This document shows positions 1 to 64,000 of a DNA stretch of 64,000 nt, piece after piece. The DNA is taken from NCBI GenBank assembly GCA_040221175.1, contig JAVJVK010000019.1:434001-498000 (forward strand). Direction: 5' to 3'. The notes below the pieces were generated by a model. That model was given only the letters and a program-made list of their open reading frames with translations. It ran no database searches and was not told the DNA's origin. Numbering within the stretch: the first letter of the stretch is position 1; every line of letters starts with the position of its first letter. This DNA comes from Phycisphaerales bacterium. GTDB lineage: Bacteria > Planctomycetota > Phycisphaerae > Phycisphaerales > UBA1924. The position numbers were made by a program, and so were the translations under genes.

Positions 1-189
1 CCCTTCGAGGCCATCGCCTTCGTGGATGGATTGAGTTACACCGACGACTCGATCCCCAACGGCACGGGCAACATCCTGTATCAGGTCAAGGCCCTCAAGG
101 GCGGGGCGACCACCCAGCCCACCGCGCCCATCTTCGTCCGCTTCGGCACCGGCAACCAGGCCCAGGGCCAGAGCGAGGCGGCGGCCTAG
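1..189 (+). CDS. C-terminus of a fibronectin-III-like protein (partial)
   Basis: An open frame enters from the left edge and ends at a TAG after 62 residues. The tail shows the pattern F/Y-x-D-(D/E)-x-x-P-x-G, then Y-x-V-x-A, then P-x-x-V-x-F-G-T, which is the end of a fibronectin type III-like domain. The same pattern ends the protein at 51720-52424 on the other strand, so the two are probably paralogues. The last residues are Gln/Ala/Glu rich. Function is unknown, and the N-terminal part lies outside the window. Confidence 0.6.
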   Translation, partial: PFEAIAFVDGLSYTDDSIPNGTGNILYQVKALKGGATTQPTAPIFVRFGTGNQAQGQSEAAA

Positions 190-203
190 GCCGGCGTTGG
201 GAA

Positions 204-274
204 GGTTCCTTCAGCGAGGGCCTTTTCAGCACGGCCCTTCCAGCAGGGTTCTTTCGGCACGGTTCTTTCGGCAT
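204..274. repeat. Five degenerate 14-bp tandem repeats
   Basis: Units of the form GGTTCTTTCGGCAC begin at 204, 218, 233, 247 and 261. The last two are nearly identical, the first three are diverged, and the unit at 218 is 15 bp. The array lies between the stop of the preceding gene and a strong hairpin at 275-300, and is not part of a recognisable gene. The 190-452 stretch holds only this array, the hairpin and the sulfatase ribosome site. Confidence 0.6.
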
Positions 275-300
275 GGCAGGGGCCGCACGCGGCCCCTGCC
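275..300 (+). terminator. Perfect GC-rich hairpin after the fibronectin-like gene
   Basis: GGCAGGGGCCG (275-285) pairs perfectly with CGGCCCCTGCC (290-300) around a 4-nt loop. No T-tract follows, so this is a terminator-like stem rather than a textbook intrinsic terminator. It lies about 85 bp after the upstream stop and 150 bp before the sulfatase start. Confidence 0.5.
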
Positions 301-452
301 GTCGTTGCGCACGCGGGTTTCCCGCAGCGCCCCGCGCCCGCGTTCGGGAAAGTGGTGTACCGTTGCGGGCAGGCCGGAGAGTACACTGAGCCAACCGCGC
401 CGCGTCCCGTGGGGGGCATGCGTGCGTGCGTGCCGCAAAAAGGAGTCCCACG

Positions 453-2087
453 ATGACGCGAACGCGCAGCATGATCACGCTGGCCCTCGTTCTGGTGCTG
501 GCCGCCTCGGCCCTCGCCCAGCGCGGCAACCAGCGGAACCAGCCCGGCCAGCAGGGCCAGCAGAATCAGGGCCAGGCATCGAAGCCCAACATCCTCGTGA
601 TCTGGGGCGACGACATCGGCTGGTCGAACCTGGGCGTCTACAACCACGGCGTCATGGGCTACCCCACGCCCAACCTGGACAGCATCGGCCAGCAGGGCGT
701 GATCTTCACCGACCACTACGCCCACCCCTCGTGCACGGCCGGGCGCGCCGCGTTCATCACCGGGCAGTACCCCATCCGCTCGGGCATGACGACCGTCGGC
801 CAGCCGGGCGATGCGCTGGGGTTGCAGGCCGAGTCTCCGTGCCTGGCGGCGGTGCTCAAGGCCGAGGGCTACGCGACGGGCCACTTCGGTAAGAACCACC
901 TGGGCGACCGCAACGAGCACCTGCCAACGAACCACGGCTTCGACGAGTTCTTCGGCAACCTCTACCACCTCAACACGCAGGAGGAGGCCGAGCAGCGCGA
1001 CTACCAGAACTTCGGTGAGGCGTTCTCGGGCAGCCTCGAGGCCTACGAAGAGCAGTTCGGCACGCGCGGCGTGATCCACTCCTTCGCGACCGACGAGTTC
1101 GACGACACCGAGCACCCACGATTCGGCATCGTCGGCCGCCAGACCATCGAGGATACCGGCCCGCTCACGCAGGAGCGCATGAAGAACTTCGACGGCGGCG
1201 AGGTGATCCCCAGGGCCCTGGACTTCATCGAGCGATCGCAGGACGAGGACAAGCCGTTCTTCGTCTGGCTCAACACGTCACGCATGCACCTGTACACGCG
1301 CATCGACGACGAGTGGCTCCGCAAGGTCGAGAAGTACACCAGCGAGGCGGACTACCACGGCGCCGGCATGCTCCAGCACGACCACGACATCGGGGTGGTG
1401 CTGCAAGCCCTCAAGGACATGGGCCTGGACGAGAACACGATCATCGTCTACTCCACCGACAACGGCCCGGAGCACGCCTCGTGGCCGCACGGGGCGACCA
1501 CGCCCTTCCGCGGCGAGAAGATGACCACCTACGAGGGCGGCGTGCGCGTGCCGTGCATGGCCCGCTGGCCCGGCAAGATCCCCGCGGGGACGAAGCTCAA
1601 CGGCATCCAGAGCCACATGGAGCTGTTCACCACGCTGGCCGCCGCGGCGGGCGTCGACGACGTGGCCGAGCGCATCATGGCCGAGAAGAACCAGCCGATC
1701 GACGGCGTCAACAACCTGCCCTACTGGCTGGGCGAGGCCGACCAATCGGCCCGCAACCACCTGTTCTATTACTACGAGACCAAGCTGACCGCCGTGCGCA
1801 TGGGGCCGTGGAAGTTCCACTTCTCGACCAAGGAAGACTACTACGCCAACCTCGTGCCGCGCACGGTGCCGCTGGTCTTCAACATCCGCATGGATCCCTA
1901 CGAGAGCTACGACAACAAGGACTCGTACGGCCACCTGCTGCAGAAGGTCTCCTGGCTCATCCAGCCGATGGGCCGCCTGATGGCCGAGCACCTGCAATCG
2001 CTGACCGAGTATCCCCCGGTGCAGGGCGGCAAGTCGTTCGACATGTCCAACGTGGTCGAGGAGTACATCGAGAAGGCGAGGCAGTAG
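453..2087 (+). CDS. Secreted arylsulfatase (S1 family)
   Basis: The 544-residue protein belongs to the alkaline-phosphatase-like sulfatase superfamily, which hydrolyses sulfate esters, probably of sulfated polysaccharides in a marine heterotroph. A signal peptide (M-T-R-T-R-S then a hydrophobic core ending A-S-A-L-A-Q) implies export. The FGly motif C-T-A-G-R starts at Cys94 and fits C-x-(P/A)-x-R, followed by A-A-F-I-T-G; metal ligands are visible in N-I-L-V-I-W-G-D-D near residue 50. The start at 453 is preferred over an upstream ATG because AAAAAGGAG sits just before it and the signal peptide begins there. The next gene encodes the enzyme that would convert Cys94 to formylglycine. The substrate cannot be read from sequence. 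Confidence 0.93.
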
Positions 2088-2152
2088 GTGGAACTGTGCC
2101 GGTCAAACCGGGGGCGCTCTGGTTGGAGTGTCGCTCCGTTTGAAGGGTTTGG

Positions 2153-3310
2153 TTGATGATCTGGCACAGCCTCATGCTCGGCGTGCTCGTGCAGGCGGCG
2201 ATGCCCAAAGAGCCCGCGTCTTGCTGCGCGCCGCCCGACGCCATGATGCTGCGTTTGGCCGCATTGGCCCAGCCCGAGGATTCGACACCCGCCAGCACCG
2301 AGGGCATGGTCTACATCCCCGGCGGCGAGTTCTCGATGGGCTCGACCGACCCGCTCGCTCGGCTGGACGAGGCCCCCGTGCACCGCGTGCGGGTCGACGG
2401 CTTCTGGATCGACGCGACCGAGGTGACCAACGCGCAGTTCGAAGCGTTCGTCGACGCGACCGGCTACCTGACCATCGCTGAGCGCCCGGTCGACTGGGAC
2501 GAGCTCAAGAAGCAGTTGCCCGAGGGCACGCCCAAGCCGCCCGACGAGGCGCTCCAGCCCGGCTCGCTGGTGTTCACGCCGCCCGAGTCGGCCGTCGACC
2601 TGAGAAACTTCGGCCTGTGGTGGACATGGACCCAGGGCGCGAGCTGGAGGCACCCCGAGGGCCCGGGCTCGACAATCAAGGATCGCATGGACCACCCAGT
2701 CGTGCACATCGCCTGGGACGACGCCGTCGCCTACGCAACGTGGGCCGGCAAGCGATTGCCCACCGAGGCCGAATGGGAGTTCGCCGCTCGCGGCGGGCTC
2801 GAGGGCGCCGTCAACGCGTGGGGCAATGAGCCCATCGCCCCGACGCGCGCGAACACGTGGGACGGGCAGTTCCCGCACAACAACACCAGCGCCGACGGCT
2901 TTGCGCGCACGGCCCCGGTGAAGAGCTACCCGCCCAACGGCTACGGGCTCTATGACGTGGCCGGCAACGTGTGGGAGTGGACCAGCGACCTGTACCGCCA
3001 CGATGAGTACGCACGTCGCGTGTCGGCGGCCAATCGAGCAGGCGACACGGAACCGGTCTTCGACAACCCGCGCGGCCCCGAGCGCGCCGTCGACCCGCGC
3101 AACCCGCTGGCCGCGGCGAGCTACATCCATCGCGGTGGCTCATTCCTTTGCAACGATAGTTATTGCGCGAGCTACCGTCCCAGCGCGCGCATGGCGGCGC
3201 CGTCGGATTCGGCGTTAAGCCACCTGGGATTCCGCTGCGTCAGTGATGCGCTGCCACCACCCGATACAACGAGCACCGAGAACGCATCCAAGCAAGGGGC
3301 GGGCTCCTAG
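2153..3310 (+). CDS. Formylglycine-generating enzyme (sulfatase-activating, SUMF1 family)
   Basis: A 385-residue FGE-sulfatase domain protein. It opens with the family signature G-M-V-Y-I-P-G-G-E-F-x-M-G-S and contains W-D-D-A-x-A-Y-A, R-L-P-T-E-A-E-W-E and V-A-G-N-V-W-E-W. The decisive element is R-G-G-S-F-L-C-N-D-S-Y-C with Cys333 and Cys338, matching the two copper-binding catalytic cysteines of true FGE, which many bacterial SUMF1-like proteins lack. It therefore probably oxidises the active-site Cys of the sulfatase ending 65 bp upstream. The start is TTG 2153 or ATG 2156. The first about 40 residues are poorly conserved and might be a weak export signal, so the compartment is uncertain. 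Confidence 0.92.
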   Translation: MMIWHSLMLGVLVQAAMPKEPASCCAPPDAMMLRLAALAQPEDSTPASTEGMVYIPGGEFSMGSTDPLARLDEAPVHRVRVDGFWIDATEVTNAQFEAFVDATGYLTIAERPVDWDELKKQLPEGTPKPPDEALQPGSLVFTPPESAVDLRNFGLWWTWTQGASWRHPEGPGSTIKDRMDHPVVHIAWDDAVAYATWAGKRLPTEAEWEFAARGGLEGAVNAWGNEPIAPTRANTWDGQFPHNNTSADGFARTAPVKSYPPNGYGLYDVAGNVWEWTSDLYRHDEYARRVSAANRAGDTEPVFDNPRGPERAVDPRNPLAAASYIHRGGSFLCNDSYCASYRPSARMAAPSDSALSHLGFRCVSDALPPPDTTSTENASKQGAGS

Positions 3311-3325
3311 TCCGCACGGGGAAGT

Positions 3326-4093
3326 ATGACCATGACGCTGGGAGCGTTGGCCGTCGCGCTGGCGATCTTTGCGGGGCTGCTGCTGGCCATCGAAGGTGGG
3401 TATCGCCTCGGCCGACTCGCCGTGAAGGCGGATCGCAGGTCTGGCGATACGAAGACCGGGGCTCATATGGGCGCAGTGCAGGGCGCGACGCTAGGCCTGC
3501 TCGGCCTGCTGCTGGGCTTCAGCTTCGCGGGCTCGGCGGGCCGGTACATTGAGCGTCAGGACCTGATCACGAACGAGGCCAACGCAGTTTCGACGGCCTA
3601 CTTGCGGGCTGAGTTGTTACGGGCCCCGCACGGAGTTGACTTGCGCCTTGCCTTGCGCGAGTACGTCGCGCACCGAATTGAAGCTTCACAGAGTCTGAGG
3701 CTCTCGCTCAGAGAACAGGACGCGGCACGCATCACCGACTTCCATGATCGCATCTGGAGTGCCGCGAGCAAGGGCGTTCGCGAGCAAACCGAGTTAGCGA
3801 CACCCATTCTCAACCCGGTGAATGACGTGCTGGATCTGCACGCTTCGCGTGTGGCATCGGGGCGCAAGCATCTCCCCGGGCTCGTTCTTGGCTTGCTCGC
3901 AATGTGCTCGGCGCTGGCCATGGCTTCGATGGGGTATGGTTGCGGGCTGATGGGCCGACGAAACCTCTCGATAACCGCCCCGTTGGCGGTGCTGATCGGA
4001 GCGGCGATGTGGACCATCATCGACTTGGACTATGCCCGGATAGGCTTGATCCAGGTTTCGGACCAGGCACTGATCGATCTAGACTTGCGATAG
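3326..4093 (+). CDS. Bestrophin-like (DUF4239-type) membrane protein
   Basis: A 255-residue protein with two hydrophobic segments near the N-terminus (about 5-25 and 52-68), a polar helical middle (about 70-180) and two closely spaced C-terminal segments (about 185-230). This layout, with a conserved G-x-x-x-G-L-L-G-L-L-L-G-F-S-F-A segment before an R-Y-x-x-R-x-x-L-I-x-x-E-A-N-A-V-S-T-A-Y stretch, resembles the DUF4239/bestrophin-like family. The role is unknown; ion conductance is a guess from the family. ATG 3326 follows GGGGAAG, 15 bp after the FGE stop, so it may share the sulfatase transcript. Confidence 0.7.
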   Translation: MTMTLGALAVALAIFAGLLLAIEGGYRLGRLAVKADRRSGDTKTGAHMGAVQGATLGLLGLLLGFSFAGSAGRYIERQDLITNEANAVSTAYLRAELLRAPHGVDLRLALREYVAHRIEASQSLRLSLREQDAARITDFHDRIWSAASKGVREQTELATPILNPVNDVLDLHASRVASGRKHLPGLVLGLLAMCSALAMASMGYGCGLMGRRNLSITAPLAVLIGAAMWTIIDLDYARIGLIQVSDQALIDLDLR

Positions 4094-4114
4094 CCGGGGC
4101 CCCACGGTCCGGCT
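4092..4114. terminator. Possible hairpin between convergent genes
   Basis: AGCCGG (4092-4097) can pair with CCGGCT (4109-4114). The loop contains a GGCCCC segment that offers alternative pairing. It sits in the 40-bp gap between two convergent genes. The stem is short and no T-run follows, so this is only a candidate bidirectional terminator. Confidence 0.25.
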
Positions 4115-4133
4115 CCCAGCACCATTGGCCCCG

Positions 4134-5684
4134 TCACACCCCCGACGCCGGCGCGAACGCCGGGAGCAGCACCTCAAACTCGGCCCCCCCGCGCGGGCCG
4201 TTGCGCGCAATCAGCACGCCCCCGTGCTCGCGCACGATGCCGTCGGCCACCGCCAGGCCCAGGCCCGTGCCCTTGGCGTCCAGCCGCGAACTCACGAACG
4301 GCTCGAACAGGCTGGCCAGAAGCTCGGGGCGGATGCCCGGGCCGTTGTCGGCGATCGTGATGCTCACCCAATTAGAGCCCTCGCGCTCCAGCGCCTCGGC
4401 GGCGATGCGCACCGTCGGATCGCGCGCATCGCTCTCGACGAGCGCCTCAGCCGCGTTGCGCACCAGGTTCACCAGCACCTGCACCATGCGGTCGCCATCG
4501 CACGGCACGCGCAGCGCTCCCGGAACCGCCACTTCCACGCGCACGCGCCGCACCGGGTCGTCCAGGCCCAGCAGTTCCAGCGCCTGGGCCACCAGGGCGC
4601 TCACTTCGACGGGCGCGATGCGTGGCGATCGCACCCGGGCGAAGTCCAGCAGGCCCTCACCCAGGCGCTCAAGCCGATCGACGACACGGGCCATGAGCTG
4701 CGCCTTGCGCGCCTCGACCGGGCGATCAGGCCTGGTGTTGAGCTCCGAAACAAGCCCCTTGAGCACCGCCAGGGGCGTGTTGATCTCGTGGGCGACGCCC
4801 GCGCTGAGCATGCCCAGCGACGCCAGCCGGTCGGCGTCGGCCAGGTTCCGCCGGGCATTCTCCAGGAGATGGTTCTTGCGCTTCAGATCACCCGCGACGA
4901 GTTCCAACTCGGCCAGCGTTCGCGCCAGCTCGGCTTCGTTCCTGCGCAGCGCCGTGATGGAACGGTTCCGGCTGCGCATGATCTCGCCCAGCTCGTCCTG
5001 GGGCATGAACCTGGGGTCGATCAGCTCGGCCGAGCGCTCGCCCTGCTGCACGGCCAGGTCGGCACGCAGCATCCGGCGGATGGGCTGGTACACGTGCCGC
5101 GGCAGCACGAAGACCTCCAGCGCGGCGGCGATGAGCAGGTACACGCCCAGCATGCTCAGCAGCAGCACCGCGTCGAGGCGCGCCACCGACGCCCGCACGC
5201 CCTCGAGCCGGCGGTCGACCACGTAGTAGCCCCCGCCCGCCGCGTGGGGCAGGTACACGCCCGCCGAGCCCAGGCCCAGTCCGTCGCCGCCCCCGTGCGC
5301 CAAGGGCACGGGCGCGGTGGCGGCGCGCTGCAGCCCGGCGATGGCCGACGGATCGAGCCCGAGCGCATCGGCCTGGCCCCACCGCAGCGTGATGCCCGGG
5401 GCGACAGTGCGCCGGCCGTTAGGCCGCCCATCGGTCAACTCGCGCAGGTCCAGCGTGCTCAGCACGTAGGCGGCGTCCTCGGCCTCGGCCTGGCGCACCA
5501 GGTCGGCGATGGCCGGCCTGAGGATGAAGAACATCAGCGCCGCCAGTCCGGCGGAGAAGAGCGTGTGCAGCACGATGAGCTTCTTGCGGATGCGCATCGT
5601 GCCCAGCAGCCGGGCCGGGCGGCGACCCGGTCGCGCCGGAGCGGGCGGCGTTTCGCCGGACGATTCGGGCCGATGGTCGCTCAC
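4134..5684 (-). CDS. Membrane sensor histidine kinase (orphan)
   Basis: A 516-residue kinase. One transmembrane helix lies just after R-I-R-K-K and a second near residue 195, bracketing a sensor domain of about 120 residues. A HAMP-like region and coiled coil follow, then an H-box V-A-H-E-I-N-T-P-L-A, N-box N-L-V-R-N-A-A-E-A, G1 D-N-G-P-G-I and G2 G-T-G-L-G-L-A-V. The H-box style matches NtrB/HWE-like kinases of two-component systems. No response regulator is adjacent, so the partner is elsewhere. The GTG start at 5684 is favoured because TACCAT lies 6 nt upstream on its strand; ATG 5597 would remove 29 residues of Pro/Arg-rich leader. Its promoter is back to back with that of rsmB. Confidence 0.87.
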   Translation of the reverse strand: MSDHRPESSGETPPAPARPGRRPARLLGTMRIRKKLIVLHTLFSAGLAALMFFILRPAIADLVRQAEAEDAAYVLSTLDLRELTDGRPNGRRTVAPGITLRWGQADALGLDPSAIAGLQRAATAPVPLAHGGGDGLGLGSAGVYLPHAAGGGYYVVDRRLEGVRASVARLDAVLLLSMLGVYLLIAAALEVFVLPRHVYQPIRRMLRADLAVQQGERSAELIDPRFMPQDELGEIMRSRNRSITALRRNEAELARTLAELELVAGDLKRKNHLLENARRNLADADRLASLGMLSAGVAHEINTPLAVLKGLVSELNTRPDRPVEARKAQLMARVVDRLERLGEGLLDFARVRSPRIAPVEVSALVAQALELLGLDDPVRRVRVEVAVPGALRVPCDGDRMVQVLVNLVRNAAEALVESDARDPTVRIAAEALEREGSNWVSITIADNGPGIRPELLASLFEPFVSSRLDAKGTGLGLAVADGIVREHGGVLIARNGPRGGAEFEVLLPAFAPASGV

Positions 5685-5690
5685 GCGGCG

Positions 5691-5696
5691 ATGGTA
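5691..5696 (-). promoter_or_regulatory. Candidate -10 element of the histidine kinase
   Basis: On the minus strand TACCAT ends 6 nt before the GTG at 5684, with no Shine-Dalgarno site between. This fits a leaderless transcript. It lies 8 bp from the equivalent element for rsmB on the other strand. Confidence 0.5.
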
Positions 5697-5704
5697 CGCC
5701 CCCC

Positions 5705-5710
5705 TACCAT
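5705..5710 (+). promoter_or_regulatory. Candidate -10 element of rsmB
   Basis: TACCAT is followed by 5 nt and then TTG 5716. The ATG inside this region (5709) is out of frame with the conserved protein, so the element independently supports the TTG as the start of a leaderless message. Confidence 0.5.
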
Positions 5711-5715
5711 GGCCC

Positions 5716-7182
5716 TTGGCACAACGAACCACCCAACGCCGCCGCCCCGGCCGCCCCGCCGCACCCGGGAATCAGCACCACACCGCCCGCTCGGTCGCCC
5801 ACCAGCGCCTGCGCGAAGAGGCCCACCGCTACCCCGACCTGGGACTGGAGCCCCTCGACACCGGCCCCATCAAGGGCCCGGGCGCCGGCCGCGAGGCCGC
5901 GTTGGCCCACGCGATCTACGACGCCGTCATGCGCCGCTGGATCACGCTGGAGGCCATCATCGCACCCCACACCAGCCGCCCCATGCACGAGATGGACAGC
6001 ACCGTGCGGGCCGCGCTGCTGGCCGGAGCGGCCCAGTTGCTGCTGCTCGAGCGCATCCCACCCCACGCGGCGATCAACGAGGCGGTCAACTGGACGCGCG
6101 CCGCCGGCAAGCCCAAGGCGACCGGCCTGGTCAACGCCGTACTCCGCCGTGTTTCGGAGACGCTGACCCGAGGCGAAGAGGGCTGGCCGGTGGTCCTCGA
6201 GGGCCCCGCGACCGAGCACGTGGGTACGGCCGACCGCCTCCCGCTGCACGACGGCCGGGCCATCCAGCTCTGGGGCGACGCCTTCCCCGCCGAGACGCTG
6301 CCCTGGCTCGAGCAGGCATGCGGCGTGCCCAGGGCGCTGATCGAGCGCTGGCACGCGCGGCTGGGCGAGGCGGGCGCCATCGAGCAATGCCTGCACACGC
6401 TCGTGCATCCGCCGGTGGTCATCAACCACGCCCACGCAAGCGAACCTGTTGAAGCGCCCGAGGGCCAGACGCTGACACCGCACGAGCGCGACGGACTCAG
6501 CGTGCTGGGCCCCGCCGGCGCCAGCCCGCGCCACCTCCTCAAGGGCCGTAAGGACGTCTGGGTGCAGGACGCGACCTCCGCCGGCGCGCTCGACGTCTTG
6601 GCCGGCCTGAACGCCAGCCCCACGCTCATCGTCGACCTGTGCGCCGGGCTTGGCACCAAGACGCGCCAGCTCCGCGCGATGTACCCAGAGGCAACCATCC
6701 TGGCGTGCGACACCAACGACGCGCGGGCCAGGGGCCTGCGCCGCGTCTTCGCAAAGGACAAGAAGACGCGCGTGCTGGACATCGAGGACGTGCGATACGA
6801 GGCGGCCGGCAAGGCCGACCTGGTGCTGCTGGACGTGCCGTGCAGCAACTCGGGTGTACTGCCGCGCCGGCCCGAGGCGCGTTACCGGCTTGGCTTCGAG
6901 CAAGCCGCGGCGCAACTGGAGCGCCTCACCGGCGTGCAGCGCGACCTGGTGGCCCAGAGCCGCGCCATGCTCGTCGCCGGCGGGCGCGTGGTCTACGCAA
7001 CGTGCAGCATGGACGCCGAGGAGAACGAACACATCACCCAGTGGGCGTGCGCATCGGCCGGTTTCCAGCTGGTGCGCGAGTCGTCCACGCTTCCTGCCGG
7101 GCTGCCCGGCCAGCCGCCATCGGCCTATCGCGATGGCGGATACGCCGCATTGCTGGCCGCCCAGGCGTCCGAGGGCCGATAG
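5716..7182 (+). CDS. rsmB: 16S rRNA m5C methyltransferase RsmB-type
   Basis: A 488-residue protein with an N-terminal NusB-like helical RNA-binding domain (about 25-160) and a C-terminal Rossmann methyltransferase domain. The SAM loop is D-L-C-A-G-L-G-T-K-T; the two catalytic cysteines are in D-V-P-C-S-N-S-G-V and Y-A-T-C-S-M. In Escherichia coli RsmB makes m5C967 in 16S rRNA. The region around residues 165-260 is longer than in short homologues. The only reasonable start in frame with the NusB domain is TTG 5716, preceded by TACCAT at 5 nt. Divergent from the sensor kinase by 31 bp. The family call is firm; the exact modified base is inferred. Confidence 0.9.
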   Translation: MAQRTTQRRRPGRPAAPGNQHHTARSVAHQRLREEAHRYPDLGLEPLDTGPIKGPGAGREAALAHAIYDAVMRRWITLEAIIAPHTSRPMHEMDSTVRAALLAGAAQLLLLERIPPHAAINEAVNWTRAAGKPKATGLVNAVLRRVSETLTRGEEGWPVVLEGPATEHVGTADRLPLHDGRAIQLWGDAFPAETLPWLEQACGVPRALIERWHARLGEAGAIEQCLHTLVHPPVVINHAHASEPVEAPEGQTLTPHERDGLSVLGPAGASPRHLLKGRKDVWVQDATSAGALDVLAGLNASPTLIVDLCAGLGTKTRQLRAMYPEATILACDTNDARARGLRRVFAKDKKTRVLDIEDVRYEAAGKADLVLLDVPCSNSGVLPRRPEARYRLGFEQAAAQLERLTGVQRDLVAQSRAMLVAGGRVVYATCSMDAEENEHITQWACASAGFQLVRESSTLPAGLPGQPPSAYRDGGYAALLAAQASEGR

Positions 7183-7271
7183 GCACGTGCCGGGGGGTCT
7201 ACAGTGGCCCCACGATCGAGCCGGAGACCACAGTCGGTCGCCCCGGCATGCAAGCGGCGGAGCGGGCACCC

Positions 7272-7733
7272 ATGAAGTTGCTGGACATCCTGACTCCCGA
7301 GTGCGTCAAGGCGCCCCTGGAGTCGACCGACAAACGCGGGGTCATCGACGAGATGGTCGACCTGCTGTCCGAGTTGGGCCGCGTCAACAACGCGCAAGCC
7401 CTCAAGGACGCCGTCTGGGCCCGAGAGCAGACCCGCACCACCGGCATCGGCCACGGCCTTGCCATTCCCCATGGCAAGTGCGAGGGGCTCAGCGGCCTGG
7501 CCATGGCCATCGGCAAGCCAGCCAGCCCCATCGAGTTCGAGGCCATCGACGGCCAGCCCGTCCGCCTTGTGGTCCTGCTGGCCAGCCCCCCCGACCGCAC
7601 GAGCGACCACATCCAGGCGCTGGCGCGCATCAGCCGCCTGATGACCATGGACGACTTCCGCGATCGCATCTACGCGGCCAGCGATCCAGAGGAGATCTAC
7701 CAACTCCTCAAGGATCAGGAAAAGGCCGGCTGA
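7272..7733 (+). CDS. ptsN: PTS IIA (fructose/IIA-Ntr type) protein
   Basis: A 153-residue PTS EIIA type-2 domain protein beginning M-K-L-L-D-I-L. The phosphorylated histidine is in G-I-G-H-G-L-A-I-P-H-G-K (second His), as in PtsN and fructose IIA. No IIB/IIC sugar permease is encoded nearby, which favours a regulatory nitrogen-PTS role, although fructose-type IIA cannot be excluded. An in-frame ATG at 7248 would add eight residues; 7272 is chosen because the family starts there and GGAGCGGG precedes it. It lies 89 bp after rsmB, with a TACAGT at 7200-7205 that could start its own transcript. Confidence 0.85.
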   Translation: MKLLDILTPECVKAPLESTDKRGVIDEMVDLLSELGRVNNAQALKDAVWAREQTRTTGIGHGLAIPHGKCEGLSGLAMAIGKPASPIEFEAIDGQPVRLVVLLASPPDRTSDHIQALARISRLMTMDDFRDRIYAASDPEEIYQLLKDQEKAG

Positions 7734-7759
7734 CCCGTCGGCACCGCCCGCCAGCCCAC

Positions 7760-7765
7760 TACCAT
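7760..7765 (+). promoter_or_regulatory. Candidate -10 element of the ABC-F gene
   Basis: TACCAT followed by CAAGC and GTG 7771: the same leaderless arrangement as at rsmB. Confidence 0.45.
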
Positions 7766-7770
7766 CAAGC

Positions 7771-9747
7771 GTGCCCGTCCTCGCCGTCGCGAATCTCGAC
7801 CTGTCCTACGGCGACGACATGATCCTGCGCGGGTGCTCGCTCTCCATCGAGCCCCGCGAGCGAGTGGCCATCGTTGGCCCCAACGGCACCGGCAAGAGCA
7901 GCCTGCTCAAGATCATGGCCGGCGTCCAGAAGCCGGACGCGGGCGAGGTGTCGCTCCAGCGGGGCGCCCGCGTTGCCTACCTGGCCCAGGATCCTCGGAT
8001 CGATCGCGGGCTGACCCTCCGCCAGCACGCCGAGGGCGCCTTCGAAGAACTGGCCGCCCTGCACCTCCAACTCGAGGCCGTCTTCCACAAGCTGGCCGAC
8101 GCCACCGGCGAAGATCTCCAGAAAGCCATGGCCGAGCAGGCTCGCATCGAAGAGCGCATCCAGGCCGCCGGCGGCTACAACGTCGATCACCGCATCGATG
8201 GCGTCCTGCACGGCTTGGGTTTCCGCGACGCGCAGTTCTCCCTTCCGGTCGAGAAGCTCAGCGGCGGCCAGAAGGCCCGCCTGGCCCTCGCCCGTGCGCT
8301 GCTGACCGAGCCCGACGTCCTCTTGATGGACGAACCGACCAACCACCTGGACGTGCACGGCCGCATCTGGCTTGAAGACTTCCTGGTCGATGCGTTCAAG
8401 GGCGCCGTCGTCCTCATCGCACACGATCGCTCCGTGCTCAGCCGGGTGGCCGAGCGCGTCGTGGAGCTCGAACGCGGCCGGATCATCAGCTACCCCGGTG
8501 GATACAACGCGTTCCGCACGCTGCGGGCCGATCGACTGAAGACGCAACTGGAGGCATGGGAGCGACAGCAGACCAAGTTCCGCCAGGAGCAGGCCTTCAT
8601 CGACAAGTATCGGGCCGGCCAGCGGGCCAAGCAGGCCAAGGGGCGCGAGAGCCGCCTCGATCGGGCACGCGAGTCGTCCACGCTCGAGAAGCCCGTCGAA
8701 CTTGCCGTCTTCAAGCCAAGCCTGCCGCCCGCGCCGCGGACGGGCGACATCGTCGTCAAAGCAACCGGCCTGACCATGCGCTATCCCCGCGACGACGGCT
8801 CCACGCTCACCCTGTTCGAAGATCTAGACATCACCATCTCGCGCGGCGAACGCTGGGGCGTCGTTGGCCCCAACGGTGCGGGCAAGAGCACGCTCGTTGA
8901 GTGTCTGCTCAACAAGCGGGAACCCTCGGCCGGCCAGGTCAAGCACGGCGCTGGACTGAAGGTCGGCTACTTCAGCCAGGGCCGCGGCGATATGGATCCG
9001 ATGACCACCGTGCCGCGGCACATCCAGCGGGTCGTGGCCCGCCTTGCCGACGCCGAAGAAGGCCCCGACAAGCCCAAGCTTTTGAGCGAACAGGAGGCCC
9101 GCGACCTGGCCGGCGCGTTCCTCTTCTCGGGCGACCGCCAGGAGTCGCTCCTGGGCGATATGTCCGGCGGCGAGCGGGCGCGGGCGGCACTGGCCGCGCT
9201 GCTCGCCTGTGCACGAAACGTGCTGGTGCTCGACGAACCGACGAACCACTTGGACATTCCCAGTGCCGAACGCCTCGAAGCCCTGCTGGAGCGCGGGCAG
9301 GGCAAGAAGAGCGGGACCTTCGATGGAACGCTGATCGTCGTCAGTCACGACCGCACGCTCATCGACGCGGTATGCGACCACCTGATCGTCTTTGATGGCA
9401 AGGGCCGCGTAAGCCTGCACATGGGCGGCTGGAGCGAATGGCTCGCCGGCGGAGCACGTGCCATCTCGGCACCCGAACCGACCAAACGCACGGTGCCACC
9501 ACCGGCGCCGCCCCCTGCGCCGGCGCCGAAGAAGAAGGCGGGCAAGAGCAAGTTCTCCTGGATGCCCGTCGAGGCCATCGAGCAGAAGATTCAGGAGCTG
9601 GAGGGTGAGATTTCGCGCATCGATGCGAAGCTGGACGATCCCGAGATCTGGAAGGACGCCGTCCGAGCCGCCGAGATCAACGCCAAACGCGATGACCTCA
9701 AGGCCGAACTGGATGAGCTGGAAACGGAGTGGCTAGGCCGTGTCTGA
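7771..9747 (+). CDS. uup: ABC-F family ATPase, Uup-like
   Basis: A 658-residue soluble duplicated ATPase without membrane segments. The first domain has G-P-N-G-T-G-K-S-S, signature L-S-G-G-Q-K-A-R and L-L-M-D-E-P-T-N-H-L-D; the second has G-P-N-G-A-G-K-S-T, M-S-G-G-E-R-A-R and V-L-D-E-P-T-N-H-L-D. A charged linker joins them. A Pro/Ala/Lys-rich segment near residue 575 leads to a C-terminal coiled coil (about 595-655), the feature that distinguishes Uup from most other ABC-F proteins. ABC-F proteins act on ribosomes; Uup also binds branched DNA. GTG 7771 is the first start before the domain and has a -10-like TACCAT 5 nt upstream. The next gene overlaps by 8 bp. Confidence 0.9.
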   Translation: MPVLAVANLDLSYGDDMILRGCSLSIEPRERVAIVGPNGTGKSSLLKIMAGVQKPDAGEVSLQRGARVAYLAQDPRIDRGLTLRQHAEGAFEELAALHLQLEAVFHKLADATGEDLQKAMAEQARIEERIQAAGGYNVDHRIDGVLHGLGFRDAQFSLPVEKLSGGQKARLALARALLTEPDVLLMDEPTNHLDVHGRIWLEDFLVDAFKGAVVLIAHDRSVLSRVAERVVELERGRIISYPGGYNAFRTLRADRLKTQLEAWERQQTKFRQEQAFIDKYRAGQRAKQAKGRESRLDRARESSTLEKPVELAVFKPSLPPAPRTGDIVVKATGLTMRYPRDDGSTLTLFEDLDITISRGERWGVVGPNGAGKSTLVECLLNKREPSAGQVKHGAGLKVGYFSQGRGDMDPMTTVPRHIQRVVARLADAEEGPDKPKLLSEQEARDLAGAFLFSGDRQESLLGDMSGGERARAALAALLACARNVLVLDEPTNHLDIPSAERLEALLERGQGKKSGTFDGTLIVVSHDRTLIDAVCDHLIVFDGKGRVSLHMGGWSEWLAGGARAISAPEPTKRTVPPPAPPPAPAPKKKAGKSKFSWMPVEAIEQKIQELEGEISRIDAKLDDPEIWKDAVRAAEINAKRDDLKAELDELETEWLGRV

Positions 9748-10024
9748 GCAACACATCGATCCCATACGCCGCAAGCACACCCAACGCATCAAGCTGGGCG
9801 CGATCATCGCCTGCACGCCATGGCTCATGCTCGGGCTCGTCGGCCTGATCTCCGCGGGCGTCACCGCGGCCCGGGCCGCCCGGCTGCCCATCGACGAGAT
9901 CCGCCCGCTGGCCCTCGTGACGCTGGGCATCAGCGCGCTGGTGAGCGTCGTGGGCCTTGCAATCCTCATCTTGGGCGTTGCCGGGCTGGCCATCTCGGGC
10001 AAGAACACGGAAGGCAAGCCATGA
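9740..10024 (+). CDS. Small two-helix membrane protein
   Basis: A 94-residue protein with a charged N-terminus and two hydrophobic segments (about 19-45 and 57-85), ending in a short polar tail. I recognise no family. The GTG start lies inside the end of the uup gene (8-bp overlap) and its stop overlaps the ATG of the next gene, so it is translationally coupled in the same operon. The next product is also a two-helix protein of almost equal length, so the two may form a complex; this is inferred from context. Confidence 0.6.
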   Translation: MSEQHIDPIRRKHTQRIKLGAIIACTPWLMLGLVGLISAGVTAARAARLPIDEIRPLALVTLGISALVSVVGLAILILGVAGLAISGKNTEGKP

Positions 10025-10308
10025 AGCGCACGCTGGGCTGGATTCTGCTGCTCCTGGGCCTCGGCCTGATGATCACCGGCCTGGCCATGGCCTTGCAGGG
10101 TTACGTGCACATCATCCACGAGGCCGTGAGCAACCCACTGGCCGAAGGCGCCGCAAGCGACGAGCCGGAACAGGTCGAGGCGGGCAAGATGCTCCGCTGG
10201 GCCATCGTCGGGCTGGCCGGGGCGCCGCTCGCGGCGATCGGCGCCATGCTGACGATCAGGGGGCGGTTGAACCGCATGAAGGCCCGCAGGCTCGCCGGCG
10301 GCCGCTGA
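10021..10308 (+). CDS. Small two-helix membrane protein
   Basis: A 95-residue protein. Hydrophobic segments lie at about 5-28 and 62-82, separated by an acidic loop, with a basic C-terminus (R-L-N-R-M-K-A-R-R). No family is recognised. The start codon overlaps the preceding stop (ATGA), and the composition matches the surrounding genes. It probably sits in the membrane with the preceding small protein, both last in the uup operon. Confidence 0.6.
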   Translation: MKRTLGWILLLLGLGLMITGLAMALQGYVHIIHEAVSNPLAEGAASDEPEQVEAGKMLRWAIVGLAGAPLAAIGAMLTIRGRLNRMKARRLAGGR

Positions 10309-10323
10309 GCTGCTCGTTTGGGG

Positions 10324-10329
10324 TACACT
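10324..10329 (+). promoter_or_regulatory. Candidate -10 element of scoB
   Basis: TACACT followed by TGCCC and ATG 10335, with no Shine-Dalgarno site. Fits a leaderless transcript. Confidence 0.45.
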
Positions 10330-10334
10330 TGCCC

Positions 10335-10994
10335 ATGCTTACCCGAGACCAGATCACGAAGCGAGCGGCCCAGGAACTGCGTGACGGCTACGTCGTCAAC
10401 CTGGGCATCGGCATGCCGACCCTCGTGGCCAACCACATCCCCGAGGGCATGGACGTGTGGCTGCAATCCGAGAACGGGCTGCTGGGCATCGGGCCATTCC
10501 CCACCGAGGCCGAGGTCGACGCCGACCTGATCAACGCCGGCAAGCAGACCGTGACCGCCCGCACCGGCGCCAGCTTCTTCAGCAGCGCCGACAGCTTCGG
10601 CATGATCCGCGGCGGGCACATCGACATGTGCATCCTGGGCGCCATGGAGGTCAGCCAGGAAGGCGACATCGCCAACTGGATGATCCCCGGCAAGATGGTC
10701 AAGGGCATGGGCGGGGCGATGGACCTCGTCGCCGGCGTCCGCAAGGTCGTCGTCGCCATGGAGCACTGCAACAAGCACGGCCAGTCGAAGATCGTCAAGC
10801 AGTGCTCTCTGCCCCTGACCGGCCAGCGCTGCGTCAACATGGTGATCACCGACCTGTGCGTGCTGGTGATGGACGTGAACAAGCGTCGCTTCGTCCTCAC
10901 CGAGATCGCGCCGGGCGTCACCGTGGACGAGATCAAGGCCAAGACCGAGGCCGAGATCCTCGTGGCCGACAAGGTCACCGAGGTCGCCGCCTGA
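10335..10994 (+). CDS. scoB: 3-oxoacid CoA-transferase subunit B
   Basis: A 219-residue class I CoA-transferase beta subunit. The catalytic glutamate lies in S-E-N-G-L-L-G-I-G-P, and G-G-x-x-D-x-x-x-L-G and M-G-G-A-M-D-L segments are typical. The enzyme moves CoA between succinyl-CoA and acetoacetate in ketone body or amino acid use. It normally works with subunit A encoded just upstream, but the upstream genes here are two small membrane proteins and the downstream operon is Mrp, so the partner must be elsewhere. ATG 10335 opens at the family's usual N-terminus. Substrate specificity within the class is not decided by sequence. Confidence 0.88.
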   Translation: MLTRDQITKRAAQELRDGYVVNLGIGMPTLVANHIPEGMDVWLQSENGLLGIGPFPTEAEVDADLINAGKQTVTARTGASFFSSADSFGMIRGGHIDMCILGAMEVSQEGDIANWMIPGKMVKGMGGAMDLVAGVRKVVVAMEHCNKHGQSKIVKQCSLPLTGQRCVNMVITDLCVLVMDVNKRRFVLTEIAPGVTVDEIKAKTEAEILVADKVTEVAA

Positions 10995-11152
10995 GAATTC
11001 GCCCCGACCGGCAGCATTGATTCAAGCGGGAAAACCAGACGGCCGATTCGTAGGAGCCGGTCCGGTGGCATTCTCGGATACCATCGCCGGGTTATCGAAC
11101 CTCAGCGCCTGCGTCGGTCGTGGGCCCGGTCCGATGCGAACGGAGCCCGCAG

Positions 11153-13548
11153 TTGATCGTCGGCACCCTGCTTGCCATCTTCGCCCTGGCCTTGGCCGCT
11201 CCCACGCTGCATCGCGTGCTCGGTCGTGCCACGGGATACGTGCTGGCTCTCGGGCCGCTGGTCGCGTTCGGGTACTACCTCACCCAGATGAATCCCACCG
11301 CCTCCGGAGAAGCCGTGGCGGTCGGCTGGACCTGGAGCCAGTCGCTCGGGGTCGAGTTTTCGTTCCGAGTCGACTCGCTCAGCACGCTCTTTGCCTTGCT
11401 GGTTACCGGCGTGGGTACCGGCATCGTGCTCTATGCCAACAGCTATCTCGAGGGCCATCCGAAGCGGGGACGCTTCTTCGGCTATCTGCTGGGCTTCATG
11501 GGGGCCATGCTCGGCTTGGTCCTGGCAGATGACCTCATCCTGCTGTTCATCTTCTGGGAACTGACCAGCATCACGAGCTACCTGCTCATTGGCTTCGACC
11601 ATGAACGCGAGAAGGCGCGCAAAAGCGCTCTTCAGGCACTCGTGGTGACCGGGCTCGGCGGACTCTCGATGCTCGCCGGCATGGTGTTGCTCGGCCAGAT
11701 TGCTGGCACGTTTTCGGTTTCGGGCATCATCGAGCATCACCACGTGCTCGCCGACAGCCCGCTGACGGTGGCGGCGATGATCCTGATCCTGGGCGGCGCC
11801 TTCACCAAGAGTGCCCAGTTCCCCTTCCACTTCTGGCTGCCCAACGCCATGGAGGCTCCCTCCCCGGTCAGTGCCTACCTGCACTCCTCGACGATGGTGA
11901 AGGCCGGCGTCTACCTCGTAGCACGCCTCAACCCCGCCTTTCTCGAAGATCCGGCCTGGCAATGGAGCCTCTCATGCTTCGGCGGCGCCACCATGCTGTT
12001 GGGCGCCTACTTGGCAACGCGTCAGACCTACTACAAGAAGGTCCTTGCCTACACGACGGTCAGTTCGCTTGGCATCATGATCATGCTCATCGGGCTGGGC
12101 GCGCCGCAGGCCGCGGCGGCGTACATCTTCGCCCACGCCCTGTTCAAGGGCGCCCTCTTCCTCGTCGCGGGCATCGTCGACCACGAAGCGGGCGTCAAGG
12201 ACACCGAGCAGATGGGCGGCCTCTTCGGAAAGATGCCCGTCACGGCACTGGTGGCAATCATCTCGGGCTTGTCCATGGCAGGCATGGTTCCGCTGCTGGG
12301 CTTCGTCGCCAAGGAACTGCTGCTCAAGGGAAGCCTGCACGCCCATGGCGGGCCGCATGAGGTTGCGTGGCTCTGGCCCACGATCTCGACGATTGCCGGG
12401 GCGTTCATGGCCGTCGCCGGCTTCCAAGCCGGCATCCGACCGTTCCTGATGCGTCGGTCCGCGACCGAGGACTATCCGAAGAAGCCCCACGAAGCGCCGC
12501 TGCCCATGCTGTTCGGGCCGGTCGTCCTCACGGGCCTGACTCTGATCGGCGGTGTCTTGCCCGCCCTGTTCACCGCGCCCATTATCAACGGTACCACGGC
12601 GTCGATTGCTGGCGGGCACGACGTCGAACTGGTCAAGCTCGATGCGATCTACATGGCCACGCACGCCAGCACCGCCCTGCTGCTCAGCGGCATCGCGCTG
12701 GTCGCCGGTGCACTGTTGTTCGTGCTACGGAAGCCCTGGCGTGCCATCACCCGCCCGCTCGACCGCGTCGCGACGGCCATCGGGTGCGAACGCATCTACC
12801 ACCTTCTGTTCAACGGAACCGTCGGCCCCGTCTCCCTCGCCACGGTGCAGACGCGATTCCTCCAGAGCGGCTATCTCCGCGTCTATGTCCAAGTCACGGT
12901 GCTGACCACGCTGATGCTCGGCGGGGGTTTGCTTGCCTGGAAGGGCGGCGTCGTCGACTCGATCGCGCAGGCGTTGCCCCCGTTCGGCGAGATCGCGTGG
13001 ACCGAGTTGCTGTTTGAAGCGGTCCTCGTCAGCATGATCTGCGTGGCGGCCATCGCCAGCACGCAGATGCGCGGACGCCTTTCGACGATCGCGGTGCTCG
13101 GTGTCGTGGGTTATTGCTCGGCCGTGATCTTCGTGCTCTTCGGTGCTCCCGATGTTGCCATGACGCAATTTGCGGTCGAGACGCTGACCGTCATCATCTT
13201 CGTGCTCGTGGTCTATCACCTTCCGCGCTTTGCCGTATATAGCTCCAGGAAGGCCAAGTCGCTGGACGCCCTGCTCGGCGCTGCGTTCGGCCTGATGATG
13301 GCGGCATTTGTCGTCTCTTCCTTTGCCATTACCGCTGACGATGGCATTTCCTGGTTCTACAACCACTACGCGCTTCCGGATGCTCCGGGCGAACACGTCG
13401 CGTATGGCCGCAATCTGGTCAACATCATCCTCGTCGACTTCCGAGCTCTCGATACGCTGGGCGAGATCACCGTGCTGGGTCTCGCGGCCGTTGGCGTCTA
13501 TACGCTCCTGAAGCTCCGGCAAGAACGTCCGGCGCAGGGAGGGATGGC

Positions 13549-13552
<4 letters not shown>
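11153..13552 (+). CDS. mrpA: Mrp Na+/H+ antiporter subunit A
   Basis: A 799-residue polytopic protein, the large subunit of the Mrp (Sha/Mnh) cation/proton antiporter. The first about 500 residues are a NuoL-like proton-conducting domain (helices with E-L-T-S-I-T-S-Y-L-L-I-G-F and H-F-W-L-P-N-A-M-E-A-P-x-P-V-S-A-Y-L-H-S). The C-terminal part has MbhD-like (about 610-690) and MbhE-like (about 720-795) regions, as expected of fused MrpA. TTG 11153 is preferred because GGAG lies 8 nt before it and the first helix starts there; GTG 11120 is an alternative. First gene of a seven-gene operon with four-base overlaps. Confidence 0.92.
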
Positions 13553-13965
<413 letters not shown>

Positions 13966-13967
13966 GG

Positions 13968-13975
13968 AAAGGAGG
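13968..13975 (+). promoter_or_regulatory. Strong ribosome binding site of mrpC
   Basis: AAAGGAGG lies 8 nt before ATG 13984, one of the few full Shine-Dalgarno sites in the window. It is inside the operon at the only junction of mrpABCD without a stop/start overlap, which explains why a free site is needed there. Confidence 0.8.
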
Positions 13976-13983
13976 ATCGCGAT

Positions 13984-14331
13984 ATGGAATTGCTGCTCGC
14001 CATCGCCGTCGGTTTCCTGTACGCCGCGGGCATCTACATGATCCTCCGCCGAAGCTTCGTCAAGCTGATCATCGGGCTTGCGCTGATCAGCCACGGCGCG
14101 AACCTGTTGATCTTCGCCGCCGGCGGGCTGACCCGCGGCAAGCCCGCGCTCATCCCAGCCGATGAAGAACAGCTCGTCGCGCCCTACAGCGATCCGCTGC
14201 CCCCGGCACTCATCCTGACGGCCGTCGTCATCAGCTTTGCCATCCTGGCGTTCACGATCGTGCTCGTGAAGCGAACCTACCAGGAGGTCGGCACCGACGA
14301 CCTCGACGCCATGCGGACGACCGACCGATGA
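13984..14331 (+). CDS. mrpC: Mrp antiporter subunit C
   Basis: A 115-residue NuoK-like subunit with three helices. The family pattern is visible in the second helix ([15 protein letters not shown]). It holds part of the cation/proton path together with MrpA and MrpD. It follows mrpB by 18 bp with a strong ribosome site and overlaps mrpD by four bases. Confidence 0.92.
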
Positions 14332-15968
14332 ACCTGACGATCATCGCGCCCATCCTGATTCCACTTGCCACGACGGTGCTATGCATCGGGCTGTGGAAGG
14401 ATCGCGTGATGCAGCGGGTGGTCAGCCTCGCGGGCGCTCTCAGCCTGCTCGCGTCCTCGATCTCGCTCCTCTACGCCACCAGCGACGGCACCGTGGTCAC
14501 CACCGACGCCGCGGGCTGGGCCGCTCCCTTCGGCATCTCGCTCGTCGCCGACACACTCAGCGCCATGCTGGTCGGCTTGAACGGCCTGGTCGCCGTCGCG
14601 CTGACCGTCTACAGCATGGGCGCCATCGACCGCAAGCGAGAGAGCTTCGGGTATCACCCGCTCGTGCACGCCGTGCTGGCCGCCTGCTCTGGCGCGTTCC
14701 TCACCGGCGACATCTTCAACATGTACGTCTGGTTCGAGATCATGCTGCTGGCCAGCTTCGTCCTGCTAACCCTGGGCGGCGAGCGCGGCCAACTCGAGGG
14801 GGCCATCAAGTACGTCACCCTCAACCTGCTCTCCAGCGGCATCTTCCTGGCCGCCATCGGCCTGCTCTATGGCATGACCGGCACGCTGAACATGGCCCAC
14901 CTGTCCATCGTGCTCGACCGGGCCGACAACCCCGGCGCCATCACCGCTCTCTCAATGCTCTTCCTGGTCGCCTTTGGCATCAAGGCGGCCGTCTTCCCGC
15001 TGTTCTTCTGGCTGCCGGCCAGCTATCACACGCCGCCGGTGGCCATCACCGCGCTCTTCGCCGGCCTGCTGACAAAAGTGGGTGTCTATTCCATCATGCG
15101 CACGTTCACGCTGCTGTTTGACCAGCAGATGGACATCACCGCCCCCATCCTCATGTGGATCAGCGGCCTGACTATGGTGACCGGCGTGCTCGGTGCGGCG
15201 TGCCAGTTCGAGATCCGCCGCATCCTTGCGTTCCACAGCGTGAGCCAGATCGGCTACATGCTCATGGGCCTGTCGGTGGCTCTCTATGCCCTTGCCCACG
15301 CCGAGCCCGACAGCGTGACGGCGCGCGAAAACGCCACCGTGGCCCTGGCCGGATCGGCGATGTTCCTGCTACATCACGGCATCGTCAAGGGCAACCTGTT
15401 CCTCATCAGCGGCCTCGTCCAGCGACTCGCGGGCACCAGCGAACTCAAGAACCTGGGCGGACTCATCAAGACCCACCCGTGGACCGGCGTGCTGTTCATG
15501 GCCTCGGCCCTGTCGCTGGCGGGCATTCCGATCTCAACCGGCTTCTGGGGCAAGTTCGTCCTCATCAAGAGCGGCCTGGCGGCTGGGGCATTCTCGCTCG
15601 TTGCCGCCTCGTTGTGCGTCAGCATCCTCACGCTCTACTCCATGACCAAGATCTGGGCCGAAGCGTTCTGGAAGGAGCCCCCCGAGTCCATGCCCGAGCG
15701 TCCTGCGGTGAAAGGCCGCGATGATCGTGTTCGAATCGGACTCATGGCCACGCCCATCGTCGTCCTTGCGACAGCAACGATTGGGCTGGGCATCTTCATC
15801 GAACCGCTCTACAACGTGGCCGAGCGAGCCGGCGCTCAGCTGCTCGATGCCGAGGGCTACCAGCGGGCCGTCCTAGGCGAACATTACCAGCGTGCGGTCG
15901 ATGGCACGCTGCGCGAACTGGCTACCGTTCCGAGCAGCGGCGATGCTCCGAAGGAGGACCAGCCATAG
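14328..15968 (+). CDS. mrpD: Mrp antiporter subunit D
   Basis: A 546-residue NuoN/NuoM-like proton-translocating subunit with about 14 helices. Visible family elements are [10 protein letters not shown] near residue 130, the conserved K in [15 protein letters not shown] and the H-S-V-S-Q-I-G-Y-M segment. The C-terminal about 50 residues are polar and extend past the last helix. The start overlaps mrpC (ATGA). The end overlaps the proposed mrpE start, with AAGGAGG inside the last codons. Confidence 0.93.
15951..15957 (+). promoter_or_regulatory. Ribosome binding site pointing to an AUA start of mrpE
   Basis: AAGGAGG ends 7 nt before ATA 15965, where the MrpE reading frame begins in homologues. 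No ATG, GTG or TTG lies at usable distance in this frame; the first is TTG 15998, 40 nt from the site. Confidence 0.6.
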
Positions 15969-16441
15969 GCGCGCTCGTTCTCAATCTCGTTCTCGCATTG
16001 GTATGGGCGATGGCAATCGGGCCGTTCTCGCCCGCGAACTTCCTCATCGGGTTTGTCATTGCCTTCGTGACGCTCAGGCTGTGCATTCCCAGGGAAATGC
16101 GAGGGTCGTACTACTCCAAGGTCGGGCGTACGGCTCGCTTCTGCTTTTACGTGCTCGTCGAACTGGTCATCGCGAACATCAAGATGGCCTACTACACCAT
16201 GAGCCCGCTGAGAAAGCTCAAGCCGGGCGTGCTTGCCGTTCCCATCGACGAGAACATCACCGACACGGAGTTGACGATCCTGGCCAATCTCATCACGCTG
16301 ACGCCCGGAACGCTGAGCCTGGACGTGTCTGCCGACAAGTCGATCCTGTTCATCCACTTCATGCACGTGACCAGCCCCGACGAGATGCGACGTGAGATCA
16401 AGGACGGCTTCGAGCGACGCCTGCTGGAGGTCACGCGATGA
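15965..16441 (+). CDS. mrpE: Mrp antiporter subunit E (possible AUA start)
   Basis: MrpE is a membrane subunit of about 158 residues needed for complex assembly. From 15965 the frame reads [16 protein letters not shown], the usual first helix of the family, then F-S-P-A-N-F-L-I-G-F. The only conventional start is TTG 15998, which would cut off half of this helix and lies too far from the AAGGAGG site at 15951-15957. The ATA overlaps the mrpD TAG (ATAG), imitating the ATGA junctions of this operon. Either AUA is used or a sequence error hides an ATG. Conservative coordinates are 15998-16441. Confidence 0.85.
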   Translation: MGALVLNLVLALVWAMAIGPFSPANFLIGFVIAFVTLRLCIPREMRGSYYSKVGRTARFCFYVLVELVIANIKMAYYTMSPLRKLKPGVLAVPIDENITDTELTILANLITLTPGTLSLDVSADKSILFIHFMHVTSPDEMRREIKDGFERRLLEVTR

Positions 16442-16761
16442 CCGGCTTCGTCCCCGCCCAGGCCATCACGCCGGCCCTCAACGACGGCCCGGTCTTCATC
16501 GAGGTCATCGTACTCGTGGTGTTGGGCATGCTGGCCGTCGCCATGATCGGGTGCCTGGTACGCCTGCTCATCGGCCCAACGCTTCCCGACCGCGTCATCG
16601 CGCTGGATCTCATGGGCATGTTCGCCGTAGCCGTCATCGCGATCTTCGCGATCCTCATCGGCAAGCCGGTTCTGCTCAGCGTTTGTCTCGTGATGGGCTT
16701 GATCCTGTTCCTGGGCACCGCCGCATTCGCACTTTACCTCGAGCGGAGGGCCAGGCCATGA
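16438..16761 (+). CDS. mrpF: Mrp antiporter subunit F
   Basis: A 107-residue protein with three helices and the conserved G-P-T-L-P-D-R-V-I-A-L-D segment at about 42-53, whose acidic residue is important in this family. The N-terminal about 20 residues are a little longer than usual. The ATG overlaps the mrpE stop (ATGA), and the stop overlaps the mrpG start. Confidence 0.91.
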   Translation: MTGFVPAQAITPALNDGPVFIEVIVLVVLGMLAVAMIGCLVRLLIGPTLPDRVIALDLMGMFAVAVIAIFAILIGKPVLLSVCLVMGLILFLGTAAFALYLERRARP

Positions 16762-17285
16762 ACGAATGGATGACGCAGGCCGTCACGTGGCTGAACTATG
16801 GGCTCACGGTCGCCCTCGTACTCGTGGGCGGATTCTTCAGCGTCCTCGCGGCCGTTGGCCTGCTCCGCATGCCCGACGTGTACTGCCGGATGCAGGCCGC
16901 GACCAAGGCCGGCACCCTGGGCGTCGGATGCATGGTGCTGGCGGTGGCCACCCACTTCGTCAGCCTGGACGTGGTGCTCGAAGCGCTGCTGGTCATCGGC
17001 ATGCTCTTCATCACCGCTCCCATCGCCAGCCACCTCATCGCCCGGGCGGCCTACTTCGTTGGCAGCCCCTTGTGGGATGGCACCGCACACGACGAGATGC
17101 GCGGCTGCTACGACGCCGACTCGCACATCCTCCACCACTGCCCGACGGGCTCGCCCGCCGAAGACGGTGATCAGCGCCCGTCGATGCTGGCCGGGCGAAC
17201 CTCGCGCGAAGTCATGACCGACGACGACGAGGACTCGAGCCCCCGCGTCAAACGCTCCGGGCAATCTCGTTCGCAGGCCGGCTGA
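16758..17285 (+). CDS. mrpG: Mrp antiporter subunit G, extended tail
   Basis: A 175-residue protein. The first about 105 residues are a standard three-helix MrpG/PhaG domain (G-L-L-R-M-P-D-V-Y-C-R-M-Q-A-A-T-K-A-G-T is diagnostic). The rest is a hydrophilic tail rich in Asp, His and Arg that exceeds the usual length of about 110-130. The tail contains C-Y-D-A-D-S-H-I-L-H-H-C, a metal-ligand-like cluster of unknown meaning. The start overlaps mrpF (ATGA). Last gene of the operon. Confidence 0.9.
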   Translation: MNEWMTQAVTWLNYGLTVALVLVGGFFSVLAAVGLLRMPDVYCRMQAATKAGTLGVGCMVLAVATHFVSLDVVLEALLVIGMLFITAPIASHLIARAAYFVGSPLWDGTAHDEMRGCYDADSHILHHCPTGSPAEDGDQRPSMLAGRTSREVMTDDDEDSSPRVKRSGQSRSQAG

Positions 17286-17314
17286 CTGACCGCCCCCTCT
17301 GGGCCTTGCCTTCC

Positions 17315-17320
17315 TACCCT
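17315..17320 (+). promoter_or_regulatory. Candidate -10 element of purE
   Basis: TACCCT followed by GCCCG and ATG 17326, with no ribosome site. It separates purEK from the Mrp operon and fits leaderless transcription. Confidence 0.45.
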
Positions 17321-17325
17321 GCCCG

Positions 17326-17862
17326 ATGGCAGCACAAGCCCCGGAAGCACCGCAGTCTCCCGCCGGCCCGCCGCTGGTAGGCGTCATCATGGGCTCAACC
17401 AGCGACTGGGACACCATGGCCCACGCGGCGCAGGCCCTGGCCGATCTCGGCGTGGCATTCGAGTGCCGGGTCGTGTCGGCGCACCGCACGCCCGACCTGC
17501 TCTTCGAGTATGCGGCCAAGGCAAAGGAGCGCGGGCTCCAGGTGATCATCGCGGGCGCCGGCGGGGCCGCCCACCTACCGGGAATGTGCGCCAGCAAGAC
17601 GCCCTTGCCCGTGCTTGGCGTGCCGGTACAGAGCAAGGCGCTCAACGGGCTTGACTCGCTGCTCTCGATTGCGCAGATGCCCGGCGGCATTCCGGTTGGC
17701 ACGCTGGCCATCGGCCATGCGGGCGCTCGCAACGCGGGCATCCTCGCCGCGCAGATCGTCGCCCTTGGGAATCAGGACGTGGCCCAAGCCATCGATCGAT
17801 TCCGCCGCAGCCAGACCGATGCGGTGCTCGGAGCCACCCTCCCGCCCGAGGCCGGCAAGTGA
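17326..17862 (+). CDS. purE: N5-carboxyaminoimidazole ribonucleotide mutase
   Basis: A 178-residue class I PurE. Visible motifs are [13 protein letters not shown] (phosphate binding), S-A-H-R-T-P-D (catalytic His) and [11 protein letters not shown]. It converts N5-CAIR to CAIR in purine synthesis, using the product of PurK encoded directly after it (GTGA overlap). The first about 15 residues are a Pro/Ala-rich extension. Confidence 0.95.
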
Positions 17863-18947
17863 GGCTCGGCGTCCTGGGCGGCGGGCAATTGGCACGAATG
17901 CTGGCCCTGGCCGCCGCGCCCTTGGGTGTCCGCGTGCGGGCCTACGACCCCGGCGCTGACGCATGCGCGGGCGACGTGTGCGAACTGGTGCGCGGCGAGT
18001 ACGACGATGCGGGTTCGCTGCATCGGTTCGCCGAGGCTCTCGACGTCGTCACCTATGAATTCGAGAACGTCCCCACGGTCGCCGGGGAAACGCTGGCTCC
18101 GCTCGTGCCAATTCGGCCTGGCATCGAGAGCCTTCGTCTGTCCCAGGATCGCGCGTTGGAAAAGCGCGCGCTGACGGACGCCGGTTTCGAGGTTGCACCC
18201 TGGCACGTCGTTGATTCGTTCGACATGCTCCCGCAAGCCGCCGAATCGGTCGGGCTGCCGGCGATCCTGAAGACCCGACGGGGTGGGTATGACGGCAAGG
18301 GCCAGGCCATCATCGCCGACCCCGCCGACATGGAGCGGGCGTGGTCGGCGATTGACCAGCAGCCCGCCGTGCTCGAGAAGATGATCCGCTTCGAGCGAGA
18401 ACTCTCGCTCGTGGCCGTGCGCGGCGTCGATGGAGCCATTGCCCACTATCCGCTCGTCGAGAACGAGCATCGCCAGGGCATCCTGCGCGTCACAACGGCT
18501 CCTGCCACCGGCGTGCCGACGGCGGTTGATTCGCACGCGAACGCGCTGGCAACCAAGCTGATGACCGCCCTCGCTCACGTGGGCGTGCTGACGATCGAGT
18601 TCTTCGAGGCCGGTGGAAGATTGATCGCCAACGAGTTCGCCCCGCGGGTGCACAACAGCGGTCACTGGACCGTCGACGGCGCCGTCACCAGCCAATTCGA
18701 GAACCACGTCCGCGCTGTAATGGGCTTGCCGCTGGGCGCCACCGCGTTGCGCTGCCCCACGATCATGCTGAACTGCGTCGGACAGCTGCCAAACGTCTCG
18801 GCCGTGCTCTCGCGGCCAAACGCCAAATTGCATGACTATCGCAAGCAGCCTCGCCCAGGCCGAAAGGTCGCCCACGTGAACGCCTGCGGCTGCGGGGCTG
18901 ATCGTATCGACGAACTGGCCCATGCATTTGATATCGATCTTGGCTAG
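17859..18947 (+). CDS. purK: N5-carboxyaminoimidazole ribonucleotide synthase
   Basis: A 362-residue ATP-grasp enzyme that carboxylates AIR to N5-CAIR with ATP and bicarbonate. Signatures are [25 protein letters not shown] and [14 protein letters not shown]. The GTG start overlaps the purE stop (GTGA). Its last four bases overlap the end of the phosphopantetheinyl transferase gene on the other strand. Confidence 0.95.
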
Positions 18948-19528
18948 CAGTGAATTTCCATCGACCAGATTCGGATCGCCGGCTTCTCGCGGATCTCGAT
19001 CATGTCATAGCCACCTTCCACGTCTGCACCCTCGTTCTGCACGACCAGTGACGCAACGGCTCCAGATTCGCACGGGCAGCCGATCCACAGCCAGCCATCC
19101 TGCCTGAACCACTCGCAAGCCGCCGGTGATCGTTCGGGAACAGAGAGAGCACGCACGTCATTCGGCAGACCGGTTCCCATGGCCTTGGAAAGCGCCTCTT
19201 TGCGCGTCCAGAGTTCCAGGAGCCCACGGGCATCGCGGGGCGGCGCCGGATGCACCAGCGAAGCCATCTCCGTGAGTTCGCTCCAGGGCCGCAATCGCTC
19301 GACATCGATGCCAACGGCGCCGCACGTGCCCACCACGCACATCGCCAGATCATCGGTTCTTGAGAGCGAGGCTGCAAAACCTTCAACCCGCGGCGGTTGG
19401 CCGGCCTGGTGCCCAACCGGACGATCCTCGCCTGCCTCGAGCGCCACCGCCTGACCGAGCAGGTCTCGGGCCAGTTCAGGCCGTTGGCGCTGGCCGGGCG
19501 CCCGCTGCGACCACACGCTCAGGCGCAT
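18944..19528 (-). CDS. 4'-phosphopantetheinyl transferase (Sfp/Gsp-like)
   Basis: A 194-residue protein with the two PPTase signatures, G-I-D-V-E-R near residue 70 and W-T-R-K-E-A-L-S-K-A near residue 107. The Asp and Glu residues of these motifs bind Mg2+. Such enzymes load carrier proteins with phosphopantetheine. It is slightly shorter than Sfp. No carrier protein, FAS or PKS gene is present in the window, so the target is unknown. The start shares one base with the stop of the upstream pseudopilin gene (TGATG), so the two are translationally coupled, a pairing with no obvious functional reason. Confidence 0.85.
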   Translation of the reverse strand: MRLSVWSQRAPGQRQRPELARDLLGQAVALEAGEDRPVGHQAGQPPRVEGFAASLSRTDDLAMCVVGTCGAVGIDVERLRPWSELTEMASLVHPAPPRDARGLLELWTRKEALSKAMGTGLPNDVRALSVPERSPAACEWFRQDGWLWIGCPCESGAVASLVVQNEGADVEGGYDMIEIREKPAIRIWSMEIHC

Positions 19529-20574
19529 CAGTCGATCCAGAACTCAGCAGAAATCTGACCACCTTCGCCTGGCAGTACTCTTGCGATCGGCCGCAGGTAG
19601 TTGTTCTTCTGGTCCAAGGCGCCCGGGCCGCCGGGGGCCCCATCGCCGCGGATCGTGCCGCGACCATCCCGGCCGCGCACTTGGCTGATTTGTTCGTCGA
19701 TGAGCGCCCGGCTGTGGTCATGTTCGGCGTGGAACAGATTGTCGGGTCGCGTCATCCTGGTCGGATCGGAGATGCCCGCGAACGTCCAGGTCAGGTAGGT
19801 CGGCGCTGCCTGCGTGTAGAACTCCACGTGCTGGTCGTTGAACCCGACGTTGCCGTGCCATTGGTCCTTCGGGCCGTGGATGGCCATGGTCGTCGAGCGT
19901 GCACCGAAGCTGTTGCCTGGGATTGGCTCCCACAGGTCGTTCTTGAGCGTGAACGCAGGACCGCGATTTCCCAGGCAGGCCTGCGTGGCGCTGAACGTGT
20001 TGCTCCACAGGTACGCACGATCGTCGAACCAGGGCGCCTGGGCGTAGGAGTTATGGCTCGGGTCGCCGACCTTACCGGGGATGCCGCCTCCCCACTCGTC
20101 CAGTGGCGTGCCGCGAAACGCAGGATCCCAATACGCGTTGCCCGGAGTCACGGCGGCCGATGGACTGGCGGACTGGTAGGGATACATCACGTCGACGTTA
20201 CCCATCTCTGCCGGGCTTACGGTCAGTTCGACCGGGAAGAAGCCGTTCCATATGAGCAGCGAAAGCATGTTGCCCGTCGTGTCAAGCCGGCGATCAGCAC
20301 CAACGAGGCCATCGGGCCTTGAGATGGTGGCGCCCGTCAGATCGACTTCGCTGGGGATCGGGTATTGCTCGTTGTTGTTCTGGGCCCAAATCGCCGCGGC
20401 CTGGACGATGCCTCGAACCTGGGTCGAGTCTTTGAGGAATCTCGGCCCGTGGTGATGGTTGCGGAACCCACCGACCAGCGGGAGGGCGATCAGCGTGAGC
20501 AGGACCACCACGCCGATGACGACGAGTAGTTCGATGGCCGAAAAGCCCCGACCCATATCTTGCCTCGACCGCAT
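19528..20574 (-). CDS. Type II pseudopilin-like protein (planctomycete type)
   Basis: A 348-residue protein with a prepilin leader: M-R-S-R-Q-D-M-G-R-G then F-S-A-I-E-L-L-V-V-I-G, with Glu at position +5 after the Gly cleavage site and a long hydrophobic helix. The remainder is a large soluble domain with A-I-H-G-P-K-D-Q-W-H-G-N-V-G-F-N-D-Q-H-V, resembling the H-x9-D-G ends of the large pseudopilin families of planctomycetes (DUF1559-like). It would be processed by a prepilin peptidase and lie in the inner membrane/periplasm. AAGGAG lies 9 nt before ATG 20574. Coupled to the downstream PPTase gene. Confidence 0.8.
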   Translation of the reverse strand: MRSRQDMGRGFSAIELLVVIGVVVLLTLIALPLVGGFRNHHHGPRFLKDSTQVRGIVQAAAIWAQNNNEQYPIPSEVDLTGATISRPDGLVGADRRLDTTGNMLSLLIWNGFFPVELTVSPAEMGNVDVMYPYQSASPSAAVTPGNAYWDPAFRGTPLDEWGGGIPGKVGDPSHNSYAQAPWFDDRAYLWSNTFSATQACLGNRGPAFTLKNDLWEPIPGNSFGARSTTMAIHGPKDQWHGNVGFNDQHVEFYTQAAPTYLTWTFAGISDPTRMTRPDNLFHAEHDHSRALIDEQISQVRGRDGRGTIRGDGAPGGPGALDQKNNYLRPIARVLPGEGGQISAEFWID

Positions 20575-20705
20575 GATGGAATGCTCCTTCCGGGCCTGGT
20601 GTCCTGGCGAACCGGAGACCTGCGACGATACGGGTTTCTACGGAGCGGACGGGGTCACGGTTGCGAAATGCAGTCTGAGGGGAACAAAGGCCTACGTCTC
20701 AACCG

Positions 20706-20711
20706 TATACT
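20706..20711 (+). promoter_or_regulatory. Candidate -10 element of the export-module operon
   Basis: TATACT, close to the consensus TATAAT, lies 8 nt before ATG 20720 of the first adaptor gene. No Shine-Dalgarno site intervenes, so the transcript may be leaderless. The 145-bp gap also serves the divergent pseudopilin gene. Confidence 0.5.
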
Positions 20712-20719
20712 GGGTCACC

Positions 20720-21745
20720 ATGGCCACAGCCAAGCCCACGCGCCGTCGTTCTTCCATCCTTACCATTGCCCTAACCCTGCCGTTGCTGGCTGGTGCCCTA
20801 CCCGTTGCGTTTGCGCAGCAGACCGAGGAATCTCCGCGCAGCTATCAATATGAGCCGTCGTGGGCTGCCGAGTTCGGTGGCATCTACCACTTTACCCAGC
20901 CCAGCAAGGACGCCATGATGGGCTTCAGCCAGCCCAGCGAGGTGCGGCAGGTGCTGGTGAGCGTGGGCGACAAGGTGGAAAAGGGCGACGTGCTCGTCCG
21001 GGCTCGGGATGCGGACATTCAGGCGGCCCTGCGTCTTCAGCAGCGGCGGGCCAAGAACCGCTTCGAGATCCTGGCGGCCGAGAACCGCGTGAAGCTGGCT
21101 CAGATCGAGTTTGACAACCAGCAGGCCGCCCAGGACCAGGGGGGTGGCAGCACGCTGGAGTACGAGCGTGCCAAGGCCTCTCTTGAAAACGCCAAGATCG
21201 AGCTCGACACCGCCAAGGAGCGGTTTATCGAGCAGGGCATCGCGCTGGAGCGGCAAGAAGCCGAACTCGAGCGATTCGCCGTCACGGCCCAATTCGACGG
21301 AACCGTTGCGGCGATCGAAGTGACGCCCGGTCAGGCGATGCAGGACAGCGAGCCGGTGCTGCGTCTGGTGTCGATTGACCCGTTGCAGGTGAAGGTGCCC
21401 ACCCCGACGAGCACGGTGCTGGCCGAAGGGATCGCCCGCGGCGATGCGGCGTGGGTGGCGGTGAGCGTGGCCGGGGAGCCCCGGTTGTTCGAGGGCACGG
21501 TGACCGAGGTGAGCCCGGTGGCGGACTTCGGCTCGGACAAGGTGTGGGTCAAGGTCGAGATGGCCAACCCGGATCGCCTTCTTTCGGGCTTGCCGGCCTG
21601 GGTGCGCTTCAGCGAGCCGACCGAGGCCTTCATGCGCATCCTTGCGGAGCATGAGGCCCAGAACGAGGCACGACAGGACGCGCGGGCGACCGAGAACGAT
21701 GGGGAGCAGCAGGGCGCGCCCGCCCTGGCCGCCGACGCCGGCTGA
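20720..21745 (+). CDS. Periplasmic adaptor (HlyD/membrane-fusion family)
   Basis: A 341-residue exported protein with an N-terminal signal (T-R-R-R-S-S-I then a hydrophobic core ending V-A-F-A-Q). It has a lipoyl-like half motif V-R-Q-V-L-V-S-V-G-D-K-V-E-K-G-D-V-L-V, a coiled-coil hairpin (about 95-185), the second half F-D-G-T-V-A-A-I-E-V-T-P-G-Q-A and a beta-barrel-like C-terminus, then an acidic Gln/Ala tail. Such adaptors bridge inner-membrane exporters to the outer membrane. No RND pump or ABC permease is next to it; instead it heads a four-gene group with two more HlyD-type proteins and a SecA-like motor, suggesting one envelope-spanning assembly. Confidence 0.85.
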   Translation: MATAKPTRRRSSILTIALTLPLLAGALPVAFAQQTEESPRSYQYEPSWAAEFGGIYHFTQPSKDAMMGFSQPSEVRQVLVSVGDKVEKGDVLVRARDADIQAALRLQQRRAKNRFEILAAENRVKLAQIEFDNQQAAQDQGGGSTLEYERAKASLENAKIELDTAKERFIEQGIALERQEAELERFAVTAQFDGTVAAIEVTPGQAMQDSEPVLRLVSIDPLQVKVPTPTSTVLAEGIARGDAAWVAVSVAGEPRLFEGTVTEVSPVADFGSDKVWVKVEMANPDRLLSGLPAWVRFSEPTEAFMRILAEHEAQNEARQDARATENDGEQQGAPALAADAG

Positions 21746-21838
21746 CCGGCACGCGGCCCAACAAGAACGAATCGAGCGTGGCCGGCCGCAACAGGTGGTC
21801 GGCTACGCGATTGACCCGTTGCCCCGAGAGGAGCGACC

Positions 21839-23833
21839 GTGACGGATATCTCTAATCTGCGAACGCCCGCGTGGCGGCGTGTGGTCGAGGAACTCTCGGC
21901 CGAGTCGCCCAACGCCACGACCTTCCTCGCCCGCCTGTGCGTGGTCCTGACCCGCGTGGCCAACGCCCGCCAAGGGTCGGTGGTCATCGTGTCGGCCAGC
22001 GACACGCAGGACCAGGGCGCCGAGGAACCTTCGATCGCGTTCGCCGTCGCCGCCGGTGAAGCGCAGGGAGGCAGGCCGGCCGAACCCCGCCGCATCGATC
22101 CCGGGCAGATCGAACACGGCTCGTGGGTGCGTTCGGCTGCGGCAGAAGCCGTTCGTGGCGGCGAGGCCCGCGTGTTCGCACTTGGTGGCACGAGTTCGCC
22201 GATGTATGGCGCCGGCGGCGACAGCGGGGCCGTGATTGCGGGCGCGATCGATCTGCCTTTAGGCGGCGGCCACAAGGCGGCTATCTGCCTGACCATCGAG
22301 CAACGCTCACGCGAGGCAACGCAGACGACGATGGCGCTCGTCGAAGTCCTGTGCGGCTATGCCAAGTTGCACGCGGCCAGGCAGGAGGCCAAGGGCGCGT
22401 GGCAGTCGTCGGCCGCTCTGGATCTGGCGGGCCGGTTGATTGCCTCGATCAACGAGGCCTCGGGCTTCAAGGGCGCGTGCATCCAGCTTGCCAACGACCT
22501 CTCACGGGCCGCGTCGGCGGATCGGGCCGCCATCGGCTGGGTACGCGGACTCGGGGATTCGGGCGTGGTCCGCGTCCAGGCGCTGAGCGACACCGAGCAC
22601 GTCGACCGCCGGCTGCACATGGTGCGGATGCTCCAGGCCGCGATGGAAGAGTGCTACGACCAGGCCCACGCGGTGGTCTACCCCGTCCCAAAGGCGCCCC
22701 AGGGCGCCCAAGCCGAAGAGGGCGAGCCGGCCGTCGACCCGACTCTGGCGGCGGCAGTCACCCACGCCCACCGGCAATTGGCGTCCTCTGACGCACGGTT
22801 GAAGGTTGCGTCGCTCCCCATTCGCGCGGGCGAGCGCGTGGTGGGCGTGGTCACCATCGAACTCTCCGAAGAAGATCAGCTCGAGCCGGCGAAGCTCGAG
22901 TTGTTGCAGGCAACGCTGGACCTCGTTGGGCCCGTCATCGAGCTGCGCCGCAGCGATGATCGTCCAATTCCCCAGCGCGCATGGCACAGCATGCTCAAGA
23001 GCGGCACGTGGCTGGTGGGCCCACGGCACACGGCGTGGAAGGTTGCCGCACTGGTTGCCTTGCTTGTCCTACTGGTCGTGACGTTCGTGAAGATTCCCTA
23101 CCGGGTCGACGCACAAGCCGAGCTGCTTGCGGTGCACGAGCGCTCCGTGGCCGCGCCGTTCGCGGGCATCATCGCCGGCGTGCCTGAAGGCATCCGCCCG
23201 GGCGTACAGGTCGCCAAGGGCGATCTGCTCATGCAACTGGACACGACGGAGCTGCGCGAGAGCCGCATCGATGCGCAAGCGTCGGTTTCCTCGGCTCGTC
23301 GCGAGGCCGACGAGGCGCGCAAGGAGGGCGACCTGAACGCCGCCGAGCAGGCGCTCGGCCGGCTGGAGCAGGAGCAGGCCAGGTTGCGGTACATCGACAC
23401 GCAGATCGAGCGATCGCGGATCATGGCTCCGATCGACGGCACGATCGTCTCGGGCGACCCGCGGCGGATGATCGGTTCGGCGATCAATATTGGCGAACCC
23501 ATGTTCCGCATCGCCAGCCTCGACCAACTCGAGGTCGTCGCGCGCGTGCCGGACAGCGACATTGGTTATGTCTCGCCCGAGAGCGTCGGTGGGTTTGCTA
23601 CACGCGCCCGGCCCGGCGAGCGGTTCCGCTTCAGCGCGAGCAGCCTGGTGCCCATGGGCCAGCCCGACGAGGGCAGCAACGTGTTCGAACTGCGTGGCTC
23701 GCTGGAAGACCCGCCCGGTTGGTTGCGGCCGGGCATGGAGGGCATCGCCTACATCGACACTGGCGACAAGCGGATCATCTGGGTGCTCAGCCGACGGCTG
23801 CTCGACACCGCGCGTCTCTGGTTGTGGTATTAA
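21839..23833 (+). CDS. GAF domain-transmembrane-HlyD fusion protein
   Basis: A 664-residue protein. The N-terminal about 390 residues are cytoplasmic, with a GAF-like sensory fold at about 195-370 (helical segment A-L-D-L-A-G-R-L-I-A-S-I then L-P-I-R-A-G-E-R-V-V-G-V-V-T-I-E). One transmembrane helix follows (about 402-424). The periplasmic part is HlyD-like: S-V-A-A-P-F-A-G-I-I, G-V-Q-V-A-K-G-D-L-L, a coiled coil and I-M-A-P-I-D-G-T-I-V-S-G-D. This would couple a cytosolic small-ligand or protein signal to a periplasmic adaptor. GTG 21839 is preceded by GAGAGGAG. It follows the first adaptor by 93 bp and precedes the M50 gene by 12 bp. Confidence 0.82.
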   Translation: MTDISNLRTPAWRRVVEELSAESPNATTFLARLCVVLTRVANARQGSVVIVSASDTQDQGAEEPSIAFAVAAGEAQGGRPAEPRRIDPGQIEHGSWVRSAAAEAVRGGEARVFALGGTSSPMYGAGGDSGAVIAGAIDLPLGGGHKAAICLTIEQRSREATQTTMALVEVLCGYAKLHAARQEAKGAWQSSAALDLAGRLIASINEASGFKGACIQLANDLSRAASADRAAIGWVRGLGDSGVVRVQALSDTEHVDRRLHMVRMLQAAMEECYDQAHAVVYPVPKAPQGAQAEEGEPAVDPTLAAAVTHAHRQLASSDARLKVASLPIRAGERVVGVVTIELSEEDQLEPAKLELLQATLDLVGPVIELRRSDDRPIPQRAWHSMLKSGTWLVGPRHTAWKVAALVALLVLLVVTFVKIPYRVDAQAELLAVHERSVAAPFAGIIAGVPEGIRPGVQVAKGDLLMQLDTTELRESRIDAQASVSSARREADEARKEGDLNAAEQALGRLEQEQARLRYIDTQIERSRIMAPIDGTIVSGDPRRMIGSAINIGEPMFRIASLDQLEVVARVPDSDIGYVSPESVGGFATRARPGERFRFSASSLVPMGQPDEGSNVFELRGSLEDPPGWLRPGMEGIAYIDTGDKRIIWVLSRRLLDTARLWLWY

Positions 23834-23845
23834 GGGGGCGCTGGC

Positions 23846-26023
23846 ATGACTGACCGCCCGACCTTCAGCCCCATGTGGAGCCGCGTGCGTGCGATGAAGC
23901 CGCGCCTGCGGAGCCACACCCAGATCACCCGCCAGCACTATCGCGGCCGGCGATGGCACGTGGTGCACGACCCGGCCAGCAACCAGTTCTACCGCCTCAC
24001 GCCCATGGCGTACGAGTTCGTTTGCCTGCTGGATGGCAAGCGGACGGTCGAAGAGACTTGGAAGCTGTGCCTGGAAATGCACGGCGACGCGGCCCCAACG
24101 CAGGTGGAGACCGTCGAGCTGATCAGCCAGCTCTACAACGCGAACCTGCTGAAGGCCGACGACACGCCCGAGACCGAGCAGTTGCTGACCCGGGCCCGCC
24201 AGCGCATCAAGAAGAAGGCCATCGGCCAGGCGATGGGCATCATGTACTTCCGCATCCGGCTATTCAATCCGGACGCCATCTTCACGGCCGTCGAGCCCAT
24301 CGTGCGGCCGATCCTCAACCGCTGGGGCTTCCTTGCCTGGTGCGTGCTGCTGCTGAGCGCCATCGTCGCGCTGACGGGCGAGGTGGGCGCGCTGTTCGAC
24401 ACGGAGCGCTTCCAAGGTGCCATCGCGCCGGCCAACTGGCCGTGGTTGATCGTCGTGTTCATCATCAGCAAGATCATCCACGAGAGCGGGCACGGGCTGG
24501 TGTGCAAGCGCTTCGGCGGGCAGGTGCCCGAGCTTGGCATCATGATGCTCGTGATGTTCCCGGCGCCGTTCGTCGATGCGTCGAGCACCTGGGCCTTCCC
24601 CAGCAAGTGGCAGCGGATGGCCGTGGGCGCCGCGGGCATGATCTTCGAACTGGCCGCGGCATCGGTCGCCGCGTTTGTGTGGCTCTCGACGCTCGACACC
24701 GGCGGCGTGGTGAACCAGTTTGCCTACAGCGCGATGCTCACGGCCAGCATCAGCACCATCCTCTTCAACGCCAACCCGCTCATGCGATTCGATGGATACT
24801 ACATCCTCAGCGATTTGCTCGAGGCGCCCAACCTCATGCAGCGGGCCCAGAACCTGATCAAGTATCAGTTCCAGCGGTACATGTACCGCATCAAGAACGC
24901 CAAGCCCCCCACCGTGCAGCCCGGCGAGCGGCCATGGCTGATCGCCTATGGCTGGGCGGCGATGGCCTATCGCGTGTTCCTGTTCTTCTCGATCACGCTG
25001 TTCGTGATGGGCCAGATGTTCGGCCTGGGGCTCGTGCTGGCGATCTGGACGGCCACGGTGTGGTTCGTCATGCCGCTGGGCAAGTGGACGCACTGGCTGG
25101 CCACCAGCCCGCTGATCGCCGACAAGCGCGGCCGCGTGGTGCTGACCAGCCTGGCCGCCGTGGGCCTGGCGGGCCTGATGGTGGGCGCCGTGCCGCTGCC
25201 CGACTACCGGCGGGCCAGCGCGGTCGTCGAGAGCGAACAGTTCACGGGCGTATTTGCCGGCAGCGACGGGTTCGTCGACGAGGTGTTCGTGGCCCCGGGC
25301 CAGTATGTTGAGGCGGGCCAGCCCATCGCGCGGGCCGAGAATCCGGAGTTGCTGGCCCAGCTCGAGCGGACGATGGGCGCCTTCCGCGAGCTCGAGGCCC
25401 GCTTCCGCTCGGCCATGGCCCAGGACGTGCCCGTGGCCGACCTGATGACCGAGCGGCGCGGCGTACTGCTCGAGCGGCTGGCGTTCCTGCAGGAGCGCGT
25501 CGACGCCCTGACGATGCGAGCGCCACACGCGGGCACGATCGCCGACGACCCACGCCGGCTGGCCGGCCAGTACGTGCAGCAGGGCGCCCCGGTCTGTACG
25601 GTGGTGGCCAGCGACGACATCCGGATCGTCGCGTCGATGGACCAGCGGCAGGCCGACTGGCTGGCGGCCATGAGCTTCGGCGACGACTTCTCGGCCCAGG
25701 TCCGCCGGCGCACCCAGCCGGAAGTGGCCTACCCGGTCACCGAGTTCGAGCGTCGCGACGCGGGCGACCGCACGCTGCCGCACCCGGCGCTGGCCGACAT
25801 CGGCGGTGGCCAGGTCCAGACCGATCGCCGCCAGGACCAGACGCCCCGGGCCACGCGTCCGCGGTTCATCGTCGAGATGGACGCCGACTTCGGGGACAAG
25901 GCCGGCCGCCCGCCGCTGCCCGGCGAGCGCGTGGCGGTGCGGTTCGCGTTGCCGCCGCGTCCGTTGCTGGGCCAGTGGGTCGACCGGCTGCGGCAGCTGA
26001 TCCAGGGACGGATCGATATCTGA
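23846..26023 (+). CDS. PqqD-like/M50 site-2 protease/HlyD fusion
   Basis: A 725-residue multidomain membrane protein. Residues about 28-110 resemble PqqD-type peptide recognition domains (H-V-V-H-D-P-A-S-N-Q-F-Y-R-L-T-P, then L-L-D-G-K-R-T-V-E-E). About 160-465 is a polytopic M50 metalloprotease with H-E-S-G-H at 212-216 and N-P-L-M-R-F-D-G-Y-Y (Asp316) as the third ligand. The C-terminal part is HlyD-like (F-A-G-S-D-G-F-V-D-E-V-F-V, then M-R-A-P-H-A-G-T-I-A-D-D-P). This layout is related to YydH-type peptide zinc metalloproteases linked to peptide export. The catalytic residues look intact. Immediate neighbours are the GAF-HlyD gene and the SecA-like gene, 2 bp downstream. Confidence 0.85.
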   Translation: MTDRPTFSPMWSRVRAMKPRLRSHTQITRQHYRGRRWHVVHDPASNQFYRLTPMAYEFVCLLDGKRTVEETWKLCLEMHGDAAPTQVETVELISQLYNANLLKADDTPETEQLLTRARQRIKKKAIGQAMGIMYFRIRLFNPDAIFTAVEPIVRPILNRWGFLAWCVLLLSAIVALTGEVGALFDTERFQGAIAPANWPWLIVVFIISKIIHESGHGLVCKRFGGQVPELGIMMLVMFPAPFVDASSTWAFPSKWQRMAVGAAGMIFELAAASVAAFVWLSTLDTGGVVNQFAYSAMLTASISTILFNANPLMRFDGYYILSDLLEAPNLMQRAQNLIKYQFQRYMYRIKNAKPPTVQPGERPWLIAYGWAAMAYRVFLFFSITLFVMGQMFGLGLVLAIWTATVWFVMPLGKWTHWLATSPLIADKRGRVVLTSLAAVGLAGLMVGAVPLPDYRRASAVVESEQFTGVFAGSDGFVDEVFVAPGQYVEAGQPIARAENPELLAQLERTMGAFRELEARFRSAMAQDVPVADLMTERRGVLLERLAFLQERVDALTMRAPHAGTIADDPRRLAGQYVQQGAPVCTVVASDDIRIVASMDQRQADWLAAMSFGDDFSAQVRRRTQPEVAYPVTEFERRDAGDRTLPHPALADIGGGQVQTDRRQDQTPRATRPRFIVEMDADFGDKAGRPPLPGERVAVRFALPPRPLLGQWVDRLRQLIQGRIDI

Positions 26024-26025
26024 CG

Positions 26026-28059
26026 ATGGACACGACCGCGCACATCCCCCCGCCCGCGCCCGGCCCGTCGGTCAGCGAGCTGACACGCTACGAGGTCATG
26101 TTCCAGGCGCTGCGCGCCCGGCAGCGCAAGCCCGAGCACTACGGCGGGCTGGACAAGGTCGCCGTCATGGCGCGGGCCCGGGCCGATCGGCTGCGCACGA
26201 CGACGCGGCACCTCTTGGCCGAGGCCAGGCGCGTCGATGCGCTGCGCCCCACCATCGTCGACCTGACCGAGGCGCAGCTCGACGAAGCGGTGCGCACCGC
26301 CCGCGAGGCGTTCGTGCGCGGGCGGGCCGACGCCGAGCAGCTCCGCCACGCCATGGCCCTCATGCGCGAGGTTGCGCGTCGGCAGACCGGCCAGGAGCCC
26401 TACGTCGTGCAGCTCGCCGGCGCGCTGGGGCTCTACCACGGCCGCGTCGTCGAGATGGCCACGGGCGAGGGCAAGACGCTCACCGGCTCGATCGCCGCGC
26501 CGCTGATCGCCTGGAGCCGCACGCGGCTGCACGTGCTGACGGTCAACGACTACCTCGCCGCCCGCGACGCCGAGAGCCGCCGGCCCATCTACGAGCGCTG
26601 CGGGCTGACGGTGGGCGCGATTACCCAGGAGCTCAGCCCCCAGGACCGCGCGGGCGTGTACGCCAGGCACATCGTCTACGGCACGCCCAAGCAGATCACC
26701 GCCGACTGGCTGCGCGACCAGCTGCGCATCGGCCGCCTCAAGACGCCCTGGACCGGCCGCCAAACACTCGCGCGCTTTGGCGACCGCCCCGAGGCGGCGG
26801 CCTTCAGCCCGCTGGTGCCGGGCCTGCACGCGGCGCTCGTCGACGAGGCCGACGCCGTGCTCATCGACGAGGGCGTCGTCCCCCTCATCATCGCCCAGGC
26901 GCGCAAGGAAGACGAGATGAGCGGGGTCTACGCCACCGCCGCCCGGCTGGCCGCCCGGCTGGACGAGGGGCCCGACTACACCATCGAGCACGTGCGCCGC
27001 CGGGCCGAGCTGAAGCGCCGCGGCCGCGAGCGGCTCAAGGACCTGTTCGCGAAGGAAGAGGACGCCATCTGGCGCGCCCCCCGCCGCGCCGAGGAGCTCA
27101 TCAAGCAGGCGCTGGCCGCCCGGCACTGCTACCTGCGCGGCCACCACTACCAGATCGTCGACGGGCGGGTCGTCATCGTCGACGAGTACACCGGGCGATA
27201 CCTGGCCGACCGCTCGTGGGAGCACGGCCTGCACCAGGCGGTCGAGGCCAAGGAGGGCGTGGAGGTCACCGCCGACCGCGAGACCCTCGCGCGTGTGAGC
27301 TTCCAGCGGTTCTTCCGTTCCTATCGGTTCCTCGCGGGCATGAGCGGCACGGCCATCGACGCCCGCAGCGAGATCGAGGCGGTGTACTCGCGCCCCGTCG
27401 TCGTCATGCCCACCAACGAGCCGCTCATCCGCGAGCAGTGGCCGACGCGGATCTTCCGCTCGGCCAGCGCGAAGTTCGCGGCCATCGTCGACTCGGTCGT
27501 CGCCCAGCACGCCCAGGGCCGGCCCGTGCTCGTGGGCACGCGGTCGATCGAGGTGAGCGAGCGGATCAGCGAACGACTGGAAGCCCGCGGCCTCGCGCAT
27601 CAGGTCTTGAACGCCAACTTCGACAAGACCGAGGCCGAGCTGATCGCCCAGGCCGGGCGCAGCGGGGCCATCACCGTGGCGACCAACATGGCCGGCCGCG
27701 GCACCGACATCATGCTCGACGAGAAGTCGCGCGACGCCGGCGGGCTGCACGTGATCCTGACCGAGCTGCACGCCTCGAAGCGCATCGACCGGCAGTTCAT
27801 CGGCCGGGCCGGGCGCCAGGGCGACCCGGGCAGCGCGCAGATCTTCGCGAGCCTCGAGGACGAGCTGGTCGAGCACAACGCGCCCGGGCTGGCCGGCTTC
27901 GTCCGCCGCCGCACGGCCCGTGAGGAGGTCGGCGGCAACCGCCTGGCGCGCCTGGCGGTCACGCGCAGCCAGCGCCGGGCCGAGCACCGCGACCGCATCA
28001 ACCGCGGGCACGTCATGCGGCAGGACGACTGGATCGAGAAGCATTTGCCGGGCGGCTAG
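26026..28059 (+). CDS. Short SecA-like translocase ATPase (paralogue)
   Basis: A 677-residue DEAD motor of the SecA family. NBD1 has V-E-M-A-T-G-E-G-K-T (Lys150), V-N-D-Y-L-A-A-R-D-A and V-D-E-A-D-A-V-L-I-D-E; later come V-D-E-Y-T-G-R, L-A-G-M-S-G-T-A, T-N-M-A-G-R-G-T-D-I and G-R-A-G-R-Q-G-D-P-G-S. Housekeeping SecA is usually 850-950 residues; here the helical scaffold/wing region and the C-terminal zinc or lipid tail after NBD2 are missing, leaving about 60 residues. The first about 115 residues also diverge. It is therefore a specialised motor, expected to work with the M50/HlyD proteins just upstream. Its 3' end overlaps the convergent exported-protein gene by 47 bp. Confidence 0.88.
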   Translation: MDTTAHIPPPAPGPSVSELTRYEVMFQALRARQRKPEHYGGLDKVAVMARARADRLRTTTRHLLAEARRVDALRPTIVDLTEAQLDEAVRTAREAFVRGRADAEQLRHAMALMREVARRQTGQEPYVVQLAGALGLYHGRVVEMATGEGKTLTGSIAAPLIAWSRTRLHVLTVNDYLAARDAESRRPIYERCGLTVGAITQELSPQDRAGVYARHIVYGTPKQITADWLRDQLRIGRLKTPWTGRQTLARFGDRPEAAAFSPLVPGLHAALVDEADAVLIDEGVVPLIIAQARKEDEMSGVYATAARLAARLDEGPDYTIEHVRRRAELKRRGRERLKDLFAKEEDAIWRAPRRAEELIKQALAARHCYLRGHHYQIVDGRVVIVDEYTGRYLADRSWEHGLHQAVEAKEGVEVTADRETLARVSFQRFFRSYRFLAGMSGTAIDARSEIEAVYSRPVVVMPTNEPLIREQWPTRIFRSASAKFAAIVDSVVAQHAQGRPVLVGTRSIEVSERISERLEARGLAHQVLNANFDKTEAELIAQAGRSGAITVATNMAGRGTDIMLDEKSRDAGGLHVILTELHASKRIDRQFIGRAGRQGDPGSAQIFASLEDELVEHNAPGLAGFVRRRTAREEVGGNRLARLAVTRSQRRAEHRDRINRGHVMRQDDWIEKHLPGG

Positions 28060-28663
28060 CGCGGCGGCGCGCAGCGAGCAGGCCGAAGAGCACGAGCGCG
28101 CCGGCGGGCGCGGGGACGACGACGATCGTGCCGGCGCCCTCGGTCAGGCCGTCCAGGCGGCTCTCGCTGATGGCCGAGGAGCGCTCGATGTAGACCGCGA
28201 ACGCGGTCGTCTGCGTCGAGAGGTCGACCTCGAATCCACCAGCGTCGGACGGTGCGGTGAAGGTCGCCTGCCAGAAGGCGATCGGATCGCTGTCGTCGGC
28301 GGGGATCATCGCTGGCGGAAACAGCAACTGACCGGCGATGATGCCCGCGTACCCGCCGGCGTCGGGCGTGCCGAAGGTCGTGCCCGGCCCGTCCATCGGT
28401 GCGACGAGCACGACGTCGGACCAGGCGGACGCGATGTCGACCCCGCCCGAATCGGCCAGCAGGCTCGTGGCGACGCCGGCCATGGCGAAGTCCCGGGTGC
28501 TGTCGAAGCCGGCCCAGAGGCGGACGGTGGTCGATTCGCCCGGCGCCAGCACGGGCTGGTCGATCTCGATGATGACCTCGCCGGGCATCTGGGCGTGGGT
28601 GAGGCCGGCACAGACGGCCAAAGCGGCGGCGGACGCGGCGGCGGCGGTGGGCGTGGCGATCAT
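28013..28663 (-). CDS. Exported protein with V-P-A-P C-terminal signal, paralogue A
   Basis: A 216-residue member of a local five-copy family. It has a signal peptide, a domain opening I-I-I-E-I-D-Q-P-V-L-A-P-G-E-S-T-T-V, the family core V-L-V-A-P-M-D-G-P-G-T, and D-P-I-A-F-W-Q-A-T-F-T-A. The end is V-V-P-A-P-A-G-A-L-V-L-F-G-L-L-A then A-R-R-R, a PEP-CTERM-like sorting signal; unlike its sisters it continues about 13 residues beyond the Arg cluster. ATG 28663 has GGGGAAG upstream. The open frame continues upstream through the 21-bp repeats to 29080, but the signal peptide argues against that start. It overlaps the convergent SecA-like gene by 47 bp. Confidence 0.75.
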   Translation of the reverse strand: MIATPTAAAASAAALAVCAGLTHAQMPGEVIIEIDQPVLAPGESTTVRLWAGFDSTRDFAMAGVATSLLADSGGVDIASAWSDVVLVAPMDGPGTTFGTPDAGGYAGIIAGQLLFPPAMIPADDSDPIAFWQATFTAPSDAGGFEVDLSTQTTAFAVYIERSSAISESRLDGLTEGAGTIVVVPAPAGALVLFGLLAARRRASRPANASRSSRPAA

Positions 28664-28801
28664 GGTTCTTCCCCGAGATTGGCCGCCCGGCGGGCGCCGG
28701 GCAAACGAGAAGCTCGCGTTCCGATACGGGCCGTGGTCCTCGTGCGGTTGTGTGGGTCCGGAAACAGCGGGAATCGGCCCGCACGGGCCCCGGGGGCCGC
28801 T

Positions 28802-29053
28802 GACGGGTCCGAGAACGGCGGTGACGGGCCTTCGGGTTGCTGTGACGGAAGGACCGTTGGCTGTAACGGAAAGACGGTTACCGCTGACGGAAAGACGGGC
28901 GGCTGTGACGGAAGCACGGTTACCGCTGACGGAAGGACGGGTGGCCGTGACGGAAGGACCGTCAACGCCGACGGAAGGACGGTAAGCCATGACGGCAGGA
29001 CCGGTTGCTGTGACGGAAGGACGGTTCACGCTGACGGAAGGACCGTTGGCGGT
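28802..29053. repeat. Twelve tandem copies of a 21-bp repeat
   Basis: Units start every 21 bp from 28802 to 29033 with no phase slip, consensus near GACGGAAGGACGGTTGCTGT. Copies at 28865-28948 alternate between two subtypes, giving a 42-bp higher-order period. The array fills most of the 432-bp gap 28664-29095 between paralogues A and B. All units keep one frame open on both strands, so it reads as heptapeptides, but nothing suggests it is translated. Function unknown. Confidence 0.85.
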
Positions 29054-29095
29054 GACCGACGCTCGCGCAGCATTCGCCAAGGTCCGTATATCGCC

Positions 29096-29683
29096 TCATC
29101 GACGCCGGCGGCCCAGCGCGAGCAGGCCGAGCAGGGCGAGGCTGGTCGCCGGGGCGGGGGTGATGTTGACGCGTGCCGAGCCCTCGATCAGGTCGCCCAG
29201 GCGGCTCTCGCTGGTCGCCGAGTCGCGATCGACGTAGACGTCGAAGCGATCGGTCTGCGTCGAGAGTTCGAGCACGCCGGGCTCGGCGCCGGACGGCACC
29301 GTGTAGCGTGCCTGCCAGAAGGCGATCGGGTTGGAGGGGTCGGCGAAGATACCGGCGATCGGGAAGTTGAGCTGCCCGGCGATGATGCCATCGATCCCGG
29401 TGCCCGAAACAAGACCGGCGGAGGTGCCCGGCCCGTCCATCGGGGCGACGAGGCTGATGTCCGACCAGCCCTCGCTTCCACGGCTGCTGACGAGGCTCGT
29501 CGCGATGCCCGCGATGGCGTAATCGCTTGCGTCGTCGAACTGCGCGAACATGCGGATGATCGTCGATCCGCCCACGGTCGGGATGTCGGGATCGTCGGCC
29601 TCGATGATGAGGCGCGGGGCGGTCTGGGCGAGCGCGGTGCTGGCGGCAGCGAGGCAGGTGAGAGCGAAGGCGTGCGTACGCAT
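29096..29683 (-). CDS. Exported protein with P-A-P C-terminal signal, paralogue B
   Basis: A 195-residue paralogue. Signal peptide M-R-T-H-A-F-A-L then A-A-S-T-A-L-A-Q. The core shows D-I-S-L-V-A-P-M-D-G-P-G-T, G-I-I-A-G-Q-L-N-F-P, A-D-P-S-N-P-I-A-F-W-Q-A and S-E-S-R-L-G-D-L-I-E-G-S-A. The C-terminus is I-T-P-A-P-A-T-S-L then a hydrophobic stretch and G-R-R-R-R. It is the last of four tightly packed genes (E, D, C, B) and starts 9 bp after the end of C. The fold is unknown; the opening strand pattern (I-D-x-P-x-x-x-x-G-x-S-T) is reminiscent of cohesin-like or choice-of-anchor domains. Confidence 0.8.
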   Translation of the reverse strand: MRTHAFALTCLAAASTALAQTAPRLIIEADDPDIPTVGGSTIIRMFAQFDDASDYAIAGIATSLVSSRGSEGWSDISLVAPMDGPGTSAGLVSGTGIDGIIAGQLNFPIAGIFADPSNPIAFWQARYTVPSGAEPGVLELSTQTDRFDVYVDRDSATSESRLGDLIEGSARVNITPAPATSLALLGLLALGRRRR

Positions 29684-29692
29684 GGGTGGCTC

Positions 29693-30298
29693 CTATTCGA
29701 TGGTGCTTCGACGTCGATGCAGGGCGGCGAGGCCGAACATCAGGATGGCAGCGCCCGCCGGCGCGGGGATCACGAAGATGCTCGCCGAATCCTCGAGGGC
29801 GAGGTCGAGGCGCGACGCGGCGATGCCCGAATCGCGGTCGGGCCAGGCGTCGAAGCGCAGCGTCTCGGTGAGCAGGTCGACGCGGTAGCCGCCCCCGGCG
29901 TCGACGGGCGCGGTGAACGTGGCCTCCCAGAACGCGATCGGGTTGGTCGGGTCGGCGAAGATGCCCGCCGCCGGGAAGTGCAGCTGGCCGATCACGATGC
30001 CTTCGATGCCGCGATCGGTGGGCACGCCCGCGGTCGGGCCGGCGTCCATCGGGGGCAGGATGGACAGGTCGCTGAAGCCGCGCGCCCCCGGCGTGCCGTC
30101 GAAGTCGATCAGCAGGTTGAGGTTGGTGCCCGCGAAGGCGTAGTCGGTGTCGAGCACGGTGGCGATCAGCCGCACGCGGGTCGAGTCGCCCGGCGCGAGC
30201 ACGGGCTCGTCGATGTCGATCGTGACGCCGACGGTCTGCGCGTGCGCGGTGGCGGCGGCGGAGGCCAGGATGGCGGCGGCGGCGATGGTCGTGTGCAT
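29693..30298 (-). CDS. Exported protein with V-I-P-A-P C-terminal signal, paralogue C
   Basis: A 201-residue paralogue. Signal peptide followed by V-T-I-D-I-D-E-P-V-L-A-P-G-D-S-T-R-V. Here the central motif is P-P-M-D-A-G-P instead of the A-P-M-D-G-P-G of the sisters. It keeps I-V-I-G-Q-L-H-F-P-A-A-G-I-F-A-D-P-T-N-P-I-A-F-W. The end is V-I-P-A-P-A-G-A-A-I then a hydrophobic stretch, H-R-R-R and four extra residues. Lies 27 bp downstream of D in the same operon. Confidence 0.8.
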   Translation of the reverse strand: MHTTIAAAAILASAAATAHAQTVGVTIDIDEPVLAPGDSTRVRLIATVLDTDYAFAGTNLNLLIDFDGTPGARGFSDLSILPPMDAGPTAGVPTDRGIEGIVIGQLHFPAAGIFADPTNPIAFWEATFTAPVDAGGGYRVDLLTETLRFDAWPDRDSGIAASRLDLALEDSASIFVIPAPAGAAILMFGLAALHRRRSTIE

Positions 30299-30325
30299 GG
30301 ATCTCTCCTTCGTTCCGGCGTGGCG

Positions 30326-30919
30326 TCAGCGGCGGCGGCGGCGCAGCGCGAGCAGGCCCAGCCCCAGCGCGGCGCCGGTGGCCGGCGCGGGGACGACGTG
30401 GATCTGGCCCGCGCCCTCGACCAGGACGTCCAGGCGCGACTCGCTGCGGGACGACGCGCGATCGGGGTACACCTCGAAGCGGCTGGTGCGGGTGGAGAGA
30501 TCCACGCGGGAGCCGGCCGCGTCCGCGGGCGCCGTGAACGTGGCGGTCCAGAACAGGATCGGGTTCTGCGGGAAGCCGTAGATGCCCGCCGGCGGGAAGT
30601 GCAGCTGGCCGGCGATGATGCCTTGGAAGCCGCCCGAGCCGTCGGGGACGCCCGGGGTCGTGCCCGGCCCGTTCATGGGCGAGACGAGGGCCCAGTCGCT
30701 CCAGGCGCCCGAGATGTCGGCGGTGGTGTCGGCGACCAGATCGGTCAGGATGCCCGCCACGCCATAGTCGCTGGTGGTGAACGAGGCCTCCAGCGTGAGG
30801 GCGGTGCTGTCGCCGGGGGCCAGAAGGGGCTCGTCGATCAGGATGTTGATGTTGACCGTCTGGGCCGACGCCAGGCCGGCGGTCGCGGCAAGGGCGGCGA
30901 TGGTGATCGGGGTTTGCAT
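30326..30919 (-). CDS. Exported protein with V-V-P-A-P C-terminal signal, paralogue D
   Basis: A 197-residue paralogue. Signal peptide T-A-G-L-A-S-A-Q, then N-I-L-I-D-E-P-L-L-A-P-G-D-S-T. Core elements: L-V-S-P-M-N-G-P-G-T, G-I-I-A-G-Q-L-H-F-P-P-A-G-I-Y, and S-E-S-R-L-D-V-L-V-E-G-A-G. The end is V-V-P-A-P-A-T-G-A-A then a hydrophobic stretch and R-R-R-R-R. Lies 26 bp after E. Hydrophobic stretch plus Arg cluster suggests membrane retention and processing by an exosortase-like enzyme, none of which is seen in the window. Confidence 0.8.
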   Translation of the reverse strand: MQTPITIAALAATAGLASAQTVNINILIDEPLLAPGDSTALTLEASFTTSDYGVAGILTDLVADTTADISGAWSDWALVSPMNGPGTTPGVPDGSGGFQGIIAGQLHFPPAGIYGFPQNPILFWTATFTAPADAAGSRVDLSTRTSRFEVYPDRASSRSESRLDVLVEGAGQIHVVPAPATGAALGLGLLALRRRRR

Positions 30920-30945
30920 ATTGCAGTCCTCCTGCGGTGGCTCGA

Positions 30946-31530
30946 TCAGCGACGGCGCGCGAGCACGGCCAGGCCCAGCAGCGGCGCTGCGCTGGCGGGC
31001 GCGGGGACGGGAATGAAGAGCCGCGCCGACCCCTCCACCAGCACGTCCAGCCGCGACTCGCTGCGCCCGGATGTCATCTCGGGGTACACGTCCAGCCGGC
31101 TGGTTCGCGTCGAGAAATCGATGTACCCAACCTCGAGGGCCGTGAACGTGGCCTGCCAGAAGGCGATGGGGTTGGCCGGATCGGCGTAGATGCCCGCGGG
31201 CGGGAAGTTGAGTTGCCCGGCCAGGATGCCCGTCACGTCGAATCTACTGCTGGGTTCTCCGGCCGACGTGCCCGGCCCGTCCATCGGCGCCACGAGTTGC
31301 CAGTCGCTCCACCTGCCCGCTGGAGATCCCAGGGCATCTTCGCCCACGAGGTCGGTTGCGATGCCCGCCACGGCGTAGTCGCCGGTCGAGAACTCGGCCA
31401 GCAGCGTGACCGTGGTGCTCTGGCCACGGGCGATGATCGGATTCTCGATATCGATGGTGAGGTTCACCGTCTGGGCGGACGCCGTGCCGGCGCTCAGGGC
31501 GAGCGAAGCGATCGCGAGCGTTCGGGTCAT
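30946..31530 (-). CDS. Exported protein with V-P-A-P C-terminal signal, paralogue E
   Basis: A 194-residue paralogue and first gene of the array. It starts at ATG 31530 with GGAGG seven to eight bases upstream; an earlier in-frame ATG at 31572 would precede the ribosome site. Signal peptide, then T-I-D-I-E-N-P-I-I-A-R-G-Q-S-T-T-V; core L-V-A-P-M-D-G-P-G-T, A-D-P-A-N-P-I-A-F-W-Q-A-T-F-T-A and S-E-S-R-L-D-V-L-V-E-G-S-A. The end is P-V-P-A-P-A-S-A-A-P-L-L-G-L-A-V-L then A-R-R-R. The close spacing from E to B implies one transcript. Confidence 0.82.
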   Translation of the reverse strand: MTRTLAIASLALSAGTASAQTVNLTIDIENPIIARGQSTTVTLLAEFSTGDYAVAGIATDLVGEDALGSPAGRWSDWQLVAPMDGPGTSAGEPSSRFDVTGILAGQLNFPPAGIYADPANPIAFWQATFTALEVGYIDFSTRTSRLDVYPEMTSGRSESRLDVLVEGSARLFIPVPAPASAAPLLGLAVLARRR

Positions 31531-31624
31531 GTCTTGCCCTCCGGGGATGCTGGATTCCTCGAGGGACAGCATACCGCAAGACTCCGCCGATCCGAAGCCC
31601 TTTTTATCGCATGAGGGCCCCGCG

Positions 31625-32266
31625 CTAGCGCCTCAGGGCCAGGATCAGCTCGATGGTGCCGACTTGCTGGTCGAGGCGGCGGGCGATGTCCAGCGGGCTC
31701 TTGCCGTCGTCGGCCAGTTCGTAGACCTCCTGGTGCAGGGGATCGCTGGCGGCGGGCGTGGGGTGACGCTCGGCCGGCATATCGGGGGCCTGATCGTCCC
31801 AGGGGTCCGTCGCGCCGTTGGTCGTGGGCGGCTGACTGGCGCGCTGGGCGGGGGCGGGCAAGTGGCTGGCGGCGGTGCCGGCGGCCAACCTGTCCTCGAG
31901 CCGCTCGATGCGTTCGTCGGCCTGGTCGAGCAGGGCCTCGAGGCGGGCGGCACGGGTCTCCAGGCGTGCCGCCAGGTCGCGCACGATCTCGGCGACCTCG
32001 GCGGCGCGCTCGCCCTCGGCCTGGCGGTCGGCGATGGTCTCGCGCATCTCGTAGACCGGGCTCTCCTCGGGCGCGCGGCGCTGGCGGCGCCACTGGAGGC
32101 GGAGCATGACCCAGATGAGGATGGCCACGCCAAAGGCCAGCAGCACCCACGAGGCGGTCTGCTGGGCGGCGCTGGGGCCGCCGTCCTGCTGGCCGGTGGC
32201 GGACGGGTGGGACTCGCTCTGGACCAGCATGAGGGCGAGGTGGGCCATTGGCAATAGTGTCGGCAT
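31625..32266 (-). CDS. Membrane-anchored coiled-coil protein with C-terminal helical domain
   Basis: A 213-residue protein from ATG 32266 (ATG 32248 is an alternative). One transmembrane helix at about 43-62 is followed by R-L-Q-W-R-R-Q-R-R and a coiled coil (about 75-130, with R-L-E-T-R-A-A-R-L-E-A-L-L). A Pro-rich linker leads to a C-terminal helical segment L-A-D-D-G-K-S-P-L-D-I-A-R-R-L ending G-T-I-E-L-I-L-A-L-R. This end resembles DUF6115/DUF2802-type proteins, where an HTH-like tail closes a membrane-anchored coil. The role is unknown. It ends 95 bp from the paralogue array and is divergent from tilS. Confidence 0.65.
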   Translation of the reverse strand: MPTLLPMAHLALMLVQSESHPSATGQQDGGPSAAQQTASWVLLAFGVAILIWVMLRLQWRRQRRAPEESPVYEMRETIADRQAEGERAAEVAEIVRDLAARLETRAARLEALLDQADERIERLEDRLAAGTAASHLPAPAQRASQPPTTNGATDPWDDQAPDMPAERHPTPAASDPLHQEVYELADDGKSPLDIARRLDQQVGTIELILALRR

Positions 32267-32302
32267 CCGGGGGCGATATCCATTCGTTGCGGGTGCGACC
32301 GG

Positions 32303-32308
32303 TACGAT
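32303..32308 (+). promoter_or_regulatory. Candidate -10 element of tilS
   Basis: TACGAT followed by 6 nt and GTG 32315; no ribosome site. Fits leaderless transcription. Confidence 0.45.
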
Positions 32309-32314
32309 CGGTCC

Positions 32315-33316
32315 GTGAGAGACGACGCCGCCCCAGCCCGTCGCCGCATCGTCCGCTCGTGGCGCATGCTGACCGGCGGGCCCGAGGTCCGCGACGCCGA
32401 CCGGCCGACGCTGCTGGCCGTCTCGGGCGGGGCCGACTCCTCGGCGCTGGCCCTCGCGCTGGCGGGCAAGCCCGGGGTGGCGGCCATCGGGCACGTGGTG
32501 CACGACATGCGGCCGGCCGAGCGGGCCCAGGCCGACCGGCTGGCGGTCGAGCGGCTGGGGCAGGTGGTCGGGCTGCCGGTCGTCGTCGAAGAAGTCCATA
32601 TTGGCCGCGGCAACGCCGAGGCGGGCGCGCGGCGGGCGCGGTACGCGGCGCTGGCTCGCCTGGCCCAAGGCGCCGGCTGCCGATACGTGGCCGCGGCGCA
32701 CCAGGCCGAGGACGTGCTGGAGACGATGCTGGCCAACCTGGTGCGCGGCGCGGGGCCGCGCGGCCTGCGCGGGCCGGCGCCCCGGCGGAAGCTCGAGGGC
32801 GGCGTGACGCTCGTGCGGCCCATGCTGCGGGTGACGCGGGCCCAGGCCGAGGCGATCTGCCGGGCGGCCAGGTGGCGCTGGGCCCACGACGACACGAACG
32901 ACGACCCCGGAGGGGCCGACGCGCCGCTCCGGGCGGCGCTGCGGGCCCGCGTGCTGCCGGTGCTCGAGGAACTGCGGCCCGGCGCCGCCGAGCGGTCGGC
33001 CCGGGCGGCCGAGGCGATGGGCGAGGCGGTGCACGTGGTCGACAGCGTCGTGGGCGGAGCGTGGGAGGCGATGGCCGAAGAGCGTGGCGGCGCGATCGAA
33101 CTGGACCGCCAGGCGTTCGGCGCGTGCCCGGCGGCCGTGCGTGAGGGGCTGCTGCGGCGGACGATCCGGCGCCTGGGCGACGCGGGCCACGATCGGCTCT
33201 CGGCATCGACGGCGCGGTCGCTGCTGGTGTGGGTCGACGCGGGACGCGGGGCGCGCGTGGTCGCGGGCGTGCGGTTCGAGCTTGATGGCACCGTGCTCAG
33301 GGCGGCGCGGGCCTGA
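32315..33316 (+). CDS. tilS: tRNA(Ile)-lysidine synthetase
   Basis: A 333-residue N-type ATP pyrophosphatase with the PP-loop S-G-G-A-D-S-S at about 43-49, then H-V-V-H-D-M-R-P and A-A-H-Q-A-E-D-V-L-E-T-M-L-A-N-L-V-R-G-A-G-P-R-G-L. TilS modifies C34 of tRNA-Ile(CAU) to lysidine so it reads AUA. The protein is short, lacking most of the C-terminal substrate-binding region of the E. coli enzyme, as is common in many phyla. GTG 32315 has a TACGAT element 6 nt upstream. Confidence 0.87.
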   Translation: MRDDAAPARRRIVRSWRMLTGGPEVRDADRPTLLAVSGGADSSALALALAGKPGVAAIGHVVHDMRPAERAQADRLAVERLGQVVGLPVVVEEVHIGRGNAEAGARRARYAALARLAQGAGCRYVAAAHQAEDVLETMLANLVRGAGPRGLRGPAPRRKLEGGVTLVRPMLRVTRAQAEAICRAARWRWAHDDTNDDPGGADAPLRAALRARVLPVLEELRPGAAERSARAAEAMGEAVHVVDSVVGGAWEAMAEERGGAIELDRQAFGACPAAVREGLLRRTIRRLGDAGHDRLSASTARSLLVWVDAGRGARVVAGVRFELDGTVLRAARA

Positions 33317-33348
33317 TCACGCCGCCCACGGCGCGCCAACCATGGGCC

Positions 33349-34602
33349 ATGGCCAAGAAAACCACCAGCGCTGCTTCAAAGACCGCTCGCCAATACACCC
33401 CCATCGCCCTCGACGAGATCAAGAAGCGCCGCCAGAAGGTCGGCAAGCTCTTGAAGGACGGCGTGGGCCTGGTCTTCGCCGGTGAGCACTCGGCCTCGCT
33501 GCGCGGCGACTGGGAGCCGTCGGTCGAGTTCTATTACCTGACGGGCATCGCCGACGAGCCGGGGGCCGTGCTGCTGCTGGACCCCAGCCACCCCAACCCG
33601 CGGCGGCGTGAAGTCCTGATGTTCCGCAGCCGCGATCCCGAGGACGAGGCCTGGCACGGCATCCGCGAGGGTTTGAGTCCCGAGCTGCGTGACCGCCTGG
33701 GCGTGGGGACGGTCTTCCGCACCAATCGGCTCAACTGGCTGGTGACCGAGGCGGCCGGCCGCACGGGCAAGCTCGTCACGCTGCACGAGCCCCGGCCCGC
33801 GCCGGCGGGCGTGAACCAGGACCTGGCCACCTATCGCCTCGCCGCCGAGCGCGTGCCGGGGGTGACGATCGAGCCCGCGTGGCGCGAGTTCTACCTGCTC
33901 ATCGCCGCCAAGAGCCCCGCCGAGCAGAAGCTCATCCAGGGCGCCATCGATGCGACGCTCGCGGGCGTGCGCGCGGCGGCGAAGGAGATCAAGCCGGGCG
34001 CCAACGAGGGCGCCGTCATCCGCACGCTGCAAACGACCTTCGCCGAGCACGGCGGAGAGGGCAACGCGTTCAACCCCATCGCCGGATCGGGCGTCAACGC
34101 GACGGTGCTGCACTACGGCGCCAACAACCGCGTCATGGAAGACGGCGACATGCTCGTGCTCGACTCTGGAACCAAGCTCGGCGGCTACTGCGCCGACATC
34201 ACGCGCACGTTCCCGGTCAACGGCACGTTCAACAGCACGCAGGCCGACGCGTACGAGCTGGTCCTGAAGGCCATGAAGGCCAGCATCAAGGCCTGCACGC
34301 CCGGCACGTGGATGCACGACGTCGACGCCGCCGCGCGCGAGATCATCGACAAGGCGGGGTACGGCCACGCCTTCTACCACGGCATCGGCCACCACTTGGG
34401 GCTGTCGGTGCACGACGTCGATCCAAAGATGCCGCTCGACAAGGACGCCATCGTGACCATCGAGCCGGGTCTGTACCTGCCGCAGGAGAACATCGGCATC
34501 CGCATCGAGGACGACATCCTCGTGGCCAAGGACGGGCCGAAGAACCTGAGCTCGAAGCTGCCGGTGGACCGCAAGGGCGTCGAGGCGCTCATGCAGGGCT
34601 GA
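33349..34602 (+). CDS. pepP: Xaa-Pro aminopeptidase (M24B)
   Basis: A 417-residue pita-bread metallopeptidase. The N-terminal aminopeptidase P domain (about 20-170) has the W-x-P-S-x-x-F-Y-Y-L-T-G segment. The catalytic domain shows the five metal ligands: Asp in L-V-L-D-S-G, Asp in A-D-I-T-R-T-F-P-V, His in G-I-G-H-H-L-G-L, Glu in T-I-E-P-G-L-Y and Glu in I-R-I-E-D-D. It removes N-terminal residues next to proline. ATG 33349 has AACCAT 5 nt upstream rather than a ribosome site. It starts 32 bp after tilS. Confidence 0.92.
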   Translation: MAKKTTSAASKTARQYTPIALDEIKKRRQKVGKLLKDGVGLVFAGEHSASLRGDWEPSVEFYYLTGIADEPGAVLLLDPSHPNPRRREVLMFRSRDPEDEAWHGIREGLSPELRDRLGVGTVFRTNRLNWLVTEAAGRTGKLVTLHEPRPAPAGVNQDLATYRLAAERVPGVTIEPAWREFYLLIAAKSPAEQKLIQGAIDATLAGVRAAAKEIKPGANEGAVIRTLQTTFAEHGGEGNAFNPIAGSGVNATVLHYGANNRVMEDGDMLVLDSGTKLGGYCADITRTFPVNGTFNSTQADAYELVLKAMKASIKACTPGTWMHDVDAAAREIIDKAGYGHAFYHGIGHHLGLSVHDVDPKMPLDKDAIVTIEPGLYLPQENIGIRIEDDILVAKDGPKNLSSKLPVDRKGVEALMQG

Positions 34603-34670
34603 GCGGGCGAAGCCTGAGGTTTGCCCGTAGGCTTGACCCTCGAAGGCCCGGATAACGCAGGGCGGCGCGA

Positions 34671-34880
34671 GAAATCTCCCGGGAGTCGTCCCGCGCTTCC
34701 CGGGAGATTCACCGCGCCTCCCGGGAATCGTCCCGCGCTTCCCGGGAGATTCGCCGCGCCTTCCGGGATTCGCCCCGCGCTTCCCGGGAGATTCGCCGCG
34801 CCACCCGGGATTCGCCCGGCGCTTCCCGGGCGTCTTCCCGCACGGCCCGGGATTCGCGGCGAGCCGCCCGGAGAGCGTCC
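34671..34880. repeat. Ten tandem copies of a second 21-bp repeat
   Basis: Units start every 21 bp from 34671; typical copies are CGCGCTTCCCGGGAGATTCGC and CGCGCCTTCCGGGATTCGCC plus C. From 34692 to 34817 these two types strictly alternate, giving a 42-bp period. Most copies contain the palindrome CCCGGG. The array occupies the middle of the 393-bp gap 34603-34995, where no gene is seen. The sequence is unrelated to the array at 28802 but has the same unit length. Confidence 0.85.
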
Positions 34881-34995
34881 CGCGAGTCTGAGGAAGCCCG
34901 CGGCGACACCGAGGCGCCGAGCGGCGTCCTCGGGGCGTCGCAGCGTCTCTCCCCGCAAGCCCGGCCCTTCAGCACGGCATGGCCGGCCGGGTTCA

Positions 34996-35427
34996 TCAGG
35001 CCCCGCCGAGCAGCAGCAACGCGATCACGCCGCGGGCGGTCCATAAGAAGGTCCGGGCCCAGTTGGTGGCGACGAGCCCCCGAAACAAGCGAGCCCTGGT
35101 GGCCGCGTCGTGGCCGCGCTCCAGCCGGGCGTGCAGGGGCACCTGGATGAAGAAGGTGCTCGCCCAGACCAGCCCGAGCAGGATGGCCCCCGCGATGGTG
35201 AACACGCCCGGCCGCATCGCCAGCAGCAGGCCGGCGCAGATCAGCTCGACGAGCATCGCCGGCCCAACCACCAGCGTGGTCAATCTCTGGTGGCGGCGGC
35301 TGTAGTCGTTCCAGCCGGCGTCCCCGACGCCGGGAAAGAGCGGGTAGTGCACGACCTGGACGAACCAGATCAGGCCGGCCATGAACCACGTGGCGGCGGC
35401 GTGGACCAGCGCGACGACGTCGATCAT
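34996..35427 (-). CDS. Small membrane protein, four helices
   Basis: A 143-residue protein starting M-I-D-V-V-A-L-V-H. Four hydrophobic segments are visible (about 5-25, 50-72, 76-97, 122-141), with a W-F-V-Q-V-V-H-Y-P-L-F motif after the first helix and P-L-H-A-R-L-E near residue 100. These resemble DUF1772/DUF4149-type small membrane proteins, but I am not sure of the family. Its ATG overlaps the stop of the upstream gene (ATGA), so it is the second gene of a two-gene unit. Confidence 0.65.
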   Translation of the reverse strand: MIDVVALVHAAATWFMAGLIWFVQVVHYPLFPGVGDAGWNDYSRRHQRLTTLVVGPAMLVELICAGLLLAMRPGVFTIAGAILLGLVWASTFFIQVPLHARLERGHDAATRARLFRGLVATNWARTFLWTARGVIALLLLGGA

Positions 35428-35849
35428 GGTCGCTCGCTGTGGTGCTTCAGGGCGTCGCGGAGCATGAGGGCGAAGGGGATCCACCACACGAGATCGTTGG
35501 TCAGGATGGTGACGCCAAAGGCCCAGGGCAGGTCGCCGTTGATCAGCGCCCGGGCGAAGCCGATCGGCCCGAAGACCTTGCCCAGCAGGCCGACCAGCAC
35601 GATCGGCCAGTGCCGCCGGTGGTCGCGCGCGGCGGCGAGGTAGCCGATGCCGTAGACGCCCACGATCATGCCGATGCACTGCCAGAGCTGGGGGTAGCGG
35701 GGTTGCTCCATGCCGGCGAACTCGAACAGTGCGCTCGGAAAGAGCACGACGGCGGCGCCCCAGAGGATGTTATAAACCCCCGCGGCAACCAGCCACCAGA
35801 ACGCCCAGCCGCGGGATGTTCTGCTCCGGCGAGTCGAGCTCAGATCCAT
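35424..35849 (-). CDS. Small membrane protein, four helices
   Basis: A 141-residue membrane protein starting M-D-L-S-S-T-R-R-S. The first helix (W-W-L-V-A-A-G-V-Y-N-I-L-W-G) is followed by three more, with G-V-Y-G-I-G-Y-L in the second. The pattern is that of small alkyl-hydroperoxidase-unrelated membrane proteins of unknown role found in many planctomycetes; I do not assign a function. CAATAT lies 5 nt before the start, a weaker version of the leaderless pattern. Coupled to the next gene by ATGA. Confidence 0.62.
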   Translation of the reverse strand: MDLSSTRRSRTSRGWAFWWLVAAGVYNILWGAAVVLFPSALFEFAGMEQPRYPQLWQCIGMIVGVYGIGYLAAARDHRRHWPIVLVGLLGKVFGPIGFARALINGDLPWAFGVTILTNDLVWWIPFALMLRDALKHHSERP

Positions 35850-35910
35850 GGGCGATATTGGGACCGATGATCCGGCGCATCCGGCCGGGGCGGCGTGGCG
35901 TGGGAAGTTC

Positions 35911-36603
35911 CTAGGTTCGCGGCGAATCACCCGCGGGCCGGCGGGCCTTGTGCCAGCGGGCCAGGGCCAGGGCATGGGCCCCGAAGAACACCGGCAGCAG
36001 CATCTCGAGCCCCTCCTCGATGGCGTAGCAGACAACTCTGAGGCGCACATGCTCGTCCAGGTCGATCAGGCCCAGGTCGTCGCGCAGGATGGCCGGGGCG
36101 CGGTCGACCGCCTTGGTGAACACGAGCATGAAGAACGCGAAGCCCAGGGCCAGGACCCACCAGGGGATGGGCCGCTTCCAGGGCTTGAGCCTGATCAATC
36201 GCGCGACCAGGACGACCACGCTGGCAATGACCAGCACCATGATCACGCCGGCGATGGCGACCTCCAGGGGCGTGCCCTCGCGGTAGTAGAAGGGCGGCTT
36301 GAGCATGCTGTAGTCGGTGAAGGCCACGTGCCAGTCCCACTCGCGGGCGGCGGCGGCGCAGGCGACGATCATGCCCGCGGCGACGGTGTGGGCCTTCGAG
36401 CGGAAGGCCAGCGGGATGAACAGCGCCAGGGCGAGCCACAGCCAGGGCGAAGCCCGCTCGAAGGGGCCGGTCTCCTCGAACAGCGGCGTGCTGGTCTCGG
36501 GCGGCAGGGCCAGGGCCAGGACGGTGACGGCCGTGGCGGCGACGAGGGCGATGGCGACGCTGGCGAAGAACGACGCCCGGCCGGCTGGTGGTCTGGTGTT
36601 CAC
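35911..36603 (-). CDS. Polytopic membrane protein of unknown function
   Basis: A 230-residue protein with about six hydrophobic segments (roughly 11-33, 52-68, 71-85, 116-138, 147-165, 202-218). Charged residues between the fifth and sixth helices include D-R-A-P-A-I-L-R-D-D-L and E-E-G-L-E-M, the latter at the start of the last helix and typical of buried acidic residues in membrane proteins. No family is recognised. The GTG at 36603 has TAGCAT 5 nt upstream on its strand. It is divergent from the glycosyltransferase operon. Confidence 0.65.
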   Translation of the reverse strand: MNTRPPAGRASFFASVAIALVAATAVTVLALALPPETSTPLFEETGPFERASPWLWLALALFIPLAFRSKAHTVAAGMIVACAAAAREWDWHVAFTDYSMLKPPFYYREGTPLEVAIAGVIMVLVIASVVVLVARLIRLKPWKRPIPWWVLALGFAFFMLVFTKAVDRAPAILRDDLGLIDLDEHVRLRVVCYAIEEGLEMLLPVFFGAHALALARWHKARRPAGDSPRT

Positions 36604-36608
36604 CGGCG

Positions 36609-36614
36609 ATGCTA
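36609..36614 (-). promoter_or_regulatory. Candidate -10 element of the 36603 membrane protein
   Basis: On the minus strand TAGCAT is followed by CGCCG and GTG 36603. No ribosome site. Fits leaderless transcription. Confidence 0.45.
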
Positions 36615-36679
36615 GGGCTACCCCGTCGCGCGGCGGCTACTGTCGGGCCGAGGCTCGCCGGGGCCCAGGAGTCCACTGG

Positions 36680-38548
36680 TTGCTGCTGATCTCTCGCGAA
36701 TATCCCCCCTTCATCGGCGGCGGCATCGGCACGTACACGGTTCGCATGGCCCGGGCCCTGGCCGGCCAGGGGCGCGAGCCCGTGGTGGTGACGGTGGGCG
36801 ACTGCGACGAGCCGACCGTGGAAGAGGACCCCGGCGTGCGGGGCGTGCGGGTGGTGCGACTGCCATTCCTCAATCATGCCGACGGTCAGCCCGACTGGGC
36901 GGGACCGCGGGACAGCATCCTGGCTTCGGCGAGCGGGCCGGCCTGCCACGCGGCGTTCTGGGCGTTCCACCGCGAGAGCGTCCTGGCGATGCAGCTGCGC
37001 GAGCACCTGCCCTGGCTGATCGAGACCTTCGACCCCCCCGCCATCGAGGCGCCCGACACCGGGGCGCTGCTGTGGTTCATCCTCAACGAGCGCCGGCTGG
37101 GCCGCGGGCCGCTGGCCGAGCACGGGGCCGACGGCCCCCCGGTCATCGTGCACCTGCACTCGCCGACGGCCTGGATCGAGGAACTCCAGGGCGGGCCCCA
37201 GCCGGGCCGGGCGATGGCCGAGCTTCGATCGATGGAACGCGACGTGCTGCGGTGGGCCGACGGCGTGGCGTGCCCGAGTCGGGCGCTGGCCGAGTGGGCA
37301 CGGGCATGGGAGCCGGACGCCGTCGACATCTCGGTGACGCCCTACCCGCTGGGCGAAGCGGTGGACGAGGATGCGCCGATGCCCAGCGGCGCCGAGATGC
37401 TGTTCGTCGGGCGGATGGAGCGTCGCAAGGGATTCGACACGCTGGCCGAGGCGATCGGCACGCTCGGCGAGGCCGCCCCACCGCTGCGGATCGCCGGGCG
37501 CGACACCTTCGACTGGGTCGAGGGCGCGATGTTCGGCGCCACGGTGCTTCGCACGCACTGCCAGGGGCGCGACGTACGCGCCCTGGGCGAGTTGACGCCC
37601 GACTCGCTGGCCGAGGAGCGGCGTGGCTGCGCGATCGCCGTCGTCCCCAGCCCGAACGACAACTATCCCAACACGTGCATGGAAGCGCTGGCGGCCGGCC
37701 AGGTCACCGTTGCCGCCCGGGCGGGCGGCATGGCCGAGATGATCGAGGACGGCGTGAGCGGCTTGCTCTTTGAGCCCTCCGAAGCGGCCGATCTGGCGCA
37801 GGTGCTGCGCCGGGTCGTGGCCATGTCACACGAGCAGCGGCGGAGCATGGGCGCCGCGGCTCGGCGTCGGATGCAGCAGCTCTGCGGCGACGCCCCCGTC
37901 ATTGCGGCACGGCTGGAGCACGCCCGAACGACGCGGCCACGGCTGGGAGACGCACGGCCGGCGCGAGAGGTGGCGCTGGTCGCGTTTGGCCCCGTCGATG
38001 AGGGGGTCCGACGCGCGCTGACCGATGCGCTTCGGCGGAATGCGGACGTGGATGCGGTCGTGCCCTGGTATGCACGGGTGGGGCCGGACGGACGCGAGGT
38101 CGTGGCGTTCTCGACCCCTTCGGCCGATGATCCGCGGCTGCTGGTCGAGCATCCCGGTCCGCTGGCGGTCGATGCTCGATGGTGGCAGCGTCTGGAGGAA
38201 GACGGAGTGGAGGGCACGGCCACGGCGATCCTTGCCGGGCTGATCGAGCGGGGTGCGCGGGTCGCGGCCCTGCCCGAAGTCGTCTTGCCGGCGGGGCTTG
38301 CGGTCCGAGGCGATCTGCCCGGAGAGCCGATGGTCAAACGCCTGACCGACGCGGAACGCACGCTCCATGGCGGGCAGGCCCGATTGGAAGCAACCGAGCG
38401 CCGAGCCCAGCAGGCCGAGATGGAGCGGGACGCGGCCAGCGCGCAGCTGGCGGACATCCGCAGCAGCCGGGCGTATCGCCTGGCGCGCGTGCTTTCGAGG
38501 ATCCGCCACGCGGGTGCATCCAAGCCCGTAGAATCGCCCCGTGCGTAG
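36680..38548 (+). CDS. GT4-type glycosyltransferase with C-terminal coiled coil
   Basis: A 622-residue glycosyltransferase of the GT-B fold. It opens L-L-L-I-S-R-E-Y-P-P-F-I-G-G-G-I-G-T-Y, the usual GT4 donor-side loop. Later come F-V-G-R-M-E-R-R-K-G-F-D-T-L-A-E-A and the nucleotide-sugar site E-A-L-A-A-G near residue 335 with G-G-M-A-E-M-I. Residues about 430-540 form a second, weakly conserved domain, and 550-605 a coiled coil ending I-R-S-S-R-A-Y-R-L-A, a segment common at the ends of surface glycan transferases. TTG 36680 is chosen because AGGAG ends 8 nt upstream. First of three overlapping genes for a sulfated/methylated surface glycan. Confidence 0.85.
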   Translation: MLLISREYPPFIGGGIGTYTVRMARALAGQGREPVVVTVGDCDEPTVEEDPGVRGVRVVRLPFLNHADGQPDWAGPRDSILASASGPACHAAFWAFHRESVLAMQLREHLPWLIETFDPPAIEAPDTGALLWFILNERRLGRGPLAEHGADGPPVIVHLHSPTAWIEELQGGPQPGRAMAELRSMERDVLRWADGVACPSRALAEWARAWEPDAVDISVTPYPLGEAVDEDAPMPSGAEMLFVGRMERRKGFDTLAEAIGTLGEAAPPLRIAGRDTFDWVEGAMFGATVLRTHCQGRDVRALGELTPDSLAEERRGCAIAVVPSPNDNYPNTCMEALAAGQVTVAARAGGMAEMIEDGVSGLLFEPSEAADLAQVLRRVVAMSHEQRRSMGAAARRRMQQLCGDAPVIAARLEHARTTRPRLGDARPAREVALVAFGPVDEGVRRALTDALRRNADVDAVVPWYARVGPDGREVVAFSTPSADDPRLLVEHPGPLAVDARWWQRLEEDGVEGTATAILAGLIERGARVAALPEVVLPAGLAVRGDLPGEPMVKRLTDAERTLHGGQARLEATERRAQQAEMERDAASAQLADIRSSRAYRLARVLSRIRHAGASKPVESPRA

Positions 38549-39980
38549 TCCGCGGAGCATCCAATCGAACAAGGCGCATCCGGTGGATGACTGGGTCGTG
38601 CGCTGCGAGGATCTGGGCAAGCGGTTCAAGATCTACGACAATCCGTGGCATCGCGTGGCCGAATGGGCCACGCTGAATCATGCGAGCCTGCATCGAGACT
38701 TCTGGGCGGTGCGTGGCGTGTCTTTCGAACTTCGACGGGGCGAGTGCCTGGGTGTCGTTGGTCGCAATGGCAGCGGTAAGAGCACGCTCCTGAAGCTGGT
38801 CACGGGCGTGGCCATCGCCAGCGAGGGCACGGCGGCATTGCGGGGTCGCGTGCTGAGCCTGATCGAACTGGGGGCAGGGCTCAACAAGGACCTGACGGGC
38901 CGGCAGAACGTGCACAACATGGCCCAGCTCTTGAACTTCCCGCCTGGGTTCGCACGCGAGAAGATGGACGAAATCGAGTCGTTTGCCGACATCGGGGCGT
39001 TCTTCGATCGCCCGGTCCGCAGCTACAGCAGCGGCATGACGGTGCGGGTGACGTTCAGCATGTTTGCCGCCTTCGAGCCCGAGGTGCTGATCGTCGATGA
39101 AGCCCTGAGCGTCGGCGATATCTTCTTTGTTCAAAAGTGCACCAAGCGCATCCATCAGTTGCTGGACAACGGGACCACGATGCTGCTCGTAAGCCATGAT
39201 GCCGGCGCCATCACCAATCTGTGCGACCGCGCCATCCTGCTGGATCAGGGCAAGGTTGCCTTCCAGGGCGAGCCCAGCGATGCCATCGCGCGATACCACG
39301 CCGCCTTGCGGAGCGCGGGCGGCAAGAAGGTCGCCGACAAGTGGAGCCGTGACGGCGAGGCCGAGGATGAGCGCTTTCCGAAGCGCGAGCACGCGCCGGA
39401 TACCACGCACGGAGTCGCGCTGGCCCGCCGGGTGCTCCAGAACGACGTCATCGGCGGTGTGGGCGAGACCGAGCGTCGGCATGGCCACGGGGGGCTCATG
39501 ATCCTGGCGGCGAGCGTGACGGATGAGAACGACGCGTCCGTTACGACCTACGGAATCGGCCAGGAGATGCTCGTTCGCGTGTTGCTCGAGGCGAGGGAAC
39601 ACATCGACGCACCGCGAGCAGGTGTGTACCTGACCAACAAGTTTGGTGTCCAGGTCTTTAGCCAGGGCACAGCGCAGCAGCACGTTTCGCTGCCCGCGAT
39701 GGAACCGGGCGATCGCACGGTGGTCACCTTCCGCATTACCCTCGATCTGACCCCCGGCGAATACACGCTCGGGCTGGGGGCCAGCGAGTCGCCCGGCGAC
39801 GGAGACCCGAACGGCGCCATCTTCCATGATCAGATCGATGGCCTGGGCCCGGTCCGCATCAATCACCCGCCCCTTGAACCCCTTCCGTTCTTCGGCGTCG
39901 CGCGGTTGCCGCTTGCGATCGACTCGGCCCCGGCGGGTCGGGCATCACCTTCGACCGAGCGGACGACGCAAACCACATGA
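38541..39980 (+). CDS. Wzt-like ABC transporter ATPase with glycan-binding tail
   Basis: A 479-residue ATPase of the O-antigen/teichoic acid exporter type. Walker A is G-R-N-G-S-G-K-S-T; the family has the unusual signature Y-S-S-G-M (in place of L-S-G-G-Q), L-I-V-D-E-A-L-S-V-G-D and V-S-H-D. It has L-G-A-G-L-N-K-D-L-T-G-R-x-N, typical of this branch. After a linker at about 255-310, residues 315-435 form a beta-sandwich like the Wzt C-terminal domain that recognises the capped glycan end. The permease (Wzm) is not next to it. GTG 38541 overlaps the previous gene by 8 bp and its stop overlaps the next start. Confidence 0.87.
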   Translation: MRSPRSIQSNKAHPVDDWVVRCEDLGKRFKIYDNPWHRVAEWATLNHASLHRDFWAVRGVSFELRRGECLGVVGRNGSGKSTLLKLVTGVAIASEGTAALRGRVLSLIELGAGLNKDLTGRQNVHNMAQLLNFPPGFAREKMDEIESFADIGAFFDRPVRSYSSGMTVRVTFSMFAAFEPEVLIVDEALSVGDIFFVQKCTKRIHQLLDNGTTMLLVSHDAGAITNLCDRAILLDQGKVAFQGEPSDAIARYHAALRSAGGKKVADKWSRDGEAEDERFPKREHAPDTTHGVALARRVLQNDVIGGVGETERRHGHGGLMILAASVTDENDASVTTYGIGQEMLVRVLLEAREHIDAPRAGVYLTNKFGVQVFSQGTAQQHVSLPAMEPGDRTVVTFRITLDLTPGEYTLGLGASESPGDGDPNGAIFHDQIDGLGPVRINHPPLEPLPFFGVARLPLAIDSAPAGRASPSTERTTQTT

Positions 39981-41938
39981 CCAACGCTGAGACTTCGCCC
40001 GATCGTGCTCCGATCTTCATCGTCGGCGTTCCGCGCAGCGGCACGACGCTGCTGCGCACGATGTTGGACGCCCACCCACACGTTGCTTGCGGTCCAGAGA
40101 CGCCATGGCTGGCCGAGCACCAGCCCGCGACGCTGCTGGGCCTGGTGCGTGCGATGGTTGAGCCCGAGCACGGATACTGCAGGAGCTACGAGCAGCCTCC
40201 CGGCATCGTGCACCGAGCGGCGCGGACGTTTCTTGACACGGTGATGCTCGAATATGCGCACTCGCGTGGCAAGCAGCGTTGGGCGGAGAAGACCCCCAAT
40301 GCGTTGATGCATCTGGATGCATTGCACGCCATTGTGCCTGATGCGCGGTGGATCTGGATCACGCGGGATGCGTTGGACGTTGCCTACAGCACGACGCACG
40401 TGGCAGAGCATCGCCGCGGCATCGCGCCGGTCTATGAGAACAACCTGCGTATGACGCCCGCGCACTCGACGGCCTCGACACCGCTGGCCGCAATGCTGCG
40501 ATGGGTGAATTGGAACAGGCGGATCGCCTCGTTTCTACGCGGCAAGCCCCATCTTCACCTGACCTACGAGCGGCTGGTATGCTCACCACAGCACGAGTTG
40601 CGTCGCCTTTGCGATCACATCGGCGAGCCGTTCGACGAACGCATGCTTGCCTACGACACGACGCGGCACCATCTACCGGCCTGGGAATGGGGCAGCTCGG
40701 ATGTCGCCCAGCATGGCAAGGTCGTGACAGGACGGATCGGGTCGGGCATGTCCGAATTCGACGAGCCACTACGCGATGGCCTCTCGGCGATCGCGTCTCT
40801 ATTCAGCCCACCCGGGAGGCCGGGCCCCGAGGGCGAACGCGCCATCCTGGCGCCGCACCCGATGACGGCGTCTCTCATCGGCGAGCAAGCCGAGTCTTTG
40901 CTTCCCGGCCAGGAGCGGCGTCCCGCGGAAGTTGCCTCGCGGATTGGAGAGGCCATCGTGCAGATCGCCGCGCGCGGCACCGCGAGCGGCAGGGCGACCC
41001 TGCCGCCGGCGCTTGCGCCAGCCGCTTTGGCGCTGGCGTATGCGGGGGCGCCTACGGAGATCGTGCCTGCCGATGACGCTCACGCCGCCGGGCTCAAGAG
41101 ACAGGCGGAGCGTTGGCAGGTGCAGGACCTTCTGACAATCGTCAGCGCGGGCACGCCGGCACCGGCGTTGCCAAGGCTTGCGTTGCAGTCGGGCGATCCG
41201 ACGGGCCTTCGGACGCCTGCGCCGGCGCCAGGTGCCGTTCTGGCCAGGCTCGAAGAGTTGCAGAGCGCACCGTTCACGGGATTCATGTCGAAGCTGAATG
41301 CGTTTGCGAAGACGCATGGCCTGCGCGAGTTTGATTCGTGGAGCAAGATCTGGGAGTATCCGTGGCTTTGGCTCCGGGCGATCGAGCCGCTACCGCTGGC
41401 TGGCCTGCGTGTGGTTGACATGGGCAGCGAACTCAGCCCGATGCCCTGGTGGCTCGCGACGATGGGCGCCCGGGTCACGCTGGTTGAAACCTCGCGCGGC
41501 ATGGAAGACCTTTGGTCAAAGCTCCGCAACAAGCTGAACGTTCGGGTTGACTGGGTCTTCACTGATGACGAGACGATTCCCGTCGACGATGGGCACGCAC
41601 ACCTGCTGACCAGCCTGAGCGTGATCGAGCACCAGCCGGACAAGAAACGGGCCATGGACGAGATCGCACGGGCGCTTTGCCCCGGCGGCGTCCTGGCGAT
41701 GAGCTTTGACATCTGCGAAGAAGACATGGGGATGAAGTTCCCCGAATGGAACGGGCGGGCGCTGACCATGGCCGAGTTCGAGCGCGATCTCTGGAGTCAC
41801 CGTGCTTTTGGCTCGACCCGACCGGACGGCCCGATTCGTTGGAACACCCAGGACATTCCAGCTTACTTCGAGTGGCACAAGTCGACGGCAGAACACCACA
41901 CCTACGTCACCGGGGCCGCGGTGATGCGCCGGGACTGA
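39977..41938 (+). CDS. Sulfotransferase-methyltransferase fusion
   Basis: A 653-residue two-enzyme protein. Residues about 12-260 are a PAPS-dependent sulfotransferase: 5' phosphosulfate loop V-G-V-P-R-S-G-T-T-L-L, then E-K-T-P-N and R-W-I-W-I-T-R-D-A-L-D. A linker of about 150 residues, Ala/Pro rich, follows. Residues about 455-650 resemble a class I SAM methyltransferase (V-V-D-M-G-S-E-L-S-P with V-T-L-V-E-T-S, then a T-S-L-S-V-I-E-H motif). Together with the preceding glycosyltransferase and Wzt-like ATPase it suggests a glycan whose end is sulfated and methylated. ATGA overlap with the ATPase gene; a hairpin follows the stop. Confidence 0.82.
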   Translation: MTNAETSPDRAPIFIVGVPRSGTTLLRTMLDAHPHVACGPETPWLAEHQPATLLGLVRAMVEPEHGYCRSYEQPPGIVHRAARTFLDTVMLEYAHSRGKQRWAEKTPNALMHLDALHAIVPDARWIWITRDALDVAYSTTHVAEHRRGIAPVYENNLRMTPAHSTASTPLAAMLRWVNWNRRIASFLRGKPHLHLTYERLVCSPQHELRRLCDHIGEPFDERMLAYDTTRHHLPAWEWGSSDVAQHGKVVTGRIGSGMSEFDEPLRDGLSAIASLFSPPGRPGPEGERAILAPHPMTASLIGEQAESLLPGQERRPAEVASRIGEAIVQIAARGTASGRATLPPALAPAALALAYAGAPTEIVPADDAHAAGLKRQAERWQVQDLLTIVSAGTPAPALPRLALQSGDPTGLRTPAPAPGAVLARLEELQSAPFTGFMSKLNAFAKTHGLREFDSWSKIWEYPWLWLRAIEPLPLAGLRVVDMGSELSPMPWWLATMGARVTLVETSRGMEDLWSKLRNKLNVRVDWVFTDDETIPVDDGHAHLLTSLSVIEHQPDKKRAMDEIARALCPGGVLAMSFDICEEDMGMKFPEWNGRALTMAEFERDLWSHRAFGSTRPDGPIRWNTQDIPAYFEWHKSTAEHHTYVTGAAVMRRD

Positions 41939-41952
41939 AACCCGACAACGAA

Positions 41953-41980
41953 CGAACCCGTGCCTGTTGGCACGGGTTCG
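41953..41980. terminator. 12-bp perfect hairpin between convergent genes
   Basis: CGAACCCGTGCC pairs exactly with GGCACGGGTTCG around a TGTT loop. It lies 14 bp after the sulfotransferase-methyltransferase stop and 40 bp before the stop of the convergent dockerin-type gene, so it can serve both. There is no T-run on either side. Confidence 0.75.
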
Positions 41981-42019
41981 TAGCTGGAACGTCGAGATGG
42001 TTGAGAGGCGCCTGAGGCC

Positions 42020-42943
42020 TTACTCGCAGCCGGCGTCGAAGGCGTTCTGGAAGCAGAGGAAGTCGAAGAGCGTCAGGCTGCCGTCGGCATCGCAATCAGC
42101 GGCGCTGTCGCCTGCGTCGAACGCGTTCTGGAAGGCAAGGAAGTCGAAGATGGTCAGTTCGCCATCGCCATCGAAGTCGGCGTAGCAGTCTGCCTCGGTC
42201 AGGGTGAACGAGATGCTGCGGAACGTGGGGCTCGAGAAGGCAAGGCTGGCCGAACCGGTGCCCTGATCGATGGTGAAGACGCCGCCGCCCTGCTCGCGAG
42301 CGCCGAACAGGGCGCCGTCGGCGTTGAAGGTGAGGTCGTTGAACCAGTTGCGGGTGCCCGGGAAGGCGTTGCCGACGAACGTGGCGGCCCCGGTATCGAG
42401 GTCGATCATGAAGATCGAGCAGTCGCCGATGTCGCTGCCCCATGCCTGGCCGTCGGCATCGATGGCAAAGCCGGTGAGCTGATCGAGGTTGGGCCCGGTG
42501 ATGTTGCCAACCAGCGTCACGGCGCCGGTCGAGCGATCGGTGGTGTAGAGGGCATTGTCGCGAGCGGAGTAGAGCGTATCGGTGGTTGCGTCGTAGGCCA
42601 CCGAGCGGAAGTTCCAGTTCTCGCCGGTGTCACCGACGACGACGCCGGCCGCCGTATCCACGTCCAGGTTGAACAACCGGTCGCTCAGGCCGTCATTGAA
42701 GCCATCGATCATGTACAGGTTGCCGTCGGCATCGAACGCCATGCCGCTGAAGATCGCCTCGGCGCCCGTCGCGAAGGCCGAGCTCAGCTCGCCGCCGGTC
42801 ACCGGATCGAGCTCCATCAGGATCGGCGAGGTGGGATTGCGCAGCGCGTAGAGCTGCTCCTGGGCATGCACAAAGGATGTTGCGGCGAGGCCCAGCGTAA
42901 TCGATGCGAGAAGAACGTGCTGCCGACGTGAATTCGTGTTCAT
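42020..42943 (-). CDS. Secreted beta-propeller-like protein with two dockerin-like repeats
   Basis: A 307-residue exported protein. After a signal peptide (ending F-V-H-A-Q) come repeated strands with G-x-A-F-D-A-D-G-N-L-Y, S-V-A-Y-D-A-T-T-D-T-L-Y and G-F-A-I-D-A-D-G-Q-A-W, suggesting a propeller. The C-terminal about 55 residues hold two EF-hand-like units, D-F-D-G-D-G-E-L-T-I-F-D-F-L-A-F-Q-N-A-F and D-C-D-A-D-G-S-L-T-L-F-D-F-L, calcium-binding modules frequent at the ends of planctomycete secreted proteins. Their anchor partner is not known from this window. GGGAG lies 8 nt before the ATG. Confidence 0.83.
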   Translation of the reverse strand: MNTNSRRQHVLLASITLGLAATSFVHAQEQLYALRNPTSPILMELDPVTGGELSSAFATGAEAIFSGMAFDADGNLYMIDGFNDGLSDRLFNLDVDTAAGVVVGDTGENWNFRSVAYDATTDTLYSARDNALYTTDRSTGAVTLVGNITGPNLDQLTGFAIDADGQAWGSDIGDCSIFMIDLDTGAATFVGNAFPGTRNWFNDLTFNADGALFGAREQGGGVFTIDQGTGSASLAFSSPTFRSISFTLTEADCYADFDGDGELTIFDFLAFQNAFDAGDSAADCDADGSLTLFDFLCFQNAFDAGCE

Positions 42944-43121
42944 GAATCAACTCCCAATTCGCTCCGCCGTCGGGACTCGTTTGCCCTGACAGCCTCCAAG
43001 AAAGGAGCCGTCGCGCCGCCCCTGTTGGGGCCCCCACGCCGGACTCCATCGCGGCTCCGTCGGGCGGCGTACGAGACCGACGCCCTTATCGTTACGGGCA
43101 ACCGGGACGGGCTTCGCTCTG

Positions 43122-43127
43122 TACAAT
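43122..43127 (+). promoter_or_regulatory. Candidate -10 element upstream of the 43135 gene
   Basis: TACAAT ends 7 nt before ATG 43135 and overlaps the alternative ATG 43126. If used, transcription would begin close to 43135 and exclude the upstream start. Confidence 0.4.
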
Positions 43128-43134
43128 GTCGCTC

Positions 43135-44826
43135 ATGCCCCGATGGACCTCGCTGGTCAACTCGTGCCTCCTGACCGTCGTTGCGACGGTACACGTTGGT
43201 TGCGCCCACCGAGCCACCAGGCCGGTGTTCGTCGAGTCGCCCCTGCCCCTGATTGCCGGCGGGGCTCTGGTCACACCCATCCAGATGGGTGGTGCCGCTT
43301 GGGATCGGCCTCAGGACGACGCGCCCGGCCCCATTTTGCTGGGCGACGGTCAACGCATCGAGACCAGCGTTCGGCGCTATGGCTACCAGCAAGGTGGCGC
43401 TGGCGAGCATGGCTGGCTCGGCCCGAGCGGGCAGTGGCGAGCCATGGTCCGTCCAAGTGAAGACTCGACGACGCTGCTCTTTGCGCGTGTACCCGAGAGC
43501 GGCCTTGGGCAATCGGCGTGGATGGATGGGCGTCGGATTCCCGCGTTCTGGCTGCTGCCGGACATGCAAGGCGATAATGGCCGGCAACCCAAGCCGACCG
43601 GGCCAGTGATATCTCGTGATCAAGCCATAGACCTGCTCGAAGGAGAACTGACGGACCCGACCATCAGGTGGCGGGCCGAATTGGCACTCGACCGCCTGGG
43701 ATATGAACCGCCACCAAGCGATTGGCAGGATGACGTACTGCATGGATGGGCAGAGCAGTCGGCGGATCGCTGGCGGGCGGGGATTCAGAGGTTGCATGAG
43801 ATCGAACCGCTGGTAGCTTCGCGCCTTACGGATGCGCTGACGAGATGGCTGGTGGCAGGCGACATCGCCCTACCCGTTTGGCCGACGGATGTTCAGGGCA
43901 TCAACGATCTCGTACTGACAATCCTGCGACCCGGTGCAAGCGACGAGAGCGTGATCCGGGCCGTGCAGGCATTTCTTGACAGGCAGCCGCAGTGGCTTGC
44001 CTGGGTCGCCAATGACGCGGGCGGCGTGGTGGGCGGCGCGATCGCCGTGGTCAATCTGTCTTGGGCGCCCGCGTTGCTCTCGACGCGACCACCGATGGGC
44101 CGATGGGAGGCCTATGGCATGCTTGAGCCGGGAGAGATGGCCCTGGTGCCGGCCCCCCCACGTCCGGGCGTCGGCTCAGAACCATCGGTCTGGGAGGTTC
44201 GGCTGGGTGGGCGGACACGTTCGATTGAACTGACGACCAATGCTCTCGACTTGACGCCACCGGGGCTACCCATTGGTCCCTTCTGGCGGGATTGGACGCT
44301 CGATGGCCTGGTCTCGCAGACCGCGCAGGCCACTTCTCCCGGACAGAATGGATGGATTGGCGGACTGTTGCAGCGAGACACGAGGTTTAACGCCCCCGCT
44401 TCTTCCGAGAATGGTTGGGTGCTGTACATGGAAATCCGTCGGCCGCCGTGCGAACTGCCGGCGCCGGGGGCGCCCGCCCCGCAGCTCGATGCCGTACGCC
44501 TGGCATTCGGTCCGAGCGATCGACCGCGCGCGGAGGTCATCGTTCGCTGCTCGGGCCTGACGACCTTCGAGCGCGGCGCACCGGCAAACGGCGCAATTCT
44601 CTCTACGGATGGCGATCGGTGGGCATTCACGCTGCCGATCGATCGAGCATGGCTTGAGCCAGACGGCACCATCCTCTTCGGCGCGCAGTTCCTGCCCCAT
44701 GATGGTCCGCGTGCAACGTGGCCTCGTCCGGTACTGCCAGGCCAGGAAACCATCGGACGGGTTCGGCTTGACCCATCGGCCTGGGACCTTCGCATCGGCC
44801 CGGTCGAAGCGGCCGCTGCGCCCTAG
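43135..44826 (+). CDS. Exported protein of unknown function
   Basis: A 563-residue protein. The N-terminus R-W-T-S-L-V-N-S is followed by a hydrophobic core ending V-H-V-G-C-A, which may be a lipoprotein signal with an unusual -3 residue. The rest has no membrane segment and is rich in Trp, Pro and beta-like segments; I recognise no family. ATG 43135 is preferred over 43126 because a TACAAT element ends 7 nt before it. It lies between the dockerin-type gene (divergent) and the sensor kinase operon (convergent, stops overlap by 3-4 bases), giving no clear functional link. Confidence 0.7.
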   Translation: MPRWTSLVNSCLLTVVATVHVGCAHRATRPVFVESPLPLIAGGALVTPIQMGGAAWDRPQDDAPGPILLGDGQRIETSVRRYGYQQGGAGEHGWLGPSGQWRAMVRPSEDSTTLLFARVPESGLGQSAWMDGRRIPAFWLLPDMQGDNGRQPKPTGPVISRDQAIDLLEGELTDPTIRWRAELALDRLGYEPPPSDWQDDVLHGWAEQSADRWRAGIQRLHEIEPLVASRLTDALTRWLVAGDIALPVWPTDVQGINDLVLTILRPGASDESVIRAVQAFLDRQPQWLAWVANDAGGVVGGAIAVVNLSWAPALLSTRPPMGRWEAYGMLEPGEMALVPAPPRPGVGSEPSVWEVRLGGRTRSIELTTNALDLTPPGLPIGPFWRDWTLDGLVSQTAQATSPGQNGWIGGLLQRDTRFNAPASSENGWVLYMEIRRPPCELPAPGAPAPQLDAVRLAFGPSDRPRAEVIVRCSGLTTFERGAPANGAILSTDGDRWAFTLPIDRAWLEPDGTILFGAQFLPHDGPRATWPRPVLPGQETIGRVRLDPSAWDLRIGPVEAAAAP

Positions 44827-46604
44827 CGAACCAACGGCAGGCGGATGGTGAAGCTTGCGCCCGGCGATACGTCATCGAGTTCGAGCGAGCCGCCGAGTTG
44901 GCGTGCAAGGCCTCGCGCGAGCGCCAAGCCAAGCCCCAAGCCGTTCTGCCGTAGTTCATCGCGAGGAGCGCGGTGAAAGGCTTCGAATATCCGGCGATGC
45001 TCGCGATCGGGGATGCCCGGGCCCCAATCCCGCACGGTCAGCAACACCATGCCATCGCGCTCATGAGCGGTGATCCGCACGACTGGCTGCTCGTGCGGGT
45101 GCGCATACTTGCAGGCATTTTCGACCAGGTTCTCGAGGATCCTGACCGCCGCGTCGCCATCGGCATCAATTCGGCGATCGGCTACATCTGGATTCACTTC
45201 CGAATGGATCGTCAGGCCGGCTTGCTCGAAGGCCGGGGCGTGCTCGGCGAGCACGCGGTCAACGAGGTCGCCGACGGTGCGTTGCTCAGATTCGACGTCG
45301 CCGCTGGGTCGGCCGAGGCGCGCGTAGGCCAGCACGTTCTCGATAATGCGGGCGAGGCGCGCCGATTCTTCTTGAAGCGTTCCCACGAATCGCTCGCGTC
45401 GGGTCGCATCCTGTGCCGCTTCGCTGGCCAGTAGGTCTGCGTACAGGCGGACGCTGGTCATGGGCGTTCGCAGTTCATGGGTGACGGCCGAGACGAATCG
45501 ACCTCGGCGTTCGGCCAAGCTAGTCGCCAATCGCAGCACGATACCGATGGCGATGACCGCCAGCAGGGCGGCCGTCCAAGTCAATACGAGCACGACACCG
45601 AGCGGCGATGCCAGTTCACCCAGGACGCCTTCGGCCGCAGGTAGTTCGATAACGGCTGGAATGACCGCGAGCGACCGTGAAGCGCTTGCGCCGGGCCGGA
45701 TCGTGGCGCCGGGGGCCAGATCCGCGACCTGGGCGAGCAGCCAGTGTTGTAAGGACGGCCAGTCAAGCCAGACGCCCTGTGTCAGGCGCGTGTCACCGAT
45801 CTGGACGTCGCGCATCAGCACGAGTTCTTCTCCGGCCAGCCATGTTGCCGACAGGGGACCAAGGACAACTTCTGGTTGAAGGCTCGCCGTCTTGGTGTCC
45901 GGTGCGCGGCGTGCCCTGGCCGCCGGAATGCGCGCATTCTCTTCGGATTCGGGCTGGACGCCCATTTCGGGCATTGACTCGACCTGATCGGCTACGTCGA
46001 GTTCCGGAGTTTGGGTTTGCCGCTGGGGGCTTACCGCGAGTTGTGCCGCCGCGGCGGTTTCCTGGCGGGCGAATCGATCTGCATCGATGGGCGATTCCGG
46101 CGGCGCACTCAACGTTACGCCGGCGTCGCGACGTGGCACGAGCAGTTCGGCCAGCATCAATCGAAGCGCCTCGGCGGCGATGACATCGTCGGCGGCTACA
46201 TATTCCGATTCTGCCAGGTCCCGCAGATTGCCATCGGGGGCCTGCGGGCTCGTGACGCGGCCATCCGGACCGATCTCGAAGTGCAGCCGTACGAAGGGCG
46301 GCACGCGTGTCAGGAGCGGGCTTGGCACGAGTACTTCACCGGGCTCAACGGGGCCGAGCATCCTGCTGTATGCCCGCTCGGCGGGGTGGAAGGGACGGTA
46401 ATGGAAGTATGGGCGGGCGCTTTCGGCCGCGAGCACGGCCGTCAGCGCGCTGTCCATGCGCCAGAGTGCCAGGCGGATGGCTTCGTCCTGGCGACGCTGG
46501 CGCTGGAGGTCCAGGGCCTTGTATCCCGCGTACCCCAGCCCCTCGAGGACGGCAAGCGCACAGACTGCGTAGATGACCCACGGAATGAGCTTCTTCGTAC
46601 GCAC
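44823..46604 (-). CDS. Sensor histidine kinase, partner of the adjacent regulator
   Basis: A 593-residue two-pass membrane kinase. Helix one is at about 8-28; a large periplasmic domain (about 30-325) follows, then a second helix (about 330-355). The kinase core has F-V-S-A-V-T-H-E-L-R-T-P-M-T-S (His near residue 370), N-L-V-E-N-A-C-K-Y, D-W-G-P-G-I and G-L-G-L-G-L-A. The GTG start directly follows the TAG of the response regulator gene with no gap, so both are made together. The periplasmic domain is of no type I recognise; because the first gene of this operon encodes a secreted vWA protein, that protein may be a target or ligand (inference). Confidence 0.88.
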   Translation of the reverse strand: MRTKKLIPWVIYAVCALAVLEGLGYAGYKALDLQRQRRQDEAIRLALWRMDSALTAVLAAESARPYFHYRPFHPAERAYSRMLGPVEPGEVLVPSPLLTRVPPFVRLHFEIGPDGRVTSPQAPDGNLRDLAESEYVAADDVIAAEALRLMLAELLVPRRDAGVTLSAPPESPIDADRFARQETAAAAQLAVSPQRQTQTPELDVADQVESMPEMGVQPESEENARIPAARARRAPDTKTASLQPEVVLGPLSATWLAGEELVLMRDVQIGDTRLTQGVWLDWPSLQHWLLAQVADLAPGATIRPGASASRSLAVIPAVIELPAAEGVLGELASPLGVVLVLTWTAALLAVIAIGIVLRLATSLAERRGRFVSAVTHELRTPMTSVRLYADLLASEAAQDATRRERFVGTLQEESARLARIIENVLAYARLGRPSGDVESEQRTVGDLVDRVLAEHAPAFEQAGLTIHSEVNPDVADRRIDADGDAAVRILENLVENACKYAHPHEQPVVRITAHERDGMVLLTVRDWGPGIPDREHRRIFEAFHRAPRDELRQNGLGLGLALARGLARQLGGSLELDDVSPGASFTIRLPLVR

Positions 46605-47324
46605 CTAGCCGGCAGCCTCCCCGGCCACGATCGCTTCGGCCAGCATGTATCCCTTGCCACGGACGGTAACGATCACGCTTGGGTTCGTCGGGTCGTCACC
46701 GAGTTGCTCACGCAAGCGAGCCACGGCCATGTCGACGGTTCGGGTGCGCACGCCGCGGGGGTCGAGCCCCCAGACGCGGCTGAGCAGTTCGTCACGAGAA
46801 ATGGCCCTGCCCGGGCTACCAGCGAGATAGCCCAGCAGCGCCGCCTCTTTCTCGGTGATCTGGATGGCTCGTTGGCCATCGCGCACGATCTCCCGCCGAG
46901 CAAGATTGATGGTCAGTCCGTCGAGCCGGATGGATGCGACGGTTGTTGGGCGCTCGGGGCTGCGGCGCAGCACCGCCTCGATGCGCGCGACGAGTTCTTC
47001 GGTGCCGAATGGCTTGACGACATAGTCATCGGCCCCGCCCCGCAGTCCCTTGACGCGTTCGTCGCCCTCGCCGCGTGCGGTCAGGAAGATGACCGGCATG
47101 CCGGGGCGAGCGCGACGCAGCTCGGCGAGCACCTCGTGCCCGTCCATCTTTGGCATGCGCACGTCGAGCAGGATCAGGTCGAAGACCTCACCCAGAGCGC
47201 GGGAGAGGCCCTCCTGGCCGTCGCTGGCAGCTTCTGATGCGTAGCCAAACGCGTCAAGTGCGTCGGCCACGGCCCTGCGCACGCCGGCGTCGTCCTCGAC
47301 GATCAGCACCCGCGCCCGGGCCAT
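46605..47324 (-). CDS. OmpR-family response regulator
   Basis: A 239-residue regulator. The receiver domain has E-D-D at 10-12, the phosphoacceptor Asp54 in L-I-L-L-D-V-R-M-P-K-M-D-G and K in Y-V-V-K-P-F-G. The C-terminal winged helix (about 130-235) shows I-T-E-K-E-A-A-L-L and R-T-V-D-M-A-V-A-R-L-R. It presumably controls genes in response to the kinase encoded next. The ATG shares one base with the stop of the vWA gene (TGATG), coupling translation. Confidence 0.92.
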   Translation of the reverse strand: MARARVLIVEDDAGVRRAVADALDAFGYASEAASDGQEGLSRALGEVFDLILLDVRMPKMDGHEVLAELRRARPGMPVIFLTARGEGDERVKGLRGGADDYVVKPFGTEELVARIEAVLRRSPERPTTVASIRLDGLTINLARREIVRDGQRAIQITEKEAALLGYLAGSPGRAISRDELLSRVWGLDPRGVRTRTVDMAVARLREQLGDDPTNPSVIVTVRGKGYMLAEAIVAGEAAG

Positions 47325-49714
47325 CAGGGCGCCTCGGCCTGTGGAGCCTGGACGAGGATGACCTTGCCGCCGCGCTTGAGCAGCACGTCGCGTCCAAGGG
47401 CGAGCACGCCCTGGCGGTTCTCCGAGGCCAGCTCGTCGGCCAGCTCGAAGTAGCGTTCGGTCGCAAACTCGACGGTCTCGTCCACGTCGGCATTGTTGGC
47501 CTCGACCGCCTCGAGCAGCGAGGAGTCGACCCACTGGCCGTTGCGGCTGAAGAGCGTTTGATCGCCCACCTGTCGCATGCCGGTGAGGATGATCTGCGCT
47601 CCACCTGCGGTCTGCATGCGGTTGGCCATGACGGCCTTGACCTGCATGTTTTGCTGGTTCACCGCGTCTTGCTGCACGGCGCCCATGCCGGTTCGCTCCT
47701 CTCGCGCAGACTCGAGGCTGTAAAGCACGCTCGTCTGCGCGGGTGCGGCCGGTCGGGCCGCGGACTCGCGCATCAGGCCGTCCAGCCGCGTGGCGCCCTC
47801 CATGTCTGCCGCCCCACCTCGAACGGCCATCTGGACGCCTACTTCCACGCCCGCCTCGATCGCCAGGAACGACGTGTACTCCGTCAGAATGCCCCAGCGA
47901 GTGCTCAGTGCCACGATCTCGGAGATCAGCTCATCGCTGACCTCGCCCTTGCCGTCGGCGCCGGCCTGCCGGACGGCGTCAACGAGTTGTGCGATGCGGC
48001 GCTGGGCCCAGAGGCGCGGCACGAAGGCGTGCTCGACGCTCGCGCGGCTGGGGTCAAAGATCATCTTGAAGGTACGCTCGCCCTGAGCGCCCTCGCCGGA
48101 GAGGGTGAACGACAGGTTCTCGCTTTCGTCGGTATAACGGCCCAGAACGATGAGCTGGTCGCCCTCGAAGATATCGGGCAGTTCGCCGGGCAACATGTCC
48201 TTCACGCTGGCGGACTTGCCGGGCTTGAGCTTCGGCGACGCGAGCACCGGACCGGTGAGGCGGCGGAACACCTGGCCTACCTTGGCCTCGACGCTCTCCT
48301 GCGGGAGTACGAACGTGGGCGCCCCGCGGGTCTCGCGGCTGACGGCGGTCAGCAGCGGCGCATTGACGTCGTAGCCCACGCCGAAGCCAAAGACGCGGCG
48401 GTCGTGCTTGTTGGCTTTGGCCACGGCATCGCGGATCGCACTTTCCTGCGTCACGCCCACCGTCGGCAGCCCGTCGGTCAGGAAGATGACCATGGGCAGC
48501 ACGCCCTCGGCCGGTTCGGTGCGCACCGCCGATAGCAGGGCGTCGTGGATGTTCGTACCGCCGACGGCGTTGATGTCCTTGATGAACGCGATGGCCTCGG
48601 CCTCGCTCTGGGTGGTCTTGGCGACGGCGGCATCGCCGAGGCGATCGATGGTGTCCGAGTAGGCGATGATGTTGAAGTACTCGCCCTCGTTCAGGCCGCT
48701 GATGACCTGCATGGCAGCCTCGCGGGCCTGCTGGATCTTTTCGCCGCGCATCGAGCCGCTCTTATCGATCACGAGCGTGACCTCACGCTTCACTGGCTCG
48801 CGGTCGCCGTCATCGGGCAAGGCGGGCGGGCCGGCGACGAGCATGAAGTAGCCCCCGCCGTCGGCATCGGGATACGCCACGAAGGAACTGGCCAGCATGC
48901 CGGCCTCGAGCGGCTCGCGCAGCCATCCCACGCGGAACGGGCCGGGGGTGCCGCTGAAGGCCTCGGGCGAGACCGAGACCTTCACGCTCGTGGCGCTGGG
49001 CGTCTCGGTGGCGATGTCGTGCGTGGGCGAGTAGACGGTCGCGATCGGCCGGGCGCTGTCGACATCCATTGCGAAGGACCACGGCGCGCCCTGGAGCATG
49101 AGCTCGGCCGAACGCGGCAGCACGTACTCGACCCGGTCGCCGTCGGCCTCGAGCGTGTGGTCGTAGGTCATGCTGACGGTTTGCTCGCCGTTGGCGGGCA
49201 CGGGAAAGACGCTTGAGCGCACCAGGCTGGTGCCGACGAATTCGAGCAACGCCGGGTCGCGCATCGAGGCGACGATTCGGTTGTAGATCTTGCGGGCCTC
49301 GTCGGCGGGCATGATCTTGGCGATGCCCTGCTCGCCCAGGCCTTCGAGCACGAACTGTCCGATGGCCGCGCCGTCGGGCACGGGCAGCAACACCTGGGCT
49401 TCGGCCTGGCTTCCGCCATGGTTGTGCAGCGTGATGCGGATGGTGGTGCTGGCGGCCTGGCCGGTGGCCTTTGCCGACACCTGCACGCTCTTGATCTCGA
49501 TCTGCGAGCGCGGCTCGCCCTGGATCCAGACCCGCCGTTGGGGCACGACGATGTTGACGCTCGGCCGGTCGACTACGTCGATCTGTTGGGCCGTTGCCAA
49601 GCCTGGCAAAGCCACCGTGGCGGCAAGGGCCAGTGCGAGGATGCCCGCGCGAGCGTACCGGGAGTTGTTCGAGGTGCGTGCGAGTGGCCGGAAACGCTTG
49701 GTATGCCTGGTCAT
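47324..49714 (-). CDS. Secreted VIT-vWA domain protein
   Basis: A 796-residue exported protein. After a long signal peptide (ending G-L-A-T-A-Q) lies a VIT domain (about 50-180; Y-N-R-I-V-A-S-M-R-D-P-A-L-L-E is typical). A von Willebrand A domain (about 320-500) has the MIDAS motif V-I-D-K-S-G-S-M and F-L-T-D-G-L-P-T. The C-terminal part (about 510-790) is uncharacterised and lacks an LPXTG-type or membrane anchor. This matches bacterial inter-alpha-trypsin-inhibitor heavy chain-like proteins, which bind ligands via metal. The Shine-Dalgarno site AGGAGGTGA is complete, implying high expression. It heads an operon with the two-component pair. Confidence 0.88.
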   Translation of the reverse strand: MTRHTKRFRPLARTSNNSRYARAGILALALAATVALPGLATAQQIDVVDRPSVNIVVPQRRVWIQGEPRSQIEIKSVQVSAKATGQAASTTIRITLHNHGGSQAEAQVLLPVPDGAAIGQFVLEGLGEQGIAKIMPADEARKIYNRIVASMRDPALLEFVGTSLVRSSVFPVPANGEQTVSMTYDHTLEADGDRVEYVLPRSAELMLQGAPWSFAMDVDSARPIATVYSPTHDIATETPSATSVKVSVSPEAFSGTPGPFRVGWLREPLEAGMLASSFVAYPDADGGGYFMLVAGPPALPDDGDREPVKREVTLVIDKSGSMRGEKIQQAREAAMQVISGLNEGEYFNIIAYSDTIDRLGDAAVAKTTQSEAEAIAFIKDINAVGGTNIHDALLSAVRTEPAEGVLPMVIFLTDGLPTVGVTQESAIRDAVAKANKHDRRVFGFGVGYDVNAPLLTAVSRETRGAPTFVLPQESVEAKVGQVFRRLTGPVLASPKLKPGKSASVKDMLPGELPDIFEGDQLIVLGRYTDESENLSFTLSGEGAQGERTFKMIFDPSRASVEHAFVPRLWAQRRIAQLVDAVRQAGADGKGEVSDELISEIVALSTRWGILTEYTSFLAIEAGVEVGVQMAVRGGAADMEGATRLDGLMRESAARPAAPAQTSVLYSLESAREERTGMGAVQQDAVNQQNMQVKAVMANRMQTAGGAQIILTGMRQVGDQTLFSRNGQWVDSSLLEAVEANNADVDETVEFATERYFELADELASENRQGVLALGRDVLLKRGGKVILVQAPQAEAP

Positions 49715-49717
49715 GGA

Positions 49718-49726
49718 TCACCTCCT
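49718..49726 (-). promoter_or_regulatory. Full-consensus ribosome binding site of the vWA gene
   Basis: On the minus strand AGGAGGTGA lies 3 nt before ATG 49714, a complete match to the 16S rRNA tail. It stands out in a region where many genes have no such site. Confidence 0.8.
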
Positions 49727-49819
49727 GGGCGGGCCAAGGGGAGGGAAATGAGGCCGGCCCGCACCCTAAGTGATACTTCCAGATCGGTCAGAAGTGCGTA
49801 ACAACGCCGTAACCGGTGG

Positions 49820-49852
49820 GCAAAAACGCCCTTGCGGCTCGTCAGGGGCGTT
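49820..49852 (-). terminator. Intrinsic terminator of lpxB
   Basis: On the minus strand, AACGCCC and GGGCGTT form a 7-bp stem 18 bp after the lpxB stop, with the last Ts of the stem running into TTTTTG. This is one of the few stem-plus-T-run terminators in the window. Confidence 0.6.
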
Positions 49853-49869
49853 GCGATCGAGCGCCGGGC

Positions 49870-51126
49870 TCAGGTTTCCCGGCGGGCGGCCTGCTCGAGG
49901 ATGGCGTCGGTGGCGGCCATGGACGCCTCCAGGCCGTCGAACCGACCGGCGATGTCCTTGAGGGCCTGGATCTGGTCGGCCATGGCCTGCGGGTCGGTCA
50001 GCAGCGTGCGGGCGGCCATGGCGATGGGCTCGGCTCCACCAAAGTGCGGGACGAGTTCGGGCACAACGTTGGTGCCGGCAATCAGGTTGGGCAGGGTGAA
50101 GTACCTCGTCGAGACGATCCAGCGCCCGATCAGGTTGTACAAGAACTCGTTGGACTTGTAGAACACGACCATGGGACGGGCCTGGCGGGCAATCTGGAGC
50201 GTCACGGTGCCACTGACCACGAGGGTTAGTTCGCTCCATCGCACCGCCGAGTCGGTATCGCCGGCGATGAAGCCCACGCCCTCGGGCACGCCGCCGTGGC
50301 GGTCGGCCAGGTTGCGCAGGCGCTGCTCGACGGCCTCGTTCACCGCGACGATCATGGCGACGGGCGCTCGACCGTCGCGCGTGCATTTCTCGCACGCGGC
50401 CAACTCTCGGAAGGCGCCCAGCAGGAGTGGCAGGTTCTTCTCGAGTTCGCTGGGCCTGCTGCCGGGGAACAACCCGATGCGCCATGGCCCCTTCGCTTCG
50501 CCTTGACCGAACTCGGGGAGTTCTTTCGCTCGCTCGAGCACGCGATGGGGATCCAATTCGTGGTCGAACAGCGGGTGGCCGATGAACCGCGCCGGCACGC
50601 CGCGGGTGGTAAACCAGCCCTCCTCGAAGGGCAGGAGGCAGAGTACCAGGTCGGTCAACCGACGCAGTTTGGCCACGCGCCAAGAACCCCAGGCCCAGAC
50701 CTGTGGGGCCACCAGGTGTACGACGCCCGTGCCGTTGGCCTTGGCCATGGCGGCGATGGGGAAGTTGGCCGCGGGCGAGTCGACCGGCACGTGCAGCACG
50801 GGCTTGTGGCTGGCCATCCACTTGCGGATGCGGGCGTTGATGCGTTTGTGCTCGCGGATCTTGGCCAGCCCGGGCATGCCCATGACGGCGTTCTCGCCGG
50901 TGCGTTCGATGACCACCGCCCCGGCGGCCTCCATCTTGGGCCCGCCCCAGGCGTAGACGGGCCGCTCTGGCTGCCGCTCGATGATCTCGGCGATGACCGG
51001 GGCGGCATGGTCGTCGCCGCTGGGCTCGAAGGCGGTGAAGAGGATCGGACGCTTGGCCGCGCCGTTTCGAGAGCCGCTCCGAGGGCTCTCGGAATGGCCG
51101 CTGGATGTCCGCTCGGGCAGGCTCAC
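49870..51126 (-). CDS. lpxB: Lipid-A-disaccharide synthase
   Basis: A 418-residue GT19 glycosyltransferase that joins UDP-diacylglucosamine and lipid X. Motifs in order: E-P-S-G-D, W-G-G-P-K-M-E-A-A-G, V-D-S-P-A-A-N-F, A-P-Q-V-W-A-W-G-S-W-R, P-F-E-E-G-W-F, F-I-G-H-P-L, L-F-P-G-S-R-P-S-E-L-E-K-N-L-P, V-S-G-T-V-T-L-Q-I-A and L-P-N-L-I-A-G. It indicates a lipid A-bearing outer membrane. A polar extension of about 25 residues precedes the domain, so the GTG start is tentative. No other lpx gene is nearby. Confidence 0.93.
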   Translation of the reverse strand: MSLPERTSSGHSESPRSGSRNGAAKRPILFTAFEPSGDDHAAPVIAEIIERQPERPVYAWGGPKMEAAGAVVIERTGENAVMGMPGLAKIREHKRINARIRKWMASHKPVLHVPVDSPAANFPIAAMAKANGTGVVHLVAPQVWAWGSWRVAKLRRLTDLVLCLLPFEEGWFTTRGVPARFIGHPLFDHELDPHRVLERAKELPEFGQGEAKGPWRIGLFPGSRPSELEKNLPLLLGAFRELAACEKCTRDGRAPVAMIVAVNEAVEQRLRNLADRHGGVPEGVGFIAGDTDSAVRWSELTLVVSGTVTLQIARQARPMVVFYKSNEFLYNLIGRWIVSTRYFTLPNLIAGTNVVPELVPHFGGAEPIAMAARTLLTDPQAMADQIQALKDIAGRFDGLEASMAATDAILEQAARRET

Positions 51127-51268
51127 GCACCAGTGAAGCGCGGGGAGCCGGGCCGGTCAACCGGTGGGGCCGAGACGGCCCGGAACCCTCTCACGCTGGC
51201 GGGAGGTTCGGCTGCGAGCAGTCAGGATGCGGCATCACGACCTGCCCCGCCACTACCATCTCGTGCTC

Positions 51269-51691
51269 ATGTCGCGATGCCCCAAGTGCCAGTACGACGA
51301 CGCACGCCAAGACACCGGACCTCGCGTGGTGTGCCCCGAGTGCGGATGCGAATATTCGCCCGGCGAAGAGCCAGACCTCGCGGGCCCATCCATCGCGGCG
51401 TCGGCCGTCTTCACGATCGCCCTGGCGGCGATGGCGGGGTTGCTCGCCCTCACGTGGCCAATGAGCGACGCCTGGTTCACGCGAGCCAGGATCCCATGGT
51501 GGTACGCCGGCGTGGTGGGCAGCATCGTCGCGGTGTATGTGCCGATAGCGCGACTATTCCCGGCCCTGTTTCCCAGGTGGTGGCCCAGGCAGAATCCCGG
51601 GTTCGTGGTGTATCTGCTATTTGCCAGCGGCCTGTACGCGGTGATCGCGTTCGGCTTGCTCTGGATGCGCGGGATGTCGGCGTGGGCGTAG
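51269..51691 (+). CDS. Zinc-ribbon membrane protein
   Basis: A 140-residue protein with an N-terminal zinc ribbon C-P-K-C ... C-P-E-C-G-C (about 4-27) and three hydrophobic segments (about 43-63, 80-98, 112-132). Zinc ribbon plus short membrane tail is frequent in planctomycete proteins of unknown role. ATG 51269 gives an N-terminus directly at the ribbon; TACCAT lies 9 nt upstream and a GTG at 51263 would add two residues. It is divergent from lpxB and convergent with the fibronectin-like gene. Confidence 0.72.
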   Translation: MSRCPKCQYDDARQDTGPRVVCPECGCEYSPGEEPDLAGPSIAASAVFTIALAAMAGLLALTWPMSDAWFTRARIPWWYAGVVGSIVAVYVPIARLFPALFPRWWPRQNPGFVVYLLFASGLYAVIAFGLLWMRGMSAWA

Positions 51692-51719
51692 CCGCCGCGC
51701 GGGCGACGGTCGTCTTCGG

Positions 51720-52424
51720 CTACCCGGCCCGCGCCACGCCCTCCTCGGGCCTGGGCCTCCGGACCGGACCGGGCTGGCTCGCGACCGTCCCGAAGTACAC
51801 CACCGGCCCGAAGCCCCACTGGCCCACGCGTCCGTTGCTGCGGATGGCGCGCACGCGATACGAGACCGACGCGAGCCCGCGCGGCACGTCCTCATCGATG
51901 AAGCGCTTGGCGCCGATGGTCATCAGCGGCCGCCACGGGCCATCGAGGCCAACGCCGCGGTTGAGCTGCCGCTGCACCTCGTACGTCAGCGCACCGCGGC
52001 CGCGGTCGTTGATCTCGAAGGCGACCTCGATCGACCCATCGGTGCGCACGCTGCGGGTGAAGTCGCCGGGCGCGGCGGGCACGGGCCGCGGCCCGCCGTC
52101 GCCGGGCGGGTCGATCCGCGCCAGGGCGTACACGTCCGGGCCCTCCAGCCGGGCCGTGGCGTCGATGGTGGTCGCCGCGGCGCCAAAGCGCGTGCGCAGG
52201 ACCTTGAGCGCCGTCCGCTTCTTGAGGAACGCCGCCCTGGCCAGGTCGGCGGCGCGCCCGGCCTCGCGTTCGGCCTGGATCGCCGCCTGGCAGGCCTGGG
52301 TGAAGGCGTCGACCTGGGCCTCGCTCAGGCCGAACCCCGCCGGATCGACCGCCTCCCAGTGCGTGCTCCACTGCTTGCACTGCTCGATGAACTCCGCATC
52401 GCTCTTGCTCGCTCGTCGGGCCAC
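51720..52424 (-). CDS. Fibronectin-III-like protein
   Basis: A 234-residue protein without signal peptide. The first about 90 residues are helical, with K-S-D-A-E-F-I-E-Q and A-A-F-L-K-K-R-T-A-L-K. Residues 120-215 form a fibronectin type III-like domain: S-I-E-V-A-F-E-I, G-A-L-T-Y-E-V-Q-R, R-F-I-D-E-D-V-P-R-G, V-S-Y-R-V-R-A-I and Y-F-G-T. The partial protein at 1-189 ends in the same way. GTG 52424 is chosen because GGAGGTG lies 4 nt before it. The role is unknown; a structural or tail-like role is speculation. Confidence 0.72.
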   Translation of the reverse strand: MARRASKSDAEFIEQCKQWSTHWEAVDPAGFGLSEAQVDAFTQACQAAIQAEREAGRAADLARAAFLKKRTALKVLRTRFGAAATTIDATARLEGPDVYALARIDPPGDGGPRPVPAAPGDFTRSVRTDGSIEVAFEINDRGRGALTYEVQRQLNRGVGLDGPWRPLMTIGAKRFIDEDVPRGLASVSYRVRAIRSNGRVGQWGFGPVVYFGTVASQPGPVRRPRPEEGVARAG

Positions 52425-52797
52425 AGGGCACCTCCGGTGGGGATTCAAGGACTCAGGATGCACCGCGTACGACGGCCACTCGGCCGCCACGCCCATGCAT
52501 CGACGCGTTCACCACCGGACTCCAATCGAAATCCGCCCCGCCCGGGCTGGCCCTTGCCGGCCCCTCCCCGGCCCGTGTCAGCGACCACCCGGCCGCCGCG
52601 GGGGGCCGATCGGCCCACGCCGGACGCGGCCCGGCTCGTGCCCCGTGGCGTGCGGCACGGGCCCGATGGCAGCTGGCGTGGGGCGGGTCTCGGGCGGCGA
52701 TGGGCTCGCGCGGCCTTCCGCGCGCCCGGCGGCGCGGGGCGGATCGAGCCGGAGCGCCGCGCGACCTCGTCCGCCCGGCCATCGTCTACGCTCGTCC
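52425..52797. other. Gene-free divergent region
   Basis: Very GC-rich 373-bp region between the fibronectin-like gene (minus) and rdgB (plus). Open frames exist on both strands but none has a start signal, a recognisable domain or usual composition. The only element I can support is the TACGCT before rdgB. Confidence 0.5.
52787..52792 (+). promoter_or_regulatory. Candidate -10 element of rdgB
   Basis: TACGCT followed by CGTCC and ATG 52798, with no ribosome site. Same leaderless layout as purE and scoB. Confidence 0.45.
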
Positions 52798-53433
52798 ATG
52801 CGCGTGCGTTCGCCCATCACCATCGCCACGGCCAACCCCGGCAAGGTCGCCGAGCTGCGGCCGATCTTCGCCGAGCTTGGCGTCCAGGTCGTGGGCCTGG
52901 CCGACCTCGCGACGCCGACGAGCGAGCCCAACGAGACCGGCGACAGCTTCGAGGCCAACGCGACGATCAAGGCCATCGAGTACGCCAGACAGACCGGGAC
53001 CGCGTGCCTGGCCGACGACTCGGGCCTGGTGGTCGACGCCCTGGGCGGGGCGCCCGGGGTGATTTCGAGCCATTACGCGGCCGACGGCGGGGTCGACCCC
53101 CGGCCGCGGCGCGAACGCGATGCGGCCAACAACGCACGGCTGCTTGGCGACCTGAAGGACGTGCCCGACGCGGAGCGCTCGGCGCGATTCGTGTGCGTCA
53201 TGGTGCTGGCAAGCCCCCGGGGCGAGGTGCTCGCCCGGAGCGAGGGCGCCTTCGAGGGCCGCATCGCCCGCGCACCGCGGGGCGGGCACGGCTTCGGGTA
53301 CGACCCGCTGTTCCTGGTGGCGCCCGGGTTCGATCGCACCAGCGCGGAGATGTCGCCAGACGAGAAGAATGCCCGGAGCCATCGGGCCCGGGCCGCCCGC
53401 CGCATGGCCGCGGCGATCGCCGCCCTAGCCTGA
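52798..53433 (+). CDS. rdgB: XTP/dITP diphosphatase (HAM1/RdgB)
   Basis: A 211-residue house-cleaning pyrophosphatase that hydrolyses dITP and XTP. Motifs: T-A-N-P-G-K-V-A-E-L, C-L-A-D-D-S-G-L, G-G-H-G-F-G-Y-D-P-L-F and S-P-D-E-K-N-A-R-S-H-R. All substrate and metal residues appear present. ATG 52798 begins just before the first motif with a -10-like TACGCT 5 nt upstream. Followed 4 bp later by the VOC enzyme gene. Confidence 0.94.
   Translation: MRVRSPITIATANPGKVAELRPIFAELGVQVVGLADLATPTSEPNETGDSFEANATIKAIEYARQTGTACLADDSGLVVDALGGAPGVISSHYAADGGVDPRPRRERDAANNARLLGDLKDVPDAERSARFVCVMVLASPRGEVLARSEGAFEGRIARAPRGGHGFGYDPLFLVAPGFDRTSAEMSPDEKNARSHRARAARRMAAAIAALA
53426..53431 (+). promoter_or_regulatory. 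Candidate -10 element overlapping the rdgB stop
   Basis: TAGCCT ends 6 nt before ATG 53438 and shares its last base with the rdgB stop codon. It may give the VOC gene its own leaderless transcript despite the tight spacing. Confidence 0.35.
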
Positions 53434-53437
53434 CGCC

Positions 53438-54382
53438 ATGGCTCCGACCACCCCCATCATCTCGGGCGTCCATCACGTGACCGCCCTGGCGAAGGACCCG
53501 CGCGGCAACCTGGACTTCTACCGCCGCGTGCTCGGGCTGCGCTTCATCAAGCGCACGGTCAACCACGACGACCCGCTGACCTACCACCTCTACTACGCCG
53601 ACGCGGTGGGCACGCCCGGCAGCGTGATCACGCACTTTCCCCATCCGCACGCGGCACGCGCCCGCCACGGCTCGGGGGAGATCCGGCGGACGGTGCTGGC
53701 GGTGCCGGAGGGAACGCTCGGCTTCTGGCGCCATCGGCTGGGGGCGCACGACGTCGACGTGCGGGAGGCCACGCGGTTCGGCGCCGATCGACTGGAGTTC
53801 GACGACCCCGACGGCATGGAGCTGGGCCTGGTCGAAGCCGACGTCGAGGAAGTGGGCAGGCCGTGGTCGGAAGACGGCGTCGACGCCGCGCACGCGATCC
53901 GGACCGTGGACGGCGTCTCGCTGCGGGTGCGCGATGCGGGCGTCACGGGCGAGTTCCTGCAATCGGCGCTGGGCTTGAGCGCCGGCGAGCGCGAGGGCGA
54001 TGTCCGGCGATTCACCCTGCCCGGCGGCGGCCCGGGCCGGCGGCTGGATCTCATCGAAGACGCCGGCGACCAGCACCCCATGGGGGCCGGTACCGTGCAC
54101 CACGTGGCGTGGCGCGTCGCCGATGACGAGGCGCTCACGTCCGTCGCCGATCGGCTGGCCGAGCACAACGTGGCGGCCACGCCCATCATCGATCGCCTGT
54201 ACTTCCACTCGATCTACTTCCGCGTGCCCGGCCGGGTGATCTTCGAGATCGCCACCGAGGGCCCGGGCTTCGACGTGGACGAGCCGATGCGGGAACTGGG
54301 CCGTACGCTGGTGCTGCCACCCCAGCACGAGCCGCGGCGGGCGGAGATCGAGGCCCACCTGCTGCCCCTGGATGGAGACTGA
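53438..54382 (+). CDS. Ring-cleaving dioxygenase-like VOC protein (MhqO/MhqA type)
   Basis: A 314-residue protein of two vicinal oxygen chelate modules. The first starts I-S-G-V-H-H-V-T-A-L-A and has R-V-L-G-L-R-F-I-K-R-T-V-N-H-D-D-P; the second holds G-T-V-H-H-V-A-W-R-V and ends R-V-P-G-R-V-I-F-E-I-A-T-E-G-P-G-F. His and Glu of these segments bind the metal. The pattern is that of MhqO/MhqA/LinE-like hydroquinone dioxygenases. It is followed 6 bp later by an MhqD-like hydrolase, as in the quinone-stress operons of Bacillus; the actual substrate is inferred. Confidence 0.85.
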   Translation: MAPTTPIISGVHHVTALAKDPRGNLDFYRRVLGLRFIKRTVNHDDPLTYHLYYADAVGTPGSVITHFPHPHAARARHGSGEIRRTVLAVPEGTLGFWRHRLGAHDVDVREATRFGADRLEFDDPDGMELGLVEADVEEVGRPWSEDGVDAAHAIRTVDGVSLRVRDAGVTGEFLQSALGLSAGEREGDVRRFTLPGGGPGRRLDLIEDAGDQHPMGAGTVHHVAWRVADDEALTSVADRLAEHNVAATPIIDRLYFHSIYFRVPGRVIFEIATEGPGFDVDEPMRELGRTLVLPPQHEPRRAEIEAHLLPLDGD

Positions 54383-54388
54383 ACACGG

Positions 54389-55093
54389 ATGGACGCGACC
54401 GTACACGACGCCTTCGACACCTCGCTGGAGACCCCGCCGCACGCCGGCGGCCCCGTGCTGCACGCGGGCGCCCCGCCCGAGGAGGCGAAGATCGCGATGA
54501 TCCTGCTGCACGGCCGCGGCGCCGGGCCAGAGGACGTGCTCTCGCTGGCCGACGCTTACGCGCTCGAGGGCGTGTGCTACCTCGCGCCCGCCGCGGGCGA
54601 TCTCCAGATCGAGAAGCGTTCCTGGTATCCACACCCCTTCACGATGGACTTCGACAAGAACGAGCCGTTCATCGAGAGCGCGTTCTCGGTCATCGAGTCG
54701 CTGCTGAGCCACCTGGCCAAGCGGGGCCTGCCCCCCGAGCGCTGCGTGCTGGGCGGCTTCTCGCAGGGCGCGTGCCTGGCGACGCACTTTGCCTACCGCT
54801 ACCCGCGCCGCTACGGCATGATCGTGGGCTACAGCGGCGGGCTCATCGGCAACCACAAGCAGGTCTTCCAGCCCCACGGCGACCTGGAGGGCACGCCGGT
54901 CGAACTCTCCGGCGGCGAGAAGGACGTCCGCGTGCCATGGGCCCGGGTGGAGCAGACCGCGCGCGTCCTGCGCGCCATGCACGCCCAGGTCGAGATCGAG
55001 AGCTATCCGGATCTGCCGCACACGATCTGCCGCGAGCAGGTGCAGAAGACGCGCGAGCGGTTGCAGGCGTTGCTGGCGGGCCTCAGGAAATAG
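54389..55093 (+). CDS. Carboxylesterase/phospholipase-family hydrolase (MhqD-like)
   Basis: A 234-residue alpha/beta hydrolase. The nucleophile is Ser125 in G-G-F-S-Q-G; the oxyanion segment is L-H-G-R-G-A-G-P-E-D; the likely Asp is in G-G-E-K-D-V-R-V-P and the His in D-L-P-H-T-I. The family includes YodD/MhqD of quinone-stress operons. It follows the VOC gene by 6 bp, which supports this assignment. Its 3' end overlaps the end of ligD on the other strand by 11 bp. Confidence 0.85.
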   Translation: MDATVHDAFDTSLETPPHAGGPVLHAGAPPEEAKIAMILLHGRGAGPEDVLSLADAYALEGVCYLAPAAGDLQIEKRSWYPHPFTMDFDKNEPFIESAFSVIESLLSHLAKRGLPPERCVLGGFSQGACLATHFAYRYPRRYGMIVGYSGGLIGNHKQVFQPHGDLEGTPVELSGGEKDVRVPWARVEQTARVLRAMHAQVEIESYPDLPHTICREQVQKTRERLQALLAGLRK

Positions 55094-57578
55094 CGTCGCC
55101 GCTGGGCAGCGTTTGCGTGGCCTCGAAGTAGCCCTCCCACGGATCGCCCTTGAGTCGCGACAGCCGCCGCGGCAGCGTGGTGATGGTGTACGCATTGGCG
55201 GCATCGATGCGCGACAGGTCTTCCCATCGCACGGGCACGGCCACCGGGGCCCCGGGCCTGGCACGGGCGGAGTAGGGCGCAATCGACGTGGCGCCCTGTG
55301 AATTGCGCAGGTAGTCGACGAAGATCCTGCCGCCGCGGCCGGCCTTGCTGGCGGTGCTGGTGTATTGCGTGGGGTACGCGCCCGCGAGCGTTTCGGCGAC
55401 GGCGCGACAGAAAGCTTTCGCCTGGTCCCAGTCGGCCTTGGGCTTGAGCGGCGCGACGACGTGCAGCCCCTTGCCGCCGGTGATCTTCAGGTAGCTGGTG
55501 AGCCCCACGCCATCGAGCATGTCGCGCACGCGGCGGGCGGCGGTCTTGAGCTCTTCCCACGAGACGCCGCCGCCGGGGTCGAGATCGATGGTGATCTGGT
55601 CGGGCTTGTCCAGCGTTCCCTTCTTTGACCCCCACGGGTGGACCTCGATCACGCCGTACTGCGCGAGCGCGACCAGGCCGGCGACCGAGTCGACCGCCAG
55701 GTAGTCGGCCTTGCCGTCCTTCTCGTTCACGCGGATCGAGCGCACCGGATCGGCGAAGGTATCGGTGTGATGCTTCTGGTAGAAGCACTTCTTCTGGCGA
55801 CCCTGCGGGCAGCGGACGGTGCTCAGCGGGCGATCCTTGACGAACGGCAGCATCCGCTCGCCCACGGCCGCGTAGTACTCGGCCAGCTCGAGCTTGGTGA
55901 TGCCGGCGTCGGGGAAGACCACGCGGTCGGGGCTGCTGATGCGCACGCCCTCGACCGTCGGCTCGTTGGAGGTTCTCGTGCTCACGGCGTTCACCCTCTC
56001 CGGCTCATCGATGTGCACCCCGCTGGCGGGCTTGTCTTCCCGCAATCCTTGGAACGAGGGGTGCCGAAGGCGGCCGTCGTCGGTCCACTGCGTGAAGGCG
56101 ACCTCGGCGACGAGTTGCGGAGTCACCCAGTTGGCGCCCTTGGCCTCGGCCCCCTTCGGCGGCTGGTCGGCCGGGCACGTCTTTCGGGCCAGGGCGTCCA
56201 GTCGCTTCTTGATATCCTCGAGCGAACGCGCATTGAAGCCCGTCCCGACTCGGCCGGTGTAGATCAGCCTGTCGTCGCCGTCGCGCGCGGCCAGCAGGAG
56301 CGAGCCGAAGTGCGTGCGCGAACCGCCGGGCGGCGTCCAGCCGATGACGACGAACTCCTGTCGCCGTGAGCACTTGACCTTCAGCCAGGTTCGCGATCGG
56401 CCCGACGTGTAGGGGGCGTCCGCCTTCTTGCTGATCAGGCCCTCGAGCGCGAGTTCGCAGGCATTGGTGAACATCGCCTCGCCCTGGCCGACCACGTGGT
56501 CGCTCAGGCGGATCACGCCGTCCTCGGGCAGATCGGCGAGGAGCGAGGCAAGCTCGGCCTTTCGCTCGACCAATGGGCGCTTCCGCAGGTCGTGGCCATC
56601 CAGGTGCAGGAGGTCGAAGGCGAAGAACACCAGGCGATCGAACCTCCTGGCCTTGATGGCGTTTTGCAGATCCTGGAACGACGTGTGGCCATGGGCGTCG
56701 AGCAGGCATGCCTCGCCGTCGAGGATCACCGCGTCCGCCGGCAGCCCCGAAACGGCGGCGGCGATCGGCTTGAACCGATCGGACCAGTCGTTCTCCTGGC
56801 GCGTCAGGAGGCGCACGCGGTCGCCGCCGCGAAGGGCGACGAGGCGGTAGCCGTCGAACTTGATCTCGTGCAGCCAGTCGTCACCATCCGGCGCCTTGTC
56901 GGTAAGCGTGCAGAGTTGCGGCGGCACGAATACGGGGAGCCTCGACGATTCCTTGCGGCCCGTCGATGACCTTGGCTTGGGCTTTGACTTGGACCTGGGC
57001 TTCCTTGTGCTGGACGCACCCTGTGCGGCGATCTCCTTCAAGCTGCGCCCCGTCTTGATGCTCGTGGGCTGGTCGGCCAGGACGTCTCGCTCGGGGTCGG
57101 CGTGCTCGTCGTCGTGCTTGATGAGCAGCCAATTGTCGCCGTCGTCCTTCGTGCTGCGCATCTTGGTGAGCGTGAAGCCACCCTTGAGCTTCTCGCCGTG
57201 CAGCGTGACCGAAAGCTTGCCCTTCTTCACGCCCCTGGCCGCATCGCCCTCGGCCTCGAACGTGCCGCGGTCCCACAGCATGACCGTGCCCGCGCCGTAG
57301 CCCCTTGGGATCACGCCCTCGAAGTCGCCGTATTCCAACGGGTGGTCCTCGACGTGCACGGCCAGCCGCTTGTCCTTGGGATCAAGCGAGGGCCCCTTCG
57401 GTACGGCCCACGACGCGAGGGCACCGCTTATCTCGAGGCGGAAGTCGTAGTGCAGCCGGCTGGCGTCGTGCTTCTGAACGACGAAGACGGGCCTGGCGGA
57501 CTTGGTAGGCTTGCCGTCGCCGCGCGGCTCGGGCGTGCTCGAGAAGTCGCGCTTGCGTTGGTACGCCTTGAGTCCCAT
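55083..57578 (-). CDS. ligD: ATP-dependent DNA ligase D (PE-ligase-polymerase)
   Basis: An 831-residue three-domain end-joining enzyme. Order: phosphoesterase (about 30-170; F-V-V-Q-K-H-D-A-S-R-L-H-Y-D-F-R-L-E), ligase (about 215-510; nucleotidyl Lys240 in E-I-K-F-D-G-Y-R, then L-D-G-E), polymerase/primase (about 545-825; T-I-D-L-D-P-G catalytic Asp pair, T-G-G-K-G-L-H-V-V). A basic linker rich in Lys/Ser joins the first two domains. It processes and seals double-strand breaks with Ku, encoded 9 bp upstream. The 3' end overlaps the convergent hydrolase gene by 11 bp. Confidence 0.94.
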   Translation of the reverse strand: MGLKAYQRKRDFSSTPEPRGDGKPTKSARPVFVVQKHDASRLHYDFRLEISGALASWAVPKGPSLDPKDKRLAVHVEDHPLEYGDFEGVIPRGYGAGTVMLWDRGTFEAEGDAARGVKKGKLSVTLHGEKLKGGFTLTKMRSTKDDGDNWLLIKHDDEHADPERDVLADQPTSIKTGRSLKEIAAQGASSTRKPRSKSKPKPRSSTGRKESSRLPVFVPPQLCTLTDKAPDGDDWLHEIKFDGYRLVALRGGDRVRLLTRQENDWSDRFKPIAAAVSGLPADAVILDGEACLLDAHGHTSFQDLQNAIKARRFDRLVFFAFDLLHLDGHDLRKRPLVERKAELASLLADLPEDGVIRLSDHVVGQGEAMFTNACELALEGLISKKADAPYTSGRSRTWLKVKCSRRQEFVVIGWTPPGGSRTHFGSLLLAARDGDDRLIYTGRVGTGFNARSLEDIKKRLDALARKTCPADQPPKGAEAKGANWVTPQLVAEVAFTQWTDDGRLRHPSFQGLREDKPASGVHIDEPERVNAVSTRTSNEPTVEGVRISSPDRVVFPDAGITKLELAEYYAAVGERMLPFVKDRPLSTVRCPQGRQKKCFYQKHHTDTFADPVRSIRVNEKDGKADYLAVDSVAGLVALAQYGVIEVHPWGSKKGTLDKPDQITIDLDPGGGVSWEELKTAARRVRDMLDGVGLTSYLKITGGKGLHVVAPLKPKADWDQAKAFCRAVAETLAGAYPTQYTSTASKAGRGGRIFVDYLRNSQGATSIAPYSARARPGAPVAVPVRWEDLSRIDAANAYTITTLPRRLSRLKGDPWEGYFEATQTLPSGDAIS

Positions 57579-57587
57579 GACGCAGGA

Positions 57588-58430
57588 TCAGCCGGCCTTC
57601 TTCGAGGACTTCTTCTTCGACTTCTTTTTAGCCTTCTTCTCGTCGGAGCCGCCCAGGCTCTTCTTCAGGGCATCCATCAGGTTGATGGGCGGCGGGGCCT
57701 CGCCCTCGTCCGGCTCGTGCACGTCGGGCGCACGCTCGAGTTCGCCCGACTCGATGCGTTCCTCGATGTACGCCATCAACCGTTCGCGGTACTCGTCGTG
57801 GTATTCGGTTGGGTCCCAGTCGCTCTCCATCGAAGCGATCAGGTCGCGGGCCATCTTGAGTTCCTTGGCCTTCACGCCCACGTCGTCGGCCGAGCCGGGC
57901 AGGTCGAGGTCGTCGAAGCTTCGCAATTCCTGGTGGTACCGCATGAGGTTGAGCACCAGCCCGTCGCCGCGCGGGGCCAGCGCGGCCAGGTACTGCCGCG
58001 TGCGGATGACGACGGTGGCGATGCCCGCCTTGCCGGACTCGCGCAGGGCGTCTCGCAGCAGGACGTAGCCCTTGCGCCCCTGCTTGGTGGGCTCAAGGAA
58101 GTAGGGCTTGTCGAAGTACAGCGGATCGATGTCGTCCAGTTCCACGAACGCCTCGATCTCGACCGTCCTGGTTGCCTCCGGCGCTGCGGCTTGCAGTTCG
58201 TCCTTGCCGATGACGACGTACTGCCCCTTCTCGTACTCGTATCCCTTGACGGTCGCATCCCAGGGCACTTCCTCGCCCGTCTCGGCATTCACGCGTTCAT
58301 AGCGGATGCGCGAGAAGTTCCGCGAGTCGAGCATGTGCAACTGCAGGTCGGCCCGCTGCTCTGCGGGATACAGAGAGACCGGGATGTTCACCAGCCCGAA
58401 TGAGATGTGGCCCTTCCAGATGGCTCGCAT
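57588..58430 (-). CDS. ku: Non-homologous end-joining protein Ku
   Basis: A 280-residue bacterial Ku. It begins M-R-A-I-W-K-G-H-I-S-F-G-L-V-N-I-P-V, the family hallmark, and contains the ring-forming core with D-P-L-Y-F-D-K-P-Y-F-L-E-P. The C-terminus is a Lys-rich tail (K-K-A-K-K-K-S-K-K-K-S-S-K-K) likely to aid DNA binding and LigD recruitment. GAGGTG lies just before the ATG. Co-directional with ligD, so it is the first gene of a two-gene NHEJ operon. Confidence 0.95.
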   Translation of the reverse strand: MRAIWKGHISFGLVNIPVSLYPAEQRADLQLHMLDSRNFSRIRYERVNAETGEEVPWDATVKGYEYEKGQYVVIGKDELQAAAPEATRTVEIEAFVELDDIDPLYFDKPYFLEPTKQGRKGYVLLRDALRESGKAGIATVVIRTRQYLAALAPRGDGLVLNLMRYHQELRSFDDLDLPGSADDVGVKAKELKMARDLIASMESDWDPTEYHDEYRERLMAYIEERIESGELERAPDVHEPDEGEAPPPINLMDALKKSLGGSDEKKAKKKSKKKSSKKAG

Positions 58431-58490
58431 GGTGCACCTCGCCTGTTCGACCGGGATTCACGCGGCCAGCGTCCGAGTCCGACCGGCGAC

Positions 58491-58757
58491 TCACGTCAAG
58501 GTAGACCCCTCGTCGTCCTGGGTTCGATGCCACGCCCGATACGGTGTAGCGACCTCGAACAACCCCAGTGGAGTGTCGCGACTAACGCTGAACCACTGGT
58601 GAACCGGGACTGAATCATCTTTCAGCCGCACCCGATGTCTGATGGGGGCTGCGTTTGTCGATAAATCGGTTTCAATTGTCAATTCGTTGCCGCTCTTCTG
58701 CCGCAAGCCGGTGCATAAGACGCTTCCGCAGTTGCAGGCGTCGCCAGCGGACATCAT
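58491..58757 (-). CDS. Possible small hypothetical protein
   Basis: An 88-residue open frame between ku and the kinase gene. It has C-N-C and C-x-x-x-x-x-C near the start and a protein-like second half (N-E-L-T-I-E-T-D-L, then F-S-V-S-R-D-T-P-L-G-L-F-E-V). No ribosome site is seen. The 364-bp gap 58431-58794 holds nothing else recognisable, and base composition here is less GC-rich than the neighbours. It may be a small gene or a relic. Confidence 0.3.
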   Translation of the reverse strand: MMSAGDACNCGSVLCTGLRQKSGNELTIETDLSTNAAPIRHRVRLKDDSVPVHQWFSVSRDTPLGLFEVATPYRAWHRTQDDEGSTLT

Positions 58758-58794
58758 GAACTGGTGGTGTCGCTGAGGAGCGTCTGGCTGCATA

Positions 58795-61700
58795 TCACGG
58801 CGCGGTCCAGCCCGCCAGCCATTGCAACGCGAATGCCGCAATCGCCAGATCGTCCATCGCCCGGCCACGAGCCTCCGCCTGCGCCCACGCTTTACGGGCG
58901 TCGCCATCGAGTACGCCTGGCGCCTCATTCAGGCGTTCGGTCACCTCCCGCTGGCCGGCATCTCGCGGGAGCCCCCAGTCCTCCCGTAGCACCCGGGTCG
59001 CACCCACCAAGTGGGCTGCAGCGTCGTAGACGCGCACCGACAAGGCCAGATCGGCGACGGCCTCGATGGCGTTTATAAACCCGCCACGATCGCCCAGTTC
59101 CTGGAAGATCGTGATCGCCTCGGCGAGGAGCGGCGCCGCTTCAGTCGGACGGCCCTCGGCGCCGAGCACCGCGCCAAGGTTGGCACTCGCGATGGCGGTG
59201 CCCTGGCGGTCGCCCGTCTCTACGAAACTCGAGCGCGCCTGCTCGAAGCCCCGATGAGCCTCTGACAAATCGCCCGTGCGTTGAGCCAGTTCGGCCACGT
59301 TCATGAGTGAGCGCGCCATGGCCCTGTGATCGCCCAACTCCCGAAGGATCTCAGCCGAACGTGCGTAATTGGTCTTTGCTTCCACCAGGCGATTGGCCAA
59401 GCGGGCCACAATGCCAAGATTGTTCAGTGACATCGCTTCACCGCGTCGATCGCCGCGTTTGCGCTTCATTGCGAGCGAGGCGCCGAACAGCCGTTCGGCC
59501 TCTGCCAGATCGCCACGATCCATGGCGATCAGGCCCAAGCTATTGAGCGATGCGGCCTTGCCTCGCGCATCGCCTAACTGCTCGTAGATCGCCAGGGCCT
59601 CGCTCTGCTGGGCCCACGCCGATTCGTGCTCGCCGATGGTCCAGGCCATGGCGCCGGCCGCGTAGCGCGCGTCCGCCCGTGCCGTGGTCGGCTCGAGCGA
59701 TGCCCGGCATGCGCGGTCGCAAGCCATCAAGCCAACGCGGATGCGCCCGCGGACCCACCAATACCGCCAGACGCCAGCGCACACGCGTTGCGCAAGCTCT
59801 GCGGCGCTATCGGCCGCGGTATCGATTGCATCGAGCAGATCCTCCGCGCACACGTCCAGGCGTTCGAGCCATGCCCCCTGGTCAGTACCCGTCAGGCCGT
59901 CACGCGCGCCCAAGGCCAGCTCATCGTAGAATCGCAGTCGTCGGGACTGCACTTCGTCAAGCTCGCCTTCCGCTTCAAGGCGCTCGAGGGCGTACTCGCG
60001 GACCGATTCCATGAGCCGATATCGCGCCGACGCCCCGATGTGCTCGCTTACAAGCAGCGACTTGTCCGAGAGCACCGTGAGCATGTCCAGTGTTTCGAAC
60101 AGGTCCGCATCCGGACCAAGGACCCAGCAGGCGCCCTCGAGCGAGCAACCTTCGGTGAACACCGCGAGCCGCTGGAGGACGCGCCTCGAAAGGTCATCAA
60201 GCAAGTGGAACGACCAATCGATCGCGGCGCGCAGCGTTTGATGCCGGGCTTTGCGAACATCTGACGAACGCAAGAGCCGGAATCGATCATCCAGGTGCCG
60301 CTCGATCTGCTCTGCCGAGAGCATGCCTATACGCGCGGCGGCTAGCTCGATTGCCAGGGGGATGCCGTCCAGACGGCGACAGATACTCGCGACCGCCGGA
60401 GCGTTGGATCCGTTCAAGGCAAAACCGGCCCGGACTTCGCGGGCACGCTCAATGAACAGCGCGACGGATTCGCAAGCCAGTAGATCATCGACCGCCCAGC
60501 CATCTGCGGGCGTGGCCGCGGGAGGCGTCGTGGCTGGCGTTGCAGGCGTGTGGACCGAATCGACCTCCATCCGCCCGCGGCGGGTGGCCCTGCCCGGCAC
60601 ACCCAGGCTGGGTACGCGCCAGGCCAGTTCTCCTGGTGCTGCAAGTGGCTCCCGACCGGTGGCGAGGATACGAAGCTCACTGCATCGATCGACGAGTGCC
60701 ATCGCCACGTCACGTGCTCCCTCGCGCACGTGCTCGCAGTTGTCCAGCACCAGCAGAACTGGATTCGTCGAGATGTGATCGGCAACGGCGTCGAGTTGCG
60801 ATCGTCCGGGCTCATCAGACAAGCCCATGGCAGCGGCGATGGCGTCCACGACGCGCTCCGCGTCGCGTGCCGACAGGTCAACGAGCCAGACGCCGCCCTC
60901 GAAGCGATGCTGAACCCTGCGAGCCACTTCGATCGCCAGCCGCGTCTTGCCGCAGCCTCCTGCGCCAACCAGCGTGGTGAGCACACGATCGTGCAGCGCT
61001 TGGGTGATCTGGACAACCTCTGCAGCGCGACCGATGAACCGATCAAAGCTACGCGGCAGATTGGTGCGCCTGGTTGGCTCCTTCGCGGCGACATCTTCCT
61101 GATCCGTTGATGTCTTCAATGATCTTGGAGGAGCGACCGCGCCTTGCAGCACCACCCGCGCATCGTGGATCGACTCGAGGCGGTCGTCCGCCCTCCGTGC
61201 GAGGCAGGACCGCACGAGCGCAGCGACGCCATCGGGAAGTTCAGCGGGCAGGTGCGAGTAGTCGGGCTGGCCCACCAGCGTTGCAGCGATGCGATCGGCG
61301 TTCGTATGACCGTCGATTGCTCTTCGCCCGGTGAGGCATTCATAGAGCACGCATCCAAAGCTGAAGATGTCCGCTCGTGCGTCGACGGCCTCGGCGCGAC
61401 ACTGTTCAGGACTCATATAGCCGGGCGTGCCGGTCATCGCCGCCTCGACGGGGGCGTCCGCGCCCACGCCTCCAACGAGCGTGGGCGTACTCGCATCGGT
61501 GGCCTTCGGCGCCGTGCAGGCGATCCCGAAGTCGAGCACCTTCGCATCGCCGCTCTCAGTCACGAGAATGTTGTCGGGCTTGAGATCTCGATGAATGATG
61601 CCGTGCGCGTGCGCCGAATCCAAAGCGTCGGCGATCTGGAGCACAAGCGGAAGGATCCGGTCGAGACGACCAGCGAGTTGTGCAGCGACGTGGTGCAGTG

Positions 61701-61980
61701 CTTGCCCACGGACGTACTCGAGCACCAGGTAGGTCTTGCCATCCTCTTCCAGGAGTTGGTGGATCTGTGCGATGTGCGGATGGTTGAGTTGTGCAATGAT
61801 CCGTGCTTCATCGCGAAATCGAGTCATCCTCGAAGGGTCCGAGGAAACGTTGTCTGGGATCGCCTTGATGGCCACGAGCCGATCGAGCCGCTGATCACGA
61901 GCACGATACACCACCCCGTGGCCACCACGGCCGATTTCGGCTTCGATCTGGAACGACCCGATCCGATCAGGCGTGCTCAT
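58795..61980 (-). CDS. Ser/Thr kinase-AAA ATPase-TPR regulator
   Basis: A 1061-residue soluble protein of three parts. Residues 8-280: Hanks-type kinase with G-R-G-G-H-G-V-V-Y, Lys39, H-R-D-L-K-P-D-N (catalytic Asp132) and D-F-G at 150-152. Residues about 310-640: STAND-type ATPase with G-A-G-G-C-G-K-T (339-346), V-L-L-V-L-D-N-C-E and A-T-G-R-E-P-L. From about 700: TPR-like repeats (e.g. A-S-L-N-S-L-G-L-I-A, A-M-S-L-N-N-L-G-I-V). This resembles kinase/AfsR-like regulators that sense and phosphorylate partners. No membrane segment is seen. TACAGT lies 8 nt before ATG 61980; upstream in-frame extension is rejected. Confidence 0.9.
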   Translation of the reverse strand: MSTPDRIGSFQIEAEIGRGGHGVVYRARDQRLDRLVAIKAIPDNVSSDPSRMTRFRDEARIIAQLNHPHIAQIHQLLEEDGKTYLVLEYVRGQALHHVAAQLAGRLDRILPLVLQIADALDSAHAHGIIHRDLKPDNILVTESGDAKVLDFGIACTAPKATDASTPTLVGGVGADAPVEAAMTGTPGYMSPEQCRAEAVDARADIFSFGCVLYECLTGRRAIDGHTNADRIAATLVGQPDYSHLPAELPDGVAALVRSCLARRADDRLESIHDARVVLQGAVAPPRSLKTSTDQEDVAAKEPTRRTNLPRSFDRFIGRAAEVVQITQALHDRVLTTLVGAGGCGKTRLAIEVARRVQHRFEGGVWLVDLSARDAERVVDAIAAAMGLSDEPGRSQLDAVADHISTNPVLLVLDNCEHVREGARDVAMALVDRCSELRILATGREPLAAPGELAWRVPSLGVPGRATRRGRMEVDSVHTPATPATTPPAATPADGWAVDDLLACESVALFIERAREVRAGFALNGSNAPAVASICRRLDGIPLAIELAAARIGMLSAEQIERHLDDRFRLLRSSDVRKARHQTLRAAIDWSFHLLDDLSRRVLQRLAVFTEGCSLEGACWVLGPDADLFETLDMLTVLSDKSLLVSEHIGASARYRLMESVREYALERLEAEGELDEVQSRRLRFYDELALGARDGLTGTDQGAWLERLDVCAEDLLDAIDTAADSAAELAQRVCAGVWRYWWVRGRIRVGLMACDRACRASLEPTTARADARYAAGAMAWTIGEHESAWAQQSEALAIYEQLGDARGKAASLNSLGLIAMDRGDLAEAERLFGASLAMKRKRGDRRGEAMSLNNLGIVARLANRLVEAKTNYARSAEILRELGDHRAMARSLMNVAELAQRTGDLSEAHRGFEQARSSFVETGDRQGTAIASANLGAVLGAEGRPTEAAPLLAEAITIFQELGDRGGFINAIEAVADLALSVRVYDAAAHLVGATRVLREDWGLPRDAGQREVTERLNEAPGVLDGDARKAWAQAEARGRAMDDLAIAAFALQWLAGWTAP

Positions 61981-61988
61981 CCAGATCC

Positions 61989-61994
61989 ACTGTA
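61989..61994 (-). promoter_or_regulatory. Candidate -10 element of the kinase gene
   Basis: On the minus strand TACAGT ends 8 nt before ATG 61980. No ribosome site lies between. Confidence 0.4.
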
Positions 61995-62064
61995 TGCGAC
62001 CGGCGATCGCTCGCCCGAAGATGTCGATTGCTGATTGTCGGTGGTCACCAGGCTTGTTCGGCAC

Positions 62065-62160
62065 CCCGGGCCAGAAAAAGTCAAGGAGCGCCAAGAGATC
62101 GAGGGTTGTCAGCGAGCCATCACCGCCGAGGTCCGCCGCGGCGTCGACGTCAAGACCGCA
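62065..62160 (-). pseudogene. Dockerin-like coding fragment upstream of the kinase
   Basis: On the minus strand about 32 codons read C-G-L-D-V-D-A-A-A-D-L-G-G-D-G-S-L-T, then T-L-D-L-L-A-L-L-D-F-F, close to the dockerin-like repeats of the protein at 42020-42943. No signal peptide or gene body precedes it and no stop follows at the usual place, so it looks like the remnant of a C-terminal module. The rest of the 355-bp gap 61981-62335 holds only the kinase promoter and a 7-bp-stem hairpin at 62308-62326. Confidence 0.4.
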
Positions 62161-62335
62161 ACGACGGTGCAGCGGAGGCCCGAGGTCGCCCCCGGGCGCT
62201 GCGCATGATCGGTACCCGGGGCCGGGCCGACAGGATCGCGGCGCTGCAGGAGGCCCGGCGGCAGTCACGCAATCGGGTGCATCAGGCTGCGCTACCGTAC
62301 CGTCTCAACGGGGCTCACGGCCCCGTAGACCTTAC

Positions 62336-62421
62336 GGGCCCGTGGCGAAATCGGCAGACGCGGCGGACTTAAAATCCGCTTGGAGGAAACTCCAGTGTGG
62401 GTTCGAGTCCCACCGGGCCCA
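62336..62421 (+). tRNA. tRNA-Leu (anticodon UAA)
   Basis: An 86-nt class II tRNA. The acceptor stem pairs GGGCCCG (62336-62342) with CGGGCCC (62414-62420), discriminator A at 62421. The anticodon loop is CTTAAAA between GCGGA and TCCGC, giving anticodon TAA. A long variable arm has the stem TGGAG/CTCCA, and the T arm is GTGGG-TTCGAGT-CCCAC. CCA is not encoded. The long variable arm and UAA anticodon specify leucine codons UUA/UUG. Confidence 0.96.
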
Positions 62422-62542
62422 TCTCCTTGACAAACGACAGTCGCCCCGATCGATGGGGGAAGCCTCCGGCGGGCCGTCCTATCGTGGTGCGTCAACCTCA
62501 CGAGGCCGCCATCGCGGCCGCTGTCCGCAGGGGGCTCGCTCC

Positions 62543-63358
62543 ATGAACAATCTCAAGGGCCATCTCGTGCTCATCGGCGTGGCGATCGTCGGCGTCGCGC
62601 TCATCCTGGTCGCCATCCTCCTGCCGCCCAGCGAGGTCCCGCTGCCGCCCGACGACGAGCAGGCCTCGGCCCAGACCTCCGAAGGCCAGGACCCTACCAG
62701 TGAGCGCACGCCCCCGGCCGAGCCCAGGGCCGAAGCGATCGACGAGCCCGCACACGTCCGGCTTCTTCGGGCCGCCTCGGCGGGCGACACAGGGACCATC
62801 GACGGCCTGCTGGCCATGGGCGTGGATGTGGACAGCCGCGCAAGCCAGGCCGACGTGGACGCCGTCGCATCGCCCCAACTTGAAGTGGACGCCACGGCCC
62901 TCATGCTGGCCGCCCGCGACGGCAATGAACCCACCGTGCGGACGCTGCTCGAGGCCGGGGCCGACCCCAACGCCCGATCGGCGTCGGGCATGACCGCCCT
63001 GATGCATGCAGCCCAACAGGGCCAGACCGACGTGGTCGTTTCGTTGCTGGGCGCGGGGGCCGATCCGGCCATGCAGACCCAGGAGGGCCGCACGGCCCTG
63101 ATGCTCGCCGCCCGCAGCGGGGCCCACCAGCCCGCCAGCCTGCTGCTGGAGGCCGGGGCCGACCCCGATCAGACCGACGCCGACGGCGCCACGGCCCTCA
63201 TGCACGCGGCCGGGGCCCAGCAGTTGGAAGCCATCCTGGTGCTGCTGGGCGGCGGGGCCGACGTGCAGGCCGTGGACGATCGCGGCCGCGGGGCGATCGA
63301 CCGGGCGGGCGAGAGCGGCCCGGTGGCCGACATGCTGCGTGAGGCCGCCGGCGGCTGA
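62543..63358 (+). CDS. Membrane-anchored ankyrin repeat protein
   Basis: A 271-residue protein with one N-terminal transmembrane helix (about 8-28) and an acidic Pro/Ser/Thr-rich linker (about 30-70). Four to five ankyrin repeats follow, clear from T-A-L-M-L-A-A-R-D-G-N-E-P-T-V and later L-L-E-A-G-A-D-P-N, A-L-M-H-A-A-Q-Q-G and L-L-G-A-G-A-D-P. The repeats lie on the outer side of the membrane and would mediate protein binding. It follows the tRNA by 121 bp. Confidence 0.85.
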   Translation: MNNLKGHLVLIGVAIVGVALILVAILLPPSEVPLPPDDEQASAQTSEGQDPTSERTPPAEPRAEAIDEPAHVRLLRAASAGDTGTIDGLLAMGVDVDSRASQADVDAVASPQLEVDATALMLAARDGNEPTVRTLLEAGADPNARSASGMTALMHAAQQGQTDVVVSLLGAGADPAMQTQEGRTALMLAARSGAHQPASLLLEAGADPDQTDADGATALMHAAGAQQLEAILVLLGGGADVQAVDDRGRGAIDRAGESGPVADMLREAAGG

Positions 63359-63444
63359 ACCACGGCCTGACGATGGCCCGGTGGACGCCGAAATCGGGCT
63401 GACAAGCCGCCTTCCGCTGGAGCCCGCGCGGCCGGGCGGTCGAT

Positions 63445-63891
63445 ATGGGGCCACCGATGACCGACGTATCCGGCGTGCAGAACCCGAACCCGCTGGCCGC
63501 CCTCCAGGGGGCCTCCCACGCTGTCTCCCAAGGCGCTGGGCGGACGCTCCGCGTCACGCCGGCCGCCCCGAGCACCGTCCGCGCGACCCAGCGGACCGAC
63601 GTCATCAGCTTCACCAAGGCCGCCCAGCAGATCAGCGCGTCCCGAGCGACCCAGGCCGCGCCGGCGACCTACGGCCTCTCGGGCCTCCAGGCGACCACGC
63701 CCACCGCCGCCCAACGCGAGATGGGCAAGCTCGTGGCCGCCCGCGTCGACGCCCCGATGGACTACGTCTCGGGCCAGCTCACCGGCCGCAACGGGTCGCT
63801 GCCCTTCTACACCAACCCCGCGCTGGCCAACAGCGCCGCCACCAGCACCAACGCCGCGCGCCTGGGCACCTCGATCGACACGACCGGCTGA
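63445..63891 (+). CDS. Small hypothetical protein
   Basis: A 148-residue polar protein without signal peptide (ATG 63445, or ATG 63457). It is rich in Ala, Thr, Gln and Ser, with F-T-K-A-A-Q-Q-I-S and M-G-K-L-V-A-A-R-V-D-A-P-M-D-Y segments. These vaguely recall flagellar anti-sigma FlgM-like proteins, but the match is too weak to assign. The stop codon lies in a three-copy 13-bp repeat. Confidence 0.55.
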   Translation: MGPPMTDVSGVQNPNPLAALQGASHAVSQGAGRTLRVTPAAPSTVRATQRTDVISFTKAAQQISASRATQAAPATYGLSGLQATTPTAAQREMGKLVAARVDAPMDYVSGQLTGRNGSLPFYTNPALANSAATSTNAARLGTSIDTTG

Positions 63892-63919
63892 GACGGCCAG
63901 CTAAGACGGCCGGCTGAGC
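63881..63919. repeat. Three 13-bp tandem repeats over a stop codon
   Basis: CGACCGGCTGAGA, CGGCCAGCTAAGA and CGGCCGGCTGAGC follow each other without gap. The first copy contains the stop codon (TGA 63889-63891) of the preceding gene; in the other two the same position reads TAA or TGA. Confidence 0.6.
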
Positions 63920-63935
63920 ATCTGGGCGAGCAAGC

Positions 63936-64000
63936 TCAGCCCCGCAGCCGGATCCACGCCCCCATCGCCGCCGCCCCCACCAGGTTGCTTACCAGGTCCC
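63936..64000 (-). CDS. C-terminus of a VanZ-like membrane protein (partial)
   Basis: On the minus strand 20 codons run from the right edge to a TGA: D-L-V-S-N-L-V-G-A-A-A-M-G-A-W then I-R-L-R-G. D-x-x-S-N-x-x-G-A-x-x-G is typical of the last helix of VanZ-like proteins. Too short for certainty. Confidence 0.4.
   Translation of the reverse strand, partial: DLVSNLVGAAAMGAWIRLRG

Follow-up and report, generated by a model that had tools for sequence, protein, structure and literature searches.

Four adjacent genes in a Phycisphaerales genome, judged by their protein sequences and their distribution, probably encode a dedicated export machine for proteins with a LEPR-XLL leader, many of which are very large and presumably bound for the cell surface. 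The new element is the tie between this gene module and the LEPR-XLL proteins (NCBIfam NF012209), which is close enough that the module is likely to be a dedicated exporter. A comparison covering several hundred genomes supports this link well, and it is from the link that we infer the LEPR-XLL proteins to be the cargo.

Gene content of the locus

The window, the whole 64,000-nucleotide stretch of DNA analyzed, contains four co-directional open reading frames (ORFs) spaced by 93, 12, and 2 bp (Table 1). This layout, first described in an earlier note on the same DNA, was confirmed by the ORFs and their Pfam and NCBIfam matches, and high GC content at the third codon position backs all four frames. 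The first gene encodes a stand-alone adaptor that passes the RND_mfp cutoff (TIGR01730, 96.1 bits; cutoff, 94.9), matches HlyD_D23 in Pfam (4.6e-12), and begins with a hydrophobic stretch that by eye resembles a Sec signal peptide. The second encodes a GAF-HlyD protein with Pfam matches to GAF (1.7e-4) and HlyD_D23 (9e-15), whose AlphaFold2 model (m1e3a851034e7; mean pLDDT, 84.8) consists of two alpha/beta blocks fitting GAF domains, one transmembrane (TM) helix, and an adaptor domain. All 50 matches listed by Foldseek for this model are adaptors and thus bear only on the adaptor part.

Table 1. Features of the four-gene module, in window coordinates
Feature	Position	Strand	Length and basis
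HlyD stand-alone periplasmic adaptor (HlyD/RND_mfp type)	20720-21745	+	341 aa; TIGR01730 (RND_mfp), HlyD_D23
GAF-TM-HlyD protein	21839-23833	+	664 aa, GTG start; GAF, HlyD_D23, AlphaFold2 model
Predicted single TM helix of GAF-HlyD protein (residues 398-416)	23030-23086	+	Model helix, hydrophobic sequence
PqqD/RRE-like + M50 intramembrane protease + HlyD adaptor fusion	23846-26023	+	725 aa; Pfam, NCBIfam, AlphaFold2 model
PqqD/RRE-like N-terminal domain of M50-HlyD (residues 26-98)	23921-24139	+	Model secondary structure, weak profile matches
HESGH zinc motif of M50-HlyD (residues 212-216)	24479-24493	+	H212/E213/H216 invariant in relatives' alignment
NANPLMRFDG motif of M50-HlyD (residues 308-317)	24767-24796	+	N308, N310, D316 invariant in relatives' alignment
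Short SecA-like ATPase	26026-28059	+	677 aa; DEAD motor, preprotein cross-linking domain, second motor domain
Walker A TGEGKT of short SecA (residues 146-151)	26461-26478	+	Alignment columns nearly invariant
DEAD box of short SecA (residues 273-276)	26842-26853	+	Alignment columns

The third protein, M50-HlyD, matches Peptidase_M50 and HlyD_3 in Pfam. Its zinc motifs are intact as the earlier note had claimed, with both HESGH and NPLMRFDG present, and the combination of HExxH and a distal N/D metal motif, along with a match to the MJ0392 S2P (E = 0.0084), is that of M50 site-2 proteases. The best NCBIfam match is daptide_HExxH (NF041824; 2.6e-53, 181.5 bits versus a cutoff of 300), which spans residues 20 to 409 and so includes the N-terminal domain; the YydH/LiaK model matches at 1.3e-11 (44.7 bits versus a cutoff of 225). 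In the AlphaFold2 model (mf053c666d988; mean pLDDT, 84.4), the N-terminal domain has three strands followed by three helices, an order that fits the beta3-alpha3 winged helix of PqqD/RRE domains. Its PqqD match of 20.8 bits is below the Pfam cutoff of 23.4, and 8 of 16 relatives match PqqD at E ≤ 0.01. A profile search of the PDB placed PqqD at the top with an E value of about 0.01 (chains 3g2b/5sxy), calbindins and other unrelated chains being among the next matches, and returned the RRE proteins TfuB1, TbiB1, and PaaA with weak E values amid unrelated matches. The listed matches of a structure search with the whole model are dominated by adaptors and bear only on the adaptor part.

The fourth protein is a short SecA with matches to SecA_DEAD (1e-80), SecA_PP_bind, and P-loop_SecA; the TGEGKT-type motif occurs in 64 of 69 relatives, and by Pfam the preprotein cross-linking domain is retained. 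Its alignment to B. subtilis SecA ends at residue 607, ahead of what we take to be the borders of the wing, the two-helix finger, and the C-terminal tail; the short SecA therefore lacks all three and, without wing and finger, should not push proteins through SecYEG in the usual way, a use that the earlier note had implied and that finds no support here. Scores against the SecA2 models are all under cutoff (TIGR03714, 432 versus 930; TIGR04221, 426 versus 725; TIGR04397, 469 versus 1085). Three of the four module genes are duplicated in the same genome, whose further SecA proteins are a second short SecA (G000:C19:262961-264958) and, on contig C4, a long housekeeping SecA. This excludes the possibility, raised in the earlier note against its own reading, that the short SecA is the organism's only SecA.

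Conservation and earlier description of the module

We retrieved relatives' loci from other bacteria with an M50 profile and placed their core genes by tblastn; the 80 loci used were the best ranked of 588, and the sample is therefore biased toward loci like that in the window. Of these best 80, 72 have a same-strand short SecA no more than 1.5 kb from M50-HlyD, 74 have GAF-HlyD so placed, and 67 have both. These counts uphold the proposal of one conserved module and rule out genes scattered without co-occurrence. HExxH is conserved in all 80 loci. M50-HlyD stands without an adjoining SecA in 8 of the 80 (several at contig ends), in 14 of 30 close M50-HlyD loci of Pseudomonadales (scored within a 1.5-kb flank, some at contig ends), and, in divergent form, in planctomycetes too.

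Neighboring genes were surveyed as same-strand ORFs of 180 to 1,500 aa within 4.5 kb (n = 103; loci L078 to L146) and included 14 OEP, 10 HlyD, 8 SapC, and 2 ABC_membrane proteins. With none among the four genes themselves, an ABC exporter is indeed absent as a regular partner. A neighbor cluster with OEP-type proteins (one member checked in Pfam) occurs in 19 of 82 sources; beside the window copy, the four flanking ORFs scanned include no OEP. Nineteen of the 80 loci contain ORFs at least 1,400 aa long, and 5 contain LEPR-XLL ORFs.

The earlier note was mistaken in knowing of no established description: the gene set is not an undescribed one, having been published by Kamneva, Poudel, and Ward in 2015 (PMC4452313). 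As set out in the accessible text of that paper, it comprises a secondary SecA_DEAD protein, M50-HlyD, GAF-HlyD, and HlyD; its role is called "completely unknown," and SecA_DEAD is proposed as the ATPase and M50 as the pore. Their module shares with ours GAF-HlyD, M50(-HlyD), HlyD/biotin_lipoyl, and a SecA_DEAD from which the wing/scaffold is mostly or wholly missing; OEP proteins occur in some of their loci, and no ABC transporter was found in them. One operon that the paper names is META1p2399-2402 of Methylobacterium extorquens AM1. In the window, M50-HlyD, GAF-HlyD, and HlyD are likewise encoded together with a SecA_DEAD lacking at least most of the scaffold/wing domain, the housekeeping SecA being elsewhere (C4). 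The accessible text names no cargo, and the words LEPR, adhesin, calcium, and giant are all absent from its main text; the PqqD/RRE-like domain and the LEPR-XLL link are additions of the present analysis. DUF3467 and SapC proteins, seen among module neighbors here, are not part of the 2015 description as far as its accessible text goes. We found no follow-up or cargo for the module in the open-license PMC literature; PMC5313232, in its accessible part, cites PMC4452313 in passing, and PMC2654662 and PMC9277142 look unrelated from their listings. Two PMC articles each mention the LEPR-XLL motif once, and these passages yielded no stated function for it.

Co-occurrence with LEPR-XLL proteins

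LEPR-XLL proteins were counted at E ≤ 0.01 and M50-HlyD at E ≤ 1e-20, a threshold fixed beforehand; the cutoffs for "close" M50-HlyD (1e-100 and 1e-80) were chosen after the lists were seen. Up to 9 (Planctomycetota), 3 (Pseudomonadales), or 5 (Verrucomicrobiota) candidates were scored per genome, only part of those from the first look; M50-HlyD may therefore be present in some genomes scored as negative for it. On this basis, LEPR-XLL proteins occur in 8 of 27 Planctomycetota genomes with M50-HlyD versus 0 of 92 without (P = 2.8e-6), in 32 of 64 versus 1 of 229 in Pseudomonadales (P = 9e-24), and in 14 of 40 versus 3 of 154 in Verrucomicrobiota (P = 1e-8), where 13 of the 14 genomes with a close M50-HlyD have them. 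Scored instead by short SecA, the organism's own order gives 37 of 51 versus 0 of 10 (P = 2e-5) and its own family 26 of 33 versus 0 of 4 (P = 0.005). Counting only SecA-adjacent M50 in planctomycetes gives 7 of 11 versus 1 of 108, with one genome (G053) taken as SecA-adjacent though its contig ends beside M50. Module genomes of mixed phyla carry LEPR-XLL in 43 of 49 cases, and control genomes carry it in 0 of 14 at E ≤ 0.01 (7 of 14 have an NF012209 match at a loose E ≤ 1, one of them over its cutoff).

The association has exceptions on both sides. No LEPR-XLL protein turned up in 6 of the 49 module genomes, 9 of 31 Pseudomonadales genomes with a close M50-HlyD, 14 of the 51 relatives with a short SecA, and 4 of 10 planctomycete genomes in which SecA was seen next to M50. 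Where M50-HlyD is divergent, LEPR-XLL is less frequent: in Pseudomonadales 10 of 33 such genomes have it, and in Verrucomicrobiota 1 of 26. One genome, G388, has a good LEPR-XLL match (E = 4e-8) and no full M50-HlyD; when it was searched again with the M50 profile along with G539, G573, and G633, all four gave adaptor-domain matches only, and the LEPR matches of the latter three are weak and lie in frames of 138 to 636 codons.

Shared lifestyle or ancestry rather than function could in principle produce such co-occurrence, since the genomes were compared irrespective of kinship, with no tree correction, and the Pseudomonadales and Verrucomicrobiota samples carry no family labels. The association nevertheless recurs in three groups and inside one family, and it extends to physical linkage, which makes this explanation very unlikely.

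Linkage, length, and N termini of LEPR-XLL genes

M50-HlyD is found no more than 20 kb away from 25 of the 37 LEPR-XLL genes of Pseudomonadales, and for 21 of those 25 the distance is at most 5 kb (spans estimated from frame lengths). Such linkage also speaks against the module exporting a small RiPP-like peptide with the LEPR-XLL link secondary, as the daptide and YydH/LiaK matches might suggest; those scores are far under the curated cutoffs, and no short precursor recurs among neighbor clusters at the ORF lengths covered (70 aa or more). We give the peptide reading hardly any credence.

The leader consensus is roughly (F/L/V/I)ExLEPRxLLS, and a regular expression recovered 27 of 35 N termini (8 were dropped). 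By hydropathy, a Sec-like hydrophobic core precedes the motif in one of the 27, two being too short to score; the one (L164) perhaps reflects a start codon placed too far upstream. When the 30 residues past the motif are included, 4 of the 27 pass the 1.6 mark in mean hydropathy. This scarcity of Sec-type cores tells against a reading in which the module translocates nothing: LEPR-XLL proteins would cross by SecYEG or another route, M50-HlyD and its partners would process, anchor, or release them, and the short SecA would be an unfoldase or assembly ATPase. The M50 active site kept in every one of the 80 loci, the missing wing and finger, and LEPR-XLL-linked M50-HlyD loci with no SecA in the 1.5-kb flank (L201, L202, L204, L205, L208, L210, and L211) all fit such a role. 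These seven loci, together with genome G034, which has LEPR-XLL and M50-HlyD but no SecA adjoining the copy examined (L027), also indicate that SecA is not obligatory, a point against the export model. The HlyD and OEP neighbors, however, fit a trans-envelope conduit, and the SecA retains its preprotein cross-linking domain; we consider a purely processing role unlikely.

Some LEPR-XLL open frames are short, and the longest reach about 20,000 codons. In Pseudomonadales they run to 4.6 to 14.7 thousand codons where SecA lies beside the linked M50 (10 cases) versus 0.8 to 5.4 thousand where the flank has none (8 cases; P = 5e-4, for linked cases picked by hand and frames that contig ends may cut). 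SecA may thus be an addition that serves the longest cargo. Set against this idea, the five LEPR-XLL proteins of the organism's own genome measure merely 488 to 2,488 aa despite its SecA; four of their loci are above the 17-bit cutoff, and the fifth scores 12.3 bits with the motif seen by eye. All five genes are on contigs other than those of both module copies, which counts against the export model.

Proposed mechanism and relation to known systems

RRE domains bind leader peptides in RiPP enzymes. By analogy, export by the module would begin with binding of the LEPR-XLL leader by the RRE/PqqD-like domain of M50-HlyD. The short SecA would then feed the unfolded chain through or along a membrane complex of M50-HlyD and GAF-HlyD, replacing an ABC transporter; at the membrane the M50 zinc site would clip off the leader. 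Outward passage of the chain would be by way of the HlyD parts and a TolC-type channel, and the GAF domains would gate or sense. Leader reading, cleavage, the SecA motor, and the channel are all predicted. The dedicated export route of the earlier note gains LEPR-XLL proteins as candidate cargo and has no regular ABC partner; its passage through SecYEG in the usual way is not supported, given the truncated SecA. Whether the module is also a separate class of secretion system, in which a wingless, fingerless SecA drives leader-tagged proteins through an M50/adaptor complex whose RRE-type domain reads LEPR-XLL, is a more tentative proposal, which we put at somewhat short of even.

Type I secretion (HlyB-HlyD-TolC) shares HlyD-type adaptors with the module, TolC/OEP neighbors in part of the loci, and RTX repeats in one LEPR-XLL ORF (L114), but it pairs its adaptor with an ABC transporter, whereas here a SecA-like ATPase and an M50 protease accompany the adaptors and the candidate cargo has an N-terminal motif. 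SecA2 accessory Sec systems likewise have a SecA besides the housekeeping one; the short SecA differs in its scores far under the SecA2 cutoffs, its lack of wing and finger, and its linkage to adaptors and M50. The daptide HExxH and YydH/LiaK leader proteases are related intramembrane HExxH proteases, unlike which M50-HlyD falls under the curated cutoffs, is fused to a HlyD adaptor, and has large proteins rather than peptides as candidate cargo.

A module that has lacked a cargo since its publication in 2015 and a motif for which we found no function are here joined as one testable system. If the proposal is correct, Planctomycetota, Verrucomicrobiota, Proteobacteria, and others would possess a route for very large proteins that runs on SecA and does without an ABC transporter, and the N termini without a Sec-type core would be explained. 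The leader-reading logic of peptide natural products would then also serve to export proteins encoded by frames as long as about 20,000 codons.

The four-gene module

The earlier note's four co-directional genes lie where it placed them, separated by 93, 12, and 2 bp, and domain searches bear out its identification of an RND/HlyD-type adaptor, a GAF-TM-HlyD fusion (GAF-HlyD), a PqqD-like/M50/HlyD fusion (M50-HlyD), and a SecA. M50-HlyD has intact HESGH and NPLMRFDG motifs; H212, E213, H216, N308, N310, and D316 are invariant in an alignment with 16 chosen relatives, and HExxH occurs in 80/80 further M50-HlyD loci. Its adaptor part matches MexA, AcrA, and MacA, and its M50 part weakly matches the site-2 protease MJ0392. 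In the predicted model, residues 26 to 98 fold into three strands and three helices. When the same region was searched as a profile, PqqD (3g2b and 5sxy) matched at E of about 0.01 and three RRE proteins (TfuB1, TbiB1, and PaaA) at E of 0.27 to 0.34, interspersed with calbindins and other unrelated chains. Pfam PqqD matches were found in 8 of the 16 relatives. This combination is suggestive, though not proof, of a PqqD/RRE-like leader-reader domain. The predicted model of GAF-HlyD contains two blocks compatible with GAF domains, one transmembrane helix, and an adaptor. In the short SecA, the two motor domains are retained along with the preprotein cross-linking domain. Because its match to Bacillus subtilis SecA ends at residue 607, it lacks the wing, two-helix finger, and C-terminal tail, which lie beyond that point.

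The same genome (GCA_040221175.1) carries a second GAF-HlyD, M50-HlyD, and short SecA, the last 43% identical to the window SecA, directly downstream of a DUF3467 gene, as well as a long housekeeping SecA on contig C4. The window's short SecA is therefore not the organism's only SecA, so the condition that the earlier note named as counting against its reading does not apply. The note's statement that it knew of no established description is overtaken by a paper by Kamneva, Poudel and Ward (PMC4452313), which already presents the same set. Beyond that paper and a 2017 passing citation, we found no follow-up or cargo in the open-license PMC literature; thus, the gene set is known, and the cargo link is not in print as far as our searches show.

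Coordinates of the module and of associated genes
Feature	Location	Strand
HlyD adaptor	window 20720-21745	+
GAF-TM-HlyD	window 21839-23833	+
PqqD-like/M50/HlyD	window 23846-26023	+
Short SecA	window 26026-28059	+
Second module copy	contig C19, about 258.7-265.0 kb (L006:8721-14986)	
DUF3467 (PF11950)	L006:8219-8677	
SapC (PF07277), example	L088:5491-6231	
Five tandem ORFs	window 28013-31572	-
Pilin-like ORF	window 19528-20574	-

The five tandem, related-looking ORFs have signal-peptide-like starts, and most have C-termini of the VPAPA...RRRR kind, which are suggestive of PEP-CTERM sorting; the two that were scanned had no Pfam match. The ORF at 19528-20574, whose N-terminus (GFSAIELLVVIGVV) resembles that of type IV pilins, likewise had no Pfam match.

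Distribution and gene neighbors

A search of GTDB genomes with an M50 profile confirmed 588 relatives, of which we kept the 80 best. Within 1.5 kb of M50-HlyD and on the same strand, short SecA was present in 72/80 of these loci, GAF-HlyD in 74/80, and both in 67/80. Repeated neighbors were OEP/TolC, extra HlyD, SapC, and DUF3467 (the last at 19/80 loci by one query); ABC_membrane was found in 2/103 scanned neighbors. Stop-ended ORFs of at least 1,400 amino acids occurred at 19/80 loci, in 18 cases 1.9 to 5.3 kb upstream and in the same orientation. In several phyla, the gene for the small DUF3467 protein, possibly a chaperone or adaptor, directly precedes the module, in some loci lying between a giant ORF and GAF-HlyD. 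SapC (8/103 scanned neighbors) was seen by name mainly in proteobacterial loci.

LEPR-XLL proteins as candidate cargo

In 5 of the best 80 loci, an ORF near the module carries the LEPR-XLL motif in its N-terminus, and NCBIfam NF012209 confirms all five. In a record titled Akkermansia muciniphila (L142), the LEPR-XLL ORF and SapC look by eye like their counterparts in a Comamonadaceae locus (L121), and the contig may be misbinned. Visual comparison of the 27 N-termini recovered (8 of the 35 tried were not) gives the consensus (F/L/V/I)ExLEPRxLLS, frequently with AD or GD directly after it. The preceding stretch is variable and often basic; a Sec-type hydrophobic core was seen in it in one case (L164), and it was too short for scoring in two.

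The window's own genome encodes five LEPR-XLL proteins (812, 1,824, 819, 488, and 2,488 amino acids), of which one is a cyclophilin and another a subtilase that carries P and PPC domains; four exceed the NF012209 cut-off and the fifth scores 12.3 bits. All five (L152 to L156) have a homologous region in common, with best pairwise blastp matches of 105 to 469 residues (e.g., L153 1363-1819 versus L156 2043-2479, E = 2e-35), extending near the C-terminus in four; it is perhaps a shared anchoring or export domain. In some of the proteins it gives weak DUF5719 or ASRT matches.

At E≤0.01, LEPR-XLL proteins were found in 43 of 49 genomes of several phyla, reached through 50 of the 80 module loci, mostly with one to four matches each (22 and 35 in two genomes). 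Their frames ranged from 75 to 18,012 codons, and many exceeded 4,000. Control genomes gave 0/14; at a loose E≤1, 7/14 had an NF012209 match, one above the cut-off. Among 119 Planctomycetota, LEPR-XLL occurred in 8/27 genomes with M50-HlyD versus 0/92 without (P = 2.8e-6), and in 6/10 where SecA was seen beside M50. In the own order (61 genomes), it occurred in 37/51 with short SecA (E≤1e-60) versus 0/10 without, and in the own family in 26/33 versus 0/4. For two further groups, which we take from the records and their taxonomy to be Pseudomonadales (order of G202) and Verrucomicrobiota (phylum of G208), M50-HlyD was divided into close and divergent by cut-offs set after the lists were seen (1e-100, 1e-80). 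LEPR-XLL was found in 22/31 close, 10/33 divergent, and 1/229 genomes without M50-HlyD in the former (293 genomes; P = 9e-24 for any M50-HlyD) and in 13/14, 1/26, and 3/154 in the latter (194 genomes; P = 1e-8, again for any M50-HlyD).

Physical linkage was also evident in Pseudomonadales: 25/37 LEPR-XLL genes lie no more than 20 kb from M50-HlyD, and 21 of these no more than 5 kb. For genes placed at random in a genome of some 4 Mb, we estimate about 1%. One other gene lies at a distance of 53 kb, and the remaining 11 are on a different contig. Linked frames span 4.6 to 14.7 thousand codons where SecA adjoins M50-HlyD (10 cases) versus 0.8 to 5.4 thousand where the flank examined has no SecA (8 cases; P = 5e-4).

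Proposed function

The most economical reading is that the module is a leader-guided exporter of LEPR-XLL proteins. The RRE-like domain of M50-HlyD would bind the leader, the short SecA would drive the chain, M50 would clip it, and the HlyD parts with TolC would conduct it. Against this stand module genomes with no detected LEPR-XLL, LEPR-XLL loci with no nearby SecA, and the lack of linkage in the own genome, where the LEPR-XLL genes are on C4, C7, and C12 and both module copies on C19. The main rival is that the module processes or anchors LEPR-XLL proteins after their transport by another route.
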